64,000 nucleotides of DNA from Alphaproteobacteria bacterium (GTDB lineage: Bacteria; Pseudomonadota; Alphaproteobacteria; JAOXRX01): positions 1-64,000 of the forward strand of contig JAOXRX010000019.1 in the NCBI GenBank assembly GCA_025800285.1. The letters are read 5' to 3'. Below the pieces are notes generated by a model. That model made no database searches, was not told where the DNA came from, and worked only from the letters and a program-made list of their open reading frames with translations. Positions within the stretch are counted from its first letter, which is position 1; the number at the start of each line of letters is the position of its first letter. Below, one piece after another: positions 1 through 64,000 of the stretch. The translations under genes and the position numbers were made by a program.

Positions 1-453
1 CAAATGTTTGAAGAAGCATCAAGCTTAACATCTCTTAATCTTAGCAATTGGAACACAAGCAATGTTATTAGGATGAACGATATGTTTAAGAATACATCAA
101 GCTTAACATCTCTTGATCTTAGTAGCTGGGATACAAGTAATGTTATTGATATGTCTTCAATGTTCTATGGAGCTAGTAATTTAGCATCTCTTAACCTTAG
201 TGGCTGGGTTATACATGACTCTCCTGCTTTAAATTACATTTTCCACGGTGCTACTAGTTTAACAAATATAACTTATTCTAAAAAAATGACTTCTATGGAA
301 TATGGAAAATTTTTATCATTTTTGTCTGACTCTTGGGCAATTTTAAAAGATAATGGGACATTGCACATTGGCTCTAACACTTGTTCAGATGCTACATGTT
401 CATCAGCTAAAGCAACTTTAGAAGATAAGGGCTGGGTATTTAGTTCTAACTAA
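1..453 (+). CDS. BspA-like surface protein with DUF285 repeats, 3' part only
   Basis: The reading frame is open from base 1, so the start lies outside the window; the ATG at 4 is an internal Met. Three to four copies of a roughly 25-residue repeat are visible, of the type MF..ASSLTSLNLSNWNTSNV, which is the DUF285 / BspA-like leucine-rich pattern found on surface proteins of mycoplasmas and gut bacteria. The last 60 residues leave the repeat and form a small C-terminal region with two Cys and the ending GWVFSSN. Function is probably adhesion or another surface role, inferred from the family only. A terminator follows directly. Confidence 0.8.
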   Translation, partial: QMFEEASSLTSLNLSNWNTSNVIRMNDMFKNTSSLTSLDLSSWDTSNVIDMSSMFYGASNLASLNLSGWVIHDSPALNYIFHGATSLTNITYSKKMTSMEYGKFLSFLSDSWAILKDNGTLHIGSNTCSDATCSSAKATLEDKGWVFSSN

Positions 454-475
454 TAAAGTTATTGATTGTTTAAAG

Positions 476-501
476 AAGCTCCCTGTTTTGGGAGTTTTTT
501 T
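476..501 (+). terminator. Rho-independent terminator after the DUF285 gene
   Basis: CTCCC at 479-483 pairs with GGGAG at 490-494 around a 6-base loop, followed by seven T. It lies 23 bases after the stop codon. Confidence 0.85.
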
Positions 502-517
502 ATACCCTCTTATTTGC

Positions 518-802
518 TTGTCATTCTGAACAAGGTGAAGAATCTTTTCACCATGCTATATTATTATATCGTCAATTCTGAGTGTAACGAAGAACCTTTT
601 CATGCTTGTGGAATGTTAATTGATATCCAGTAACACGATGAGATTCTTCACTACCACATAAATGTGTTCGTTCAGAATGACGAGCTGGGGGAAATGGTAA
701 TGTCATTTTGAGCGACTGCAAGGAGTCGAAAAATCTTTTCATGCCTGTGGAATGTTAATTTACATCTAGTAGCACAATGAGATTTCCGCTTTCGCGGAAT
801 GA
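518..802. repeat. Dispersed palindromic repeat cluster, locus 1
   Basis: This non-coding stretch is made of alternating arms of the form TCATTCTGA..GAAGAATCTTTTCA and their inverse, AGATTCTTC....CGTTCAGAATGA, joined by a conserved middle (ATGCTTGTGGAATGTTAAT...CCAGTA.CACAATGAGAT). The same modules recur near 11.8, 16.5 and 29.3 kb. No ORF here looks like a gene. The rest of the gap up to ruvC (803-954) is AT-rich and shows only the ruvC leader. Confidence 0.85.
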
Positions 803-954
803 CGAACAGATAATAAGTTTTTTTGTACTACCTTATATAAAATTATAATCATAAATATGTAAAAGACTTATAATAAGGTATTAAATTTTTATCTTTACAT
901 TCTGCTTATAAATTTATATATATAATATTGAAGTGTTATTAAAAGGAAAAAGAT

Positions 955-1440
955 ATGAAAATAATAGGGATAGATCCAGGATTACAGCATACGGGTTGGG
1001 GAGTTATAGAAATTAATGGTAATAAATTAACTCATATTGCTAATGGGACTATACACTCAACTAAAAGTGAAATCTTATCCCAAAGAATTAAAGAGATTTT
1101 TGTTGGTTTGCAAGAAGTAATATCTAAATATAATCCTGAGCAAGCTGCAGTTGAAGAGGTTTTTGTTAATATGAATCCTAATTCTACTCTTAAGCTTGGT
1201 CAAGCAAGAGGAGCTTGTTTATTAGCTCCTGCTATGAAGTGCATAGAAACAGTTGAGTACTCAACTACAATGGTTAAAAAATCTGTGGTTGGAACTGGTA
1301 GAGCAGATAAAAATCAAATTAAGATGATGGTTAAAATGCTGTTGGGTGGGTGTGAGTTAGACTCTGAGGATTCGGCGGATGCTTTAGCTGTTGCTATATG
1401 TCATTCTCATAATCATCAAACAAAAAGTAAAATAAAATAA
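955..1440 (+). CDS. ruvC: Crossover junction endodeoxyribonuclease RuvC
   Basis: RuvC cuts Holliday junctions during recombination, working with RuvAB. The protein is 161 residues, close to the usual 160-180. The N terminus IIGIDPGLQHTGWGVI carries the first catalytic Asp (D7). VEEVF carries the second acidic residue (E67). SEDSADALAVA near the C terminus supplies D139 and D142, so all four acidic residues are present. The start ATG follows AAAAGGAAAAAG. ruvA and ruvB are not adjacent. The next gene follows 67 bases later on the same strand. Confidence 0.97.
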   Translation: MKIIGIDPGLQHTGWGVIEINGNKLTHIANGTIHSTKSEILSQRIKEIFVGLQEVISKYNPEQAAVEEVFVNMNPNSTLKLGQARGACLLAPAMKCIETVEYSTTMVKKSVVGTGRADKNQIKMMVKMLLGGCELDSEDSADALAVAICHSHNHQTKSKIK

Positions 1441-1507
1441 TGATTTAGCATTGTTTTTTTCTTAAAATAAACTTGAATCAAGCTTTATTTTGTGATAAAA
1501 TAATCAA

Positions 1508-2569
1508 ATGGAAAAAGCAGACAAAAACTTAAAATTGAAAAAGACTCCCTCTCAAGCTATAGATGAGTTCGGTATATTATCAGCTAGTAGAGAAATAAAT
1601 AGGGATTGTTATGGCGGTGCTTTAATTGTAACAGAGGATTTATGTAGATTAGATTTAGATAATGTTAAAAATGAAGAAATTATAAGAGATTTAAACCTTT
1701 TGCAAAAGATGCCATATGGAAATGATACAAGAGAGGCGGTGCTTAAGTTAGCAGATAATTGTGGTTCTTATTATATAGAGGATTTTATTAAAACATATAA
1801 AACATTTAAAGACAAAAGAGATGCTAAAGATGTTTTTAGAGTGCTTTTAAATCATGTAGATGAACATGAGTTTAAAGATTTTATAAATATGGCTTCAGAG
1901 TTCCCTTTAATGAAAATTGATGATGAGTTCTTATATAAAGCACTGGATAAATGTTCAAATAGAAAGACTATTCCTTTTTTATATATTTGTGCTCTAAAAA
2001 ATATATCAGTAGATGATGAAGATAAGTTCATAAATACTATAATTGATAAAACACATCCAGATTTTATTCATTTGCTTTCTGAAGATGTAGAAAAGTACTG
2101 TGGTGAAGTTAAAGATGATTATTTATTAAAAATGTTTGATAAATGCCCAGATGAAAGTGCTTGGAAATTTATAGATAATTCTTCTCATTATTGTATGACT
2201 AGAGAAGGAAATGTTGTTAAGTTTTCAAAAAGTTTATTATATTTATTATCTAATCTTAATAAAGAAAAAAAACTTAAAGGATTTAATAAAATTGTTAATG
2301 CTGTTGATTTAGTAGCTACTAAAAACCAGAAAAACGATGTTATGTCAACTGTTGTAGGGTTTATTGGTGATTGCAAACTTTCATATCTATATAAGAGCAC
2401 TCCTGAATTGGCAAAAAATGTTTGCATGTTTTTAAATGAGCTAGAACAGAAACAAAAAAAAGCTAATATTAAAAATAATAGCTATTGTGAGAATAATACT
2501 TATGAATTAAATGCAAAATCTAAACTTAAGTCTAGCTATGAAGTTTTAACTTATTGCTTTAACTCTTGA
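1508..2569 (+). CDS. Hypothetical protein, predicted all-helical repeat protein
   Basis: I do not recognise this 353-residue protein. It has no signal peptide or membrane segment. The middle (residues about 110-230) reads as successive amphipathic helices of similar spacing, with recurring pieces such as EFLYKALDKCSNRKTIPFL and DDYLLKMFDKCPDESAWKFI, suggesting degenerate HEAT/ARM-like helical repeats. Cys is fairly frequent for a cytoplasmic protein. No clear Shine-Dalgarno precedes the ATG. The 496-residue protein at 42131-43621 has a similar general character, but I cannot show homology by eye. Confidence 0.7.
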   Translation: MEKADKNLKLKKTPSQAIDEFGILSASREINRDCYGGALIVTEDLCRLDLDNVKNEEIIRDLNLLQKMPYGNDTREAVLKLADNCGSYYIEDFIKTYKTFKDKRDAKDVFRVLLNHVDEHEFKDFINMASEFPLMKIDDEFLYKALDKCSNRKTIPFLYICALKNISVDDEDKFINTIIDKTHPDFIHLLSEDVEKYCGEVKDDYLLKMFDKCPDESAWKFIDNSSHYCMTREGNVVKFSKSLLYLLSNLNKEKKLKGFNKIVNAVDLVATKNQKNDVMSTVVGFIGDCKLSYLYKSTPELAKNVCMFLNELEQKQKKANIKNNSYCENNTYELNAKSKLKSSYEVLTYCFNS

Positions 2570-2603
2570 TTATAAGGTGTTTTTTTGCTATAATGATTAT
2601 AGC
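2566..2603 (+). promoter_or_regulatory. Promoter with a palindrome over the -10 box
   Basis: TTGATT at 2566-2571 and TATAAT at 2589-2594 are 17 bases apart. The -10 lies inside a perfect inverted repeat, GCTATAAT-G-ATTATAGC (2587-2603). The -35 overlaps the stop codon of the upstream gene, and the next ATG is at 2630. The palindrome could be an operator, but AT-rich sequence makes such palindromes easier to find by chance. Confidence 0.6.
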
Positions 2604-2629
2604 GTGAATAATTATAGAAAGATTGAATA

Positions 2630-2953
2630 ATGAAACACAGTTTACTAGTAACTTTAGCGAAAATATCTCCTGATAATTTTATACCTGCATTGGCAGAGCA
2701 GTGCCTAGATTTATCTGCTAGAGAAAATTCTAAGAGAATGTCTCCTGCAAATGCTAAATTTTTAATTAATAAATCGGTTCAAACTGGTTATCACAAGGAA
2801 GTTATTCGTGTCATTAATAAAGCAAAAAATCTGGAAACAAATGATGAAGTGCAAAGTTTGATTAAAAAAGCTTTGAGACCTAAGATTGATAGTGCTCATA
2901 AAGGTAAAAAAGCTCCCGTTGTTAAGGGTAAACAGCTTTTAATTGTGGGCTAA
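2630..2953 (+). CDS. Hypothetical small basic protein
   Basis: A 107-residue protein of unknown function. The N-terminal two thirds is predicted helical (ISPDNFIPALAEQCLDLSA...). The C-terminal third is rich in Lys (RPKIDSAHKGKKAPVVKGKQ), which would suit nucleic-acid binding, but that is a guess from composition. It has its own promoter (2566-2594) and its stop codon overlaps the convergent recG stop: the four bases CTAA serve both strands. Confidence 0.65.
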   Translation: MKHSLLVTLAKISPDNFIPALAEQCLDLSARENSKRMSPANAKFLINKSVQTGYHKEVIRVINKAKNLETNDEVQSLIKKALRPKIDSAHKGKKAPVVKGKQLLIVG

Positions 2954-5139
2954 TTCTCTAGATATTTAATACCTACATCTTGTTCAAAAAGATATAGTAA
3001 AATTCGTAAATCTTGACCTCTTTCTGATTTTAGATAGGGGTCAGTTTCTATTATAACTTTAGCATCTTGTCTAGCAATCATAAATAAATCTTTGTGTATG
3101 CTATAATCCGCAAATTTAAATTCAGGTATTCCGGATTGCCTTGTTCCTAATATTTCTCCACCACCTCTAATTGATAAATCTTCTTCCGCTATTAAGAACC
3201 CATCATTTGTTTTTCTCATGATTTCTAATCTTTTTCTGCCATCTATTGATATTGGATGAGAGTAAATCAAAATACATGTTGATTGTTTCTCACCACGGCC
3301 AACACGACCTCTTAATTGGTGTAACTGTGATAATCCAAATCTTTCGGAGTGCTCAATAATCATGATGCTGGCATTTTTTACATCAACTCCAACCTCAATT
3401 ACAGTTGTTGCAACTAAAATTCTAGTAATGCCCTTAGAGAACTTATCCATCGCATGTTTTTTTTCATCTGCTTTCATTTTACCATGAATTAATCCAACCT
3501 TATCTCCAAAGATTTTCTTTAAGCTATTGTATCTATCTGTAGCAGCAGCTAAATCTATTTTTTCAGACTCTTCAACTAAAGGGCAAACCCAATATATCTG
3601 TTCTCCTTCATTTATTTTGTCTTTTAAAGAATTAACTACATCATCAAGTTTATTGCTATTAATTACTACGGTATTTATGTCTTTTCTATTTGCAGGCTTT
3701 TCACCTAATATTGATATGTCCATGTCTCCATATAAAGTAAGAGTAAGAGTTCTTGGGATTGGGGTTGCAGACATAACTAAACAATCTAATTTCTCACCTT
3801 TTTCTGCTAGCATCATTCTTTGATGAACTCCAAAACGGTGTTGTTCATCTATTACAGCTAGTCCCAAGTTATAAAACTCTACTGATTCTTGGAATAAGGC
3901 ATGAGTACCTATGATTATTTTAGCTTCTCCATTATTAATTTTATGAAGTTTTTCTTCTCTGCTTTTACCTTTGTGCTTTCCTGTTAATATTTCAACTTCA
4001 ATATTTAGATTTTTACAGAACTTGTTTATAGTTTCATAGTGTTGAGTTGCTAATATTTCTGTTGGAGCCATTATGCAGGACTGAAAACCTGAACTACAAG
4101 TATTGATGCAAGCAAATAAGGATACTATGGTTTTACCAGATCCGACATCTCCTTGTAATAACCTCATCATTTTATGAGGTGATTTCATATCAATAAATAT
4201 ATCTTTGATTGCTCTTTCTTGAGCTTCAGTTAAAGAGAATGGGAGATCTTGAATAAGTTTTTGTAATACATTACCTCTCTCTAAGTCGAATTTTTTCCTT
4301 TGGGCTTGTTCTCTTTGACTCTCCCCTTGCAGGAGAGGGTTAGGGAGAGGGGCTTTAGTCGATTTGAAATCTAATCCTTCTCCTCCTTGTCCTATGCTAA
4401 TTCCTTTTTTCTCTTTTGAAAATTTCCTCACATAAGCTAAAGCTAATTGCATTGATAACACCTCATCATAAGCTAATCGGTCTTTAAATAGTGAATTATC
4501 TATAATATCTTCTTTGCTAGTTGGACTGTGAAGTTTTAGTATGCTTTCTTTCCAAGATAGCCACTTTTGTTTTGCCATAAAGTGTTCATCATTCCATTCT
4601 GCCAAATCAGGAACTTTATCTAAACATTTATCAATAGCTTTACCTATCATTTTCCTAGATAGTCCTGCCGTTAGAGGGTAAACTGCTTCAACTTTTTGAA
4701 CTTTATATTTGTTCTCAACTTTTTCTATAAAATCAGGGTGTGTCATTTGTAAAGAATTATTGAATTTTTCAATGGTTCCACTTATAACTCTTTTTTCTCC
4801 AACTGGAAGCTGACTCTTAATCCAATCTTTTCTAGGTTTGAAAAATTTTACACTTATGAATCCTGTTTCATCTTTGCAAAATACAGAGTAAACTTTTCTG
4901 TATCTGTCATTAGGGTCGTGGCTAATTATTTCAACTTCAAGAGTACATATTTGCCCCTCAATAACATCTTTTATTTTTGGAGAAAATGTCCTATCTATTA
5001 CATTAGAAGGTTTTAAAAATAATAAATCTTTAAGTCTGTTGTTTCCTAATAATTTTTTAATGTATAGGCTAGTTTTACTGCCTATGCCTGGTAAAGTTTC
5101 AACAGAAACAAATAATGGGTTTAAAATACTATCTCTCAT
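2950..5139 (-). CDS. recG: ATP-dependent DNA helicase RecG
   Basis: RecG remodels stalled forks and branched DNA. At 729 residues it is slightly longer than usual. An OB-fold wedge region spans about residues 55-145. Walker A GDVGSGKT is at 330-337 and the DEQH box at 431-434 (DEQHRFGVHQR). The SATPIPRT and RGRVGRG motifs and the RecG-specific ending EEDLSIRGGGEILGTRQSG are present. Between the wedge and the helicase core, residues about 249-290 form an extra, low-similarity segment containing PLPNPLLQGE. It is encoded by a palindromic repeat inserted in frame. The gene converges on the 2630-2953 gene. Confidence 0.97.
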   Translation of the reverse strand: MRDSILNPLFVSVETLPGIGSKTSLYIKKLLGNNRLKDLLFLKPSNVIDRTFSPKIKDVIEGQICTLEVEIISHDPNDRYRKVYSVFCKDETGFISVKFFKPRKDWIKSQLPVGEKRVISGTIEKFNNSLQMTHPDFIEKVENKYKVQKVEAVYPLTAGLSRKMIGKAIDKCLDKVPDLAEWNDEHFMAKQKWLSWKESILKLHSPTSKEDIIDNSLFKDRLAYDEVLSMQLALAYVRKFSKEKKGISIGQGGEGLDFKSTKAPLPNPLLQGESQREQAQRKKFDLERGNVLQKLIQDLPFSLTEAQERAIKDIFIDMKSPHKMMRLLQGDVGSGKTIVSLFACINTCSSGFQSCIMAPTEILATQHYETINKFCKNLNIEVEILTGKHKGKSREEKLHKINNGEAKIIIGTHALFQESVEFYNLGLAVIDEQHRFGVHQRMMLAEKGEKLDCLVMSATPIPRTLTLTLYGDMDISILGEKPANRKDINTVVINSNKLDDVVNSLKDKINEGEQIYWVCPLVEESEKIDLAAATDRYNSLKKIFGDKVGLIHGKMKADEKKHAMDKFSKGITRILVATTVIEVGVDVKNASIMIIEHSERFGLSQLHQLRGRVGRGEKQSTCILIYSHPISIDGRKRLEIMRKTNDGFLIAEEDLSIRGGGEILGTRQSGIPEFKFADYSIHKDLFMIARQDAKVIIETDPYLKSERGQDLRILLYLFEQDVGIKYLEN
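4317..4352. repeat. Palindromic repeat inserted in frame within recG
   Basis: CTCTCC at 4319-4324 pairs with GGAGAG at 4332-4337, followed by a second purine-rich copy (GGGAGAGGGG, 4343-4352). On the coding strand it encodes PLPNPLLQGES. This GC-rich purine/pyrimidine block stands out from the AT-rich surroundings and resembles the Rickettsia-type palindromic elements known to insert in frame in genes. Flanking residues about 249-260 and 275-290 also look non-conserved. Confidence 0.75.
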
Positions 5140-5178
5140 AAGATTAAATTAACTCAAATTAATTTAATAATCAAGAGT

Positions 5179-5700
5179 TTATTTAAAGTAACAAAATAGT
5201 TCTTTAGGTTTAGCCATTTTAATTGGCTGTACAGGTCTTATTTTTTTATCTTTCTTACTTTTTTCAATTATTTGTAAGGCTTCGTCTATCCCTAAAGTGA
5301 AATAGTCATCATTGTTTGCAGATTTTAAACCTATATGTTTATAAAAACCTTTTGCCTCTTCTAAAGACCAAAAAGTAATTGTGTCGCTTTTATGGTTTTT
5401 TGCTGCTTTACAAAAATCTTTTAGAATGTTTTTCCCTATGTTTTTAGAGCACCTATAGTTTTCTTTTACAAATATATAGCTTAAGTAAGATATACTTGGG
5501 TGGACAGATTCTTCAGGGAAAGCATACCCTATTAACTTATTGTTTTCCATTGCTGTTATAACAAAAGCAACTTCAGTTTTCCCCTTTGCACAGTTTCTCA
5601 GTGCATAGGTGTGTTTCATTTTAGAATCTTTAACAATTGTTTTAAATGTTTCCAAGATTTTATCTTTGTTTGTTATGGTTTTGTATGTTATTTCGTGCAT
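5179..5700 (-). CDS. GNAT-family N-acetyltransferase (fourth of a tandem set)
   Basis: A 173-residue protein with the GNAT fold signature: the beta strand ISYLSYIFVKENYR followed by the acetyl-CoA loop and helix (SKNIGKNILKDFCKAA), then GFYKHIGLK near the end, the motif B pattern typical of the family. Substrate unknown. The start overlaps the end of the upstream GNAT gene by 13 bases, so the two are probably translationally coupled. Like its two distal paralogues, it carries the FCKAAK piece in motif A. Confidence 0.8.
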   Translation of the reverse strand: MHEITYKTITNKDKILETFKTIVKDSKMKHTYALRNCAKGKTEVAFVITAMENNKLIGYAFPEESVHPSISYLSYIFVKENYRCSKNIGKNILKDFCKAAKNHKSDTITFWSLEEAKGFYKHIGLKSANNDDYFTLGIDEALQIIEKSKKDKKIRPVQPIKMAKPKELFCYFK

Positions 5701-6257
5701 TGTCTTATTAACTTTATTTCTTTAGGTTTGTTGTTTGATAAAAGTTTAGGTCTAGAAATATGTGTTAGATATTTAGCATTTGCATAAATTGTTTCAATAT
5801 CCCCTTCAAATACTGAATCGTATTCGCTTTCTCTTTCAAATCCTAGTCTTTCATAAAATGGTTCTCCTTCTGGGGAGGATGTTAGTATAATTCTAGAGAA
5901 GCCTTCATCTAATGCATGTTCGCATAACTCTTTTATTAGGGTTGTTCCAATTTTTTCTCTTTTATAATCTTGATTTACATTAATTCTTTCTAAGAAAATA
6001 GTATTATTATCTTGGTAGTCTTTATATGCCACTAAAAAACCAGCTTCTTCAATGTCTTCATCTAGAGCTATAATAGCATGATTTATGTTGTCTGTATATT
6101 TGGTGATTTCAGAGCTAAATATATCAGGGTGAATATCAAATATTTCTTCTAAGTTTTCTGCTGTGTGAGTGTTTATTTTGGACATATCTACTTTCTTTTT
6201 TTCAGTGTTATGTTTAATGGTTTCGCTATTCTTATCTTTTATTATTTGATATTTCAT
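5688..6257 (-). CDS. GNAT-family N-acetyltransferase (third of a tandem set)
   Basis: A 189-residue protein and the clearest GNAT of the four. Motif A reads INVNQDYKREKIGTTLIKEL, with a Q/R..G.G/A-like loop, and motif B reads EPFYERLGFERE. The N-terminal 40 residues are charged and appear extra. Substrate unknown. It lies 13 bases after the preceding gene and overlaps the next one. Confidence 0.85.
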   Translation of the reverse strand: MKYQIIKDKNSETIKHNTEKKKVDMSKINTHTAENLEEIFDIHPDIFSSEITKYTDNINHAIIALDEDIEEAGFLVAYKDYQDNNTIFLERINVNQDYKREKIGTTLIKELCEHALDEGFSRIILTSSPEGEPFYERLGFERESEYDSVFEGDIETIYANAKYLTHISRPKLLSNNKPKEIKLIRQCTK

Positions 6258-6270
6258 ATCTATTAGATTC

Positions 6271-6756
6271 CTAAACTGTTGCTTTTGATTGTTGCGATAA
6301 ACTTGATTGGTTTTTAGTAGAAATTTTGTCTATCTTTGGCCTGTTTTTATATAGTATATCTTCTATACTGTCTTCAAAAATATATATTTCATTTTCTTTT
6401 TGTTTTATTTTTAATTTATCATAAAAATAAATGGGTTCTTGTAAAGAGTTTATAGTTATGGTTTTATATCCCATTTTTTTAGCTTCTTTACAAAAATTAA
6501 TCATTAGGTTTGTTCCTGTTTTTTCGGGTTTTTGTTGAAAATTTGTTCCTGATGCAATCCAGGCTAGATATATTGCTCCAGGCTTGCGACCTTTTTTTTC
6601 TGATCCCATAGCACAGCCACATATTCTACCTTCATGAGTTGCTATTATACATAGTTTTGTAATGTCAGCTTTTATAAAATTATCCCCATGGCTTATTTCT
6701 ATAGCCTTTTGAATAATCTTTTTATCTGTTGTAACTTTGTATTTTATTTTTCTCAT
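6271..6756 (-). CDS. GNAT-like acetyltransferase paralogue (second of a tandem set)
   Basis: A 161-residue protein whose first 15 residues (MRKIKYKVTTDKKII) match those of the gene just upstream, with similar order throughout: CIIATHEGRICGCAMG, YLAWIASG, GTNLMINFCKEAKKMGY and FYDKLKIK. This is a GNAT-like layout with a divergent motif A. It is a recent tandem duplicate: 44 consecutive bases at the 5' end (6712-6755) are identical to 7162-7205. Only 3 bases separate it from the upstream copy. Confidence 0.75.
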   Translation of the reverse strand: MRKIKYKVTTDKKIIQKAIEISHGDNFIKADITKLCIIATHEGRICGCAMGSEKKGRKPGAIYLAWIASGTNFQQKPEKTGTNLMINFCKEAKKMGYKTITINSLQEPIYFYDKLKIKQKENEIYIFEDSIEDILYKNRPKIDKISTKNQSSLSQQSKATV

Positions 6757-6759
6757 GTT

Positions 6760-7206
6760 TTATACCGGTGATAATGTTGTTGATTGTTTTTTTCTTCTTC
6801 TCAAAAAATCTTCTATAGAGTCTCTAAAATGATTTTTTCTACCTGAGGTTTTTTTTACTTTTAGATTTTTATAAAAAGGCATTGCTTCTGATAATGAATT
6901 TAGAGATATACTATTATAGCCTAATCTCTTTGCTTCTTGGCAAAAGCTAGTTAATAAGTTTGTGCCAACAGCCTCTTTTCGTTCCTGAAACCCTGAATAA
7001 GATGCCATCCATGCCAAGTGTATTTCTCCTGATTTGTTATTTTTTTGTTCTCTTCCTAAAGCACATCCGCATATTTTATCTTCGTGAGTTGCAATTATGC
7101 AAATTTTTGTAATATCGCTTGTTATATATGGTTCTGCATAATTTTCGTGGATAACTTTTTTAATAATCTTTTTATCTGTTGTAACTTTGTATTTTATTTT
7201 TCTCAC
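6760..7206 (-). CDS. GNAT-like acetyltransferase paralogue (first of a tandem set)
   Basis: A 148-residue protein and first gene of a four-gene minus-strand run. It starts with GTG (CAC on the plus strand at 7204-7206), chosen because the residues after it align exactly with the ATG-started paralogue next door. Conserved pieces: CIIATHEDKICGCALG, HLAWMAS, GTNLLTSFCQEAKRLGY and FYKNLKVK. A GNAT acetyltransferase role is likely; the substrate is unknown. Confidence 0.75.
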   Translation of the reverse strand: MRKIKYKVTTDKKIIKKVIHENYAEPYITSDITKICIIATHEDKICGCALGREQKNNKSGEIHLAWMASYSGFQERKEAVGTNLLTSFCQEAKRLGYNSISLNSLSEAMPFYKNLKVKKTSGRKNHFRDSIEDFLRRRKKQSTTLSPV

Positions 7207-7402
7207 TTTTTTACCTTATAATAATTCAACAACTTAGGGGTAATATATCACAAAATAACAATAAAAACAATCAAAATCTTGATTTTATTATAGTTTTTTT
7301 AATATTTCGAGCTTGGTTTAGTACTTTTTTTAAAAAACTAGACAAAAAGCTTTTTTTGTAGTAATAATTTACTTCTAGATTAATAAAAAAAGGAAGACAA
7401 AA

Positions 7403-9961
7403 ATGAAAAACAAAACACTTAACGAAGTTAGAAAAGCTTATTTAGACTTTTTTGAATCAAAACAGCATACGATTGTTAAGTCTTCCGCCACAATTCCAGA
7501 TAACGATCCTACTCTTATGTTTACTGTAGCTGGTATGGTGCAGTTTAAAGATGTTCTTACAGGAAAAGAAAAAAGAGATTATGTTCGTGCAGCTTCTTGC
7601 CAAAAATGTGTAAGAGCAGGAGGAAAGCATAATGATTTAGAAAATGTTGGATATACTGCTAGACATCATACTTTTTTTGAAATGCTTGGTAACTGGTCTT
7701 TTGGAGATTATTTTAAAAAAGAAGCAATAGAGTGGAGTTATGAATTTTTAACAAAAGTTCTTGGTTTGGATGAAGATAAACTTATTGCGACTGTTTATCA
7801 TACAGATGAAGAGTCATACAAAATTTGGAAAGAGCTAACAGGTTGGGGTGATGATAAAATTATCCGTATAGATACAAAAGATAACTTCTGGGAAATGGGA
7901 GATACAGGGCCTTGTGGACCTTGTACAGAAATATTTTATGATAATGGCCCTGATGTATGGGGTGGTAAGCCGGGAACTCCAGAAGAAGATGGAGATAGGT
8001 ATATCGAAATTTGGAACAATGTATTTATGGAGTTCGAAAGATTAGAAGATGGATCTTTAATTCCTCTGCCGATGAAGAATGTTGATACAGGAATGGGATT
8101 AGAGAGAATTTCTGCGATTTTACAAGGTTCATATAATAATTTCGAAGTTGATTTATTCTTAAACTTAATTAAAGATATAGAAGAAAAAGTAGGAGTAAAG
8201 GCTGAAGGGGATGCTTTATTCTCATGTAGAATTATTGCGGATCATTTAAGGTGTGCATCATTCCTAATTGCTGATGGAGTATTACCTTCAAATGAAGGTA
8301 GAGGTTATGTTCTTCGTCGTATTATGAGAAGAGCTATGAGGCATGCTCATATTTTAGGATGTAAAGAGCCTTTAATGTACAAGTTATTCCCAGCATTATT
8401 AAAAGAAATGGGAGAGGCTTATCCAGAACTAGGTAGAGCAGAAAGCTTAATTGTTCAAACTCTAGAATTAGAAGAAAAGAATTTTAAGAGAACTCTTGAT
8501 AAAGGGTTGTCTATGTTATCAGATGAATCTGCTAAGCTTCCAGAAAATGGAGTTCTTTCGGGAGATATAGCTTTTAAACTATATGATACTTATGGTTTCC
8601 CAATGGATTTAACACAAGATATTTTAAAAGCAGAAAATAAAACGGTTGATGTAGAGGGCTTTGAGAAATCTATGGAAGATCAGAAAGAAAAAGCTCGTGC
8701 ATCTTGGAAAGGTTCTGGGGATGCTGCAAAATCTAAAATATGGTTTGACTTAAAAGATAAATGTGGAGCAACGGATTTCTTAGGGTATAAGGCATTATCT
8801 GCAGAGGCTAAAGTATTGGCTGTTGTTGAAGAGAATAATAATACATATATGATAACAAATCAAACTCCGTTTTATGGTGAGTCAGGTGGTCAAATTGGTG
8901 ATACTGGAATTATAGAAAATGATAATTTTAAAGCAAAAGTATTAGATACTACAAAAGAGTTTGGAGATTTATTTATTCATCATATTGAAATCATAGAGGG
9001 TTCTGTAAAAGAAGGTAATGTGGTAAATATGCATGTAGATAAGGCTCATCGCGATTCAGTTAGAGCAAATCATTCTGCTACTCACTTAGTTCAAAAAGCT
9101 CTTCAAGATATATTGGGAGATCATGTAAATCAAAAAGGTTCCTATGTTACAGCTGAAAGACTGAGATTTGACTATTCATCTCCATCAGCTTTATCTAAAG
9201 AAGATATGATTAAAGTTGAAAAGTTAGTTAACGAAAAAATTCGTGAAAATGGAGAGGTGGTTACTAAGCTTATGTCGTCTGAAGAGGCTTTTGAATCAGG
9301 TGCTATGGCTTTATTCGGCGAAAAGTATGGTGATGAAGTAAGAGTTGTATCTATGATTTCTGAAAATGATGGATTCTATTCAATGGAACTATGTGGGGGG
9401 ACTCATGTAGATAGAACAGGTGATATAGGGTGCTTTAAAATTATATCTGATTCATCTGTGGCCTCTGGTGTTAGAAGAATTGAAGCTATTACAGGCTATA
9501 AGGTGTTTGAAAGATTTTATAAGAATGAAGATGCCCTAGAAGATGATAATGCAGAGCTAGTTAAGAAAAACAAAAAACTAGAAAAAGAAATAGAGCAGTT
9601 AAAACAAAAAGTTGCTATGGGTGGAGGAATGTCATCTAATGAAGCAAAAGAGATTAATGGCATTAAATTTATAGCTAAAAAGTTGTCAGGTGTTGAGGCT
9701 AAATCTTTAAAACCAATGGCTGAAGAATTAAGAGGCGATGGTGTCGCATTGTTAATTGCTGAGAATGAAGGAAAGGTGTCAGTTGTTGTAGCAGTAAATA
9801 AAGGCTTAACAGATAAGATTGATGCTGTTTCTCTAGTTAGAAAAGCTTCTGAAGTGTTAGAAGGAAAAGGCGGAGGAGGTCGTCCTGATATGGCTCAAGC
9901 AGGAGGTGTTAATTTTGCTAAAGCAGATGAGGCGATTTCTGAAGTGGAAAGTATGTTATAA
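7403..9961 (+). CDS. alaS: Alanine--tRNA ligase
   Basis: AlaRS charges tRNA-Ala and edits misacylated tRNA. The protein is 852 residues, near the usual 870. The class II core contains HHTFFEMLGNWSFGDYFK and the GMGLERI motif. The editing domain contains HSATHLVQKAL and, near residue 664, CGGTHVDRTGDIG with the zinc and editing Cys/His residues. A coiled coil (KKNKKLEKEIEQLKQKV) leads to the C-Ala domain with GKGGGGRPDMAQAGG. The ATG follows AAAGGAAG. The 196-base gap upstream is AT-rich, with a possible promoter near 7280-7310; I saw no leader peptide there. A terminator follows at 9971. Confidence 0.98.
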   Translation: MKNKTLNEVRKAYLDFFESKQHTIVKSSATIPDNDPTLMFTVAGMVQFKDVLTGKEKRDYVRAASCQKCVRAGGKHNDLENVGYTARHHTFFEMLGNWSFGDYFKKEAIEWSYEFLTKVLGLDEDKLIATVYHTDEESYKIWKELTGWGDDKIIRIDTKDNFWEMGDTGPCGPCTEIFYDNGPDVWGGKPGTPEEDGDRYIEIWNNVFMEFERLEDGSLIPLPMKNVDTGMGLERISAILQGSYNNFEVDLFLNLIKDIEEKVGVKAEGDALFSCRIIADHLRCASFLIADGVLPSNEGRGYVLRRIMRRAMRHAHILGCKEPLMYKLFPALLKEMGEAYPELGRAESLIVQTLELEEKNFKRTLDKGLSMLSDESAKLPENGVLSGDIAFKLYDTYGFPMDLTQDILKAENKTVDVEGFEKSMEDQKEKARASWKGSGDAAKSKIWFDLKDKCGATDFLGYKALSAEAKVLAVVEENNNTYMITNQTPFYGESGGQIGDTGIIENDNFKAKVLDTTKEFGDLFIHHIEIIEGSVKEGNVVNMHVDKAHRDSVRANHSATHLVQKALQDILGDHVNQKGSYVTAERLRFDYSSPSALSKEDMIKVEKLVNEKIRENGEVVTKLMSSEEAFESGAMALFGEKYGDEVRVVSMISENDGFYSMELCGGTHVDRTGDIGCFKIISDSSVASGVRRIEAITGYKVFERFYKNEDALEDDNAELVKKNKKLEKEIEQLKQKVAMGGGMSSNEAKEINGIKFIAKKLSGVEAKSLKPMAEELRGDGVALLIAENEGKVSVVVAVNKGLTDKIDAVSLVRKASEVLEGKGGGGRPDMAQAGGVNFAKADEAISEVESML

Positions 9962-9968
9962 ATTATAA

Positions 9969-9998
9969 AAAAGAGGAGTTAAATCCTCTTTTTTTATT
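9969..9998 (+). terminator. Terminator of alaS
   Basis: AAGAGGA (9971-9977) pairs with TCCTCTT (9984-9990), followed by a run of T, directly after the alaS stop. Confidence 0.9.
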
Positions 9999-10087
9999 TA
10001 TATTCAGATGTTTATTTTTGCTTGCATATTGTTAAATAACATGTTAAGTAAATGTATTACATTGTAAAAACATAAGGAGTATTTATT

Positions 10088-11188
10088 ATGAAACAAAATA
10101 TATTATTATTATTCTGTGGTGGAACAATTAGTATGCATGCTGATGATGGTGGTAAGCTGGATACTACTCATAATGATGATCATAAACAGATGTTGAGGCT
10201 TGCTCCAAGAATAGATAGTCTTGCTAATTTAACTACTAAATTTATAATAAATGAAGACTCTTCTGATATGGATAAAACTGTTTGGGAAAAAGTTACAACA
10301 GCTATTGAAGAAGAATATGATAAGTATGATGGTTTTATCATAACTACTGGTACAGATACAATGGCTTATTTATCTAGTGCATTAGCTTTTTCTTTAAGAG
10401 ATATAGGTAAGCCAGTTGCTATTACAGGTGCTCAAATACCTTTAGAGGAAATAAGAACAGATGCTAAGATAAACTTAATTAATGTAGCTTTAGTTGCTTG
10501 TATGAATCTATCAGGTGTGTTTGTAGTGTTTGGTGATAAGATTATTAAAGGTGCAAGAGCTCAAAAGTATTCAGATATTGCAATAAATGCATTTAGTTCA
10601 TGTAATCAAGAGGACTTTGGTACTACAACGAAGGTTTTCTCTGATATAGACCTTTTACATCCAAATCATGTTAAGAGACATTTTAAAGCACCTAAAATTA
10701 AAAATGGGTTCAATGATAATATTGTTTGTATACATAATACTCCAGGATTAAACCCTAGATATGTTGATGAATTAATATATGGAGGTGTTGAGGCTATTAT
10801 ATTTAGAACATTTGGTACAGGTAATATACCAGAGGTTTTACATCCAAGTCTTTTAAAAGCAAAAGAAAAAAGAATACCTGTGATTGTTGTTTCTCAATGT
10901 CCTGAAGGGACTACAGTTATGAGTAAATATAGCTTAGGTAAAAAAGCTGTGGATTTGGGTGCAATTGAAGCCTATGATATGTCTATAGAAGCTGCGACTA
11001 CTAAGTGTATGTGGATGCTAGGACAAAGAGTTTCTTATGAAAACTTTAAAGAAATATTCCAAACTAATTTAGTTGGAGAATTGGATAAAAAAATTGCTCA
11101 ATGTATAATGGGCAGCGGAAGCAAATCAACAGGGGAGTTGTTAGAAGGTTTGATAAAAATGAAGGGTAAAAAAACATATGATATTTGA
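10088..11188 (+). CDS. L-asparaginase, type I-like
   Basis: It hydrolyses L-asparagine to aspartate and ammonia, probably in the cytoplasm as no signal peptide is visible. The first catalytic Thr sits in FCGGTIS (T13). The second catalytic motif TTGTDTMAYLSSAL is at about residues 86-99. At 366 residues it is slightly longer than typical (about 330). The start follows AAGGAGTATTTATT, a good ribosome site. It overlaps the downstream YhcH-family gene by 11 bases, so the two form an operon. A closely related glutaminase-asparaginase specificity cannot be excluded. Confidence 0.9.
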   Translation: MKQNILLLFCGGTISMHADDGGKLDTTHNDDHKQMLRLAPRIDSLANLTTKFIINEDSSDMDKTVWEKVTTAIEEEYDKYDGFIITTGTDTMAYLSSALAFSLRDIGKPVAITGAQIPLEEIRTDAKINLINVALVACMNLSGVFVVFGDKIIKGARAQKYSDIAINAFSSCNQEDFGTTTKVFSDIDLLHPNHVKRHFKAPKIKNGFNDNIVCIHNTPGLNPRYVDELIYGGVEAIIFRTFGTGNIPEVLHPSLLKAKEKRIPVIVVSQCPEGTTVMSKYSLGKKAVDLGAIEAYDMSIEAATTKCMWMLGQRVSYENFKEIFQTNLVGELDKKIAQCIMGSGSKSTGELLEGLIKMKGKKTYDI

Positions 11189-11633
11189 TAAAGTAGAAAA
11201 TTTCGGGTTGTATAAGAACTGTCATAAAGAGTTCTATCAAGTTGAAAAGTTCTTAAAAGAAGTTTCTGAAGATATCGAGCCTGGTAGATATGAACTTGAA
11301 AATGGAGTTTATGTTAATGTGGATTTAACAAATACCAGATACGAAGGACCTTTAGAGGCTCATAAAAAATATATTGATATTCAGGTTGGTTTAACAGGAG
11401 AAGAAATTATAGAATATGCTAATATCTCAGGATTGGAAATATACAAGGAAGATATTTCAAGACCAGAAGATGATTTGTATTTCTATAATACTCCATCAAA
11501 AACTTCATTCTTGATAGATAAAAATCACTTTGCTGTGTTCTTCCCAGAGGACTTACATAAGCCTTTATTGGTGGTAGATAACAGAATGACGGAAATCAAG
11601 AAATTAGTTTTCAAAATTCCAGTGGAAAAATAA
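11178..11633 (+). CDS. YhcH/YjgK/YiaL family protein (DUF386)
   Basis: A 151-residue protein of the DUF386 cupin-like family, which includes EbgC and sugar-anomerase-like proteins. Visible family features are EAHKKYIDIQVGLTGEE and HFAVFFPEDLHKP, whose His and Glu residues usually bind a metal. The family is associated with sialic acid or other sugar catabolism, but here its partner is an asparaginase gene that it overlaps by 11 bases. The substrate is therefore open. Confidence 0.88.
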   Translation: MIFDKVENFGLYKNCHKEFYQVEKFLKEVSEDIEPGRYELENGVYVNVDLTNTRYEGPLEAHKKYIDIQVGLTGEEIIEYANISGLEIYKEDISRPEDDLYFYNTPSKTSFLIDKNHFAVFFPEDLHKPLLVVDNRMTEIKKLVFKIPVEK

Positions 11634-11671
11634 AAAATAGATTTTAAGTTCATTTTATGTGATTATTCGAG

Positions 11672-11694
11672 CCCCAGCTTTTAGCTGGGGTTTT
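11672..11694 (+). terminator. Terminator after the asparaginase-YhcH operon
   Basis: CCCCAGCT (11672-11679) and AGCTGGGG (11683-11690) form an 8-bp stem with a 3-base loop, followed by four T. It is nested in a longer inverted repeat: ATAGATTTTAAG at about 11637-11648 matches the inverse of CTTAAAATCTAT at about 11748-11759. Confidence 0.8.
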
Positions 11695-11769
11695 CGCTCA
11701 TGTGCTTTTATGTACACTTCACTCAAAAATAATTCACCTAAAATAAGCTTAAAATCTATTTTTTATTTA

Positions 11770-12270
11770 GGGGCTTTTTCATAATCTAAAATTTTTTAAA
11801 ATCTATTTTTCTTTTCGGATCATCCTGAACAAAGTGAAGAATCTTTTCACCATGATATATTATTATATCGTCATTCTGAGTGTAACGAAGAATCTTTTCA
11901 TGCTTGTGGAATGTTAATTTACATCCAGTAGCACAATGAGATTCTTCACTACCACATAGCTGTGTTCGTTCAGAATGACAGGCTGAGGAAATGATATTGT
12001 CATTTTGAGCGACTGTAAGGAGTCGAAAAATCTACTCATCATGCTATTTTATTATATAGTCATTCTGAATGTAACGAAGAATCTTTTCATGCTTGTGGAA
12101 TGTTAATTTACATCCAGTAGCACAATGAGATTCTTCACTACCACATAGCTGTGTCCGTTCAGAATGACGACAAATAGAAAGTTTGGCACTGCTTTAACAC
12201 GGTTAGATTCTTCTTCGCTCCGTTCACCAGAATGACAAAGTAGGGGGAGTGAATGAAAGAGCAGGGAGCG
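11770..12270. repeat. Dispersed palindromic repeat block, locus 2
   Basis: The block starts with 47 bases (11770-11816) that match 16408-16454 with one mismatch. It then carries several TCATTCTGA...GAAGAATCT / AGATTCTTC...CAGAATGA modules in alternating orientation with the shared middle piece. It ends with a tail (ACAAATAGAAAGTTTGGCAC...GAATGACAAAGTAGG) that is also found at the end of locus 3. No credible ORF. It fills most of the 743-base gap between the YhcH gene and the MATE gene. Confidence 0.85.
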
Positions 12271-12376
12271 GGAATAACTAATTAAAAAAAGTGGGAATTA
12301 CAATAAAGAGTTTAGAGGGGTTATAATATAATATATTTTCTTGCATTATTGTATTTATTAATTTATTATACATCCT

Positions 12377-13819
12377 ATGTTTATATTTAGAAGATTTTTT
12401 AGAAGAAAGCACTTACATATAGATTTAACAGAAGGGTCTATTCGTAAGCATTTGTTTAATTTGTCATATCCTATGGCTTTAGGTATTATGGCTCTTATGA
12501 CTTTTAACCTAGTTGATACATTTTTCATATCTTTCTTAGGAGAAGAGGCTCTTGCCGCTATTGGTTTCACATTTCCAATTGTTATGATTATGATAGGGAC
12601 TTTTATCGGGTTGGGAGTTGGAAATAATGTTCTTGTGAGTAGAGCATTTGGAATGCATAATCACAATAAAGCTGCGAGATATATAACAGATGGTATAGCA
12701 TTGAGTTTACTTATTGTTATAGTAATGTCTTCTTTAGGAGTTTTCTTTATGAAAGACATATTTCATTTTATGGGTGTCCCTGAAGAATTAATGGGCATGG
12801 TTTCATCTTATATGTTCCCATGGTTTTTAGGTCTTGCTTTTATGGGACTTCCTATTATGACTGATAAATCATTATCTGCAATGGGGGATACAAAAACTCC
12901 AGCTAAAATAATGATTATATCATCTATTATAAATATAATTTTAGATCCTTTACTAATATTTGGTATCGGTCCTTTTCCTGAAATGGGAATAGCTGGTGCT
13001 TCTTGGGCTACAGTTATAGGAAGAGTGTTTGGAACTTTTGCTATATTATATGTCTTGAATAAAAGAAATTTAATATCTATTATTCCTGATAAATTTTTAA
13101 AAGAGATGTTTAAGTCTTGGAAAGATATGCTAAAAATATCTGTTCCAACTTCCATAAATACAATACTAGTGCAATTTATTATTATGATGTTTAATAAAGT
13201 AATGGCTGGTTATGGTCTTGCTTTAATTGCAGGTTTTGGTGTTGCTGTTAAAATTGAGGCTTTTGCAGCTATAGCTTTATTAGCTGTTGGTGAATCTATG
13301 CCTGCTTTTATAGGGCAAAATTTTGGGGCGAGGAGACACAAAAGAATAGTTTCTGCTCTTAACTATAATGCATATTTTGCTATAATTTGGTCTGTATTAT
13401 GCTTAGCTATATATCATTGTTTTGGAGAGCTAATAATATCTATATTTACTCGCGATGAGATTATAGTTAGATTTGCTATTATATACTTAATTTTAACAAG
13501 TGCTTCATATTCTGGTGTTGAATTAATGTATGCATCTCATTCATTGTTTAACTCTATAGATAAATCTAGGTATTCCGTATTCTTTAGTGTTTTTCAGACT
13601 GTATCAATAATAGCCTCAATATATTTAGGTTCTCATTTATATGGAGCAATAGGTGGTATATTAGGATTGGTTCTCTCAAGAATTGTTGTGGGATACTTAG
13701 AATTTTTCTATGCAAAAATTCTATTGATGCAAGATGCTGATACAGAAAGATTCCCTTATATCAAACCACATTTCATTAAACTCTATGTTTTAAAAAAGTT
13801 TAGGAAAATATTTTATTAA
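12377..13819 (+). CDS. MATE-family multidrug/metabolite exporter
   Basis: A 480-residue integral membrane protein with about twelve hydrophobic segments. The family opening is LFNLSYPMALGIMALMTFNLVDTFFISFLG, followed by LGVGNNVLVSRAFG. MATE proteins export cationic drugs or metabolites using Na+ or H+ gradients. The substrate cannot be told from sequence. The first ATG lacks an obvious ribosome site, so the exact start is slightly uncertain. It stands alone between a repeat block and carD. Confidence 0.92.
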   Translation: MFIFRRFFRRKHLHIDLTEGSIRKHLFNLSYPMALGIMALMTFNLVDTFFISFLGEEALAAIGFTFPIVMIMIGTFIGLGVGNNVLVSRAFGMHNHNKAARYITDGIALSLLIVIVMSSLGVFFMKDIFHFMGVPEELMGMVSSYMFPWFLGLAFMGLPIMTDKSLSAMGDTKTPAKIMIISSIINIILDPLLIFGIGPFPEMGIAGASWATVIGRVFGTFAILYVLNKRNLISIIPDKFLKEMFKSWKDMLKISVPTSINTILVQFIIMMFNKVMAGYGLALIAGFGVAVKIEAFAAIALLAVGESMPAFIGQNFGARRHKRIVSALNYNAYFAIIWSVLCLAIYHCFGELIISIFTRDEIIVRFAIIYLILTSASYSGVELMYASHSLFNSIDKSRYSVFFSVFQTVSIIASIYLGSHLYGAIGGILGLVLSRIVVGYLEFFYAKILLMQDADTERFPYIKPHFIKLYVLKKFRKIFY

Positions 13820-13985
13820 TCAAAATGTTAGTGATTTTTGTTATTTTTTTATTAATGATGACAACAGGTTAGATTGATTATAATAATAAAATTGATTTTT
13901 TTGCTTTTTTCTATTGAGTTTTTTTAAGTTATATGGTATATATAATGTGTAAAGAAGAGATGTATTTATAGAGAGGTATATGTAT

Positions 13986-14543
13986 ATGGCTAATAAAAAA
14001 TCTTTTAAAAAAGGTGATTTCGTTGTTTACCCTGCTCATGGTGTTGGAGAGATTAATGGTGTTGAAAAAATGCAAATCTCAGATCAGGAAGTAGAATTAT
14101 ATTCAGTAACATTTTCTAAAGATAAGTTGACTTTAAAACTTCCAAAACATAGAGTCGAAGAAGCGGGACTAAGAAACTTGTTATCACATGAAGATTTTGA
14201 TGATGCTATTGAAACTTTAAAAGGTAAAGCTAAAATTAAGCGAATTATGTGGGCAAAAAGAGCTCAAGAATATAAGACAAAAATTGAATCAGGATGTCAA
14301 GTAATGGTAGCAGAAGTGCTTAGAGATTTAAGCAGAAACTGCTCCATTTTACCAACAGCTGAAGATCAGTCTTATTCGGAAAGAAAATTCTACAAATATG
14401 CTTTAGATAGATTTGCTTCTGAGTACTCTATAGTAAAGAATGTTTCTCATTCCGAGGCTGTTGAGCAAATAGAGCAAATTATTGCATCTAAGGTAAAAGA
14501 AAACGGTAATTCAAAAGATAAAGAAGAAACAGCTGTTGCTTAA
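13986..14543 (+). CDS. carD: CarD/CdnL-family transcriptional regulator
   Basis: CarD-type proteins bind RNA polymerase beta and stabilise open complexes at promoters. The N-terminal RNAP-interaction domain reads FKKGDFVVYPAHGVGEINGVE, and a helical C-terminal domain follows. I place the start at the second ATG (13986, MANKKSF) rather than 13980: GAGAGG at 13971-13976 is 9 bases from it but only 3 from the first. That gives 185 residues. A likely -10 (TATAAT) lies near 13940. The lytic transglycosylase gene begins 4 bases after its stop. Confidence 0.92.
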   Translation: MANKKSFKKGDFVVYPAHGVGEINGVEKMQISDQEVELYSVTFSKDKLTLKLPKHRVEEAGLRNLLSHEDFDDAIETLKGKAKIKRIMWAKRAQEYKTKIESGCQVMVAEVLRDLSRNCSILPTAEDQSYSERKFYKYALDRFASEYSIVKNVSHSEAVEQIEQIIASKVKENGNSKDKEETAVA

Positions 14544-14547
14544 TCTT

Positions 14548-16347
14548 ATGAAAAGAATTTCATTTATATTTTTGGTTTTAATATTTTTGGCTAATCCTGT
14601 ATTAGCCAAAACTGTTAAGCCAAGTAAAAAACCAACACAGCCTTTTAAAATAAAGGCTCCTTTTTTGTTATTGAAGGATATTCCTGAAATAAAGGCAATG
14701 CAACTTAGCAATAGAGATGCAAAAAACTATGCAACTGTTTTTGAATTACAAAAGCATGGCGATTGGCATCAGGCAGATAAATTTATAACTGATATAAATG
14801 ATAAATCTATTATGGGGCATGTTTTGTATCAACGATATATGCACCCGAATAAGTATATAAGTTCTTTCTTTGAGTTAAAAACATGGCTTTATACTTATAA
14901 TGATTTACCAAATGCTGATAATATTTATGATTTAGCAATGAAAAAGAAACCTAAGGGACAGCTTTTATCAATAGATCCATCTAATCATCAATATATAACT
15001 CCAGGCATAGTTGAAAACTATGGGTGTTTTGTTAGTGATTACAGACATGCAAGATGGAGAAGTCCTGATAATTGGAAAAAAGTTAAATCTTTTAATAAAG
15101 AGATTAAGAGCAAGTTAAGAAGAACAATGCCAACACGAGCGATAGAAAGAATGAAGACTTCATCCGTTGCTAAAGATATTTTAGATAAAGTTGAATATGA
15201 TTTACTTCAAACAAACATTGCTTCTGCATATTTATATGTTGGTAAGACTGAATTAGCATTAGAGTATGCAAAAAAATCAATAGAAAGATCAAAAGATGAT
15301 GTTGATGAGGCTTATTGGGTAGCTGGACTTGCTTCATGGAAACTTAATAAATTAGAAGATGCTATAGACTTTTTTGATAAGCTTTATAACATAGAAGACT
15401 GTGATCCATGGAAGAGAACAGCAGCAGCTTACTGGAATGCTAGAATGTATAAGACTTTGGGGAAAAATAGAAAGCATAAAACATGGTTGTATAATGCTAT
15501 GAAATTCCCAGCAACATTTTATGGGCAGTTAGCTACTTATGAAGCAGAAGAAGAGTTGGATTTAAATTTAAATATTCCTGAATTTACAGCAGACGATTTT
15601 AAAATTATTGCTAATAATAATTCTGGTAGGAGAGCTATATATTTAATTAATGCAGGGCAATTTGATTTAGCTGAAAAAGAATTAATGGGTATAGATTTAA
15701 GATCAAATAAAGAATTAGAGAAAGCAGTTTTTGCATTAGTATCTTATACAAATATGGCACAAATGTCTCTAGTATTAGGAAGTTCATTAAAACCAGATAG
15801 TGATAGGTATGATAGATATGATTATGCTATTTATCCAGTGCCTTCTTGGGCTCCTAAAGGAGGGTTTGAGCTTGATCCTGCAATAGTTTATGCTTTTATT
15901 AAACAAGAGTCTAGGTTCGATCCTAATGCTGTTAGTTCCTCAGGAGCAAGAGGGCTAATGCAAATAATGCCTAATACAGCTAAACATATTACAGGCAAAC
16001 CTTATGATAAAGATTACTATAAGGATCAATTATTTAATCCTGAGAACAATATAAAATTAGGAGAACAGTATTTAGAAGAGCTTCTAAGAGATAAGGGAGT
16101 AAAAAACTCTCTTGTTATGCTCCCTGTAGCTTATAATTCTGGACCTGGTACATTAAGAATGTGGTTGGAGAATATGCATTTCGAAGATGATCCCTTATTA
16201 TTTATTGAAACAATACCTTATAAAGAAACAAGAGTGTTTGTTAAAAAAGTGTTAGCTAATTACTGGATTTATCAAAAGCTATTAGGAGAAGATAATACTT
16301 CTGCTAAGGAGATAATACAAGGTAAGTGGCCTCTCCTAAAAAAATAG
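14548..16347 (+). CDS. Soluble lytic murein transglycosylase
   Basis: It cleaves peptidoglycan glycan strands in the periplasm. The ATG at 14548 gives a clear signal peptide (MKRISFIFLVLIFLANPVLA). An upstream TTG start would place extra residues before it and overlap carD, so I reject it. A long helical, TPR-like region (about residues 100-420) precedes the SLT domain: AFIKQESRFDPNAVSSSGARGLMQIMP with catalytic Glu 454, then VAYNSGPG. About 600 residues, as in Slt70-like proteins. Probably co-transcribed with carD. Confidence 0.93.
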   Translation: MKRISFIFLVLIFLANPVLAKTVKPSKKPTQPFKIKAPFLLLKDIPEIKAMQLSNRDAKNYATVFELQKHGDWHQADKFITDINDKSIMGHVLYQRYMHPNKYISSFFELKTWLYTYNDLPNADNIYDLAMKKKPKGQLLSIDPSNHQYITPGIVENYGCFVSDYRHARWRSPDNWKKVKSFNKEIKSKLRRTMPTRAIERMKTSSVAKDILDKVEYDLLQTNIASAYLYVGKTELALEYAKKSIERSKDDVDEAYWVAGLASWKLNKLEDAIDFFDKLYNIEDCDPWKRTAAAYWNARMYKTLGKNRKHKTWLYNAMKFPATFYGQLATYEAEEELDLNLNIPEFTADDFKIIANNNSGRRAIYLINAGQFDLAEKELMGIDLRSNKELEKAVFALVSYTNMAQMSLVLGSSLKPDSDRYDRYDYAIYPVPSWAPKGGFELDPAIVYAFIKQESRFDPNAVSSSGARGLMQIMPNTAKHITGKPYDKDYYKDQLFNPENNIKLGEQYLEELLRDKGVKNSLVMLPVAYNSGPGTLRMWLENMHFEDDPLLFIETIPYKETRVFVKKVLANYWIYQKLLGEDNTSAKEIIQGKWPLLKK

Positions 16348-16372
16348 ATTTTAATTAAATTTTATTTTTACA

Positions 16373-16417
16373 AAAAAGCCCCCTCAAGTACTACTGTGTA
16401 CTACACGGGGGCTTTTT
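16373..16417 (+). terminator. Terminator of the carD-slt unit
   Basis: AAAAAGCCCCC (16373-16383) pairs with GGGGGCTTTTT (16407-16417). An inner AGTAC/GTACT pair extends the hairpin. Its 3' arm is the left end of the repeat block that follows. Confidence 0.92.
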
Positions 16418-16830
16418 CATAATTTAAAATTTTTTAAAATCTATTTTTCTTTTCTATGTCATTATCGCCTTTTTCTCGTCATTCTGAACAAAGTGAAGAA
16501 TCTTTTCATGCTTGTGTAATGTGAATTTATATCCAGTAGCATAATGAGATTCTTCTTCGCTCCGCTCATCAGAATGACGAGCTGGGGATACGGCAGTGTG
16601 TATTTTCTTTTCTCGTCATTTTGAGCGACTATAAGGAGTCGAAAAATCTTTTCATGCCTGAGGAATGTTAATTAATATCCAGTAACACAAAGAGATTCTT
16701 CACTACCACACAAGTGTGTCCGTTCAGAATGACGACAAATAGAAAGTTTAGCACTGCTTTAACACAAGAAGATTCTTCTTCGCTCTGCTCATCGGAATGA
16801 CAAAGTAGGAGGAGAGAATGACGGTGTGGG
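16408..16830. repeat. Dispersed palindromic repeat block, locus 3
   Basis: The block has the same organisation as locus 2. A 47-base left end is shared with 11770-11816, followed by TCATTCTGA / CAGAATGA modules and a common tail with ACAAATAGAAAGTTTAGCACTGCTTTAACAC. It occupies most of the 536-base gap between slt and ftsH. I see no gene in it. Confidence 0.85.
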
Positions 16831-16883
16831 AGAAAATATACTAAATCTAAAGCATAAAAAAATTATTATTCAACACCTAAATG

Positions 16884-18809
16884 CTATTTTTCTTTTTTTA
16901 CACTAGGGACTGAAGATGTAGTTTTTTTCTTAATCTTTTTAGTGCGATTATTTTTGTCAACTTTAGTGATTTTTTCACCTTTTAAAATCTTGTCTATTTC
17001 TTCACCTGATAAAGTCTCGTGTTCTAGAAGCCCTTGAGCAATAATTTCAAGTTTATCTTTATTGTTTGATAATAACTTTGTAGCTTCTTTAAAAGCTTTG
17101 TCAACAATCTTCTTGATTTCCACATCAACTTTTCTAGCTGTTTCATCAGACATATTTTTTTCTTTAGCAACGGCCATACCTAAGAATACTTCTTGTTGGT
17201 CAGCTCCAAGAGCTATAGGTCCTAATTCACTCATTCCCCATTCTTTAACCATACGGCTAGCCATATTTGTAGCGGCTTTAATGTCAGCAGAGGCTCCAGT
17301 TGTAACCTTTCTAGCACCAAAGATCATTTCTTCAGCTACTCTACCACCCATGGCTACTACTAGGTCAGCTTCCAATGTCGCAAGAGATACAGAAACTTTA
17401 TCTTTCTCTGGTAATCTCATAACCATACCTAAAGCTCTTCCTCTAGGTACAATAGTTGCTTTATGAATAGGATCTGAATCTGGCAATAAGTGAGCTAATA
17501 AAGCATGTCCACCTTCATGATATGCGGTGAGTTTTCTTTCTTCTTCAGAGAATGATAGAGTTCTTCTTTCTGATCCCATCATAACTTTATCTTTAGCATC
17601 TTCTAATTCACTCATGCCAACAACTCTACGATTTCTTCTTGCCGCTAATAAAGCTCCTTCGTTAACGATATTTGCTAAATCAGCACCTGAGAAGCCAGGA
17701 GTTCCTCTTGCTATTACCTTAGCATCAACATCGGCAGCTAAAGGAACTTTCTTCATGTGAACCTTTAGAATTTCTTCCCTACCTAAAATATCAGGGTTTG
17801 GAACTACAATTTGTCTATCAAATCTGCCTGGTCTTAATAGGGCAGGGTCTAAAACATCAGGTCTATTTGTTGCAGCTACTATTATAACTCCATTATTATC
17901 TTCAAAGCCATCCATTTCAACTAATAATTGGTTAAGAGTTTGTTCTCTTTCATCATTACCTCCGCCAAGACCAGCACCTCTGTGACGACCTACAGCATCG
18001 ATTTCATCTATGAATATTATGCAAGGAGCATTCTTTTTACCTTTTTCAAACATATCTCTAACACGAGATGCTCCAACCCCTACGAACATCTCTACAAAAT
18101 CTGATCCAGAAATAGAGAAGAATGGAACTTTAGCTTCTCCAGCAACAGCTCTTGCTAATAAAGTCTTACCTGTACCTGGAGGGCCCATAAGTAAGCATCC
18201 TCTAGGTATTTTACCACCAAGTCTTGAGAATTTTAGAGGGTTCTTTAAGAACTCTATAATTTCTGTTAAGTCTTCTTTTGCCTCGTTAACTCCAGCAACA
18301 TCTTTAAATGTTATAGGGTTTTTATTTTCTGTTAGAAGTTTTGCCTTTGATGAACCAAAACTAAAAGCTTTGCCTCCACCAGCACTCATTTTTTTCATAA
18401 AAAATACCCAGAAAGCTATAAATAATAGCATAGGAAGTAAGGAAATTAATATACTGCTAAGTGTAGGAGAATTATCAACAGGCTTACCTTGTATTACTAT
18501 GTTAGAATCTTTTATATCTGCTACCGCATCTGTGTTTGCAGGAATATAGGTATAAAACTTAGCACCGTTAGAGTTTTCTCCAAAAATATCACTTCCAACA
18601 ATTGTTATTTCAGATACTGAACCTTGTTGTGATTGATTGATAAAGTCAGAGTAAGGTATTTCAGGATAAGCTAATTTTTTAGCTTTTTCTTCTGTGCTTG
18701 AGAATATAGAGAATAATACTATAATCATTATTGCCCATATTATTAAGTTTTTAAAATTGTTTGGTTTTTTAGGTTGCATTTTTTTATTGTTATTTTTATT
18801 TTCTGGCAT
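16884..18809 (-). CDS. ftsH: ATP-dependent zinc metalloprotease FtsH
   Basis: A membrane-bound AAA+ protease that degrades misfolded and regulatory membrane proteins. It has 641 residues. TM1 is at about 20-37, a periplasmic domain follows, and TM2 is at about 118-137. Walker A GPPGTGKT is at 209-216, Walker [11 protein letters not shown] at about 263-272, and the second region of homology [17 protein letters not shown] is present. The zinc motif is HEGGH (431-435), against the more common HEAGH. A basic Lys-rich tail ends the protein. It is last in the pal-cpoB-tilS-ftsH order on the minus strand. Confidence 0.98.
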
Positions 18810-18827
18810 ATTTTTCTCCCGGTTTAT

Positions 18828-18847
18828 ATATACTATATATAGTATAT
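18828..18847 (-). promoter_or_regulatory. Promoter region and 20-bp palindrome upstream of ftsH
   Basis: A perfect 20-base palindrome (ATATACTATA/TATAGTATAT) lies 19 bases upstream of the ftsH ATG. On the minus strand TTGTAT and TATATA can be read 17 bases apart, placing the -10 inside the palindrome. The GGGAG ribosome site lies between it and the ATG. Low sequence complexity limits confidence. Confidence 0.45.
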
Positions 18848-18882
18848 CTTAGTAAAGAATACAATAGTAAATAAGAAGTTTT

Positions 18883-19860
18883 TTACTCTTTAGTGATGAT
18901 GATTTTTCCACGGCTAGTTTTTATAAAGCATTTTCTAAGAGTTGAGCCTTTGTTTTCACTCAGCTTATTAATAACATTTTCTATAGATTTTCTTTTGCAA
19001 GAATACTTGCCCTTATAAAAATTATCCATACATTTTTGTAATAAACGAATTTTAATCTCTTTTTCAAGTGCAAAGAAATCTTTTTTGTTTAATGTTAATT
19101 TATCACTTTTTTCTGTGACTAAGTTAGCAAACTCTTTGTTTGCTATATTTATTAAAGCTGTGCTTTCATCTATAGCTCTTTCTCTAGCTAGTAGAATCTC
19201 ATCTGTTAGAAGGTTTTTGTTTTTCATGTAAGTGCAAAGTTTGCGAATCTTATTTCTTTCAAATTTATCACTTTTATTTGATTTATCTTCTTTCCATTTT
19301 ATTTTAAATGTTTTGCAAATGTCTATGATTTCTTGCTTTGATAAATACAGAAGAGGGCGAATGATTTTAATTCCTTGTTCTTCTCTTATTGAGGGGATCC
19401 CACATAGCCCATCAACTCCAGATCCCTTGAAAAACCTCATTAATAATGTTTCAATTTGGTCATCTTTATGATGAGCTGTAGCTAAATAATCAATTTTTAA
19501 TTTTTTGCACTCTTTAAACATGAGCTCATATCTTTTTTTACGAGCTGTTTCTTCAATTTTAGTTTTAGGCTTTTTACCATCCCAGTTTAAAATTTCATGG
19601 ACATAACCCATTTTAGAAAGAGTACTATGTACGAATTCAGCTTCTTTTTTAGAGCTTTTTCTTAATTTATGATCAACTGTATATGCATATAGATCTATAG
19701 GAAGATGCTTTGCAAACTCTGCTATTAAGAATGCTAGAGCCATACTGTCAGCTCCACCTGATACAGCAACTGCTATTTTTTTTGGTAATTTGTTTTTCGT
19801 AGTCCTAAATAAGTTTTCTTCAAAAGTGTTATTTAGAGCATTTAAGTTTATTTTGTTCAT
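18883..19860 (-). CDS. tilS: tRNA(Ile)-lysidine synthase
   Basis: TilS converts the wobble C of tRNA-Ile(CAU) to lysidine so that it reads AUA, a codon that matters in AT-rich genomes. The PP-loop ATP site SGGADS is at residues 34-39. Further family features are TAHHKDDQIETLLMRFFKGSG and IIRPLLYLSKQEI. At 325 residues it lacks much of the C-terminal extension of the E. coli enzyme, so it is a short form. The start overlaps the end of cpoB by 32 bases. Confidence 0.95.
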   Translation of the reverse strand: MNKINLNALNNTFEENLFRTTKNKLPKKIAVAVSGGADSMALAFLIAEFAKHLPIDLYAYTVDHKLRKSSKKEAEFVHSTLSKMGYVHEILNWDGKKPKTKIEETARKKRYELMFKECKKLKIDYLATAHHKDDQIETLLMRFFKGSGVDGLCGIPSIREEQGIKIIRPLLYLSKQEIIDICKTFKIKWKEDKSNKSDKFERNKIRKLCTYMKNKNLLTDEILLARERAIDESTALINIANKEFANLVTEKSDKLTLNKKDFFALEKEIKIRLLQKCMDNFYKGKYSCKRKSIENVINKLSENKGSTLRKCFIKTSRGKIIITKE

Positions 19861-20665
19861 TTTTCATTCTATTAGCAATAGTTTTTGGCAATGGAGAGTA
19901 GTTTTTTTCTAATTCTGCTAGAGTTAAGCATGCATCACTTGTTCTGCCAATTGCTCCTAAAGTAATTCCGAGTTTTAAAAGATTATCAGTTGCTTTTTGA
20001 GACTTGTTATATTTTTTATAACCAACAGCAAATTGTTTCATTGCTTCTTCCATGTTACCTCTTACATAAAATGTTTCTGATAACCAGTATTGAGCATTCC
20101 CTGCTAATTTATGTTCTGGATTTTTAGTTATAAACTCAGCAAAAGCTTTTTCAGCTTTTTCGAAATCTTTTAACTTTAATAGTTCAAAAGCTTTACTGTA
20201 TTGTTTTTCTGGAGATAGCTCCTCTTTTACAGAATCTGTTTTTTTGAAAGCTGATAAATCTAACTCTTTTTTAGCTTTTTTAACTTCAATAGTTTTTTGT
20301 TTTTCCATTTCATTAAGTCTAAAGTCTATATCTTTTTGGACTTTTTCCATTTGAGTTTTTAACTCATTTTGTTGATGAGTTAGAACTTCCATTTGACCTT
20401 TAGTCTTTCTAAGGTTTTCTTCAAGAGAAGATAATCTAATCTCAAAATCTGCTATTTGAGCTTTTCCTATGTCCATTGATTGAGAACTTTTAGATAGAGG
20501 GCTAACTCCATTGCTATAAACTTCTTTGTTTAATATTCTTAAGTCTTTTTCAACTCTATTTAATCTATTTTCTATAGTGTTACCAGAATAAGTATTTGCA
20601 GCTGATGTAATACTTACACTTGAAATTAAACAAATTCCAGCAATAACATATTTTATTTTAGACAT
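19829..20665 (-). CDS. cpoB: Cell division coordinator CpoB (YbgF)
   Basis: A periplasmic protein that links Tol-Pal function with cell-wall synthesis at division. A signal peptide (MSKIKYVIAGICLISSVSITSA) is followed by a coiled coil at about residues 30-130 and C-terminal TPR repeats (QYSKAFELLKLKDFEKAEKAF... LAGNAQYWLSETFYVRGNMEEAMKQF). Its 278 residues match the family. Position right after pal is the canonical order. Confidence 0.93.
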   Translation of the reverse strand: MSKIKYVIAGICLISSVSITSAANTYSGNTIENRLNRVEKDLRILNKEVYSNGVSPLSKSSQSMDIGKAQIADFEIRLSSLEENLRKTKGQMEVLTHQQNELKTQMEKVQKDIDFRLNEMEKQKTIEVKKAKKELDLSAFKKTDSVKEELSPEKQYSKAFELLKLKDFEKAEKAFAEFITKNPEHKLAGNAQYWLSETFYVRGNMEEAMKQFAVGYKKYNKSQKATDNLLKLGITLGAIGRTSDACLTLAELEKNYSPLPKTIANRMKNEQNKLKCSK

Positions 20666-20691
20666 ATTTTTATCTCTCTTTTAGTTTATTC

Positions 20692-21237
20692 TTAATAAAG
20701 GATTGTAACAGCTCTTCTGTTTTTGCCCCAAGCTTTTTCTGATGAGTCTAATATCATAGGTCTTTCTTTACCATAAGAAATTGTTTTTATTCTTGATTCA
20801 TCAATCCCTAGAGCAACTAGATAAGCTTGTGTTTTAGCAGCTCTTCTAGCTCCTAAAGCAAGATTGTATTCTCTTGTTCCTCTTTCATCACAATGACCTT
20901 CTAACATGATTTTTGTTGTAGGGTTTATTTCTAACCAAGCAGCTTGATCTTGTAGAGTTTGTCTAGCTGTTTCGTTTAACTCTGAGCTATCAAAATCAAA
21001 GAAAACAATGTTAACAACATCTGTCATAAATGCAATGTTAGCATCTGCATCTGGCTCATAATTTTCTAACTCTTCAGATGATATTTCATCATTATTAGTT
21101 GCTTCTGTATTAGCTTCTTCAGTTTCACTATAACCATCGATGTTACTCATTTCTTCAAGCTTAGCTGTTTTGTTTGATGAGCAAGCTGATATTGATAATA
21201 GTAAAACTAATGTAAATAATTTTGTAAATTTTTTCAT
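20692..21237 (-). CDS. pal: Peptidoglycan-associated lipoprotein Pal
   Basis: An outer-membrane lipoprotein of the Tol-Pal system. The lipobox LSISAC places the lipidated Cys at residue 19. An acidic linker (residues about 25-65) follows. The OmpA-like domain contains VFFDFDSSELN and the peptidoglycan-binding GHCDERGTREYNLALGARRA. It has 181 residues. tolQRAB are not upstream here: the next gene upstream is on the other strand, so the tol-pal cluster is split. Confidence 0.96.
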   Translation of the reverse strand: MKKFTKLFTLVLLLSISACSSNKTAKLEEMSNIDGYSETEEANTEATNNDEISSEELENYEPDADANIAFMTDVVNIVFFDFDSSELNETARQTLQDQAAWLEINPTTKIMLEGHCDERGTREYNLALGARRAAKTQAYLVALGIDESRIKTISYGKERPMILDSSEKAWGKNRRAVTILY

Positions 21238-21393
21238 AACTTAAGTTCTCCTTCTTATATGTTATATATATATGTATAAAGATTAAATACTATTTTGTAA
21301 ATAAAATTTTTAATTTTTTTAAATTTTTTATTTACTTTTTTTGTTTTTAAATGTTATATTGAGTTGAAAATAACAGGTATGAAGGTGATTAAC

Positions 21394-21744
21394 ATGAAAA
21401 TAAAAATTAATAAGTTTTCTATTATACTTTTAATAGTTTTAGTAGTTGCTAGTATATTGGTTGGTTTATTTATAAAATCAGATGTGTTTAAGAGCAATAT
21501 GAAGGGTGCTTATATTTCTAGTTGTCAAGAATCAATACCTTCTAGTATTCCAATGTCAGACTTAGATTTATATGATGCATGTTACTGCTCATATGACAAG
21601 ATACATGCAATGCTTGGAGATGAAAAAACAGAAGATTTTGTAAAAGTTGTTTTAGAGAAAGATGCTTCAAAAACTAATGAGTTTTTGAAAAAGAATAAAG
21701 TTAATGTAGTTGAGTTTGATTCTTACTTCTTAAGCTGTTTTTAG
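21394..21744 (+). CDS. Small single-pass membrane or secreted protein, unknown
   Basis: I choose the ATG at 21394, since GAAGGTG (21381-21387) lies 6 bases before it. In-frame ATG 21379 and TTG 21364 lack such a site. The 116-residue product has an N-terminal hydrophobic segment (FSIILLIVLVVASILVGLFI) and a polar outer part with four Cys (SCQES, ACYCSYDK, LSCF) that could form disulfides in the periplasm. No family recognised. Confidence 0.65.
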   Translation: MKIKINKFSIILLIVLVVASILVGLFIKSDVFKSNMKGAYISSCQESIPSSIPMSDLDLYDACYCSYDKIHAMLGDEKTEDFVKVVLEKDASKTNEFLKKNKVNVVEFDSYFLSCF

Positions 21745-21758
21745 ATTAATATAATATT

Positions 21759-23879
21759 TTACATATACTTAATAAATTTTTCCATAATTTTTTTCCTACC
21801 GGATTTGTCAAAGATTATATCTAATTTATCACCATCTTTTCTTATTACCATTCCCATGCCGAATTTTTTATGAAATACTCTTTTAGATAGTTTGTTAGAA
21901 TCAATTTTTGTTTGTTTTGTGATGTTTTTGAAAGAGTAATCTTTAGATTCTACTTTTGAATAACTATTGCTTCCACCAAAAACCGATATTTTTTCTATAT
22001 TTTTTTCACTTAGTTCCTTTAAGAATCTTGATGGAGCAGGGTTTGAATACTGTCCGAACATAAACCTTGAGGAAGCATGCAGTATGTATAAGTATTGTTT
22101 TGCTCTGGTTATTCCAACATGAGCAAGTCTTCTTTCCTCTTCAATTCCACCCTCATCTATACTTCTTGGAGAAGGGAAAAATCCTTCTTCCCAACCTGGT
22201 AAAAACACAGCATCAAACTCTAATCCTTTAGCTTTATGTAAGGTCATTAAAGATACTTTATTTTGATTGTTGTTTTCTTGGTTCTCCATAACAAGAGAAA
22301 CATGCTCAAGAAATTCTTGCAAATTATCAAAAGTTTCTATTGCAGTTATTAATTCGTTAAGGTTTTCAACTCTACCTTTAGATTCTAAAGATTTATCCTC
22401 TTTTAAAGCTCCTAAGTATCCTGATTGACTTAAAACATTTTTAAGAAGAATAGGGTGTTTGATTTGAGAGGCTTCTTCTCGCCAGTAATAGAACATTTTC
22501 ATGACGGCTTCGAGTTTATTCTTTACCCCCGAGCTAATTATATCAGTGTAAACTATCTTTTCTATAGCCTCAAACATTGACATTTCATTTTCTCTGGCAA
22601 ATATATTTATCTTCTGGATTGTAGCATCTCCAATACCTCTTTTAGGAGTGTTTATAATTCTTTGTAAGGCCATGTTATCAGAAGGTTGATTTATTACTCT
22701 TAAGTATGCTATCGCATCACGAATTTCTTTTCTCTCATAGAAACGAGCCCCACCAATTATTTTATAAGGTATTCCTTGTTGAATTAAGACTTCTTCAAAT
22801 TCTCTTGTTTGAGCTGCAGTTCTAACTAATACAGCCATTTCATTGTATGAAACTGCATTTGATTTTAACTTATCTATTTCCTTAACTACATTTTGAGCCT
22901 CTTGTCTGCCATCCCAAGAATTAATTACTTTAATCTTTTCTCCTGGTCCTTTAGATGTTCTTAATGTTTTTCCTAATCTGGTAGCATTTTTAGCTATTAA
23001 ACAAGAAGCTGCTTCAAGAATATGACCCGTTGATCTATAGTTTTCTTCAAGCCTAACTGTTTTTGCATTTGGAAAATCTTTTTCGAATTTTAATATGTTG
23101 CCAACTTCTGCGCCTCTCCAGCCATATATAGATTGATCATCGTCTCCTACACAACAAATATTCTTGTGTTTTTGAGTTAGGATTCTTAACCATAAATATT
23201 GAGCTATATTCGTATCCTGATATTCATCTACTAATATATATTTAAATCTTTCTTGATATGTTTTTAAAACCTCAGGAAAGCTTTGAAATATTTGTAGGTT
23301 ATACATTAAAAAGTCTCCAAAATCACAAGCATTTGAGATTTTTAATCTAGTTTGATACTCTTTGTATATACCCATTATACTTGTATCATCTACATCATGA
23401 ATAGATATTTTATCTGAAGATATAGCTTTGTTTTTGAATCCTTCAATAGCCCCAGCTATTAATTTAGGAGGATATTTTTTGTCATCAATTTTTTTATCTT
23501 TTAAAATCTGTTTTATTAGTCTTAATTGGTCAGAAGCATCAATAATTGTGAAGTCTCTTTTAAATCCTATTAAATCTATGTGTCTTCTTAAAATTTTTAC
23601 AGCCAAAGAGTGAAATGTTCCAATCATCCATCCTTCAACAGAAGGAATGTTTAGAGTTGCAGCGACTCTCTCTTTCATTTCAATAGAAGCTTTATTTGTA
23701 AATGTAACTGCCATTATTTCATGTGAGTTACATTTTCCTTGATAAAGTATGTGAGCTATTCTGGTTGTTAGAACTCTGGTTTTACCTGTTCCAGCACCAG
23801 CTAGAACCAATAGAGGTCCTTCAGTTTGCTCTACAGCTTCTCTTTGTTCAGGGTTTAATTTATCTAAATATGAAAACAT
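21759..23879 (-). CDS. UvrD/PcrA-type DNA helicase
   Basis: A superfamily 1 3'-5' helicase for repair and replication. It has 706 residues. Walker A AGAGTGKT is at 27-34. VDEYQDTN, GDDDQSIYGWRGAE, LEENYRST and MTLHKAKGLEFDAVFLPGWEEGFFP are all present. The C-terminal RVFHKKFGMGMVIRKDGDKLDIIF is the small Tudor-like domain that contacts RNA polymerase in PcrA and UvrD. It is downstream of the dsbA-like gene but separated from it by a terminator. Confidence 0.95.
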   Translation of the reverse strand: MFSYLDKLNPEQREAVEQTEGPLLVLAGAGTGKTRVLTTRIAHILYQGKCNSHEIMAVTFTNKASIEMKERVAATLNIPSVEGWMIGTFHSLAVKILRRHIDLIGFKRDFTIIDASDQLRLIKQILKDKKIDDKKYPPKLIAGAIEGFKNKAISSDKISIHDVDDTSIMGIYKEYQTRLKISNACDFGDFLMYNLQIFQSFPEVLKTYQERFKYILVDEYQDTNIAQYLWLRILTQKHKNICCVGDDDQSIYGWRGAEVGNILKFEKDFPNAKTVRLEENYRSTGHILEAASCLIAKNATRLGKTLRTSKGPGEKIKVINSWDGRQEAQNVVKEIDKLKSNAVSYNEMAVLVRTAAQTREFEEVLIQQGIPYKIIGGARFYERKEIRDAIAYLRVINQPSDNMALQRIINTPKRGIGDATIQKINIFARENEMSMFEAIEKIVYTDIISSGVKNKLEAVMKMFYYWREEASQIKHPILLKNVLSQSGYLGALKEDKSLESKGRVENLNELITAIETFDNLQEFLEHVSLVMENQENNNQNKVSLMTLHKAKGLEFDAVFLPGWEEGFFPSPRSIDEGGIEEERRLAHVGITRAKQYLYILHASSRFMFGQYSNPAPSRFLKELSEKNIEKISVFGGSNSYSKVESKDYSFKNITKQTKIDSNKLSKRVFHKKFGMGMVIRKDGDKLDIIFDKSGRKKIMEKFIKYM

Positions 23880-23919
23880 AAGAAAAGTTATATATTACTA
23901 TTAAAAAATAGTCAATTAA

Positions 23920-23953
23920 AATAAAGCTCTCTTTTTTATAAGAGAGCTTTATT
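23920..23953 (-). terminator. Terminator downstream of the dsbA-like gene
   Basis: A 13-bp stem (23920-23932 with 23941-23953; core AAGCTCTCT/AGAGAGCTT) with an 8-base loop. It lies between the dsbA-like gene and the helicase gene on the minus strand. Confidence 0.88.
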
Positions 23954-23971
23954 AGGTGTTATAATTAAAAA

Positions 23972-24739
23972 TTACATTGTTTCTTCTAATTTTTCTCTAA
24001 TAGCTTTTTCAAACCCTTCAATAGAAAACTCTCCATTGTATAAATCAGTTTCTATAAGGATTGTTGGAGTTCCTTTTAATCCAATTAAAGAAGCAGCCAT
24101 TCTGTTGTCCATTAGTATTTCAACAACTTTTTCACTGTTTGTCATTTCAATTAGTTCATTTGGATCTAATTCAATTTCTGCAGCTATAGCTCTAAACACT
24201 TCTTCATTTAGAGGTCCTTCTTTTTTCATAAGAGCAAAACTAAACTCTTCGTATTTGCCTAATAGTCCAGCTGCAACAGATGCTTTAGCAGCTTCAACAG
24301 ATGACTCACTTAGAATTGGCATGTCTTTCATATAAATTTTTACATTTGGATTTTTCTTTACAAGTTCTTTCAAGATATTTGCAGCTTTTTTACAGTATCC
24401 ACAGTTGTAGTCAAAAAACTCAACTAACTTTATTTCAGCATCAGGATTACCGATAACAAAAGAATTTTCAGTATAAATTTTATCTGCATTTTCTTTAATT
24501 TGAGATTTGATTAAATCCTCTTGCTCTTGCATCATTTTAACTTTATAGTTTTCTAGAGATTCTATAATTACATTTGGGTTTTCTAAGATAAATTTAGATA
24601 TTTCTTCTTTATTTATTTTAGATTCTATTGTAGGGATAGAGCCTATAGACTTATTGTTTATCATCTTGTTTTGCACATAGTTGTAACCGCTAAGAGCAGC
24701 AATAGCTAAAATTGCAATTGTAGATATTGTGTTTTTCAT
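23972..24739 (-). CDS. DsbA-family thiol:disulfide oxidoreductase
   Basis: A periplasmic disulfide oxidoreductase or isomerase. The N terminus has a hydrophobic signal or anchor (STIAILAIAALSGYNYV). A helical region at about 40-90 precedes a thioredoxin-like DsbA domain with the active site CGYC at 113-116 (FFDYNCGYCKKAANIL) and the cis-Pro loop KGTPTILI. 255 residues. This layout resembles the alphaproteobacterial DsbA/Com1-like group. It follows the M48 protease gene by 15 bases, so the two are probably one operon for envelope protein folding and quality control. Confidence 0.9.
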   Translation of the reverse strand: MKNTISTIAILAIAALSGYNYVQNKMINNKSIGSIPTIESKINKEEISKFILENPNVIIESLENYKVKMMQEQEDLIKSQIKENADKIYTENSFVIGNPDAEIKLVEFFDYNCGYCKKAANILKELVKKNPNVKIYMKDMPILSESSVEAAKASVAAGLLGKYEEFSFALMKKEGPLNEEVFRAIAAEIELDPNELIEMTNSEKVVEILMDNRMAASLIGLKGTPTILIETDLYNGEFSIEGFEKAIREKLEETM

Positions 24740-24754
24740 TATATTTTCTCCTCA

Positions 24755-26098
24755 TTATTTAGTTTTTGATTGTTTCTCTATGAAACTTACAATATCTTTG
24801 CACCTTTGGCAAGTCTTTTGTTTTTCTTTTAATATATTTTCTGCTCTTTTAGAGTTAAATTTAGCCTTTATAAAATCTCTTGTTAATAAATCAGCTTCTG
24901 CTTGAGATAATCTGAATAAAGCTTCATTACCTTGTTTCTTATATGTCTTTGCTAATAACTTCCAAGAGGTTAAAGAGTTTTTTTCTATTCGTAAGCTTTC
25001 ATTTAACAGATCAATTATTTGATTATCATATAACGGGTTATTGGATTCTGACATCGCTTTAGCTAATTCTATTTTTATTAGAGCTGAATTAACCTTTTTA
25101 TTAGCTTCTTTATAGGCTAATATTGATTTATTAATTTGTCCGCTATTTCTCAAAATTTCTCCTTTTAGCTCATGTAGATAAGGGTTGTTTTTTTGCTCTG
25201 TTATTAGAATATCTATTATTTCTATCGCTTTCTCGGTGTTTCCAGTTTTATAGTTAGCAATTACTAAAGAATAACTATCTATAAAATTATTTGGTTGTTT
25301 TATTTTAGACAAGACTTTTCTAGGGTTTAAGAAGCTATAAATTTTATTTTTTATTATATCAAACTTAACTCTATCTAATTTTTTGCTTTTTTTATTGGAG
25401 CTTGCTGTTCTGTTTTTAATTATCTCTATTCTATTTTTTGATAAGGGATGAGTTCTTAGGTACTCAGCTTGAGAGCTTTCTGGTAATAAAGAATTTTTCT
25501 CCAATTTTTCCATAAAACTTAATAATCCTTTAGAGGATATATTATTTTTTTCTAGATACCTTATGGCATTAGAGTCCGCAACAGATTCTTGAGTTCTAGA
25601 ATAGTGAAGCAATCCTCTTTTGCTTGTTTCTGTTCCTCCTGCTAAAATGGCTGTCCCCGCTTGACTGTTTTTACTTCCTAAGCCAACTACGGTAGCTAAT
25701 AGCAATGAGTAAAGGACATTATTCTTAGAGTTTTCAACTTGCGAATGTATTCTTGCTAAATGTCCTCCAGCAATATGAGCTGTTTCATGTGCTATTACTC
25801 CTATTAATTCTTCAGGGGTTTCACACATTTCAATTAAGCCAGTATGAATAAAAATATTCATGCCTCCAGCTACAAATGCATTTGGACTTTCATCTTCTAT
25901 TAAAAATATTGTAATATCACTAGGGTTAAGTATTGCAGCTTTGAATATATCTCTAGAATATGATTTTATGTAGGCTTCAATCTCAGCATCTCTTATTACT
26001 GTTTTAGCATAAGAGGTGCTAATGCTAGTAGTTGTTAAGCAGAATAAGCTCAAAACAGTAACTACTAAGACTTTTTTGATTTTATTAAATAAAAACAT
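24755..26098 (-). CDS. M48-family metalloprotease with TPR region (BepA-like)
   Basis: A periplasmic zinc protease of the BepA/YfgC type that acts on outer-membrane assembly. A signal peptide is at about 1-31. The zinc motif HETAH is at 104-108, and a further ligand is likely the Glu in QESVADSNAIRYL. The C-terminal half (about 250-430) reads as TPR-like helices. 447 residues. First gene of the M48-dsbA pair. Confidence 0.9.
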   Translation of the reverse strand: MFLFNKIKKVLVVTVLSLFCLTTTSISTSYAKTVIRDAEIEAYIKSYSRDIFKAAILNPSDITIFLIEDESPNAFVAGGMNIFIHTGLIEMCETPEELIGVIAHETAHIAGGHLARIHSQVENSKNNVLYSLLLATVVGLGSKNSQAGTAILAGGTETSKRGLLHYSRTQESVADSNAIRYLEKNNISSKGLLSFMEKLEKNSLLPESSQAEYLRTHPLSKNRIEIIKNRTASSNKKSKKLDRVKFDIIKNKIYSFLNPRKVLSKIKQPNNFIDSYSLVIANYKTGNTEKAIEIIDILITEQKNNPYLHELKGEILRNSGQINKSILAYKEANKKVNSALIKIELAKAMSESNNPLYDNQIIDLLNESLRIEKNSLTSWKLLAKTYKKQGNEALFRLSQAEADLLTRDFIKAKFNSKRAENILKEKQKTCQRCKDIVSFIEKQSKTK

Positions 26099-26180
26099 AT
26101 TTTTTTAATAAATCCTTTGCTTTTTTCCCTTACTATGCTAACTATATATTAGTTATAAATTTAAATCAAGGAGAGAAAAT

Positions 26181-26888
26181 ATGAAAGTTTTAAAGTTTAT
26201 TGCAATTATGATGTTGGTTACTATATCAGCGGCTTATGCAGAAAATCCTGAGGTTGTTGCTGAAGTTATGCAAAATGGAGAAAATATGGCATCTGTTGAT
26301 GCTGCAATTTCTCAAGAGATGGATCTGTCAACAGAATTAAGTTTTTTAGATGTTATGTTTAAATTTTTAGCATCTGGAATATTAGCATTTGTTCTGTCAA
26401 TATCTTGCCCTAAGTTCTTTAAGAAAACAAGTAAGATTTTATTAGAAAAAAGCAAGTTGAAAATTTTAGGTGATGCTTTACTTACATCTGCGGTTTTAGT
26501 TTTAATAATGTCTGTAGGTTTTTTAGCAGTAGTTGGATCAGGTATCTCTGCTATAATATTAGGGGCTATTTTAATAATTTATTCTATGTCTTTGCCTGTT
26601 TTCAGTATAGGGATTCTAGAATGGTTATATGAAAAAAAGAATGTGAAATTTGATAAGCTATCTACATTAAATAAATTAATCTCTTTATTATCTATTAACT
26701 TAATTATTATGGTATTTGTATTACCTCTGTATTTAATGATTCCTGCTACTTCTATAAATATAGCAGAGGGGCAAATAAAAGTGAATTTAGTTGCAAATGC
26801 AGTTGTGTCTCTATTTAGCTTATTTGGTATGGGTATGATTACTATGCAAATTAAAGAAACTATAAAAAAGAATAAGAAGAAATTATAA
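26181..26888 (+). CDS. Membrane protein with signal peptide, unknown
   Basis: A 235-residue protein with an apparent signal peptide (MKVLKFIAIMMLVTISAAYA), then about four to five hydrophobic segments separated by short Lys-rich loops (FFKKTSKILLEKSKLK; the C terminus is KKNKKKL). No family recognised. The ribosome site AAGGAGAG is good. Its stop codon overlaps the rnr start by one base (TAATG), which implies translational coupling. Confidence 0.75.
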   Translation: MKVLKFIAIMMLVTISAAYAENPEVVAEVMQNGENMASVDAAISQEMDLSTELSFLDVMFKFLASGILAFVLSISCPKFFKKTSKILLEKSKLKILGDALLTSAVLVLIMSVGFLAVVGSGISAIILGAILIIYSMSLPVFSIGILEWLYEKKNVKFDKLSTLNKLISLLSINLIIMVFVLPLYLMIPATSINIAEGQIKVNLVANAVVSLFSLFGMGMITMQIKETIKKNKKKL

Positions 26889-29134
26889 TGAAAAAAGAAA
26901 TACCTACAGCTGAAGAAATACTAGAGTTTATATCTGAATCAAATTTACCAGCTCATAAAAATGAAATAGCTAAGTCCTTTCACTTAAGAGGTGCTGATAG
27001 AGTTGAGTTGAAAGCAATATTGAAACAATTGCTAGATGATAAATTAATAGTTAAGTCTGGAGCAAAAAGCTATGTTGCAGTAGAGGCTACAGTTGCCGAG
27101 TCTTCTGTGATAGAAGTTGTTAGAATAGATAAAAACGGAGAGCTTATAGGATATCCTGTAAAAGGAGAAAAGTTAGGTAATACGAAAATTTATGTTAATA
27201 CTAATGACGGACAAATTAAACCAGGTGATAGAGTTCTAGGTAAGTGCCGAAGAGATGATTCTACAGGTCATTTTGAAGCAAATGAAGTTAGAAAAATTAG
27301 GCATCATAGTGAAAATGACATTATTTGTACATATAAGATAAATAAAGATGGAGAGAGAACTCTTATACCTTCTGATAGAAAAAATAAAAGAGTTTATTTC
27401 TTAGATAAAAAAGAATCTGAAAATCTTAATGATGGAGATTTAGTAGAAGCTAAAATAACTCCTTCTCCTGCTTATGAAAGAAGAGAAAAGATTAGAATTG
27501 TTAGAAAAATAGCTGATAAAAATGATCCTCATGCTATTAGTTTAATATCAATTAACTCTTATGAGATACCTAATGAATTTTCTCCTGAGGCTATGCAACA
27601 AGCAAAAGAGAACTCAGTTCCAGAATTAGGAGATAGAGAAGATTTAAGAGATACTCCTCTTATAACAATTGATGGGGCAGATGCTAGAGATTTTGATGAT
27701 GCTGTCTATGCAAAAGAAACAAAAGACGGTTTTGATATAATTGTAGCAATCGCTGATGTATCTTACTATGTTAGACCCAATTCTGTTTTGGATAGAGAGG
27801 CTTATGAAAGAGGTAACTCTACATACTTCCCAGATAGAGTGGTTCCAATGTTGCCAGAAGGATTATCAAATGACATGTGTTCATTAATGCCTCATGTTGA
27901 TAGAGCATGTATGGCTTGTCATATGAAAATAGATAAAGATGGAAATATAAAAAGCCATTACTTTAAAAGAGCTCTTATGAATTCAAAAGCAAGATTAACT
28001 TATGAACAAGCTCAAAACGGCATTGATTTCTATGTTAAAGGAGAAGGGCAGTTAGATCCTAAGGTTAAGCCTATCATGGACGATGTTATAATCCCTTTAT
28101 ATAAAGCATATCAGTCTTTCTTAAAAGCAAGAAACTCTAGGCAGTGTTTGGAGCTAAATCTACCAGAAAGAGAAGTTAAACTAGATAGAAAAACTAATAC
28201 AATTGGGAGTATAACTGTTAAAGCCAGATATGAAGCTCATAAGCTTATTGAGGAATTTATGGTCGCTGCAAATGTAGCTGCTGCTGAAACTCTTAAAAAG
28301 CATACTTGTATATATAGAGTGCATGATAAACCTGACCCTGAGAGATTGATGAATGTTAGAGCCTTTATTTCTGAAATAGGTTATTCTTTAACTTCAAAAG
28401 AGGAGATAACATCAAGACACTTAAACCAACTATTGGCTAAAGTTGAAGGTAAACCAGAAGCTCCTTTGATTAACGAAATTGTTTTAAGATCTCAATCTCA
28501 AGCTGTTTATGGCTCATACAATATTGGGCATTTTGGACTTTCTTTAGAAGAATATGCTCACTTTACTTCGCCAATTAGAAGATATGCTGATTTAATAGTG
28601 CATAGATCTTTAGTGAAAGAACTTGGATTAGGCGAGGGCGGATTAACAGATTCAGAAATTGAGACCGTTGAAGAAATCTCTGATCATATATCAATAACAG
28701 AGAGAAGATCTGTCGCTGCTGAGAGAGATGCAAAAGCTAGGTATATAGCAATGTATTTATCAGAAAATATTGGGGCTGTGTTCCCTGGTAGAATATCAGG
28801 TATATCTAATAGAGGTATATTTATAGAACTTGATGAATCTGGTGCTGAAGGATTTATCCCTATGAAATCTTTATCTGATGATTATTATATCCATGATGAA
28901 AAAAATCATTGTTTAGTGGGTAAAAGAAAAGGTAATGTTTATAGATTGACTGCAAAAATTAAAGTAAAAGTTGCAGAGGCAAGTGGATTGAATGCTTCAA
29001 CTCTTTTTGAAGTTGTTGGAACAAAAGGGGCAGATATTCCTTGGTTAAAAGATAGTAAAATACCTGGTGTTAAAAAATCTAGAAGAAACTCTGGGAATAA
29101 GGGTAAATACAATAAGAAAAGAAAAAGAAAGTAA
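26888..29134 (+). CDS. rnr: Ribonuclease R
   Basis: A processive 3'-5' exoribonuclease that degrades structured RNA. 748 residues. The N-terminal winged-helix and cold-shock domains occupy about 1-220. The RNB domain has the metal-binding TIDGADARDFDDAVYA near 260-275. YNIGHFGLSLEEYAHFTSPIRRYADLIVHR is present. An S1 domain follows (VFPGRISGISNRGIFIELDESGAEGFIP), and a Lys/Arg-rich tail ends the protein. Coupled to the membrane protein gene upstream. Confidence 0.97.
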   Translation: MKKEIPTAEEILEFISESNLPAHKNEIAKSFHLRGADRVELKAILKQLLDDKLIVKSGAKSYVAVEATVAESSVIEVVRIDKNGELIGYPVKGEKLGNTKIYVNTNDGQIKPGDRVLGKCRRDDSTGHFEANEVRKIRHHSENDIICTYKINKDGERTLIPSDRKNKRVYFLDKKESENLNDGDLVEAKITPSPAYERREKIRIVRKIADKNDPHAISLISINSYEIPNEFSPEAMQQAKENSVPELGDREDLRDTPLITIDGADARDFDDAVYAKETKDGFDIIVAIADVSYYVRPNSVLDREAYERGNSTYFPDRVVPMLPEGLSNDMCSLMPHVDRACMACHMKIDKDGNIKSHYFKRALMNSKARLTYEQAQNGIDFYVKGEGQLDPKVKPIMDDVIIPLYKAYQSFLKARNSRQCLELNLPEREVKLDRKTNTIGSITVKARYEAHKLIEEFMVAANVAAAETLKKHTCIYRVHDKPDPERLMNVRAFISEIGYSLTSKEEITSRHLNQLLAKVEGKPEAPLINEIVLRSQSQAVYGSYNIGHFGLSLEEYAHFTSPIRRYADLIVHRSLVKELGLGEGGLTDSEIETVEEISDHISITERRSVAAERDAKARYIAMYLSENIGAVFPGRISGISNRGIFIELDESGAEGFIPMKSLSDDYYIHDEKNHCLVGKRKGNVYRLTAKIKVKVAEASGLNASTLFEVVGTKGADIPWLKDSKIPGVKKSRRNSGNKGKYNKKRKRK

Positions 29135-29167
29135 TATATTTTATAATTATTTAAAGATTTAATTTTA

Positions 29168-29196
29168 AAGCCTTGAATTATTTGAGGCTTTTTTTA
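29168..29196 (+). terminator. Terminator of rnr
   Basis: AAGCCT (29168-29173) pairs with AGGCTT (29185-29190), followed by a T run. Confidence 0.8.
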
Positions 29197-29261
29197 ATCT
29201 AATTTTTTTTAGTCATGCCCACTTTTCCCGTTATTTCTGCTATTTTTTTCATTCCTCTCTC

Positions 29262-29640
29262 CTTCAGCATAACAATCGCTAGCAGAAGAATCTTCTTGTG
29301 TTACGGATACCCTCTCTACTCTGTCATTCTTAACTGACACACTTGTGTGGTAGTGAAGAATCTCATTGTGCAACTGGATATAAACCTATATTTAATCAAT
29401 TCAGTCATTCTGAACGACTGCGAGGAGTCGAAGAATCTCATTGTGCAACTGGATATAAACCTATATTTAATCAATTCAGTCATTCTGAGCGACTGCGAGG
29501 AGTCGAAGAATCTCATTGTGTTACAGGATATGAATTCACATTACACAAGCACGAAAAGATTCTTCCTTGCACTTAGAATGGCGGAGGAGAGGGAGGAATG
29601 ACGATAATGACAGAGAAGTGGAGAGTCTGTATGACGAAAA
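29262..29640. repeat. Dispersed palindromic repeat block, locus 4, with 75-bp tandem copies
   Basis: This carries the same modules as loci 1-3 in mainly the opposite orientation. GAAGAATCTCATTGTG begins at 29355, 29430 and 29505, so a 75-base unit is repeated in tandem twice with a partial third copy. Each unit contains GAGCGACTGCGAGGAGTCGAAGAATCT and a piece matching the inverse of the shared middle (ATATCCAGT.GCACAATGAGATTCT). ORFs here are by-products of the repeat. It fills the gap between rnr and the 29690 gene. Confidence 0.85.
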
Positions 29641-29689
29641 AGGGAAAGATGATAGGGTAAGTGAAAGATGATTGAAACCAAATAGGTGT

Positions 29690-30130
29690 TTATATTTCTT
29701 CAATTTCTTTGTCTATGAATTTCATAAATCTCTCATCAAAGTTTTTTATCTTCTCTAATTTGACACTATAACAAGCTTTTAAAGCATGTTGAGCTTCAGC
29801 AAATTCAAATAATTTATATAAGCTATCTTTTGAAAACTTGTTTTCTAAATTATATTTTATTAGGTTTTCATTGTATTCTATTTCTGTAACGAGAGCTTTT
29901 TTACTGTTTTTCATCATTTTCAGAGTTTCTTCTGCTAGAAAGTCTAATATGATAGCATGATCATCATTTTTTATCAAAACAGCATGAGGGCTATCGTCTC
30001 CATATATTATTTTTGCATCACTATCTGGTTGAGATGATTTATCGTTATACATGATAACAAACATAACTTCTCCATCCTTGTTTTGAATGGATAAAAAGTC
30101 TTTAGCTATTGTAATCTCTTTATCTATCAT
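29690..30130 (-). CDS. Hypothetical protein, 146 residues
   Basis: I do not recognise it. It is acidic, without signal peptide or membrane segment. The N-terminal half looks like beta strands (EVMFVIMYND, HAVLIKNDDHAIILDFL) and the C-terminal half is helical. Its start codon directly follows the stop of the 30131-30463 gene on the minus strand, so the two are coupled and likely functionally linked. Confidence 0.65.
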   Translation of the reverse strand: MIDKEITIAKDFLSIQNKDGEVMFVIMYNDKSSQPDSDAKIIYGDDSPHAVLIKNDDHAIILDFLAEETLKMMKNSKKALVTEIEYNENLIKYNLENKFSKDSLYKLFEFAEAQHALKACYSVKLEKIKNFDERFMKFIDKEIEEI

Positions 30131-30463
30131 TTAAGCATAAACTCCTGGAATTTTTAATTTTTGCATTACAGCTTTTTCTTCGGCTCTATTTTTGTTTTTT
30201 AGAGCATTCATTACTACTGCCGTTGCAAAACCTAATACACCTGGTAAAGCAATGGCTCCACCTGTTAAAAATGAAGTTACAGATGAGACTATAACTCCAG
30301 CTCCTAATTCTTTCAGTTCATCTTTAAAAGCTGTTTTAAGATGTTGAATATTTTGCTGTACTTTTCTCCAGTGAGATCCGTTATATACAACTATTTGAGG
30401 AGATTTTTTTATGAATTTCTTCACATCTTGTAGTATCTCTTTTTCAACATATCCCTCAGACAT
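30131..30463 (-). CDS. Hypothetical protein with a glycine-rich hydrophobic segment
   Basis: A 110-residue protein. The N-terminal half is polar and helical. The second half has a long hydrophobic glycine/alanine-rich stretch (GAGVIVSSVTSFLTGGAIALPGVLGFATAVVM), perhaps a hairpin membrane insertion, then a basic tail. No family recognised. A ribosome site (GGAGG) precedes the ATG. First of a two-gene minus-strand unit. Confidence 0.65.
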   Translation of the reverse strand: MSEGYVEKEILQDVKKFIKKSPQIVVYNGSHWRKVQQNIQHLKTAFKDELKELGAGVIVSSVTSFLTGGAIALPGVLGFATAVVMNALKNKNRAEEKAVMQKLKIPGVYA

Positions 30464-30576
30464 GGCTTAACCTCCATTTATAATTTATGTATCATTATAA
30501 CATTAAATGAATAAGATATGCAATAGTAAATTAATTAAATCTTGCTTTTTTCTTCAAAATGAGATATAAAAATCGC

Positions 30577-32373
30577 ATGAAATTAGAACATATAAGAAAC
30601 TTTTCGATAATAGCTCATATTGACCACGGTAAATCTACTGTGGCAGATAGACTTATTCATATGTGTGGGGGCTTGACATCTAGAGAAATGTCAGAGCAAG
30701 TTCTTGATAATATGGATATAGAAAAAGAGAGAGGTATTACGATTAAATCTCAAACTGTGAGATTGGATTACAAAGCAAAAGACGGTAAAGATTATCAATT
30801 AAATCTTATGGATACTCCTGGGCATGTTGACTTCGCTTATGAAGTTAGTCGTTCTTTAGCATCTTGTGAAGGCTCTTTACTTATAGTTGATGCATCTCAA
30901 GGGGTTGAGGCTCAAACTTTAGCTAATGTTTATAAGGCTATTGAAAACGATCATGAAATCATTCCAGTTATAAATAAAATTGACTTACCCGCTGCTGATG
31001 TAGATAGAGTTAAAAAGCAAATTGAAGATGTTATCGGTATTGATGCATCTGATGCAGCTTTAGTATCTGGTAAAACAGGCGAGGGTATGGATGATTTGCT
31101 AGAAAAGATTGTTACAAAACTACCTTGTCCTGAAGGAGAATATGACAAACCATTGCAAGCTTTGCTAGTTGATAGTTGGTATGATGCTTATTTAGGTGTT
31201 GTTATTCTTGTTAGAGTTATGCAAGGAACTCTTAAAAAAGGTCAGAAGATTAAATTTATGCAACAGGGAGTTGTAAGAGAGGCAGATAGAGTAGGTATCT
31301 TTACTCCTAAGCATGTTATAACAAATGAGCTAAAAGCTGGAGAAATGGGCTTTATAACTGCTCAAATGAAGAATATATCAGAAACATCTGTTGGTGATAC
31401 TATAACTACAGAGAAAAATCCTTGTCCAAAACCTTTGGACGGATTCCATCCTTCTATACCAGTTGTTTTCTGTTCTTTATTTCCAGTAGAAGCAAATGAT
31501 TTTGAAACATTAAGAGCATCTCTAGGTAAACTTGCTCTTAACGATGCAAGCTTTAAATTTGAAATGGAGACTTCTCAAGCATTAGGTTTTGGGTTTAGAT
31601 GTGGTTTCTTAGGTCTTCTTCATATGGAGATTATACAAGAAAGACTTGAAAGAGAGTTTGATTTAGATCTTGTGGCAACTGCTCCTTCTGTTGTTTATAA
31701 AATTAAATTAACAAATGGTGAGGAAATGGATTTATATAATCCTGTTGATATGCCAGATGTTCAAAAAATAGAATCAATATCAGAACCTTGGATTAGAGCA
31801 ACTATAATGACTCCAGATACATATTTGGGACCATTGCTAACTCTTTGCCAGCAAAGAAGAGGTGAGCAAATTGATTTAACTTATGTTGGTTCTAGAGCAA
31901 TGTTGGTATATAAACTTCCTCTGAATGAAGTTGTGTTTGACTTCTATGATAGAGTTAAGTCTTTATCTCAAGGTTATGCAAGTTTTGATTATGAAATAGA
32001 TGAGTATAGAACTGGTAATCTTGTTAAATTAACTATTTTAGTTAATGGAGAAGATGTTGACTCCTTGTCTATGATTGTTCATAAGGATTATGCTGAAAGT
32101 CGTGGTAGAAGACTTTGTGAAAAATTAAAAACTCTTATACCTAGGCAGTTATTTAAAATTGCTATTCAAGCAGCAATCGGTGGTAAGGTTGTAGCTAGAG
32201 AAACTCTTTCTGCTATGAGAAAAGATGTTACTGCAAAATGTTATGGTGGTGATATCTCTCGTAAGAGAAAATTGTTAGAAAAGCAGAAAAAAGGTAAAAA
32301 GAGAATGCGATCTATAGGTAATGTTGATATACCTCAAAAAGCATTTATTGCTGCTCTAAAGATGGATGAATAA
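30577..32373 (+). CDS. lepA: Elongation factor 4 (LepA)
   Basis: A translational GTPase that acts on stalled or back-translocating ribosomes. GTPase motifs: [14 protein letters not shown] and NKIDLP. The LepA-specific C-terminal domain ends [34 protein letters not shown] set the start at 30577 ([20 protein letters not shown]) to match the family start; an in-frame ATG 18 bases upstream would add six residues. That gives 598 residues, the normal length. The ZIP gene follows after 14 bases. Confidence 0.97.
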
Positions 32374-32387
32374 GGAATAGTTATCAA

Positions 32388-33092
32388 ATGTCAGAATTTA
32401 TAAAGATATTGATATTCTCTTGGTTAGCAGGATTAATGGCATTTATAGGTGGCTTTATATCTCATTTAGAAGGAAGTATGGAAACCGAAAAGAAACAAGA
32501 GATGGTTCATGCTATTGTTGCTTTTGGTGGAGGTATATTACTATCAGCCACCGCTTTTACTTTGGTTCCTGAAGCTATGAAGGATTTATCACCTAATTTA
32601 ATGTTTGTAACTTTATGTGTAGGCGGAATCTTTTTCTCTATACTTGATTATTTAATAAGTAAATCAGGACATAGTAAAGCTCAGTTTATGGCTATGCTAA
32701 TGGATTTTATCCCAGAGTCTTTAGTTCTTGGAGTGGTATGGATACATAATCCTCATTTAGGAGCTTTGCTGGCTTTATTTATAGGTTTGCAGAATTTACC
32801 AGAAGGCTTTAATGCATTTAGAGAGCTCGATGAGGGTAATTCTAAAAATACTTTGATAAATTTATTATTGATAAGCTTTTTAGGACCTGTTTTTGCTATG
32901 TTGGGATTTTGGGTGTTAAAAGATAGTGTATTTACTACATCGCTAATTTTGGCTTTTGCTAGCGGTGGTATTTTATATTTAATATTTGAGGATATTGCTC
33001 CAGCTTCTGTTATGTTAAAACACAGAACTCCTCCGTTAGGTGCTGTTTTAGGTTTCGCAGTAGGAGTATTCGCAAAACAATTACTTTTATAG
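32388..33092 (+). CDS. ZIP-family divalent metal transporter
   Basis: A 234-residue membrane protein with about eight hydrophobic helices and the two ZIP metal-site helices: DFIPESLVLGVVW and GLQNLPEGFNAF (the latter replaces the common HNLPEG His with Gln). Predicted to move zinc, iron or similar ions. Likely co-transcribed with lepA. The His-to-Gln change may alter metal preference. Confidence 0.85.
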   Translation: MSEFIKILIFSWLAGLMAFIGGFISHLEGSMETEKKQEMVHAIVAFGGGILLSATAFTLVPEAMKDLSPNLMFVTLCVGGIFFSILDYLISKSGHSKAQFMAMLMDFIPESLVLGVVWIHNPHLGALLALFIGLQNLPEGFNAFRELDEGNSKNTLINLLLISFLGPVFAMLGFWVLKDSVFTTSLILAFASGGILYLIFEDIAPASVMLKHRTPPLGAVLGFAVGVFAKQLLL

Positions 33093-33114
33093 TCATTTGC
33101 TTTATTAATTTATA

Positions 33115-33143
33115 TTGTTTTTATCGCTATTTTGTGATATAAT
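33115..33143 (+). promoter_or_regulatory. Sigma-70-like promoter
   Basis: TTGTTT (33115-33120) and TATAAT (33138-33143) are separated by 17 bases, upstream of the gene starting at 33177. Confidence 0.7.
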
Positions 33144-33176
33144 GTCTCTTATTAATTATAAAAAGGAGAAGGTTTA

Positions 33177-33752
33177 ATGCAAACCAATAATATAATAACA
33201 GAAGAAGATAAAGCTAATCTTGTGTTATCAGAAAAGATTGTAGAAAGAGAATTAAAGCAAGTTTTTATTGAAGCTAGTGATATATATAAAAATATAAAGG
33301 CAAAATATGAAGAGCTTCCTGTTCCGTTGCAGAAATCTCTTAAAATATTAGATGCTAAAGTGAAAGAAAAAGCAAGATGCCAAGATGATAATATGAATAT
33401 TGATCTGCTTTTTTTAGAAGATGTTTCTGATAAAGAGTTAAAAGTAATTTCAAAAATAGTAAATAATTATGAAGCTTTAGCTATTAAAGAATGCTCAATT
33501 TCTAATTTAAGAAGTCAAATAGCTTTTAAAGTAGAAGACGGAGAATTAAAGTTAAAAAGAAATAGACCTTTTAAAAAGGGAATTGATGTAGCTCAAACTA
33601 AAATTAGATTGATTTCTTCTTTAGGTGAAATTATTTCTGATTGTATTGCTGATAGAGAAAATAATTCAGAGAATAGCAATGAACGAGAAATAGAGAGAAT
33701 ATTAAATAGAAATAAGGGGCGAACTCTAAAAGATTTAAGAAATAATATTTAA
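33177..33752 (+). CDS. Hypothetical helical protein
   Basis: A 191-residue, highly charged, helical protein with no signal peptide or membrane segment and no recognised family. It has its own promoter (33115-33143), a good ribosome site (AAAGGAGAAGG) and its own terminator, so it is a single-gene unit. Confidence 0.7.
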   Translation: MQTNNIITEEDKANLVLSEKIVERELKQVFIEASDIYKNIKAKYEELPVPLQKSLKILDAKVKEKARCQDDNMNIDLLFLEDVSDKELKVISKIVNNYEALAIKECSISNLRSQIAFKVEDGELKLKRNRPFKKGIDVAQTKIRLISSLGEIISDCIADRENNSENSNEREIERILNRNKGRTLKDLRNNI

Positions 33753-33766
33753 TAATTGATTTATTA

Positions 33767-33797
33767 AAAAAGCTCTTGTTGAAAAACAAGAGCTTTT
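33767..33797. terminator. Bidirectional terminator
   Basis: The stem has core AAAGCTCTTGTT / AACAAGAGCTTT with a GAAA tetraloop, between two convergent genes (33177-33752 plus, 33802-34092 minus). A near-identical hairpin lies at 34158-34185. Confidence 0.9.
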
Positions 33798-33801
33798 AAA
33801 A

Positions 33802-34092
33802 TTAATTGCTGCTACCAACAACCGGTATTTCTACTGTTATAGAGTTAGAAGTTTTTTTAGTGATTACAGGTCTAGGTTTTTCTCCTGCTTTTAAAGGTTC
33901 ACTTGTTATCTCTTTCCCATCTAAAGTTCTAGCTGATAGTTTAACTTTTGGTTGTTTATAAGCTGATTTTATATTTCTTTTTTTAGTTTCTTTAGTTGTT
34001 GTTTCTTGTGTTGTTGCAATTTTTGAAGCCGCTATTATTGATAATAATAAAGGTGCTTTGATTAAAAATTTTTTCATTTTATTTTTTTTCAT
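33802..34092 (-). CDS. Small secreted protein, unknown
   Basis: A 96-residue protein with a basic N terminus and a hydrophobic stretch (MKKNKMKKFLIKAPLLLSIIAAS) that looks like a signal peptide, followed by a Thr/Lys-rich mature part. GGAGTG precedes the ATG. No family recognised. Downstream of nifJ but behind its terminator. Confidence 0.65.
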   Translation of the reverse strand: MKKNKMKKFLIKAPLLLSIIAASKIATTQETTTKETKKRNIKSAYKQPKVKLSARTLDGKEITSEPLKAGEKPRPVITKKTSNSITVEIPVVGSSN

Positions 34093-34157
34093 ATTTCACT
34101 CCTGTTTTTTTATTTAATAAATGGCATTATAGCATAAAACTGTATAAAGGCAATAAA

Positions 34158-34185
34158 AAAGCTCTTGTTGAAAAACAAGAGCTTT
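34158..34185 (-). terminator. Terminator of nifJ
   Basis: AAAGCTCTTGTT / AACAAGAGCTTT with a GAAA loop, 26 bases past the nifJ stop. Confidence 0.88.
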
Positions 34186-34210
34186 AATATTTTAATAACA
34201 ATATTAATTG

Positions 34211-37200
34211 TTATTTAGCTTCTTTACCAAAATTCGCAATATAGTCAAAGATTTTAAATTTGTTTTCAGCATCTTTAGCAGCTTTTTCTGCTAGAGCATC
34301 ATAACGATCTTTATCTTTCTTTTCTGCAATTTTGAATCTTGTTTCTTTTTGCATATACTCCGCAAGTTTACCGTTAGGAGCTCTGGAATCCATAGCTAAT
34401 CCATTTACAGGACTATATCTATATAATTGCCAGTGACCAGCAGCAACAGCTTCTTTTTGGTGTGTTAAGCCATCGCCTAGAGTATACCCATGAGCAATAC
34501 AATGAGAATAAGCAAGGATAATTGATGGACCATCAAATGCTTCAGCTTCTTTTATTGCTTTTATTGCTTGCATTGGATTCGCTCCAAAAGCTATTTTAGC
34601 AACAAAGACATTTCCGTGAATCATTGATTCTAAGCCCATATCTTTTTTAGTTCTATCTTTACCAGCAGCAGCAAACTTAGCAGAAGCTCCAATTGGAGTA
34701 GCTTTTGATGCTTGTCCACCAGTATTAGCATAAACTTCATTATCCATAACCATGATGTTTACATTCTCGCCAGAGTTAAGAACATGATCTAAACCGCCAT
34801 ATCCTATGTCATAAGCCCAACCATCACCACCTATAATCCATACAGATTTTTTAACTAGATAGTCTGCAACTTCAAGAAGTTCTTTTGCTAGCTCTGAAGA
34901 GTCATTTGCTAATTTTTCTTTTAGCTGATTTACTCTTTCTCTTTGAGCTTCAATACCTTCTTCTGTTGATTGATCAGCTGTTAAAATGTCTTCACAATTA
35001 CAGTACTCTTTAACAAGTCTTTCTGCTTGAGCTTTTTTGCCATTTACAGCTACTCTCATACCCATACCGAATTCTGCATTGTCTTCAAATAGAGAGTTAG
35101 CCCATGCTGGACCTCTGCCATTTTCATCTTTACAGTAAGGAGTTGTAGGTAAATTACCACCATATATTGAAGAGCATCCAGTAGCATTAGCTATAAACAT
35201 TCTGTCTCCAAATAGTTGAGTTATTAACTTGATGTATGGAGTTTCTCCACAACCTGCACAAGCACCTGAGTATTCCATATATGGTTGTAGTGATGATACT
35301 CCTGCAATTGTAGGAGGGTTTTCACTCGCTTTGTTTTCAGGCAATTGAGAGAAACATTTAAATTGAGCTGATTCTTTAGCTACAACATCTAGTTTATTCT
35401 GCATATTAATAGCTTTTTCTTCAGGGTTTTCTCTATTTTTACCTAAGCAAGCATGAACACATAATCCACAACCTGTACAGTCTTCAGGAGAAACTTGAAC
35501 AACAAATTTTTTATCTGTTCCTCTTGGTTGAATTACTTGCATTCCTTCTGCTTCTAACTTAGCTGCTTCCTCATCTGTTACAAATTTAGTTCTAATAGCA
35601 GAGTGAGGGCAAACAAATGAACACATACCACATGCGATACAGTGCTCAGGCATCCATACAGGAACTTCTGGAGCAATATCTCTTTTTTCATATTTTGATG
35701 TAGCAGTTGGCCAAACACCATCTGCAGGCATTGCTGATACAGGAAGGTCATCACCTTTACCTTCAATCATTTTACCTATTACATCTCTTACGAAATCAGG
35801 AGCATCTGCAGGAACAGGTAGCTTCATTTCAATTTCTGATGTAGCTTCAGCAGGAACTTCAACTTTTTCAAGATTCTCTAATGTTCCGTCAACAGCAGCA
35901 AAGTTTCTTTCAACTAGTGTTTGAGACTTTTTACCATAAGTTTTTTGAATTGATTCTTTAATTAATTCAATAGCTTTATCTTTCTCAATAATATTAGCTA
36001 GAGCAAAATAACATGTTTGCATAATTGTGTTAATTCTTGTTCCCATCTGTGCTTTTTTAGCAACAGGAAGAGCATCAATTACATAAAAATCTAATTTTTT
36101 ATCTATAATTTGAGATTGAACCATTCTTGGAAGTTTGTCCCAAACATCTTTAGCTGAATAAGGAGAGTTTAACAAGAATGTTGCTCCTTCAGCTGCTCTT
36201 GATAAAACATCAATTTTTTCTAAAAAGTTAAATTGATGACATGCTACAAAGTTAGCTTGATTGATTGCATAAGATGATTTTATAACTTCTGGAGAGAATC
36301 TTAAGTGAGAACATGTAATACCACCAGATTTCTTAGAATCATATATGAAGTATGCTTGAGCATAGTTATCTGTTGAGCCTCCAATGATTTTAATAGAGTT
36401 TTTATTCGCTCCAACAGTTCCGTCAGATCCTAATCCATAGAATATAGCTTTATTAACTTTATCATCTTTAACATGGAAATTAGCATCATAATCTAAAGAT
36501 GTATTTGTTACATCATCATTTATACCAATTGTAAAATGTTTTTTAGGTTCTGATTTATCTAGCTCATCATAAATTGCTTTAATCATAGCAGGATTAAATT
36601 CTTTAGATGAAAGTCCATATCTACCACCAATAATAGCTCTGTCTTTAATGTTATTTTCTTCTAATACAGAAACTATATCCAGATATAATGGCTCTCCAAT
36701 AGAACCTGATTCTTTAGTTCTATCTAATACAGCTATCTTCTTAGCTGTTTCTGGAAGTGCTTTTATAAATGCATCTTTAGGGAATGGACGATAAAGTCTA
36801 ACTTTTAATAATCCTAACTTTGTTCCCATGTTTGAATTCATATAGTTTATAGTTTCTTCAATTGCTTCAGCAGCAGATCCCATAACTACTATTACTTTTT
36901 CTGCATCTTCTGGACCAATATAATCTACTAAATTATATTTTCTTCCAACTACAGTGGAGAATTTATCCATAGCTTTTTGAGTTTCCTCTAAAGCTAAATC
37001 ATAATATTTGTTTGCAGCTTCTCTTGATTGGAAGTATGTATCTGGGTTTTGAGCAGTTCCTCTTAGAGTAGGAGTATCAGGAGTTAGACATCTAGATTTA
37101 AACTCTTTTATTTTATCTGCATCAATTAATTCTCTTAGTTGATCGTTTGAAATCATCTCTATTTTTGATATTTCATGAGATGTTCTGAAACCATCAAAGA

Positions 37201-37705
37201 AGTGTAAGAATGGCACTCTTGATTTTAATGTTGCCATATTTGCTATAGCAGCCATATCATGAGCTTCTTGCACAGAGTTTGATGATAGCATCGCGAATCC
37301 AGCTTGTCTAACAGCCATAACATCAGAGTGATCTCCAAATATAGATAATGAACTGTATGCAATAGATCTAGCAGCAACATGCATAACAAATGGAGTAAGT
37401 TCTCCAGCGATTTTATACATGTTAGGTAGCATTAAAAGCAACCCTTGTGATGCTGTATAAGTAGTTGTTAATGAACCAGCCATTAAAGAACCGTGAACCG
37501 CACCTGCAGCTCCAGCTTCTGATTGCATTTCTACAACTTGATGATTATTTCCAAAAATGTTTTTTTCTTCATTCGCTGCCCAAGTATCCGCAAACTCTCC
37601 CATTGGAGATGATGGAGTAATTGGGTAAATGATTGATGTTTCGTTTAGCCTGTAGGCGACACTGGCCGCGGCTTCACAGCCATCAAGAGTCTTCATTTCT
37701 GACAT
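34211..37705 (-). CDS. nifJ: Pyruvate:ferredoxin (flavodoxin) oxidoreductase
   Basis: It oxidises pyruvate with CoA to acetyl-CoA and CO2, passing electrons to ferredoxin or flavodoxin. A single 1164-residue chain contains all domains. The N-terminal domain starts with TLDGCEAAASVAYRLNE and IYPITPSSPMGE. Two 4Fe-4S motifs lie near residues 685 and 742 (CIACGMCSFVCPH, CTGCGLCVHACLG). CAGCGE is near 816. The thiamine-diphosphate region GDGWAYDIGYGGLDHV...NEVYANTGGQ lies near 960. The enzyme is oxygen-sensitive in most organisms and points to anaerobic pyruvate metabolism. A palindrome sits at its predicted promoter. Confidence 0.97.
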   Translation of the reverse strand: MSEMKTLDGCEAAASVAYRLNETSIIYPITPSSPMGEFADTWAANEEKNIFGNNHQVVEMQSEAGAAGAVHGSLMAGSLTTTYTASQGLLLMLPNMYKIAGELTPFVMHVAARSIAYSSLSIFGDHSDVMAVRQAGFAMLSSNSVQEAHDMAAIANMATLKSRVPFLHFFDGFRTSHEISKIEMISNDQLRELIDADKIKEFKSRCLTPDTPTLRGTAQNPDTYFQSREAANKYYDLALEETQKAMDKFSTVVGRKYNLVDYIGPEDAEKVIVVMGSAAEAIEETINYMNSNMGTKLGLLKVRLYRPFPKDAFIKALPETAKKIAVLDRTKESGSIGEPLYLDIVSVLEENNIKDRAIIGGRYGLSSKEFNPAMIKAIYDELDKSEPKKHFTIGINDDVTNTSLDYDANFHVKDDKVNKAIFYGLGSDGTVGANKNSIKIIGGSTDNYAQAYFIYDSKKSGGITCSHLRFSPEVIKSSYAINQANFVACHQFNFLEKIDVLSRAAEGATFLLNSPYSAKDVWDKLPRMVQSQIIDKKLDFYVIDALPVAKKAQMGTRINTIMQTCYFALANIIEKDKAIELIKESIQKTYGKKSQTLVERNFAAVDGTLENLEKVEVPAEATSEIEMKLPVPADAPDFVRDVIGKMIEGKGDDLPVSAMPADGVWPTATSKYEKRDIAPEVPVWMPEHCIACGMCSFVCPHSAIRTKFVTDEEAAKLEAEGMQVIQPRGTDKKFVVQVSPEDCTGCGLCVHACLGKNRENPEEKAINMQNKLDVVAKESAQFKCFSQLPENKASENPPTIAGVSSLQPYMEYSGACAGCGETPYIKLITQLFGDRMFIANATGCSSIYGGNLPTTPYCKDENGRGPAWANSLFEDNAEFGMGMRVAVNGKKAQAERLVKEYCNCEDILTADQSTEEGIEAQRERVNQLKEKLANDSSELAKELLEVADYLVKKSVWIIGGDGWAYDIGYGGLDHVLNSGENVNIMVMDNEVYANTGGQASKATPIGASAKFAAAGKDRTKKDMGLESMIHGNVFVAKIAFGANPMQAIKAIKEAEAFDGPSIILAYSHCIAHGYTLGDGLTHQKEAVAAGHWQLYRYSPVNGLAMDSRAPNGKLAEYMQKETRFKIAEKKDKDRYDALAEKAAKDAENKFKIFDYIANFGKEAK

Positions 37706-37738
37706 TTTTTCCTCTTTTCTATTTTTGTTTGATTTTAA

Positions 37739-37758
37739 TTAAACGAATAATCGTTTAA
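37739..37758. promoter_or_regulatory. Candidate operator of nifJ
   Basis: A perfect inverted repeat, TTAAACGA-ATAA-TCGTTTAA. It lies between the predicted -10 and the nifJ ATG, covering the expected transcription start. The shape suits a dimeric repressor of the TetR or a similar class; the regulator is not identifiable from the window. Confidence 0.6.
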
Positions 37759-37763
37759 GAAAA

Positions 37764-37792
37764 TTTATAACATTTCTATTTTTAAAAATCAA
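37764..37792 (-). promoter_or_regulatory. Predicted nifJ promoter
   Basis: On the minus strand TTGATT (plus positions 37787-37792) and TATAAA (37764-37769) are 17 bases apart. Confidence 0.6.
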
Positions 37793-37808
37793 TTTTTTTG
37801 TAATAAAA

Positions 37809-37837
37809 AATAACTGCTTTTTTGTTAAGCAGTTATT
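37809..37837 (-). terminator. Terminator of the 37843-38154 gene
   Basis: AATAACTGCTT (37809-37819) pairs with AAGCAGTTATT (37827-37837). On the minus strand the stem is followed by a T-rich run. Confidence 0.85.
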
Positions 37838-37842
37838 ATTGT

Positions 37843-38154
37843 TTATATTGTGTAATTATTTGAACTATTATTACTTTTTACAGGTGGTTTTTTAACCGTT
37901 TGTGTGGATATATCTTTAGGTGTTTTAATCTCTGAATAACTAGGCATTTTTGAGTATGGACTTGCATCATCTAGAAATTTAATTTGATGAGCCATTACCA
38001 TTAATCCAGAGACGAGAGCAGCAACAGAATAAACAAAATCATCTGATTTTATGAAGTTTAAAAAGTCTTTTCTTTTTCTTTGTTTGTTTTCCTCTTCTGA
38101 AACAGTAGAGTTATTTTTAAGTTGTTCTAGAATACTATTATTTGTGTTCTGCAT
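37843..38154 (-). CDS. Small membrane protein, unknown
   Basis: I choose the ATG at 38154 (MQNTNNSILEQL) because GGAG lies about 7 bases before it; an upstream in-frame ATG at 38214 has no such site. The 103-residue product has one hydrophobic segment (FVYSVAALVSGLMVMA) after a charged region, then a Pro/Lys/Ser-rich tail. No family recognised. Confidence 0.6.
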   Translation of the reverse strand: MQNTNNSILEQLKNNSTVSEEENKQRKRKDFLNFIKSDDFVYSVAALVSGLMVMAHQIKFLDDASPYSKMPSYSEIKTPKDISTQTVKKPPVKSNNSSNNYTI

Positions 38155-38241
38155 TTTTATCTCCAAGTTATTAAAAATATAGCTTATTATATCATGAAAA
38201 TAGTGATATATCAAATACTTTGTTTAAAATATCGGTTTTAT

Positions 38242-38270
38242 TTGACTTTTTATAGCAAATGTTATATGTT
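38242..38270 (+). promoter_or_regulatory. Predicted glyS promoter
   Basis: TTGACT (38242-38247) and TATGTT (38265-38270), 17 bases apart, 42 bases before the glyS ATG. Confidence 0.65.
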
Positions 38271-38311
38271 TTATCCCTATTAATTATATATAAATCAGAA
38301 AGGAAAAGATT

Positions 38312-39682
38312 ATGCCAGCTAAAAGTATGGAAGAATTAGTATCATTATGTAAAAGAAGAGGGTTTATTTTTCCTGGCTCAGAAATTTATGGTGGTTTAAA
38401 AGGTACTTATGATTATGGTCCTTTAGGTATAGAATTAAAAAATAATCTTAAGAGAGCTTGGTGGAGCTCTATGGTTTATGAAAGAGATGATATAGAAGGT
38501 ATTGATGCAGCTCTTTTGAGTAATAGACTTATTTGGAAATATTCTGGTCATGAAGGCGGTTTTTCAGATCCTCTAGTTGAATGTAAAGATTGTCACCTAA
38601 GATTTAGAGAAGATAAAATGAAAGATAAGACTAAATGTGATAACTGTGGATCTTCTAATCTTACAGAACCGAGAGAATTTAAGCTTATGTTAGAAACAAA
38701 TGTTGGTCCAGTTGCTAATGATGAATCTTTAGTTTATTTAAGACCTGAAACAGCTCAAGCTATATTTGTTAATTTTAAAAATGTGGTTGATTCTTGCTCT
38801 AAAAAAATTCCTTTTGGTATGTGTCAAGTTGGTAAATCTTTTAGAAATGAGATTACTCCAAGAAACTTTGTATTTCGTATGAGAGAGTTTGAACAAATGG
38901 AAATGCAATTTTATGTAAAACCAGGTACAGACGAAGAATGGCATGCAAAATGGGGTGAAACTCGTTTAGAATGGTGGAAAGAACAAGGTTTGTCTGCTGA
39001 AAATTTAAGAACTCATCCTCATGCAGAAGATGAATTAGCTCATTATGCTAAAGCTGCATATGATATAGAATATAAATTCCCACATGGTTTTGATGAAATG
39101 GAAGGTATTCATAATAGACAAGACTTCGATTTAGGATCTCATACTAAAAATCAAAAAGAATTTGATATTAAAGCTAAAGTGTTAGAAAATACCGACTCAA
39201 ATACAAAACTAGCTATGATGGATGAAGAAACAAGAAAATGGTATATCCCATTTGTTATTGAAACATCTGCTGGTGTTGATAGAGGTTGTATAGCTGTTCT
39301 TAATGAAGCATACACAGAAGAGGATTTAGGAGACGGTAAGTCAAGAATAGTTCTTAAGCTTAAAAAACATTTATCTCCTATTAAAGTAGCGGTTATTCCT
39401 CTAAAGAAAAATAAGGAAGAGATTGTAGAAACTTGTAAAAAAGTTAAACAAGATTTACAAAAATTAGCAATTGGTAGAATTTTATATGAAAATACTGGTA
39501 ATATAGGTAAAGCATATAGAAGACATGATGAAGTTGGAACTCCAATTTGTGTTACTGTTGATTTTGATTCTATTGAGGGAGATAACCCAACTGTTACAGT
39601 TAGAGATAGAGATACAATGGAACAGGTTAAGGTTCCTCTAGCTGAAATCACAGATTATGTGAAAAAATATTACAGTGAATAA
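38312..39682 (+). CDS. glyS: Glycine--tRNA ligase, homodimeric type
   Basis: It charges tRNA-Gly. The single 456-residue chain is the archaeal/eukaryotic/Firmicutes-like alpha2 form, recognisable from [39 protein letters not shown] and [26 protein letters not shown] zinc-binding CKDC...CDNC pair is near residues 93-116. Most alphaproteobacteria use the two-subunit alpha2beta2 GlyQ/GlyS enzyme instead, so this form may be acquired. The start follows AGAAAGGA. The next gene along is cysS, beyond an attenuator. Confidence 0.95.
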
Positions 39683-39687
39683 AATTG

Positions 39688-39716
39688 TTGACTTTAATTT
39701 AATAAAGGAATATATT
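39688..39716 (+). promoter_or_regulatory. Promoter of the cysS leader
   Basis: TTGACT (39688-39693) and TATATT (39711-39716) are separated by 17 bases. The expected start of transcription is at about 39723, which coincides with the leader-peptide ATG; if so, the leader ORF would be leaderless. Confidence 0.65.
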
Positions 39717-39722
39717 TAATTT

Positions 39723-39773
39723 ATGATTAAAGTATTAGTAAAAAATAATTTCGTAGTTTGTTGTTGCACTTAA
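39723..39773 (+). CDS. Cysteine-rich leader peptide of cysS
   Basis: A 16-codon ORF encoding MIKVLVKNNFVVCCCT, too short for normal gene calling. Its codons 13-15 are TGT TGT TGC, three consecutive Cys codons, directly upstream of an alternative-hairpin region and then cysteinyl-tRNA synthetase. This is the classic design of a ribosome-stalling leader peptide sensing charged tRNA-Cys. AAAGGA (39704-39709) is 13 bases before the ATG, a long spacing, so translation may instead be leaderless. The peptide itself probably has no function. Confidence 0.75.
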   Translation: MIKVLVKNNFVVCCCT

Positions 39774-39775
39774 AA

Positions 39776-39847
39776 GCGACGAGATTGTTTTTGCTCAAAA
39801 AACAAAATATTAAGCGTCGCCTCTTATAAAATAGAGGCGGCTTTTTT
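39776..39847 (+). promoter_or_regulatory. Attenuator (antiterminator/terminator switch) of cysS
   Basis: The terminator stem is GTCGCCTCT region 39816-39824 pairing with 39833-39841 (AGAGGCGGC), followed by six T. The antiterminator is GCGACG (39776-39781) pairing with CGTCGC (39815-39820), supported by an inner 8-bp stem (39785-39792 with 39798-39805). The two share bases 39816-39820 and so exclude each other. A ribosome stalled at the Cys codons leaves GCGACG free, allowing read-through. A ribosome reaching the stop codon at 39771 covers GCGACG and lets the terminator form. Confidence 0.75.
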
Positions 39848-39921
39848 ATTCTAAAATGGAAAGTAAAAATATAGTTTTTATAACTCAAGATAATATTTAT
39901 AGATATTTAAGTATAAAACTT

Positions 39922-39950
39922 TTGACAGACTTTTAAAAATAATGTAGAAA
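39922..39950 (+). promoter_or_regulatory. Possible second cysS promoter
   Basis: TTGACA (39922-39927) with a weaker TAGAAA (39945-39950) at 17 bases. It lies downstream of the attenuator and could give basal, unattenuated cysS expression. Confidence 0.45.
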
Positions 39951-39977
39951 TGTATATACAATAAGAAAGGATTAAAT

Positions 39978-41375
39978 ATGCAGTTATATAATACAATGAC
40001 AAGAAAAACAGAAGAGTTACAACCAATGGACGGTAAAACCGTTAAAATGTACTGCTGTGGACCTACAGTTTATAGTGATGCTCATATTGGTAACTTGAGA
40101 AGTTATATATTTGAAGATATTCTGCATAAAACAATTGAACTAGCAGGATTTGATCTTAAACATGTAATGAACATTACAGATGTAGGTCATTTAACTAATG
40201 ACGAGCTAGATACAGGAGAGGATAAAATGGTTAAAGCTGCGAAAGCTGCTAAAACTACAGTTCTTGATATAGCAAAGATGTATGAAGAGAAGTTTTTTAA
40301 TGATTGTAAAAAACTTAGAATAGAGAGACCGTTTAAAACTCCAAGAGCTACAGAGTATGTTGGAAAAATGATTGCTTTTGCTAAAGCTTTAGAGGAAAAG
40401 GGCTATGCTTATCTTTCAGGAGGTAATTTGTATTTTGATACATCTAAATTTAAAAGATATGGACTGCTTTCAGGTCAGAAGATAGAGGATAGAAATCACG
40501 GAGAAAGAGTTGAGGTTGATGAAAACAAGAAAAATCAATCTGATTTTGTTCTTTGGTTTACTCAATCTAAATTTGAAGATCATGCTCTAAAATGGAACTC
40601 TCCATGGGGAGAGGGGTATCCGGGATGGCATTTAGAATGTTCTGTTATGTCTATGGACACATTGGGTGAAGAAATAGATATTCATTGCGGTGGAGTAGAT
40701 AATCTATTCCCGCATCATGAAAATGAGATTGCTCAAAGTGAGGCATATACAGGTAAAAAATGGGTAAACTTCTGGTTGCATGGTGAGCACCTAAACCTTA
40801 AAGAAGGTAAAATGTCTAAATCAAAAGGGCATAAGTTTACGGTTTCTTCTCTAGAAGAGAAGGGGTATTTGCCAGAGCATTATAGATATTTATGCTTAAC
40901 AGCTCATTATAGGACTCAATTAATATTTAGTTATGAGAATCTTGATAGTGCTAAAAATACTTATAATAATTTAGTAAAAAAGATTAAAGAACTAAAGAAA
41001 GAAGTAAGTGAAGATAGTAATTCTGAATTGTTAGATAGCTATATATTGAAGTTTAATAATTATTTATTTGATGATCTTAATTCTCCACGAGCATTGGCTA
41101 CAATGTGGGAAGCATTAAAAGATGCTGAATTGTCTGCAAAAGATAAGTTAAATGTGATTTCTAATGCTGAAAAAGTATTTTCATTGGGATTAACAGAAAT
41201 TGAAGTTGATGAAGCTTTAGAAATTCCAGAAGATGTTCAAGTTATGCTAGATCAAAGACGAGAAGCTAGAGCTAATAAAGATTGGGCTAAGTCAGATGAA
41301 ATAAGAGATCACATTGCTTCAATGGGGTTTGCTGTTAAAGACACAAAAGATGGTCAAGAACTTTCAAGGATTTAA
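39978..41375 (+). CDS. cysS: Cysteine--tRNA ligase
   Basis: It charges tRNA-Cys. 465 residues. A zinc Cys and the HIGH-type motif are seen in YCCGPTVYSDAHIGNL (HIGN at 36-39). Family motifs GWHLECSVMS and HHENEIAQSEA are present. The KMSKS motif is at about 278 (GKMSKSKGH). The start follows AGAAAGGA. Expression appears to be controlled by the Cys-codon leader peptide and attenuator at 39723-39847. Confidence 0.97.
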   Translation: MQLYNTMTRKTEELQPMDGKTVKMYCCGPTVYSDAHIGNLRSYIFEDILHKTIELAGFDLKHVMNITDVGHLTNDELDTGEDKMVKAAKAAKTTVLDIAKMYEEKFFNDCKKLRIERPFKTPRATEYVGKMIAFAKALEEKGYAYLSGGNLYFDTSKFKRYGLLSGQKIEDRNHGERVEVDENKKNQSDFVLWFTQSKFEDHALKWNSPWGEGYPGWHLECSVMSMDTLGEEIDIHCGGVDNLFPHHENEIAQSEAYTGKKWVNFWLHGEHLNLKEGKMSKSKGHKFTVSSLEEKGYLPEHYRYLCLTAHYRTQLIFSYENLDSAKNTYNNLVKKIKELKKEVSEDSNSELLDSYILKFNNYLFDDLNSPRALATMWEALKDAELSAKDKLNVISNAEKVFSLGLTEIEVDEALEIPEDVQVMLDQRREARANKDWAKSDEIRDHIASMGFAVKDTKDGQELSRI

Positions 41376-41410
41376 ATTTATTAATGAATAGTTAATATTT
41401 TTTTAGTTTC

Positions 41411-41440
41411 TTGACAACCTTTTTAATAAAGGTATAAAAT
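41411..41440 (+). promoter_or_regulatory. Predicted promoter
   Basis: TTGACA (41411-41416) followed by TATAAA (41433-41438, 16-base spacer) or TAAAAT (41435-41440, 18-base spacer). The gene at 41479 follows. Confidence 0.6.
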
Positions 41441-41478
41441 ATTGTTATATTTTGTTTTTTTATTTGAAAAAGGGTTGT

Positions 41479-42126
41479 ATGAAGGACAGAAAAATTGAAG
41501 TTTTTGACGTTCTAGAGCAAAGCTCTAAATGGAAAGTTGATTTTAAAGATGCTCTATCAGCTAGAGATGTCGATTTTTGGCATAAGTCCTTAAGGATTAT
41601 CCTAATGTTTAAAAATTGCAAAGAGCCAACATTTTTGATTCAGAAAAATTCTTATTACTCTTTTAAATCAAAGGGCAAGTTTGATTTCTTTTCTACCTGC
41701 TATTATGAACATCATTCTGCTAGGTCATTAATAAAAGAGATGCTTGTGAAAAGAGTGGGTATTTATGATAAAGAATTGTCTAATATTGTTAATGGTGGTA
41801 AAAGTTTTGAAATAGGACTCTTTATAAAAGGGCAAAGGTGTTTAAGAGAAAAATCAATTTATTATACTTTATGGGCTGAGTTTGATAGAGAAATATCTGA
41901 GCTAAAATGGGATAAAAACGAAGTTAATAGTATTTGGAAAATAACTATAAGTGATTTTTGGCGAATAATAGATGGTTTTGAAGTAGATATAAAAGGTTTT
42001 AATGGGAAGAAACAAGTGATACAAAAAGTATCTATATGTGACTTTGCTGTTAAAACTGGCAAGTTTTATGAAAAAATACTTATAATGTCAGAGAGATACT
42101 TTTATAAAGAAAGAATAGCTGTTTAA
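41479..42126 (+). CDS. Hypothetical protein, 215 residues
   Basis: The ATG at 41479 is chosen: AAGGGT lies 4-6 bases ahead, whereas the upstream TTG at 41452 has no site. The protein is soluble, rich in Lys, Phe and Trp, without recognised motif. It has its own promoter and converges with the 42131-43621 gene (4 bases between stops). Confidence 0.65.
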   Translation: MKDRKIEVFDVLEQSSKWKVDFKDALSARDVDFWHKSLRIILMFKNCKEPTFLIQKNSYYSFKSKGKFDFFSTCYYEHHSARSLIKEMLVKRVGIYDKELSNIVNGGKSFEIGLFIKGQRCLREKSIYYTLWAEFDREISELKWDKNEVNSIWKITISDFWRIIDGFEVDIKGFNGKKQVIQKVSICDFAVKTGKFYEKILIMSERYFYKERIAV

Positions 42127-42130
42127 TATG

Positions 42131-43621
42131 CTATATACTTGGTCCTTTTAATACTTCTTTTTCATTAATTATGATTTTATGAGGTATTTTATGCTTATTC
42201 TCAATCTTTTTAAAATCTTTATGAACCATATTTGGTCTAGGCTGTTCTTTAAAAACCAGTTTAATTTCCTCAGAATGAGTTTTATGTTTTGGGTTGTTAA
42301 AGAAATTCTTCTTAGATAACTCTTTATTTTTCTTTTGATTAACCGTATTGTGTATATGCTTAAAAAGTCTAGAGTTTTTTCTATTGTGTTTAATGAATAG
42401 GTTTTTCAACAGTTCTACTTCTTTTGTTTTAAGGTTTGGTAAGAAGTCTTCAGAGGTTTCTTTTTTACTAGATAAATGAGATAAATAATCCCACCCAGCT
42501 TTTAAGACTAAAGGATGAGCATTAGTGGTTAGGATTTTAACAGTGCTTCTAGGAGAAATGGATTTTGTTCTTAATACTCTTTCAGTTGTTATCCAATCTT
42601 CTTTAAGCATGTGTTCTAATATATTGACTGTATCTTTTGATAGTTTGCCTTCTCTATCATTTATTACTTTTAAATAATCTAGACAAGTATATTTTAAAAT
42701 TGCATCATTTTCTGTTGAAAGTATATTGTTAACAACAGGCTCATCAATCATATGAAGCTCTACAATTTTCTTTTTATAATGATTACTTATTTTTATAGGT
42801 CTGCCTTCAACTTCTCCAGCTGCAAGGCTATTTAATATAGATTTAACTGCTGTTGGCAGTGTTGTATGGTTGTATAATAGCTTAATGTAATCAACTAGAG
42901 CATCTTGAACAATTTGACTTGTTTCAAATTGTAGCATTGTTTTTACAGTGTCTTCAGAAATAGTATTTAAGTTTACAATGTTTCTTCTTTCTTCAGGAGA
43001 AACTTCAATGCTATTTCTTACTCTATTTTCAAGAACAATCCTTGTTTCAATTCTTAGACTATCCTTTTCTCTTAAATTATTATATAGTTCATTATTAATA
43101 TCAAAAGATAAGTCGTCTTTTCTAATAATATCTATTAATTTTTTTTCATCAAATTTTAAAGATTTAGCTATTTTAATTTTCGTATAATGTGTTGTTTTAG
43201 GGCTTATTAAATTCTCTCTTAGAAAATCAAAGTCAGTTTCTTCATCTAAGCTTTTCCCTAAGAGACTTTCAAAAATTTCTGCTAAAAACACTTCTCCGTA
43301 TTGATTGCTTTCTATAAGATTCTTTAGAATTTTTTTATTTAATATGTTGCTTTGAATCATTTTATGTTTGCAGTAATCATCATATTCAGAATTATTATTA
43401 GAATCGCATATATATGATTCTAATCCATTATATATTATAGCTCTAGAAGTAGGATAATCTCTTAAAGATTCCTTTAATTCTTCTATTATCAAATCTATTT
43501 TTTCATAAAGATGAAGATTGTCATTACTGCTCAATGATAGAAGTAAATTTTTTATGTTTTCTTCATTCTTTGCAATTTCTTCATTGCTTTTAAATTTAAA
43601 TATATTGATGCCATTATCCAT
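42131..43621 (-). CDS. Hypothetical all-helical protein
   Basis: A 496-residue cytoplasmic protein, predicted almost entirely helical, with loosely repeated units such as DAILKYTCLDYLKVI and HPLVLKAGWDYLSHL that suggest HEAT-like repeats. The C-terminal 80 residues are Lys/Asn/His-rich and probably disordered. Function unknown. Its general look is like the 353-residue protein at 1508-2569, which may indicate a lineage-specific family; this is not shown. Confidence 0.65.
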   Translation of the reverse strand: MDNGINIFKFKSNEEIAKNEENIKNLLLSLSSNDNLHLYEKIDLIIEELKESLRDYPTSRAIIYNGLESYICDSNNNSEYDDYCKHKMIQSNILNKKILKNLIESNQYGEVFLAEIFESLLGKSLDEETDFDFLRENLISPKTTHYTKIKIAKSLKFDEKKLIDIIRKDDLSFDINNELYNNLREKDSLRIETRIVLENRVRNSIEVSPEERRNIVNLNTISEDTVKTMLQFETSQIVQDALVDYIKLLYNHTTLPTAVKSILNSLAAGEVEGRPIKISNHYKKKIVELHMIDEPVVNNILSTENDAILKYTCLDYLKVINDREGKLSKDTVNILEHMLKEDWITTERVLRTKSISPRSTVKILTTNAHPLVLKAGWDYLSHLSSKKETSEDFLPNLKTKEVELLKNLFIKHNRKNSRLFKHIHNTVNQKKNKELSKKNFFNNPKHKTHSEEIKLVFKEQPRPNMVHKDFKKIENKHKIPHKIIINEKEVLKGPSI

Positions 43622-43718
43622 AAGCTGTTATAGTCCTGTCACATTGATTTTTCCAATAAAACGAGACCTATTATATCACATATTTCAATATAATGCAACT
43701 TTTTGTAAAAAAGTGTTT

Positions 43719-46700
43719 TTATTTTAGCTGTTTAAGTAATTTTTTTATGCTTTGGATTTTTCTACAACTATCTGACCAGCCTGCACCAATAATACTTATT
43801 TGGTTGTCTGGATGTATTTTAAGTAGAGGGTTAGTCATGACAGTATTAATTAACTTATCAAAATCTTTTATCTTTTCTTCGTATAGTGTTATGCTTCCTC
43901 CGGACTTTCCAGCTTCTATTTTTGCTACTCCAGCTTCTTTTGCTAATATCTTTATTTCAACAGTTTCTAAAAGGTTTTTAAATTCCTCAGGCATTTCTCC
44001 AAATCTATCGATCATTTCTATATGGAAATCATTTATTTCTTTTAAATTTTCTAGTTTAGAAGCTCTTTTATATAAGCTCATTCTTAAAGACATATCCGGT
44101 ACATATTCTGGAGAGATTAATACAGAAATGCCAATATTAATATTTACACTATGATTATCTAGAGATATATCCTCAATGCTACCACCCGCTTTAACTTGCT
44201 CAACAGCTTCTCTAAGCATGTTTTGATACATTTCAAGTCCGACCTCTTTTATATGTCCAGATTGTTGTTCTCCTAATAGGTTTCCAGCTCCTCTTATATC
44301 TAGGTCATAACTAGATAGTTGAAATCCAGCTCCTAAGGAATCAAGAGTCTCAATAACTTCTAATCTTTTTTTAGCTTTATCGGATAGAATCTTATCTTCT
44401 GAGTATGTAAAGTATGAGTATCCTCTGTATTTGCCTCTGCCAACACGACCTCTTAATTGGTATAGTTGAGATAATCCTAATATATCGCTTCTATGAAATA
44501 TAATTGTGTTTGCTGAAGGGATATCAATACCTGTTTCAATAATATTTGTAGCAAGTAAAATATCTGCTTCTCCATTGTAGAATGCTGACATTTTCTCATC
44601 TAAATCTTTTCCAGATAATTGTCCTGTAGCTGTTATGTAGCTTAGCTCTGGAACTATTGTATCGAGTCTTTTTTGTATCTTAGGAATATCTTTAATTCTA
44701 GGGCAAACATAGAAGCTTTGCCCCCCTCGATAATGCTCTTTTAATAGAGCTTCTTTGATTATTACACTATCATAGGGTAGTATTGATGTTCTTATGGCTA
44801 GTTTATCAACTGGAGGGGTTGTGATAAGAGACAAATCTCTAACTCCAGTTAGAGATAGTTGGAGTGTTCTAGGAATTGGAGTTGCTGTTAATGTTAAGAC
44901 ATGAACATCATCTTTTATTGATTTTATTTTCTCTTTTTGTTTTACCCCGAATCTTTGCTCTTCATCAACTATTAATAAACCTAAGTTTTTAAATTTAACA
45001 CTATCAGATAGTAAGGCATGAGTTCCTATTATTAAATCTATTGTTCCATCTGTGAGTCCCGCTTTAACTTTTTTTGCATGAGCTGGTGTTACTAATCTTG
45101 ATAATTGTTCAACTTTAATACCAAAGTGCATAAAGCGGTTTTTGAAGTTTTTATAGTGTTGCATGCAGAGCAGGGTGGTTGGAACTATTATAGCTACTTG
45201 TTTGCCCGATTTTGCCATTGCAAAAGCTGCTCTAATAGCTATTTCAGTTTTACCAAAGCCTACATCACCACAAACCAATCTGTCCATAGCTTTGCCTGAT
45301 TGCATATCATCTAAAACTTCATTTATAACTTTAATTTGATCTTCTGTCTCGTTGTATGGAAATTTTGAACAAAACTCTTGATATTCGCCTTGATTTATTT
45401 CAAGTTTCTCTACTTTCTTTAATTGCCTTTTTGCAGCAATTTTCATTAAGCCTTCAGCTATTGCAAAAAGGTTCTTCTTAACTTTTGCTTTTCTTGCTTG
45501 CCATGAAGAGCTTCCAAGTTTGTCTAGATTGCAATGTTCTTCTCCAAACATTGATAGCATGTCTAGATTTTCAACTGGAACGAAAAGTTTGTCTTCACCT
45601 TTATATACTATTTTTAAAAAGTCGTGCTTAATCCCCATTGATTCGATAACTTCTAAACCTTCAAATCTACCTATACCATGCTCTGCATGGACAACTAGGT
45701 CTCCAACATTAAGATTTGATATCTCTGATATAAAGTTATCAGCTTTAACTTCTCTTTTTGCTTTTCTAGATATTCTTTCACCTAATATATCTTGCTCTGT
45801 TATTATATAGAAGTCGTTATTCTCAAAACCTTTGTTTATTGGTGTTATGGCTAAGGATACAGAGATTTTTCTAGCTTCACTAATGTTATCTATTTTTTTG
45901 ATGTTGCTGATGTCGTGTTCTCTTAATATAGAATTTATTCTATCTCTAGAGCCCTCAGAGTAGCAAGCTATAATTGTTTTTTTATTCTTTATATTATTTA
46001 CTCTATCTTTTATATCTTCAAAAGAGTTTTTAGTGTTTGTAAAAGCATCTATAAATGAAAATCCTGCATCGAAGCTTTTGTCTTTTTCAGATTTGTTATC
46101 ATGAAAGATATAAGTGCTTTTATTTTTTAATTGTTTTTCAAAGGCTTCCTCTGTTATAAAAGCTTCTTTCATAGGAATCGGCCTATATTTGTTTTCAGAA
46201 CTTATTTCCAACATATCTAAGCGAGATTGATATAAGTCTTGTATCTCTGTTTGTCTGGAGTTTAAAGCCAATGTGTAATCAGCTTCTAAAGCGAATACAT
46301 AGTTTTCACAATAATCAAATATAGAGCTCATTTGATTATATAAAAATGGTAACCAATGTTCCATTCCTGCAATTCTTCTCTTTTCATTTATAGCCTTTAA
46401 TATAGGATCGTTAAATGAATTAGAAAAAGTTGATTTATATTGATTATTGAAGTTCTCTATATTTTTATCACTTAGGTTTAATTCATTAATAGGCAATATA
46501 GAGAAAGATTCTATATTTTTTATAGATGTTTGTTTTTCAGGATCAAAGCTCTTAATAGAGATAATTTTTTCTCCTTGTAGCATTATTCTAACAGGAGGCT
46601 CTACATTTGATAGGTATATATCTATAATATTATTCTTTATGGAAAATTGTCCACATTCTCTAACTGTGTTACTTTCGAAAAATGAGTTTTTATCAAGTTC

Positions 46701-47126
46701 TTGCCTTAGTTTTTCAAGATTTACAACATCTCCAATCTTATATGTTTTAATTTTTTGTGAGAAAAGATTTTCTTTAGAGGGTATTAATCTACTAATAGCC
46801 TTTATCGATGTTATTATTAGAATGCCATTGTTTTGGTTTTTAATAATCTTGTTTAAGCAAGATACTCTTGATGATGTTATCTCTATGGATGGAGATACTC
46901 TATCATAAGGTAAGCAATCCCATGCAGAGAAAACTTCAACATTAACATCTTTATTAAAGAATAAAGCTTGCTCTTTAATTTTATGACAATCACTATCATG
47001 GTTTGTTATATAAATTACCGCTCTGTCTGAGGCAAGTTCTGATAGCATTTTTACTTTAGAACTTGAGCATGCAGAGTATATATTCTGTGTAACTTTATCT
47101 TTAGAATCTAGGTGTAATTTAAACAT
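43719..47126 (-). CDS. mfd: Transcription-repair coupling factor Mfd
   Basis: Mfd displaces stalled RNA polymerase and recruits UvrA to the lesion. 1135 residues. The N-terminal UvrB-like region is followed near residue 474 by the CarD-like RNAP-interaction domain (VGDLVVHAEHGIGRFEGLE). The RecG-like motor has GDVGFGKT near 617, DEEQRFGVKQKE near 720, ATPIPRTLQLSL and RGRVGRGKYRG. A C-terminal TRCF domain closes the protein. It is divergent from nfu. Confidence 0.97.
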   Translation of the reverse strand: MFKLHLDSKDKVTQNIYSACSSSKVKMLSELASDRAVIYITNHDSDCHKIKEQALFFNKDVNVEVFSAWDCLPYDRVSPSIEITSSRVSCLNKIIKNQNNGILIITSIKAISRLIPSKENLFSQKIKTYKIGDVVNLEKLRQELDKNSFFESNTVRECGQFSIKNNIIDIYLSNVEPPVRIMLQGEKIISIKSFDPEKQTSIKNIESFSILPINELNLSDKNIENFNNQYKSTFSNSFNDPILKAINEKRRIAGMEHWLPFLYNQMSSIFDYCENYVFALEADYTLALNSRQTEIQDLYQSRLDMLEISSENKYRPIPMKEAFITEEAFEKQLKNKSTYIFHDNKSEKDKSFDAGFSFIDAFTNTKNSFEDIKDRVNNIKNKKTIIACYSEGSRDRINSILREHDISNIKKIDNISEARKISVSLAITPINKGFENNDFYIITEQDILGERISRKAKREVKADNFISEISNLNVGDLVVHAEHGIGRFEGLEVIESMGIKHDFLKIVYKGEDKLFVPVENLDMLSMFGEEHCNLDKLGSSSWQARKAKVKKNLFAIAEGLMKIAAKRQLKKVEKLEINQGEYQEFCSKFPYNETEDQIKVINEVLDDMQSGKAMDRLVCGDVGFGKTEIAIRAAFAMAKSGKQVAIIVPTTLLCMQHYKNFKNRFMHFGIKVEQLSRLVTPAHAKKVKAGLTDGTIDLIIGTHALLSDSVKFKNLGLLIVDEEQRFGVKQKEKIKSIKDDVHVLTLTATPIPRTLQLSLTGVRDLSLITTPPVDKLAIRTSILPYDSVIIKEALLKEHYRGGQSFYVCPRIKDIPKIQKRLDTIVPELSYITATGQLSGKDLDEKMSAFYNGEADILLATNIIETGIDIPSANTIIFHRSDILGLSQLYQLRGRVGRGKYRGYSYFTYSEDKILSDKAKKRLEVIETLDSLGAGFQLSSYDLDIRGAGNLLGEQQSGHIKEVGLEMYQNMLREAVEQVKAGGSIEDISLDNHSVNINIGISVLISPEYVPDMSLRMSLYKRASKLENLKEINDFHIEMIDRFGEMPEEFKNLLETVEIKILAKEAGVAKIEAGKSGGSITLYEEKIKDFDKLINTVMTNPLLKIHPDNQISIIGAGWSDSCRKIQSIKKLLKQLK

Positions 47127-47220
47127 GAGTAAAGTTATATATTAAAACTTATTTTTTTTCAATTGATATTTTTTTTAAATGATGTTATACAAATAAAGCA
47201 ATTAAGAGAAAGGGCTTAAA

Positions 47221-47463
47221 ATGTCAAAAGATATAATTTTAGAGATCGAAAAAATACTAGATGAAACTATTCGTCCAGCAATGCAAAATGATGGCGGAGA
47301 TGTTACTGTAATTGATTACGATCCTGAAACAGGAACAGTATTCGTTCAGTTAGAGGGTGCTTGTGTTGGTTGTCCAATGTCAAGAATGACTTTAAAAGGC
47401 GGAGTTGAAAGAATTTTAACTGAAAAAATTGAAGAGGTTAAAAAGGTAGAGCAAGTATTGTAA
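47221..47463 (+). CDS. NifU-like (Nfu) iron-sulfur scaffold protein
   Basis: An 80-residue protein that is just the NifU C-terminal domain: IRPAMQNDGGDVTVIDYD and the cluster-binding CVGCPMSRMTLK with its CxxC. It would carry and deliver 4Fe-4S clusters, relevant to nifJ and other Fe-S enzymes. The start follows AGAGAAAGG. Confidence 0.92.
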   Translation: MSKDIILEIEKILDETIRPAMQNDGGDVTVIDYDPETGTVFVQLEGACVGCPMSRMTLKGGVERILTEKIEEVKKVEQVL

Positions 47464-47471
47464 AAAATACC

Positions 47472-47500
47472 TTGACTTTTTATTAGTTCTACTATATAAA
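47472..47500 (+). promoter_or_regulatory. Promoter of rpmE
   Basis: TTGACT (47472-47477) and TATAAA (47495-47500) are 17 bases apart. A 7-bp inverted repeat, GTTCTAC/GTAGAAC (47487-47509), spans the -10. Confidence 0.7.
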
Positions 47501-47540
47501 AGTAGAACGATTAATTATATTAATAAGGAAGAAACTAAAA

Positions 47541-47789
47541 ATGAAAAAAAATATACATCCAGAGTATGGACCAATGAAAGTAACACTATCTACAGGTGAA
47601 GTAGTTGAAATTAACTCTGTGTTGGGCGCTAAGGAAGGTTATGAAATGCATCTAGATATTGATTCTAATAACCATCCCGCTTACACAAAGTCTAAAGATT
47701 TTGTTGTGGTTGGTTCTTCACAAAGAAATAAATTCGAAGGTAGATTCGCAGGAATGTTTGCGGCATCAGCTAAGAAAGAAGAAAAATAA
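47541..47789 (+). CDS. rpmE: 50S ribosomal protein L31
   Basis: An 82-residue ribosomal protein. KKNIHPEYGPMKVTLSTGE, LDIDSNNHPAYT and KFEGRFAGMF fit the alphaproteobacterial L31 type that lacks the zinc Cys residues. Its stop is 2 bases before the aromatic leader peptide ATG, so its transcript runs directly into the attenuator of the DAHP synthase gene. Confidence 0.88.
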   Translation: MKKNIHPEYGPMKVTLSTGEVVEINSVLGAKEGYEMHLDIDSNNHPAYTKSKDFVVVGSSQRNKFEGRFAGMFAASAKKEEK

Positions 47790-47791
47790 TA

Positions 47792-47854
47792 ATGAAACAG
47801 AATTATTTTGCATTTAACTATTTTTTTTGGACAAAGCGATTAAGGTCGGTTTGA
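47792..47854 (+). CDS. Aromatic-residue leader peptide of the DAHP synthase gene
   Basis: A 20-codon ORF encoding MKQNYFAFNYFFWTKRLRSV. Residues 5-13 contain four Phe, two Tyr and one Trp. It starts 2 bases after the rpmE stop, with AGAAAGAAGA upstream as ribosome site and possibly coupled to rpmE translation. It precedes an antiterminator/terminator pair and the first enzyme of aromatic amino-acid synthesis. This matches the known logic of the trp and phe leader peptides in other bacteria. The peptide product is probably not functional. Confidence 0.82.
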   Translation: MKQNYFAFNYFFWTKRLRSV

Positions 47855-47912
47855 GAATTTAGCTATTTGCAAAAATTTTAAGAAAAGACCTTTGAAAAAA
47901 GGTCTTTTTTTT
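47842..47912 (+). promoter_or_regulatory. Attenuator of the DAHP synthase gene
   Basis: The terminator is AAAGACCTT (47884-47892) pairing with AAGGTCTTT (47899-47907), closed by a GAAA tetraloop and followed by T. The competing antiterminator is AAGGTC (47842-47847, inside the leader ORF) pairing with GACCTT (47887-47892), extendable by TTT/AAA across a 2-base bulge. Stalling at the aromatic codons (47804-47830) leaves AAGGTC free; translation to the stop at 47852 covers it. Confidence 0.8.
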
Positions 47913-47934
47913 ATAACATAAGAAAGAGGTAAGT

Positions 47935-49314
47935 ATGGAAAAACAATGGAGTGAGAAGTCTTGGCAAGAAAAAGAAAGAATACAAATGCCAACATATCCA
48001 AACACAGAAGAGTTAAAAGATGTTAAGGCAAAGCTTAGAAAAAGGCCTCCGCTTATTTTTGCTGGTGGAGTTAGAAATCTTAAAAAAGAGCTAGCTGAAG
48101 CAGGTAGGGGAGAAAGATTTGTTATTCAAGGTGGAGATTGTGCGGAGAGCTTTGACTCATTTGATACTCAATCTATTAAAGCAACTTTTGCTCATTTATT
48201 GCAAATGACAGCAATTCTTATGTTTAAAGCAGATAAAAGAGTTTGTAAGATTGGTAGAATGGCTGGTCAATTCGCTAAGCCTAGATCTAGTGATGTTGAA
48301 ACAAGGGATGGTGTTTCTTTACCTTCATATAGAGGTGATATTATCAATGGTTATGATTTTAACGAAGAATCAAGAATACCTGATCCAAAAAGAATGTTAG
48401 AAGCTTATAATCAATCAGCATCTACTTTAAACTTTATTAGATCTCTTGCAGTAGAGGGCTATGCGGATTTGCATCTAGCTTCTAAGTGGCTTTTAGAATC
48501 TGTAAAAAATAGCCCAGCTAAAGCCAAATACCAAGAGCTAGCTTCAGATATTGAGACTATATTAGATTCTTTATCTAATGGTCATGTTATGGTTGATGGT
48601 TCAAAAGTTAGTGTGAAAGAGGCGGATTTTTATGTATCTCATGAAGCTTTATTGTTAGATTATGAAGAGCCAATGGTTAGAATAGATAGTTTAACAGGTG
48701 AAAAAGTAGATACTTCTGGTCATTTTCTATGGATTGGAAATAGAACAAGACAGCCTAATGGTGCTCATGTTGAATTTTTAAAAGGCATTATTAATCCTAT
48801 TGGAATTAAGTGCGGGTCAAGTTTAACTCCTGATGAGTTGAAATCTTTAATTAAGACTATAAATCCAGATAATGAAGAAGGTAAAATTACTCTTATTGCT
48901 AGATTTGGTAAAGATAAAATAAGAGAAGATTTGCCACCACTAATTAATGCGGTTAAAGAAGAAGGTTTAAATGTTACATGGATTTCTGATCCTATGCATG
49001 GAAATGGTAAATCTTTAGAGGATGGGACAAAGACAAGGTTTTTCTCTGATATATTAGAGGAATTAGAGGCTTTCTTTGAAGTTTGTCAAGAAAATGGAGC
49101 TATCCCTGCTGGTATGCATTTAGAGATGACTGGTAAAGAAGTCACAGAATGTATTGGTGGTTCTTGTGATCTTAAAGATTTAAGTGCTAATTATGAAACT
49201 AAAGTTGATCCGAGGCTTAATAATGAGCAGGCATTAGAAATGGCATTTGATGTTGCTGAAATTATAAATAAGAAATCAAATAAGAAGAAAAATATAGCTT
49301 CGTTCACAATATAA
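47935..49314 (+). CDS. 3-deoxy-7-phosphoheptulonate (DAHP) synthase, class II
   Basis: The first step of the shikimate pathway: phosphoenolpyruvate plus erythrose 4-phosphate gives DAHP. 459 residues of the plant/class II type: RFVIQGGDCAESFDSF (metal and substrate site near residue 67), GRMAGQFAKPRS, WIGNRTRQ and WISDPMHGNG. The start follows AAGAGGTAAGT. Its transcription should depend on the aromatic leader peptide attenuator at 47792-47912, giving end-product control through charged tRNAs. A terminator follows. Confidence 0.96.
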   Translation: MEKQWSEKSWQEKERIQMPTYPNTEELKDVKAKLRKRPPLIFAGGVRNLKKELAEAGRGERFVIQGGDCAESFDSFDTQSIKATFAHLLQMTAILMFKADKRVCKIGRMAGQFAKPRSSDVETRDGVSLPSYRGDIINGYDFNEESRIPDPKRMLEAYNQSASTLNFIRSLAVEGYADLHLASKWLLESVKNSPAKAKYQELASDIETILDSLSNGHVMVDGSKVSVKEADFYVSHEALLLDYEEPMVRIDSLTGEKVDTSGHFLWIGNRTRQPNGAHVEFLKGIINPIGIKCGSSLTPDELKSLIKTINPDNEEGKITLIARFGKDKIREDLPPLINAVKEEGLNVTWISDPMHGNGKSLEDGTKTRFFSDILEELEAFFEVCQENGAIPAGMHLEMTGKEVTECIGGSCDLKDLSANYETKVDPRLNNEQALEMAFDVAEIINKKSNKKKNIASFTI

Positions 49315-49317
49315 AAT

Positions 49318-49347
49318 AAAAAAGGAGGTTTTATAACCTCCTTTTTT
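49318..49347. terminator. Bidirectional terminator between DAHP synthase gene and truB
   Basis: AAAAAAGGAGGTT / AACCTCCTTTTTT hairpin between convergent genes; T runs on both strands. Confidence 0.92.
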
Positions 49348-50206
49348 ATAAATTAAATACTTTTACTGCTCTTATTTTTTCGTCTCCAACTTCTTTCACA
49401 AAAGCTATAGGGGTTTTGTTATTTATAGCTAATGCAATGTTTTGAATTTTTTCTAACTTTGTTATACATAAGCCATTTTTTATTTTTTTAGCTTCTTCAT
49501 TGTTTAGCTCTAATGTGTATAAATCTTTAAGAGCTTCCGAAATTGATATTACTTTTTTATTTGCATTAGTGAAATCTTCAGGCATTATAGATTGCTCTAA
49601 ATTGAAGTCTCCTGACTGAGTTCTCTTTATTGATGTGCAATGTCCATAACAATTTAAATCAACTCCTAAGTCTCTAGCTAAAGACCTCATATAAGTTCCT
49701 TTGCTGCAAAACACTCTTATAGAACTTTCTTCTTCATTGTGATCCAATATTTCTATAGAAAATATTTCTACATCTTTTGCTCTTATTTTTACCTCTTTTC
49801 CTTGTCTTGCTAAATCGTAAGCTCTTTGTCCATTGATTTTGCAAGCAGAAAAGTTAGGAGGTGTTTGTTTTATTTTTCCTTGATAAGTATTTATAGCTTC
49901 TTTCAATTCTTGAAGTTTAGGGCGATTATCTGATGTTTTTATAACTTCACCTTCTGTGTCATCAGTAGATGTTTGTTCTCCCCATTTTATTTTTATTTCA
50001 TATGTTTTTTTGTTATTAGTTAGGTAGGGTATCGCTTTGGTTGCTTCTCCTAATGCTACTGGCAAGACACCTTCTGCTAAAGGATCTAGTGTGCCCAAGT
50101 GTCCTATTTTTTGTTTTCCTATAGCTCTTTTTAATATGCCTAGAGCTTGATTTGATGTTATCCCTAAAGGCTTATATATAACTAAAAATCCATTTATCTT
50201 TTCCAT
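49346..50206 (-). CDS. truB: tRNA pseudouridine(55) synthase TruB
   Basis: It makes pseudouridine 55 in the T loop of tRNA. 286 residues. The catalytic Asp is D41 in HLGTLDPLAEGVLPVALGEATK. YEIKIKWGEQTSTDDTEGEV and the CSKGTYMRSLARDLG motif are also typical. A PUA-like C-terminal region is short. It ends within the shared terminator. Confidence 0.96.
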   Translation of the reverse strand: MEKINGFLVIYKPLGITSNQALGILKRAIGKQKIGHLGTLDPLAEGVLPVALGEATKAIPYLTNNKKTYEIKIKWGEQTSTDDTEGEVIKTSDNRPKLQELKEAINTYQGKIKQTPPNFSACKINGQRAYDLARQGKEVKIRAKDVEIFSIEILDHNEEESSIRVFCSKGTYMRSLARDLGVDLNCYGHCTSIKRTQSGDFNLEQSIMPEDFTNANKKVISISEALKDLYTLELNNEEAKKIKNGLCITKLEKIQNIALAINNKTPIAFVKEVGDEKIRAVKVFNL

Positions 50207-50248
50207 AAGTTTTTAATATCATATAAAATGAAATTATACAAGATAAAT

Positions 50249-50276
50249 AAAAGCTCCTATTTTTTTAGGAGCTTTT
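50249..50276 (-). terminator. Terminator of the 50283-50974 unit
   Basis: AAAAGCTCCT (50249-50258) pairs with AGGAGCTTTT (50267-50276). Confidence 0.88.
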
Positions 50277-50282
50277 ATAATT

Positions 50283-50750
50283 TTAATTTTCTGAAAATCT
50301 TTTGCCTCTTCTTTCTTTTATTTTATTCATTTTATTCTTTTGTCTATTATCTCTTCTTTCCATTCTTTTTTCTTTTTTCTGAGTTTTTCTATCTCTTTTT
50401 CTCTCTTTCATCTCTTCTTTTCGAGATTTTCTTTGTTCCATCATCTCTTCTTTATAGCTTTTTCGCTTTTCTTTCATGTCTTGTTGAAATTCTTTTCGTT
50501 CTTGCATCATATCTTGTTGAAATTCTTTTCGTTCTTGCATCATATCTTGCTTAAAATCTTTTCTGCTTTCTTTCATGTCTGAACGATAGCTCTTTCTTTC
50601 AGATTTCATGTCTGAACGGTAGTCTTTTCTTTCTTGTCTATATGATGGTCGACTGTTTTTAGCAGGTATTTTATTTTGAGCTATAGCTGTTGAAACGGAT
50701 GTTGATAGGCTTAATACTGCTATCATAGTAATAATTTTATTTATTTTCAT
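50283..50750 (-). CDS. Secreted, highly charged repetitive helical protein
   Basis: 155 residues with a signal peptide (MKINKIITMIAVLSLSTSVSTAIA). Almost the whole mature part is a long run of Lys, Arg, Glu, Asp, Gln and Met, strongly predicted as one extended helix. An 11-residue unit (MMQERKEFQQD) is repeated exactly, and the underlying 33-base DNA unit is repeated in tandem. The composition recalls periplasmic Spy/CpxP-like or Lys/Arg-rich envelope proteins, but no family motif is seen. Function unknown. Confidence 0.72.
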   Translation of the reverse strand: MKINKIITMIAVLSLSTSVSTAIAQNKIPAKNSRPSYRQERKDYRSDMKSERKSYRSDMKESRKDFKQDMMQERKEFQQDMMQERKEFQQDMKEKRKSYKEEMMEQRKSRKEEMKERKRDRKTQKKEKRMERRDNRQKNKMNKIKERRGKRFSEN

Positions 50751-50767
50751 AATAAACTCCTTTCATA

Positions 50768-50974
50768 TTATCTTTTTAAATAAAAACTATAAAATGGTTT
50801 TAGCATAAGTATAATAGAGATTGTTATCCAGCTTTTCCAACTCAATCTTAATAGTGCTTCAGGAAAAATTGATGCTAACATTATGCCAAAGCTAATGCAT
50901 GCTAATTTTAGAAAAGCTATATCAGATAAAGATAGCTTTTGCATGCGGCTTTTTAAAAATTTGATTAATATCAT
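50768..50974 (-). CDS. Small membrane protein, 68 residues
   Basis: The product MILIKFLKSRMQKLSLSDIA... has two hydrophobic stretches (FLKLACISFGIMLASIFPEALL and WITISIILMLKPF). GAGGAG lies 8 bases before the ATG, good support for a real gene. It sits 17 bases upstream of the secreted repetitive protein gene, so both probably share a transcript. Function unknown. Confidence 0.7.
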   Translation of the reverse strand: MILIKFLKSRMQKLSLSDIAFLKLACISFGIMLASIFPEALLRLSWKSWITISIILMLKPFYSFYLKR

Positions 50975-51098
50975 AATAAATACTCCTCTTTTTTATGCTA
51001 ATACTTTTTTTGTCTACTTGTAAAGAGTTTTTTATAGACATTTATAATGATTTATTGTATATAATATAAAAAATATATAATATGGAGATTAGATTAAT

Positions 51099-52103
51099 AT
51101 GGATGATTTGATATCAGTTGTTATACCTATCTATAATGTTGAGAAGTATTTACCTAGATGTTTAGATTCAGTTATAAATCAGGACTATAAAAATTTAGAG
51201 ATAGTTTGTGTTAATGATGGCTCTCCTGACTCTTGTGCTGATATTTTAGAAAATTATAAACAAAAAGATGATAGAATTAAAATATATCATAATAAAAATG
51301 GTGGTCTTTCATTTTCTAGAAATTTTGGAGTCAATAATAGCTCTGGAAGTTTTATTTATTTTTTAGATTCGGATGATTATATATCAGAGAATTATATATC
51401 AGGATTATATAGTGCTTTAAAAAAATCTGATGCAGATTTTTCATATAACGATAAGCTTGTTAGTGTGTATGAGAATAAAAACATTAGCTCGAAGAATAAG
51501 TTAAAGCTTAATGAAGGATCTTATGATATTAAAGATATAAAATGGAATGAAATGAGAATAAGTGTATGCAATAAGCTTTTTAAAAGAGATTTTTTTAATA
51601 AATATTCATTAAATTTTGCTGAAGGTTTGATGTTTGAGGATCATCTCTTTAATATACAATTATTTCATTTTGCTAATAGGATTTCAATATCTAATGCGGG
51701 GGCTTACTTTTATACTAGAATAGGAGATTCTTTCTCTAATAGCTATTATGATAGTCAAGAGGAGAAGAGCTTTTTCTATGAAGTAGAGATCTATAGAAAA
51801 GTAATAGAGTTTTATAAAGAGTTTGGTAAGCAATCAGAAACAGAGTCTTTCAAATGGCTTTATAAGCATTTAGTAAAAACCTGTGATTTAAATAAGGATA
51901 ATTTTTTAAAGGAGTTAAGAAAGTTATTTGAAACTTTCACTGAAGAATTTATGAGCTCTAGAAGTGGTTTTGAAGTTAAATTCTATAATTTAGTAATGAA
52001 TCATGACAATGAGTTTGTTAAAAAAGAACTTGCAAAAAATAAAAAGAAAAAACTTCTTTTGAAGAATTTGAGAAATATAGCAAATATTATTAGATTTAAA
52101 TAG
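51099..52103 (+). CDS. Family 2 glycosyltransferase
   Basis: A 334-residue inverting GT-A glycosyltransferase for a surface polysaccharide. The N terminus SVVIPIYNVEKYLPRCLDSVINQDYKNLEIVCVNDGS is typical. The metal-binding DSDD is near residue 91 (FLDSDDY). The C-terminal part has no recognised domain and a basic tail. First of a surface-carbohydrate run; the sugar is unknown. Confidence 0.93.
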   Translation: MDDLISVVIPIYNVEKYLPRCLDSVINQDYKNLEIVCVNDGSPDSCADILENYKQKDDRIKIYHNKNGGLSFSRNFGVNNSSGSFIYFLDSDDYISENYISGLYSALKKSDADFSYNDKLVSVYENKNISSKNKLKLNEGSYDIKDIKWNEMRISVCNKLFKRDFFNKYSLNFAEGLMFEDHLFNIQLFHFANRISISNAGAYFYTRIGDSFSNSYYDSQEEKSFFYEVEIYRKVIEFYKEFGKQSETESFKWLYKHLVKTCDLNKDNFLKELRKLFETFTEEFMSSRSGFEVKFYNLVMNHDNEFVKKELAKNKKKKLLLKNLRNIANIIRFK

Positions 52104-52170
52104 TACTTTTGTACTTTAATTATCTAAAAGAACTGGACATTTTAATTAAAAGAATATATAACATAGATTA

Positions 52171-53982
52171 ATGTTAAACTATAGTAAAAGGTTATTTGAC
52201 AATAGCATGATTAAGGTTATAAAGAAAAAAATTATAAATACTGTTATGTATAAAAACTACCGCAAGATGTGGAAGTTTATAAAGCCTTATAAGTGGGCAG
52301 CTATAATCTCTTTGATTATGAGTGTTCCCATCGGTGCTTTGGAAGCTGGGGTTGCTTATCTTTTAAAACCTTTTATGGATACTGTATTAGTTGAGAAGTC
52401 AGTTTCAGCAAGTTATATTCCTATTGTAATAATAGGAATTACGATAATCCAAAGTATATTAATGTTTGTTTCTACATTCTTGAATGCTTATGTAGGAGAA
52501 AAGATATCCATAAATATTAAAAGTCAAATGTTTAAAAAGTTGTTAAATAGGGAACAAGCTTTTTTTGATAACAGCTCTTCAGGAGATATTATTTTTAACT
52601 TTAACAATAATGTTGATAATGCTTGTTCAGGTCTTTTGCAAAATATAAAAACTTTTTCAGTTAGACTTTGTTCATCAATAGCTCTTATAGTTGTTTTGTT
52701 TGTAAACTCTTGGAGGCTATCTATTTTAGCATTAATTGCTCTGTTTTTGGCTATGGTTCCATTAACAAATGTTAGAAAAAAGATAACAGAGGCTACAAAA
52801 GGAATATTTGCTTCCAGAGGATTGATTTTGACTCATTTTAATCAGGTGTTTCATGGTAATAAGATAATTCAGACATATAACTTAAAAAAATCAACTCAAA
52901 AAGATTTTGAAAAGACTTTAAATGATTTCTTTAAGCTAAAAATTAAAATAACAAAAAGAACTGGAGCAATATCTCCAGTTATGAATATACTTGTTGCTTG
53001 TGGTATTGCGGGAGTTATCTGGTATGGGGGCTCTTTAATAGAACAAGGCCATATTACTCCGGGTAGTTTTGTTTCTTTCACTGTATCATTAATGATGTTA
53101 TATACACCTATAAAAAAAATAGGTAAGTTATTTGGGTCAGTTCAATTATCTTTTATTGCTATGGAAAGAATGTTTAAAATTCTAGAGCAAAAATCTGCTA
53201 TTAATGATAGCAGTGATGCAAAAGTATTAAAAACAGTTAATCAAGGGATAGAATTTAAAGATGTAAACTTTAGATATGTAGGCAATAGACCTGTATTAAA
53301 AAATATTAATTTAAAAATAGATATGGGAAAAACATTTGCTTTTGTTGGTAATTCTGGAGGGGGCAAAAGTACACTGGTAAATTTAATACCTAGATTTTAT
53401 GATATACAAGAAGGAAGTATAACAATAGATGGTAATGACATTAGAGATTTAACGATGAACTCTTTAAGAGATAATATCTCTGTTGTTTTTCAAAACAATT
53501 TCTTGTTTTCAGGGACTCTTAGGAAAAACTTGTTAGTAGGGAAACCTAAGGCAACAGAGGCAGAGTTAATGCATGCAATAAAATCTGCTTGCTTAGAGGA
53601 TTTTGTAACTTCTTTACCAAAAGGTTTAGATACTCAAATTGGAGAAATGGGGTCTCTTCTCTCTGGTGGACAGAAACAAAGAATTGCAATTGCTAGAGCA
53701 TTTTTGAAAGATGCTCCTATAGTTATATTAGATGAAGCTACTTCTGCTCTTGACAATAAATCAGAGAAAGTTGTACAACAAGCAATAGAAAATTTAATAA
53801 AAAATAAAACAGTTTTAATTATAGCTCATAGATTATCAACAATTAGGCATGCTGATAAAATAATAGTTATAGATAATGGGGAAATAGTAGAAAAAGGTAA
53901 TCATAATTATCTTATAAATAAAGAAAATGGAGTGTATAGGTCTTTATATAAGACTCACTTTGTTGATAATAATAATAAATAA
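52171..53982 (+). CDS. MsbA-like ABC exporter (fused membrane and ATPase domains)
   Basis: A 603-residue half transporter. Residues about 40-330 form the six-helix export domain, and residues about 360-600 the ATPase. Walker A VGNSGGGKST is near 392, the signature LSGGQKQRIAIARAF near 497, then VILDEATSALD and the H-loop AHRLST. The family flips lipid A core, other lipids or lipid-linked glycans. The glycosyltransferase context favours a glycolipid. The first ATG lacks a clear ribosome site; a start up to 25 codons later is possible. Confidence 0.92.
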   Translation: MLNYSKRLFDNSMIKVIKKKIINTVMYKNYRKMWKFIKPYKWAAIISLIMSVPIGALEAGVAYLLKPFMDTVLVEKSVSASYIPIVIIGITIIQSILMFVSTFLNAYVGEKISINIKSQMFKKLLNREQAFFDNSSSGDIIFNFNNNVDNACSGLLQNIKTFSVRLCSSIALIVVLFVNSWRLSILALIALFLAMVPLTNVRKKITEATKGIFASRGLILTHFNQVFHGNKIIQTYNLKKSTQKDFEKTLNDFFKLKIKITKRTGAISPVMNILVACGIAGVIWYGGSLIEQGHITPGSFVSFTVSLMMLYTPIKKIGKLFGSVQLSFIAMERMFKILEQKSAINDSSDAKVLKTVNQGIEFKDVNFRYVGNRPVLKNINLKIDMGKTFAFVGNSGGGKSTLVNLIPRFYDIQEGSITIDGNDIRDLTMNSLRDNISVVFQNNFLFSGTLRKNLLVGKPKATEAELMHAIKSACLEDFVTSLPKGLDTQIGEMGSLLSGGQKQRIAIARAFLKDAPIVILDEATSALDNKSEKVVQQAIENLIKNKTVLIIAHRLSTIRHADKIIVIDNGEIVEKGNHNYLINKENGVYRSLYKTHFVDNNNK

Positions 53983-53994
53983 TAGGTATAAAGA

Positions 53995-56982
53995 ATGAAA
54001 TTTAAAGCAGATAAATTAAAAAATCTTATAGACAATTACGATGTAGTATCTTTTGATATATTTGATACTCTTTTGTTGAGGCCTTATGCTAAGCCTGTAG
54101 ATTTGTTTAGCCATTTAGAGCAACTAGAGAATGTTGAAGGCTTCGCTGAAGAGAGAGTTAATGCCGAAAGAAGAACAAGAAGAATTATAAAAGGGAATAA
54201 TCCTAAATATGAAGACATCACACTTGATGAAATATATGAGGAAATAAATCCGAAGTTTAAATCTCTAAAGAAAAAAGAACTAGATTTAGAGGGTAAAGTA
54301 TTATTCCAAAATTCTGAAATATATAATGTTTATAAATATGCTCTAAGGAAGAAAAAGAAAGTCATATTTGTTTCAGATATGTATTTACCAGCTACTTTTC
54401 TAAAGAAAGTTGTAGAAAAAAATGGATATGATAAGTATGAGAAATTATATGTATCTTCAGAATATAGAAAAGGAAAAGGGACAGGTAATCTTTACAAAGA
54501 AGTATTAAAAGATTTATCTCTAAAAGCAAAGAATGTAGTTCATATAGGGGATAACCATCATTCTGATTTTGTTCAGGCAAATAATATAGGTATAAAGGGG
54601 GTTCACTACCCTAAAGTGTTAGATAGGTTTATAAAATTATCTAATAATAATAAAAAAATAGAAGAATTTATTCAAAGACATAAATCTGTTGGTGGTTCAG
54701 CTTTAATTATGCAGATGGCAATAGATTTTGTTTTAGAAGGTAAAACATGGGAAAAAGATTATTGGTATTTAATGGGGAAATATTACGGAGGTTCTTTAGC
54801 TTACACATATTGTGATTATATTAGTGAAATAGTAAGTAATAACAATTTAAAAGATGTTGTGTTCGTAGCAAGAGATGGTTATTCTTTAGAAAAAGTTTTT
54901 AATATCTTAATGCCTAAAGTTAAGACTCATTATGTGTATGCTCCTAGAATTATGTCAGAAATGACATCATTTGCATTCCATAAAGATGATTCTATTTTAA
55001 AGAGAGCTATGAGAAGAAAAGCTTCAGATATTTTAAATAAAGATGTTGTTACAGATGAAGAGCTAGAGAAGTTTTCTGCAAAGAAATTTAAACAAATGAA
55101 AAAATATATTTCTTCATTTAAGTTAGATAAAAAATTTGCAATGGTTGATACTATAACTGGAAAGTTTTCTAGTCAATCTTTATTGGAGAAACTTGATGAA
55201 AACAAAGATATTTTGGGTATATATTGGCATATTTTACCTGAAGCTAAAGTGATGAGCAAAGATTTTAAATGTGATAACCTTATAGAAGAGAAATTTAATA
55301 GTATTAAATATTGGACTATTTTTGAGTTTTTCATAGGAGCCCCTGAACGACCTATAAAAGATTTGGATGAGAATAATAAACCAGTATATATAGATATCAA
55401 TAAACATGAAGAGAAAAGGTTGTCTGTATATGGTGATATTACACAAGGTATCATTGATTTAACAAAAGAGTTGACAAGTAGTTTGCAAACAAAAAAGCTA
55501 TTTTTCTCTATTGAAGATGTAGTTTGTTTAATAGACTGTCTATGCTATTGTGCTCCAACAAATTTAGATAAGAAAAACTTCTCTGGAATTTATTTTGCTC
55601 CTTTGTCAGATCATAAACACTATGAGCCTTTAATGATATCCAATAAAGGTGATGTAGCGAATAAGTATATAAGACCACCTTGGAATAACCTAAAAGAAAA
55701 TAGCTTAGAAATAACTAAAGATATTTATGGTTATAATATAAAAGCAGGTATTCCTTATGTTTTAGAGTATAAAAGAGTTAAAAAATATGATTCTAATAAA
55801 TGGGGAATATATTTATTCGGTGTTCAATTATTAAAAAAGAAAAGAACAGCAACTCGTAAGAAAAATTGGATTTTATATATAAAAGTGAAAGATGGGTATA
55901 AAACTTTTAAGCCTAAAAACAAAGATAAAAAATCATTTTTACATGTTAAGTTTTATAAAAAAGAGATTATAGGTGAAGTAATAAGAAAAAGATTTATTAT
56001 TATTTCTTTCAGAAATCTGAAAACTACGGATATAGCTTTTAAATTTACGGTTGCAAAGATTATATTTAATAAAAATCAAGATAAGAGTCTAAAAGAATTT
56101 TATTTGTTTGGAATTAAGGTTCTTTCAAAATTAAAAACTTTGGAAGAACATAAGTTATCTCTATTTAATATTGTGTTATTTAATAAAGAGGCTTTAATTA
56201 AAGAAAATATAAAGAGCTCATTTTCTCCTGTTGTTAATAAAGATAATAAGTATGAGGATATTTTGAAAGAAGCAGAGCATATTTCTAGAGAGATGACTCC
56301 CGCTGAAAAAGCAAAAACATCAAAACTTAAAAACAAGTATAAAGGTAAGAAATGTATAATTATAGGAGGGGCTCCTTCTATTAATGATTTAGATTTAAGT
56401 AAATTAAATAATAGTGATTATATTTTGTTTAGTGCTAATAGGGGATACAAATTAAAAGAAAAGGGTTTGAATAAAACTCATTATCACTTTTTGACTGATA
56501 GTAAATTTATTCCTGAGTTTGAATCTGAAATTGATAAGGATTTTGCGGACTCGTTTATTATTAATACAGATTGTGTTAAATATTTTAAATTTAAAAAAGA
56601 TTATAGTACTGTTTCGTTTTTCCATACTCCACAAAAACTTAATAGGTTTTGTGTTAGTGATGATATGACAAAGTATTGTCATTCTGGCTTTACAGTGGTT
56701 TCTATAATGCTTATGATGGCTAGATACATGGGTATTAAAGAAATATATTTAATAGGTGTTGATTTGTCTTTTAATAAAGATAACAATCATTTCTATAAAG
56801 ATTCTAAAGGAGAACAGGGTAGGTGTCTTAACAATTCTATAAAGGATAAAGAAGGCATGTTTAATTGGATAAAAAAAGCAAATAAAGCTTTTACGGAAGA
56901 AGGAATTAAGTTAAGGAATGCTTCTCCTAACCCAAAATCTTTAGATTTCATGAAGAAGATTAAGTATAGTAAGTTGTTTTAA
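53995..56982 (+). CDS. Large HAD-domain / DUF115-domain fusion, surface polysaccharide associated
   Basis: A 995-residue multidomain protein. The N terminus (about 1-220) is a HAD-like hydrolase: SFDIFDTLLLRPYAKPVDLF, FVSDMYLP and HIGDNHHSDFVQA. The centre (about 230-700) is unassigned but contains IYLFGVQLLKKKR and FYLFGIKVLSK, short motifs often seen at the ends of glycan-assembly proteins. The C terminus (about 780-995) is a DUF115 domain (KKCIIIGGAPSINDLDL... GFTVVSIMLMMARYMGIKEIYLIGVDLSF), related to enzymes acting on nucleotide-sugar or surface-glycan chemistry. It starts 12 bases after the ABC gene. The reaction is unknown. Confidence 0.8.
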   Translation: MKFKADKLKNLIDNYDVVSFDIFDTLLLRPYAKPVDLFSHLEQLENVEGFAEERVNAERRTRRIIKGNNPKYEDITLDEIYEEINPKFKSLKKKELDLEGKVLFQNSEIYNVYKYALRKKKKVIFVSDMYLPATFLKKVVEKNGYDKYEKLYVSSEYRKGKGTGNLYKEVLKDLSLKAKNVVHIGDNHHSDFVQANNIGIKGVHYPKVLDRFIKLSNNNKKIEEFIQRHKSVGGSALIMQMAIDFVLEGKTWEKDYWYLMGKYYGGSLAYTYCDYISEIVSNNNLKDVVFVARDGYSLEKVFNILMPKVKTHYVYAPRIMSEMTSFAFHKDDSILKRAMRRKASDILNKDVVTDEELEKFSAKKFKQMKKYISSFKLDKKFAMVDTITGKFSSQSLLEKLDENKDILGIYWHILPEAKVMSKDFKCDNLIEEKFNSIKYWTIFEFFIGAPERPIKDLDENNKPVYIDINKHEEKRLSVYGDITQGIIDLTKELTSSLQTKKLFFSIEDVVCLIDCLCYCAPTNLDKKNFSGIYFAPLSDHKHYEPLMISNKGDVANKYIRPPWNNLKENSLEITKDIYGYNIKAGIPYVLEYKRVKKYDSNKWGIYLFGVQLLKKKRTATRKKNWILYIKVKDGYKTFKPKNKDKKSFLHVKFYKKEIIGEVIRKRFIIISFRNLKTTDIAFKFTVAKIIFNKNQDKSLKEFYLFGIKVLSKLKTLEEHKLSLFNIVLFNKEALIKENIKSSFSPVVNKDNKYEDILKEAEHISREMTPAEKAKTSKLKNKYKGKKCIIIGGAPSINDLDLSKLNNSDYILFSANRGYKLKEKGLNKTHYHFLTDSKFIPEFESEIDKDFADSFIINTDCVKYFKFKKDYSTVSFFHTPQKLNRFCVSDDMTKYCHSGFTVVSIMLMMARYMGIKEIYLIGVDLSFNKDNNHFYKDSKGEQGRCLNNSIKDKEGMFNWIKKANKAFTEEGIKLRNASPNPKSLDFMKKIKYSKLF

Positions 56983-56999
56983 AATAGGAGGAATATCAT

Positions 57000-57776
57000 A
57001 TGGGGCTTTTAAATGAAAAATATATAAATCAGTATGAAGAATTACATAATAGTAAAGAGGATTTTGGAACTAGCTCATTAAGTTTTATTGAAGAAATTTG
57101 TTTTATAATTAATATATATAAACCTAAAACAATATTGGATTATGGTTGTGGCAAGGGAGTTTTAGCTGATAAGCTTCAAGAAATTTATAAAAATAAAAAA
57201 ATATATAAATATGATCCTGCAATAAAAGAATATAGTAAAATTCCAGTTAATAAGGTTGATATGGTTATTAATACAGATGTATTAGAGCACATTCCTGAGC
57301 AAGATATACCTAATATATTAGAGCATATATCCTCCATTTGTAGGTTTGCATATTTTAATTTGCACCATGCTAAAGCACAGAATATTCTCCCTAATGGAGA
57401 AAATGCCCATTGTACAGTTAAAGATCCTGATTGGTATGATAATATAATAGGAAAATATTTTAAAAATATTACTCATTTGAGCAGTAGAAATAGTTATAAC
57501 ACAGTTGTTATAACTAAGAAATTAAATAAAAAAAATAAAAAGAAGTATTATGAAATAATTGATAAACCTATAAATTACGACCTTAATATAATAAGAAAGA
57601 GTTATATTAAATTTTTAGGTGTTAAGTTATTTGAATATAAGTTGTTATCTAGTAGAGATTTGACAATAAAAATATTAAACATACCTGTTTTTAAAAGAAA
57701 AATAAAAAACAATTTTACGAGGTTTTATATTTTGGGAATATATTGTGTAAAATATGCTAATTTTTTAAAGAAATAA
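57000..57776 (+). CDS. SAM-dependent methyltransferase, glycan-associated
   Basis: 258 residues. Motif I TILDYGCGKGVLADKL at about 41-56 and a VLEHIPEQDI piece mark a class I methyltransferase. The C-terminal 80 residues carry KFLGVKLFEYKLLS and FYILGIYCVK, echoing the LFG motifs in the upstream fusion protein. A strong AGGAGGA lies 8 bases before the ATG. Probably the last gene of the 51099-57776 run. The substrate is unknown, perhaps a sugar residue. Confidence 0.85.
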   Translation: MGLLNEKYINQYEELHNSKEDFGTSSLSFIEEICFIINIYKPKTILDYGCGKGVLADKLQEIYKNKKIYKYDPAIKEYSKIPVNKVDMVINTDVLEHIPEQDIPNILEHISSICRFAYFNLHHAKAQNILPNGENAHCTVKDPDWYDNIIGKYFKNITHLSSRNSYNTVVITKKLNKKNKKKYYEIIDKPINYDLNIIRKSYIKFLGVKLFEYKLLSSRDLTIKILNIPVFKRKIKNNFTRFYILGIYCVKYANFLKK

Positions 57777-57781
57777 ATAAA

Positions 57782-57810
57782 TAGCTCTTGGTTATATTAA
57801 CCAAGAGCTA
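57782..57810. terminator. Bidirectional terminator
   Basis: A 13-bp perfect stem, TAGCTCTTGGTTA / TAACCAAGAGCTA, with a 3-base loop between convergent genes. Flanking T runs are short. Confidence 0.8.
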
Positions 57811-57815
57811 TCATT

Positions 57816-58040
57816 TTATATAGCCGTTAATGTTTTGGGTTTAGGGTGCTTTACCTTTATATCTCTAACTTTTTGTTGCCAAGCTTCAACACCATTTTCA
57901 GTAATAAACTCTATTTGCTGAGATAGTGTTCCGTACTCCATTTTTCTTAGCTGTTTATAATCTTTTTTAGTTTCTAATTTTTTAATTTCTTCATCTGTTA
58001 ATTTTTTAATTTTATTATCTATATTTATATATTTAAGCAT
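57816..58040 (-). CDS. Small phage-tail-assembly-like protein
   Basis: 74 residues. The C-terminal half MEYGTLSQQIEFITENGVEAWQQKVRDIKVKHPKP resembles a short phage protein family, with a Y..L..Q...I/L stretch, Trp and ..K.KHPKP ending, usually found next to tail fibre genes. It lies 3 bases after the tail-fibre-like gene, which supports this. Function not proven. Confidence 0.6.
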   Translation of the reverse strand: MLKYINIDNKIKKLTDEEIKKLETKKDYKQLRKMEYGTLSQQIEFITENGVEAWQQKVRDIKVKHPKPKTLTAI

Positions 58041-58043
58041 AAA

Positions 58044-59903
58044 TTATATCCTTTCATCTATATATCCATTTGTGAATAGTTGGTTTATTGATATATTCCC
58101 AGATGAAGTGAATTTTACATACCATATCTGAGCATCATTGTTAGTCTTTATACCATTGAGGTTAATGCTTTGTTGTTCAATTAAATCATTTTCAAGGGTT
58201 AGAAAAAACTCGGGTCTAGGAGTGGAGCTTTTATAACCACTCCAAAAATAATGATTAGACCATCCAGAGTTTTTATGAGTAATTTTATTTATAACTAAGG
58301 GGTTTAATATAATGCCTTTAGGAATGGATAAATTTATTTTTGTTGCAACTGTTGGCTCTCCTATATTATTGTAGATAGGGTATTTATATATTACTTCTAA
58401 GCCCCCATTAGCTGTTGCAAAGCTATCAAAAGGAATTATATCTCCGTTACTATCTGTTATAAGTGATGCGACTCTTCTTTTTGCCCCAGATATATTAGAG
58501 CCATTAACATCATCTAATATAAATCTTGTAGTCCCAGAATTGTAATCAGCCCAAAGGTGAATAGAAGCATTAGATAATGTTGGAGTGATCCCATTAGCCC
58601 AGCTTGAGTTTAGGGTTATATTTATAGAATTAGAACTTACAATTATATCTTGAGTGTCATTGCTAGATCTTGCTTTAAAAGATGATATATCAATAATTTC
58701 ATCTGGGTTTGAAGAGTTGTTAGAAATTACACCTCCGCAAATCATATTTGGAGATGATATGCCACCGGAAGTAGTGCTGTTTACTGTGAAATTAGGATAT
58801 GTACCGGTAACAGAAATGTCAATTCCTCCATTTATTGTAACGGTTTTATCATATAGATTTTGTGTCCCTTCTGATAAGTTATCGCTATTGAATGAATTTA
58901 AATTTGAAATGAATCCGCTATCATTTGTTATATCGCTAGTACTGGCAGGAATGTTAGGTTTATTAGTTAAGTCATTATAACTACCACTGTTTGCCACATT
59001 CGCTAAATTAGTTAAGTTGTTTTTATTGTCAGTTATCTTTGTTTCTGCAGTGGTTACTCTTGTTGTTAAAGTGTCAACAGAGCTCTGGCTCGCTTTGCTA
59101 CCAATAGATGAAGAGTTAGCTTCTATTTTGCTTTTGGCTCTAATATTCCAATCACTTTGTTTTGTATCAGAAATACCTCCAGTTAATTTTTCAGAATCTG
59201 AAGATATTGTTAATAAGTCTGTTTTTGATGCTCCACTACCTCCATCAATTGAAGATGTTATCTCGTCAACATATTTTTTTGTAGCTATATCTAAAGACAA
59301 ATTTGGAGTATATCCATCTATTAAGCTAATACTACCATCTTTTTTTAATATCTCTGCAGAATTGGCTTTTGTTGCAATACTTAATTTATTATTGGATATA
59401 GCAGTTTGATTGCTTAATGTTAATGTTTTAACATCGTCAACATATCCTTTTGTCGCAATGCTTAGGTTATGACTAGGGATGTATCCTGTATCTATATTTA
59501 CACTGCCATCTTTTTTTAATACTTCTGAGGACTCTGCTTTGTTTGCTAAGCTAGATGTGTTGCTAGATATGTTGGATTTATTAATTGTTATTTGAGCTGT
59601 ACTTTCATCTACAAACTTTTTTGTTGTTATATCGTAATCAGATACAGGGGTGTAGCCTGAATTAAGTTCGACACTGCCATCTTTTTTTAAAACATCCTCA
59701 GAGTTTGCTTTCATGGCAATATTGCCTGTGTTATTGGATATATTTGTCTTATTTGTTGTAATGTCATTAGTGTTTTGTGTTATAGAGGCTTTATTTACAT
59801 CTAAAGACTCAAAATTAGAGTTACATTTTTGAAATGCTGCTCTAATAGAATCTCCTGTGTCGTCGTTTGCTATAGTGCCGACATTTATTTTTTGAGTTGT
59901 CAT
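58044..59903 (-). CDS. Phage tail-fibre-like protein
   Basis: 619 residues. The N terminus KINVGTIANDDTGDSIRAAFQKCNSNF is a widespread opening of phage tail and fibre proteins. Residues about 60-215 hold three copies of a roughly 60-residue unit with core LKKDGS...GY.P...DIATKKYVDE, a known fibre repeat. A Ser/Asn-rich region follows, then a C-terminal domain (about 385-619) probably forming the receptor-binding tip. GGAGACAAAT precedes the ATG. No capsid, tail tube, integrase or lysis gene is nearby, so this is an isolated pair in a polysaccharide region. A terminator hairpin sits in its leader. Confidence 0.85.
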   Translation of the reverse strand: MTTQKINVGTIANDDTGDSIRAAFQKCNSNFESLDVNKASITQNTNDITTNKTNISNNTGNIAMKANSEDVLKKDGSVELNSGYTPVSDYDITTKKFVDESTAQITINKSNISSNTSSLANKAESSEVLKKDGSVNIDTGYIPSHNLSIATKGYVDDVKTLTLSNQTAISNNKLSIATKANSAEILKKDGSISLIDGYTPNLSLDIATKKYVDEITSSIDGGSGASKTDLLTISSDSEKLTGGISDTKQSDWNIRAKSKIEANSSSIGSKASQSSVDTLTTRVTTAETKITDNKNNLTNLANVANSGSYNDLTNKPNIPASTSDITNDSGFISNLNSFNSDNLSEGTQNLYDKTVTINGGIDISVTGTYPNFTVNSTTSGGISSPNMICGGVISNNSSNPDEIIDISSFKARSSNDTQDIIVSSNSINITLNSSWANGITPTLSNASIHLWADYNSGTTRFILDDVNGSNISGAKRRVASLITDSNGDIIPFDSFATANGGLEVIYKYPIYNNIGEPTVATKINLSIPKGIILNPLVINKITHKNSGWSNHYFWSGYKSSTPRPEFFLTLENDLIEQQSINLNGIKTNNDAQIWYVKFTSSGNISINQLFTNGYIDERI

Positions 59904-59924
59904 ATTTGTCTCCTTTTTGGGATT

Positions 59925-59958
59925 AAAAAAAAGAGCACTCCTTATGGGAAATGCTCTT
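59925..59958 (-). terminator. Terminator hairpin in the leader of the tail-fibre-like gene
   Basis: On the minus strand an 11-bp stem (AAGAGCAT...GTGCTCTT) ends in eight T, only about 22 bases before the gene's ATG and downstream of its predicted promoter. A terminator between promoter and gene implies attenuation or antitermination. Confidence 0.7.
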
Positions 59959-59978
59959 CGTGCTAATTCTAATAAATT

Positions 59979-60045
59979 AATTTAGGATATAATTCCTATT
60001 TTGTCAAGTTTTTTTTCTTGACAAAGTATATAAATAATATATAAT
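59979..60045. promoter_or_regulatory. Divergent promoters sharing an inverted repeat
   Basis: TTTGTCAAG (60000-60008) and CTTGACAAA (60017-60025) form a 9-bp inverted repeat around eight T. Plus strand: TTGACA 60018-60023, TATAAT 60040-60045, 16-base spacer, for the barrel gene at 60080. Minus strand: TTGACA (60002-60007) and TAAATT (59979-59984), 17-base spacer, for the tail-fibre-like gene. Confidence 0.75.
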
Positions 60046-60079
60046 TCTAATTATTGTATTTATTAGAAAGGATTATAAT

Positions 60080-60862
60080 ATGAATTTTAGTTTTAAAAAA
60101 ATAATTTTTACTTTTGTTTTTGCTTTAGTTGTTTCTTCGGCAAGAGCTGATGTGGTTAATGAGTATAGGGATTATACGAAAGATGGATATATATCTTCAA
60201 CAATGATATATAATAATGAAACAAATTCTGGAGAAAAAACTAAGCAAAGAGCGATAGAAACATATGGAGAATATAATATTTCAGATAATGTTATTGGAAC
60301 TTTTAGATATACAACAGGTAATGTAAGAAATATAGATGATTCTGGTTCTCTTAATGATAGTTTGCATATAGCATCTGCTGGTCTTAGGTTTCGCTGGCCT
60401 GTTGTTAAAGATAAGCTTCATTTAGGGTTTAAAACTAATGTGGTTCATAGAGATTATAGTGAAATACAGGGGATTAGTTATAGATTTATGCCAGTTATTG
60501 AATTTGATCCATATAGTTTTTTAAATATGAGATATATTTATGAATTTGATTATATTCCAAGTGGCTCTTATAAAAGTTCTGAAACTTCTGGTGGTAAAAC
60601 AGATCAAGAGAATGCTTTATATATAAGATTAATGCCTTGGAAATATTTTTCAAATAGTAAAAATGGCTTAGAATATGAGGTTAAAATTGCTAGTGGTGTT
60701 GGTAATGATAAAGTAAGTGGAAAAAGTAAATGGGATTTAAGTTATGAACATAATTTAGATTATAAAATTGCAGATAAATTTAAGCTTAAATACTCTATAG
60801 TTAGAGAAGGTGCAGATTGGGGATATCAAACATTTGGTTTAAATTATAGTTATAATTTTTAA
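60080..60862 (+). CDS. Outer-membrane beta-barrel protein, KdgM-like
   Basis: 260 residues with a signal peptide (MNFSFKKIIFTFVFALVVSSARA). The mature part alternates hydrophobic and polar residues, with many Tyr and Phe and ends in NYSYNF, a C-terminal Phe as in outer-membrane barrels. Size and pattern (SAGLRFRWPVVKDKLHLGFK; LKYSIVREGADWGYQTFGLNYSYNF) are reminiscent of KdgM-type oligosaccharide porins, but this is a weak assignment. It stands alone between a divergent promoter and a palindromic terminator. Confidence 0.75.
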   Translation: MNFSFKKIIFTFVFALVVSSARADVVNEYRDYTKDGYISSTMIYNNETNSGEKTKQRAIETYGEYNISDNVIGTFRYTTGNVRNIDDSGSLNDSLHIASAGLRFRWPVVKDKLHLGFKTNVVHRDYSEIQGISYRFMPVIEFDPYSFLNMRYIYEFDYIPSGSYKSSETSGGKTDQENALYIRLMPWKYFSNSKNGLEYEVKIASGVGNDKVSGKSKWDLSYEHNLDYKIADKFKLKYSIVREGADWGYQTFGLNYSYNF

Positions 60863-60951
60863 ATTACAGAGTTATTATATGTATTAAATATTTTTGTTTA
60901 ATTTAAATTTGATAAAAAAGTATAATTACAAAAAAAGCGGTTTAAGTTAAT

Positions 60952-60987
60952 AAAATGTCAAGTTTTTTATAAAAAACTTGACATTTT
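60952..60987. promoter_or_regulatory. 36-bp perfect palindrome: terminator combined with a -35 box
   Basis: Arms of 17 bases (60952-60968 and 60971-60987, core TGTCAAGTTTTTT / AAAAAACTTGACA) with an AT centre, itself palindromic, followed by more T. It can end the barrel-gene transcript. Its right arm contains TTGACA (60978-60983), which with TACATT (61001-61006), 17 bases on, can be the promoter of the gene at 61044. Confidence 0.75.
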
Positions 60988-61043
60988 TTGTATTTGAATA
61001 TACATTGATAATGAGAATATGTTCATAACTAAAAGGATTTTTT

Positions 61044-61337
61044 ATGCCAAGACCAAGAAAATGTAGAAATGTATCTGAAGACTTAGTTAATTATTATTAT
61101 AAACCAAGAGGAATTAAGATATCTGAACTTCAACAAGTAGTCTTGAAGCATGATCAGTTAGAGGCCTTGAAGTTAGCTGATGCAGAAGAAATGACTCAGG
61201 AAGAGGCTTGTAAGCTTATGAATATTTCTCGTTCAACTTTCTCTCGACTTGTAAATGAAGCAAGAAAGGTTGTTGCTCAAGCTTTGATTAATGGTTGGGC
61301 TATAAAAATAGAAGAGGGAATTTTTAAAAAAAAATAA
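61044..61337 (+). CDS. DUF134 (UPF0251) family DNA-binding protein
   Basis: 97 residues. The start MPRPRKCRNV, the HDQLEALKLADAEEMTQEEACKLMNISRSTFSRLVNEARKVVAQAL helix-turn-helix and its length all fit DUF134. The family is a small putative regulator often found with redox or metal-cofactor genes. First of a four-gene run; the next gene is 15 bases on. Confidence 0.92.
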   Translation: MPRPRKCRNVSEDLVNYYYKPRGIKISELQQVVLKHDQLEALKLADAEEMTQEEACKLMNISRSTFSRLVNEARKVVAQALINGWAIKIEEGIFKKK

Positions 61338-61352
61338 AGAAAGGAGGTTGCT

Positions 61353-61535
61353 ATGCCAAATAGAGATGGAACAGGTCCTAGAGGTTGTTTTAGAGGAAAT
61401 AACTTTGGGAAAAGAGGTAACTGTTTACTAAATAGCTCAAATAAAGAAGCTATATTAGAAAAAATAAATGCTCATCAAGCTAGAATTAAATTACTACAAA
61501 ACAGACTTGATGAGCTAGATAAACAGGTTTCCTAA
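61353..61535 (+). CDS. Small DUF5320-like protein
   Basis: 60 residues. The N terminus MPNRDGTGPRGCFRGNNFGKRG matches the Gly-rich opening (M..GDGTGP.G) of the DUF5320 family often paired with DUF134 regulators. The second half is a coiled-coil helix (EKINAHQARIKLLQNRLDELDK). AAAGGAGG is a perfect ribosome site. Role unknown; pairing suggests metal or Fe-S cofactor handling. Confidence 0.75.
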   Translation: MPNRDGTGPRGCFRGNNFGKRGNCLLNSSNKEAILEKINAHQARIKLLQNRLDELDKQVS

Positions 61536-61551
61536 CACCTGATTAACCAAG

Positions 61552-61580
61552 GCAGAGTTAAATAACTTAGCTCTGCTTTT
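61552..61580 (+). terminator. Weak terminator within the DUF134 cluster
   Basis: GCAGAGTTA (61552-61560) pairs with TAGCTCTGC (61568-61576), one G-U pair, then four T. It may allow partial read-through to the DUF1847 gene. Confidence 0.65.
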
Positions 61581-61623
61581 ATATAGTATAGCAGTAAAAT
61601 AAATTAAAACAAGGGAAAAATAA

Positions 61624-62073
61624 ATGTCAAAAGAGAAACTATATGATTCAGACTCTTTACAAGTAATGAAGGTTACAAAAGATTCTATTAATAAGTCAAG
61701 AATAAAAGAGCTAATAGATTTTGCAAAGAACTCTGGTATAAATAAAATAGGGGTGGCTAATTGTTTATCAATGGAAAAATATGCTCAATCCCTAAAAGAG
61801 ATATTAAAACAAGAGGGCTTTGATGTTATTACAGTAAATTGTAAAGATAGCGGTTTAACAAATGCAGATTTATTTGGAGAAGAGCTAAAAGGATTAAGCT
61901 GTGACCCAGCTCATCAGGCTAAGGTTCTTAACGATAGCGAAACAGAGTTAAATATTAATATAGGATTATGTTTAGGGCATGGTTTAGTGTTTAATAAAAA
62001 TTCAAATGCTCCTGTAACTACTTTAATAGTGAAAGACTTTTCAACAAAACATAACACAGCGAAGGAGCTATAA
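61624..62073 (+). CDS. DUF1847 putative metal-binding protein
   Basis: 149 residues. SCDPAHQAKVLNDSETELNINIGLCLGHGLVFNKNSNAPVTTLIVKDF is diagnostic of DUF1847, with conserved Cys and His likely to bind a metal; IGVANCLSMEKYA adds another Cys. Members of the family are mostly from anaerobes, and their function is unknown. Its stop overlaps the thioesterase start (TAATG), so the two are coupled. Confidence 0.88.
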   Translation: MSKEKLYDSDSLQVMKVTKDSINKSRIKELIDFAKNSGINKIGVANCLSMEKYAQSLKEILKQEGFDVITVNCKDSGLTNADLFGEELKGLSCDPAHQAKVLNDSETELNINIGLCLGHGLVFNKNSNAPVTTLIVKDFSTKHNTAKEL

Positions 62074-62444
62074 TGTCAAAAGAGGTAATATATAAAGATA
62101 GTGTTTCTCATTTAGTAATGCCGAAAGATTTAAATTCGTATGGAACTTTATTTGGAGGTACTTTGATATCATGGATGGATGAGCTAGCAGTTATTCTGGC
62201 TATAAAAATTACAGGAAAAGAGTGTGTAACTACGAGGTTTGATAATATTGAGTTGACAAAAAGTGTTTTTGTTCATGATGTGCTTGAGGTAAAAGCAAAA
62301 GTAACAAGTATGAAAAGATGCTCTATGGTTATGGATGTTAATGTATTTAGAGTGAAAAAAGGTGAAGATGATGAATATGTTGCAGGAGGGCAGGTAAAGT
62401 TTGTTGCTTTAGATGAAAATAAAAAAATAACAACTTTGATGTAG
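62073..62444 (+). CDS. Hotdog-fold acyl-CoA thioesterase
   Basis: 123 residues of the YciA/4HBT-like group: LNSYGTLFGGTLISWMDELAVILA is the family helix with its N.YG.LFGG.L..WMD pattern, and CVTTRFDNIELTKSVFVHDVLEV continues the fold. It would hydrolyse acyl-CoA thioesters; the chain preference is unknown. Translationally coupled to the DUF1847 gene. Confidence 0.9.
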   Translation: MSKEVIYKDSVSHLVMPKDLNSYGTLFGGTLISWMDELAVILAIKITGKECVTTRFDNIELTKSVFVHDVLEVKAKVTSMKRCSMVMDVNVFRVKKGEDDEYVAGGQVKFVALDENKKITTLM

Positions 62445-62491
62445 ATAACTTTTTTATAAGTAATAGTTATGTATTTATATTAATTTAAAAG

Positions 62492-62520
62492 AAGAGTTTT
62501 TTAAAAAGGACTCTTTTTTT
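62492..62520 (+). terminator. Terminator of the DUF1847-thioesterase unit
   Basis: AAGAGT (62492-62497) pairs with ACTCTT (62510-62515), with weaker inner pairing, followed by T. Confidence 0.75.
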
Positions 62521-62574
62521 ATTGCCTGTTATATTATTTTATGTTATACAAAAAAATATTTATAAGGAAGTGCA

Positions 62575-63483
62575 ATGAAAGAAGATTTAATATCAGTTAT
62601 AATACCTTTTTATGGGGTTCAAGATTATATAGGAGAGTGTTTAGACTCTGTGATTAATCAAACATATCAAAATATAGAAATATTGTGTATAGACGACTTG
62701 GGGAGAGATGACTCTATTAACATAGTGAAGGCTAAAGCAAAACAAGATAGCAGAGTTAAAATTATAACTCATGAAGAAAATCTCGGGCTTGGAGGGGCTA
62801 GAAATACAGGTATAGCTAATGCAAAAGGTAAATATATTTGGTTTTTAGATTCAGATGATTTGTTTAAATATGCTGATATTTTAGAAAAAGTTCATATGTG
62901 TGCAGTGGATAGTAATACAAGTGTTGTATATACTCATTTTGATAATTTTATTTTAGATGATGACGGTGTTAAAAATATATACCCTCAAAAGTTTCAAAAA
63001 TCTAGGGAAAATAAAACTTATAAGGTAAATAGTAGAACTATCGGTAAAATGCCTATTTGTGCTTGGAGTAAGTTGTATAAAAAAGATATATTTGATAACA
63101 AGGACTTAAGATTTACAAATCATATACACTTTGAAGATTTAGAGTTTTATTATAAACTTCTATGCAATATAGATTTTATGTGTTTCTGTGATTGTAAAGC
63201 GGTTCTTTATAGACAAAGAACAAATAGTATAATGGCTAATAGTAAAACAGATAGAGATTTACAGGATTTTATGTATATAAATAAATCAATATACTCTTAT
63301 CTGAAGGATACAGGTAAACTTAAAAAGTTTAAATCTAATTTTTCAAGAACTATAAAAAGCTCTGGAAGAGTTTTATTACAATCTAGTAAAGAGTTGGCTA
63401 GATCTTATGTAGAAGAATTAAAAAATGATAGCTCTATTCCTTTATACTTAAAGAAAATAGCAATTAAAAAATTAAGAAGATAA
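62575..63483 (+). CDS. Family 2 glycosyltransferase
   Basis: 302 residues. SVIIPFYGVQDYIGECLDSVINQTYQNIEILCIDD is the GT2 opening; FLDSDDLF near residue 92 is the metal site. It is similar in layout to the enzyme at 51099-52103, with a C-terminal helical basic tail. It begins a second surface-glycan run that continues past the window end. AAGGAAG precedes the ATG. Confidence 0.93.
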   Translation: MKEDLISVIIPFYGVQDYIGECLDSVINQTYQNIEILCIDDLGRDDSINIVKAKAKQDSRVKIITHEENLGLGGARNTGIANAKGKYIWFLDSDDLFKYADILEKVHMCAVDSNTSVVYTHFDNFILDDDGVKNIYPQKFQKSRENKTYKVNSRTIGKMPICAWSKLYKKDIFDNKDLRFTNHIHFEDLEFYYKLLCNIDFMCFCDCKAVLYRQRTNSIMANSKTDRDLQDFMYINKSIYSYLKDTGKLKKFKSNFSRTIKSSGRVLLQSSKELARSYVEELKNDSSIPLYLKKIAIKKLRR

Positions 63484-63496
63484 TTAGGAGTTTATA

Positions 63497-64000
63497 ATGA
63501 AAATCATATCAGCAAAAGAAATATTTTATAAAAATTATAGATTTGATTTAATATACAAATATCTTTTTTTAAAGTATAAAGATTTACCTTTTAAAGAAAG
63601 TAATTATTTTAAAAACTTATATCTTTATCAAATAAAGATATTTAATGGGTTCAAAGAGGATGATAAAAATACATTAGAACACTTTGAGGAAAGCTTTTTA
63701 ACTCTTTTTGATAGTTTAAAAAATAATGGGTTTGATGCTAAAAAGGGACTTATTCCATTAAATAAAGAGCAGCAGTTAGTAAATGGTGCTCACCGTTTAG
63801 TTTCTTGTTATTTTTTAAATAAAGATGTATCAGTTGATGAGAAAATCAGCGAAGATAATAGCTGCTATGATTATAGATTCTTTCTTAAGAGGGGTTTGAG
63901 AAGTGATATTGCAGATTTTGGAGCTTTAGAGTTTGTAAAGAGTAATCCTTATTCTTTTATAATTAATATTCAGCCTAGAGCAAATATTAAATTAGATTCT
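63497..64000 (+). CDS. Partial gene, ParB-like-fold protein of the glycan locus
   Basis: The frame is open from ATG 63497 (AGGAG 63486-63490 upstream) to the window end, 168 codons. The product MKIISAKEIFYKNYRFDLIY... contains KKGLIPLNKEQQLVNGAHRLVSCYF, where NGAHR recalls the nucleotide-binding G.HR motif of ParB/sulfiredoxin-like folds seen in some polysaccharide loci. The gene is cut by the window end. Function unknown; the position 13 bases after a glycosyltransferase gene suggests surface-glycan assembly. Confidence 0.7.
   Translation, partial: MKIISAKEIFYKNYRFDLIYKYLFLKYKDLPFKESNYFKNLYLYQIKIFNGFKEDDKNTLEHFEESFLTLFDSLKNNGFDAKKGLIPLNKEQQLVNGAHRLVSCYFLNKDVSVDEKISEDNSCYDYRFFLKRGLRSDIADFGALEFVKSNPYSFIINIQPRANIKLDS

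Follow-up and report, generated by a model that had tools for sequence, protein, structure and literature searches.

A very small open reading frame (ORF) and an RNA stop signal, located between rpmE and the gene for a class II DAHP synthase, most likely enable an uncultured alphaproteobacterium to boost the first enzyme of the aromatic pathway when aromatic amino acids are short. The locus combines a leader ORF rich in Phe, Tyr and Trp codons, two mutually exclusive RNA folds whose geometry matches the positions of these codons, and a gene context that fits the encoded amino acids. We consider it likely that these elements constitute a ribosome-mediated transcription attenuator fed by the rpmE promoter, with phenylalanine as the probable main signal.

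Organization of the rpmE-DAHP synthase locus

The window (the whole stretch of DNA that was analyzed, 64,000 nucleotides) contains, in this order, nfu (47221-47463), rpmE, the leader ORF, a terminator and the class II DAHP synthase gene, followed by truB on the opposite strand. The features of the locus, apart from the RNA folds described below, are these:

47472..47500, + strand: promoter-like site before rpmE, TTGACT, 17 bases, TATAAA (read from the sequence; 5 of 6 bases match in each hexamer)
47541..47789, + strand: rpmE, cysteine-free ribosomal protein L31 (TIGR00105, E 1.5e-16, over the cut-off)
47792..47854, + strand: leader peptide ORF of 20 codons, MKQNYFAFNYFFWTKRLRSV (sequence, rank among short ORFs, chance estimate)
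47804..47830, + strand: control codons 5-13, Tyr Phe Ala Phe Asn Tyr Phe Phe Trp (in silico stall calculation)
47926..47929, + strand: GAGG, ribosome-binding site of the DAHP synthase gene, with the ATG 5 bases on (sequence)
47935..49314, + strand: class II DAHP synthase, 459 aa (TIGR01358, E 7.6e-175, 581.7 bits, slightly below the curated cut-off of 614.7 bits)
49316..49349, both strands: hairpin where the DAHP synthase and truB genes converge, with T runs on both strands, a probable two-way terminator (motif scan)

The stop codon of rpmE, TAA, is separated by only two bases from the leader ATG at 47792 (TAATAATG), and no ribosome-binding site can clearly be assigned to the leader ORF. The end of rpmE at 47789, the ORF, the AAGGTC and GACCTT segments, the GAAA loop and the T run all lie where the original prediction had placed them.

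Judging from its bases, the site at 47472..47500 is the probable source of the leader-bearing transcript; our consensus promoter scan, which accepts only second hexamers ending in T, omits it. Near the start of the DAHP synthase gene, a single promoter-like match was found (TTGAAA-16-TAACAT, 47892-47919), which agrees with the consensus at 9 of 12 positions and overlaps the terminator; 6 matches of this quality were found, against 11.3 expected from shuffled sequences. Since the 23 bases that separate the end of the terminator from the start of the DAHP synthase gene are too few for a good promoter specific to this gene, its expression probably relies on read-through from rpmE.

Several other observations were made in the window. 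The L31 protein encoded at 47541-47789 is of the zinc-free type, without cysteine, and is the sole L31 match found in the genome. A perfect 8-base inverted repeat (GTTCTACT-N7-AGTAGAAC, 47486-47508) extends across the -10 region of the rpmE promoter-like site and is possibly an operator, as far as its sequence suggests; no second copy with up to 2 mismatches was detected in 583 kb of the genome. A gene at 50283-50750 on the minus strand encodes a 155-aa protein with a signal-like start, composed almost entirely of QERKEFQQDM / MKEKRKSYKEEM repeats, for which we found no Pfam match. At 53995-56982 on the plus strand, a gene adjoining those of a glycosyltransferase and an ABC transporter encodes a 995-aa protein with an MptE-like domain (PF01973) near the C-terminus and, at the start, a weak match to HAD hydrolases.

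An aromatic-rich leader ORF

The leader peptide carries Phe at positions 6, 8, 11 and 12, Tyr at positions 5 and 10, and Trp at position 13, so that seven of the nine codons from 5 to 13 specify aromatic residues, a density of control codons typical of ribosome-mediated attenuators. Among the 584 ORFs of 9-40 aa that start with ATG on either strand of the window, it ranks first in aromatic density, with 7 aromatics per 9 codons compared to 6 for the runner-up. The expectation by chance was estimated with first-order Markov sequences of the length of the rpmE-DAHP synthase gap: an ORF with at least seven aromatics in nine codons occurred in 4 of 20,000 random gaps generated with the composition of the window and in 42 of 20,000 generated with that of the gap itself, and an ORF of this density that also contained Phe, Tyr and Trp together occurred in 2 or 4 per 20,000, respectively. 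Similarly, 116 pairs of a short ORF and a terminator were identified in the 583 kb of the genome that we scanned (53% of 1.095 Mb), and the leader described here is the only one that exceeds 5 aromatics in 9 codons. Another leader candidate of the same genome (MELMLLLIIVVIPMA, locus L233) was discarded, the gene downstream of it not being a branched-chain gene.

Mutually exclusive RNA folds

Three RNA folds are predicted in the leader region:

47799..47879, + strand: protector (1:2) fold of the untranslated leader, which sequesters the antiterminator arm (minimum-energy fold)
47842..47892, + strand: antiterminator, with the outer stem AAGGTC 47842-47847/GACCTT 47887-47892 and the inner stem 47850-47856/47876-47882 (-13.0 kcal/mol)
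47880..47912, + strand: intrinsic terminator, with a 14-bp stem 47880-47893/47898-47911, GAAA loop 47894-47897 and U run to 47912 (-15.3 kcal/mol, z -4.8)

An intrinsic terminator thus stands between the leader ORF and the structural gene, as in an attenuator. The RNA comprising the leader and the terminator folds with a z score of -3.9, a stability that no shuffled sequence equaled, and the antiterminator segment alone gives z -2.7 to -2.8, with 1-2 of 200 shuffles equally good. According to the calculations, the antiterminator is the fold that the RNA adopts as long as the 3' arm of the terminator has not been made.

We then calculated the folding of the RNA with a ribosome masking it up to 11-13 bases beyond the first base of the A-site codon, and the switch proved stable over these three footprints. 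A ribosome at codon 1 leaves the antiterminator with a probability of 0.09 only, which is the in silico behavior of a protector. When the ribosome stalls at any of codons 5-13, the antiterminator forms with a probability of 0.85-0.94; this value falls to 0.46-0.79 at codon 14 and does not exceed 0.03 at codon 15 and all later positions up to the stop. Codon 13, the last aromatic one, is also, in silico, the last stall position that keeps the antiterminator arm fully free, and with the abrupt drop right after it the aromatic block stops at the very point beyond which stalling is no longer productive. The two folds are mutually exclusive, and in these calculations a ribosome at the end of the ORF masks the 5' arm of the antiterminator, whereas one on the control codons leaves it exposed. 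The leader-peptide attenuator that had been predicted ahead of the DAHP synthase gene is supported by this stall geometry and by the recurrence of mixed leaders in Order X (see below).

At equilibrium, the terminator prevails (probability 0.99) even when the antiterminator arm is free. Since the terminator is favored once it is complete, the decision of the switch must be kinetic, and we infer that the antiterminator would have to be captured during transcription, as in known attenuators.

Our working model is therefore as follows. RNA polymerase would start upstream of rpmE and continue into the leader, the translation of which would probably be aided by the ribosomes that end rpmE two bases before. 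With charged Phe-tRNA (and likewise Tyr- and Trp-tRNA) available, the ribosome would reach codons 15-21 and mask AAGGTC, the GAAA-loop terminator would fold, and transcription would end ahead of the DAHP synthase gene. A ribosome stalled on an aromatic codon between 5 and 13 would instead leave AAGGTC free to capture GACCTT before the terminator is finished, and polymerase would read through in a manner dependent on amino acid supply. Phe is probably the main signal, since it accounts for four of the seven aromatic codons and is the sole end product of the pathway that the genome supports.

Aromatic biosynthesis in the window genome

The window genome (G000), rated 97% complete, contains a prephenate dehydratase gene (PF00800, E 1.7e-53), located near an aminotransferase gene that, from its sequence, resembles ilvE (L195). 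In this 97%-complete genome, we found no match to the TrpE/PabB chorismate-binding family, to IGPS, to the TyrA family or to phenylalanine hydroxylase. The chorismate-binding, IGPS and TyrA families were all detected in each of the 14 control genomes, and phenylalanine hydroxylase in just one of them, so that the absence of the latter is ordinary. With three separate families absent, it is likely that the Trp and Tyr branches have been lost, even if assembly gaps affecting the genes one by one are possible, and G000 has apparently lost the synthesis of Trp, Tyr and p-aminobenzoate from chorismate. Phe would then be the only aromatic product supported by its gene content.

The comparison of the control codons with the products of the pathway is thus uneven: the Phe codons are matched by prephenate dehydratase, and the Tyr and Trp codons correspond to branches that were not found in G000. 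As G000 is apparently incapable of Trp and Tyr synthesis, it is not obvious which product these codons would report on; they may be relics or sensors of imported amino acids. The pooled control of three products, as originally put forward, loses ground: with the Trp and Tyr branches likely gone, it does not suit the organism as stated, and an attenuator that senses mainly Phe is a better fit. That this organism has adopted the sensing of Phe-, Tyr- and Trp-tRNA as a pooled control is doubtful. The mismatch between the amino acids sensed and the capacity of the genome raises the question of what role the Tyr and Trp codons have once the synthesis of Tyr and Trp has disappeared.

Mixed-aromatic leaders in relatives

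In another order of the class, called Order X here (families f115 and f173), leader ORFs with endings of the FYWFR type just before the stop codon (for example GGAFAYGWFYWFR, GGVYGFYFAYWFR and GGFVFFYWFR) are present upstream of 17 of the 29 class II DAHP synthase genes, and Phe, Tyr and Trp all occur within the last 16 residues in 14 of these 17 leaders. The conserved leader loci of Order X lie within L112-L140 (e.g., L114, L117, L125, L127, L136 and L140). The same aromatic-leader filter applied to 138 other loci retained two candidates from other families, neither of them convincing and both possibly due to chance: the ORF upstream in L077 (LFFFWFFSGTF) has no Tyr, and that in L092 (ending in LFEGFDWFFYIIFAIMQ) is separated from the DAHP synthase gene by a long gap.

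The Order X leaders may differ from the window leader in their mode of action. A nearly invariant hairpin spans their stop codon (TGGTTCCGGTAA..CCGGAAC). A second one, variable in sequence and not followed by a T run, precedes the DAHP synthase gene. RNAalifold revealed no compensatory change in the stop-codon hairpin, which is almost invariant, and a search of six Order X loci with Rfam at the gathering threshold returned only a tRNA. The TGGTTCCGGTAA..CCGGAA pattern over a leader stop has no match in G000, where the leader ends in RLRSV. Across the class, the TGG-TTC-CGG hairpin pattern was found upstream of a DAHP synthase gene in G383 only; a look-alike in L145 was dismissed, as no DAHP synthase gene is nearby.

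In the tree of DAHP synthases, the enzyme of the window was not joined with those of Order X, with very low support near the window branch, and the enzymes of class members group with those of named Rhodobacteraceae, which makes Alphaproteobacteria the most likely identity of the class. Most simply, leaders of mixed aromatic composition ahead of class II DAHP synthase genes would have arisen, or been kept, at least twice. No rpmE gene was seen adjoining a DAHP synthase gene in the class, among the matches listed by genome coordinates, nor beside DAHP synthase when whole loci were inspected on both strands with 1.5-kb flanks. The view that the coupling to rpmE is unusual is consistent with these searches, since no other genome that we looked at has this linkage among the matches listed, and the linkage is probably lineage-specific.

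A broader scenario can be formulated, which we rate as rather unlikely: mixed Phe/Tyr/Trp leaders would be a recurrent, independently evolved alphaproteobacterial device that controls the first enzyme of the common pathway according to the scarcest charged tRNA, with repression only if all three are plentiful. Here, the sensor would have outlived the Trp and Tyr branches, so that a shortage of imported aromatics would also raise Phe synthesis, or read-through would tie the supply of DAHP synthase to the transcription of a ribosomal protein gene. The 17 Order X genomes provide conserved examples on which the idea of a mixed-aromatic leader is testable.

Alternative explanations

A first alternative is a narrower form of the attenuator reading rather than one that excludes it: the attenuator would respond to Phe only, through its four Phe codons, and those for Tyr and Trp would be relics or incidental in a reduced genome that has ceased to make these two amino acids. 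We give it slightly less than an even chance. It accords with a 97%-complete genome in which just the Phe branch was found, prephenate dehydratase being present and TrpE/PabB, IGPS, TyrA and Phe hydroxylase not found, and with the aroR leader of Corynebacterium glutamicum, which contains Phe-Tyr-Phe yet is insensitive to Tyr, responding to Phe (PMC11802643). It explains less readily that the Tyr and Trp codons are placed where stalling would, in silico, antiterminate equally well, that all three residues are retained in 14 of the 17 Order X leaders, and that AT-richness by itself would enrich a sequence in TTT and TAT, though not in TGG.

Phe and Tyr codons are frequent at 30% G+C and a promoter-like match overlaps the terminator, and one could thus imagine an ordinary terminator of the nfu-rpmE region, accompanied by an ORF and an AAGGTC/GACCTT pairing that arose fortuitously in an AT-rich sequence, and a DAHP synthase gene transcribed from its own promoter. 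We regard this as improbable: such ORFs appear in about 0.02-0.2% of comparable random gaps, the ORF precedes a gene of the matching pathway with a competing stem at the right place, and promoter matches as good as this one are no commoner than in shuffled sequences. Finally, the tight coupling of rpmE and the leader at TAATAATG might point to translational coupling or to a stalled peptide that alters the access to the ribosome-binding site of the DAHP synthase gene instead of termination, and the second hairpin of Order X, devoid of a T run, implies that some leaders need not use intrinsic termination. The U run of the window hairpin is nonetheless perfect, and the GAGG at 47926-47929 lies outside every predicted stem, which leaves this last explanation with a very slim chance. 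A transcription attenuator that responds to aromatic shortage remains our preferred reading.

Comparison with known attenuators

Attenuators of DAHP synthase genes are already known. In C. glutamicum, aroF encodes a class I DAHP synthase. The Phe-Tyr-Phe-containing leader aroR attenuates aroF, with a response to Phe and none to Tyr (PMC11802643; PMC4046766). As in the window, a multi-aromatic leader precedes a DAHP synthase gene, and aroR acts by ribosome stalling, as proposed here for the window leader; aroR differs in belonging to an Actinobacterium and in that neither a Trp codon nor an upstream rpmE has been reported for it. The statement that known leaders mostly sense one aromatic amino acid has to be tempered, a multi-aromatic leader of a DAHP synthase gene having been described already. 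A second case is the uORFC-13-1 motif of Acholeplasma, located upstream of aroF and followed by a terminator (PMC8632094). It shares with the window leader a short ORF with a run of Phe codons, an intrinsic terminator directly after it and a DAHP synthase gene. The motif comes from another phylum, is noted for at least one Phe codon, and includes a promoter and a ribosome-binding site, whereas the window leader stands behind rpmE and has neither of its own.

No Rfam family matched at the gathering threshold across the window. Positions 1-125 of the Phe_leader model (RF01859) align with 47791-47912 at 22.4 bits (E 0.23), against a gathering threshold of 55 bits, and the region does not qualify as a member of this family. 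It resembles these pheA/pheL-type leaders by its Phe-rich ORF and its terminator, and is distinguished from them by another downstream gene and by additional Tyr and Trp codons. The trpL/peTrpL leader of Sinorhizobium has a run of Trp and an Arg ending and, unlike the window leader, is specific for Trp and located before trpE. What it shares with the window leader is that it is a leader peptide of Alphaproteobacteria whose control codons are aromatic (PMC7298713). Putative attenuators have also been listed before aroF-tyrA in Vibrio (PMC1173090).

In the open-licence papers that we searched, we found neither leader control of a class II DAHP synthase nor a leader with Phe, Tyr and Trp codons. 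The Order X leaders (L112-L140) are like the window leader in combining codons for all three aromatic residues and in preceding a gene of the same enzyme family, and differ from it in that the aromatic block ends at the stop codon, a hairpin lies over the stop, and both the T run and rpmE are missing.

The leaders of ilvGMEDA and of the thr operon are multivalent, with codons for several amino acids, and govern shared steps. Both operons of E. coli are named in PMC1183508. Their signals are the branched-chain amino acids and threonine, not the aromatic ones, and a leader on which ribosomes stall for want of any of three amino acids, ahead of a branch-point enzyme, would, if true, be the aromatic counterpart of these multi-residue leaders. 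The type of attenuator proposed here is well known; what is unusual is its combination of mixed aromatic codons and a position behind a ribosomal protein gene.
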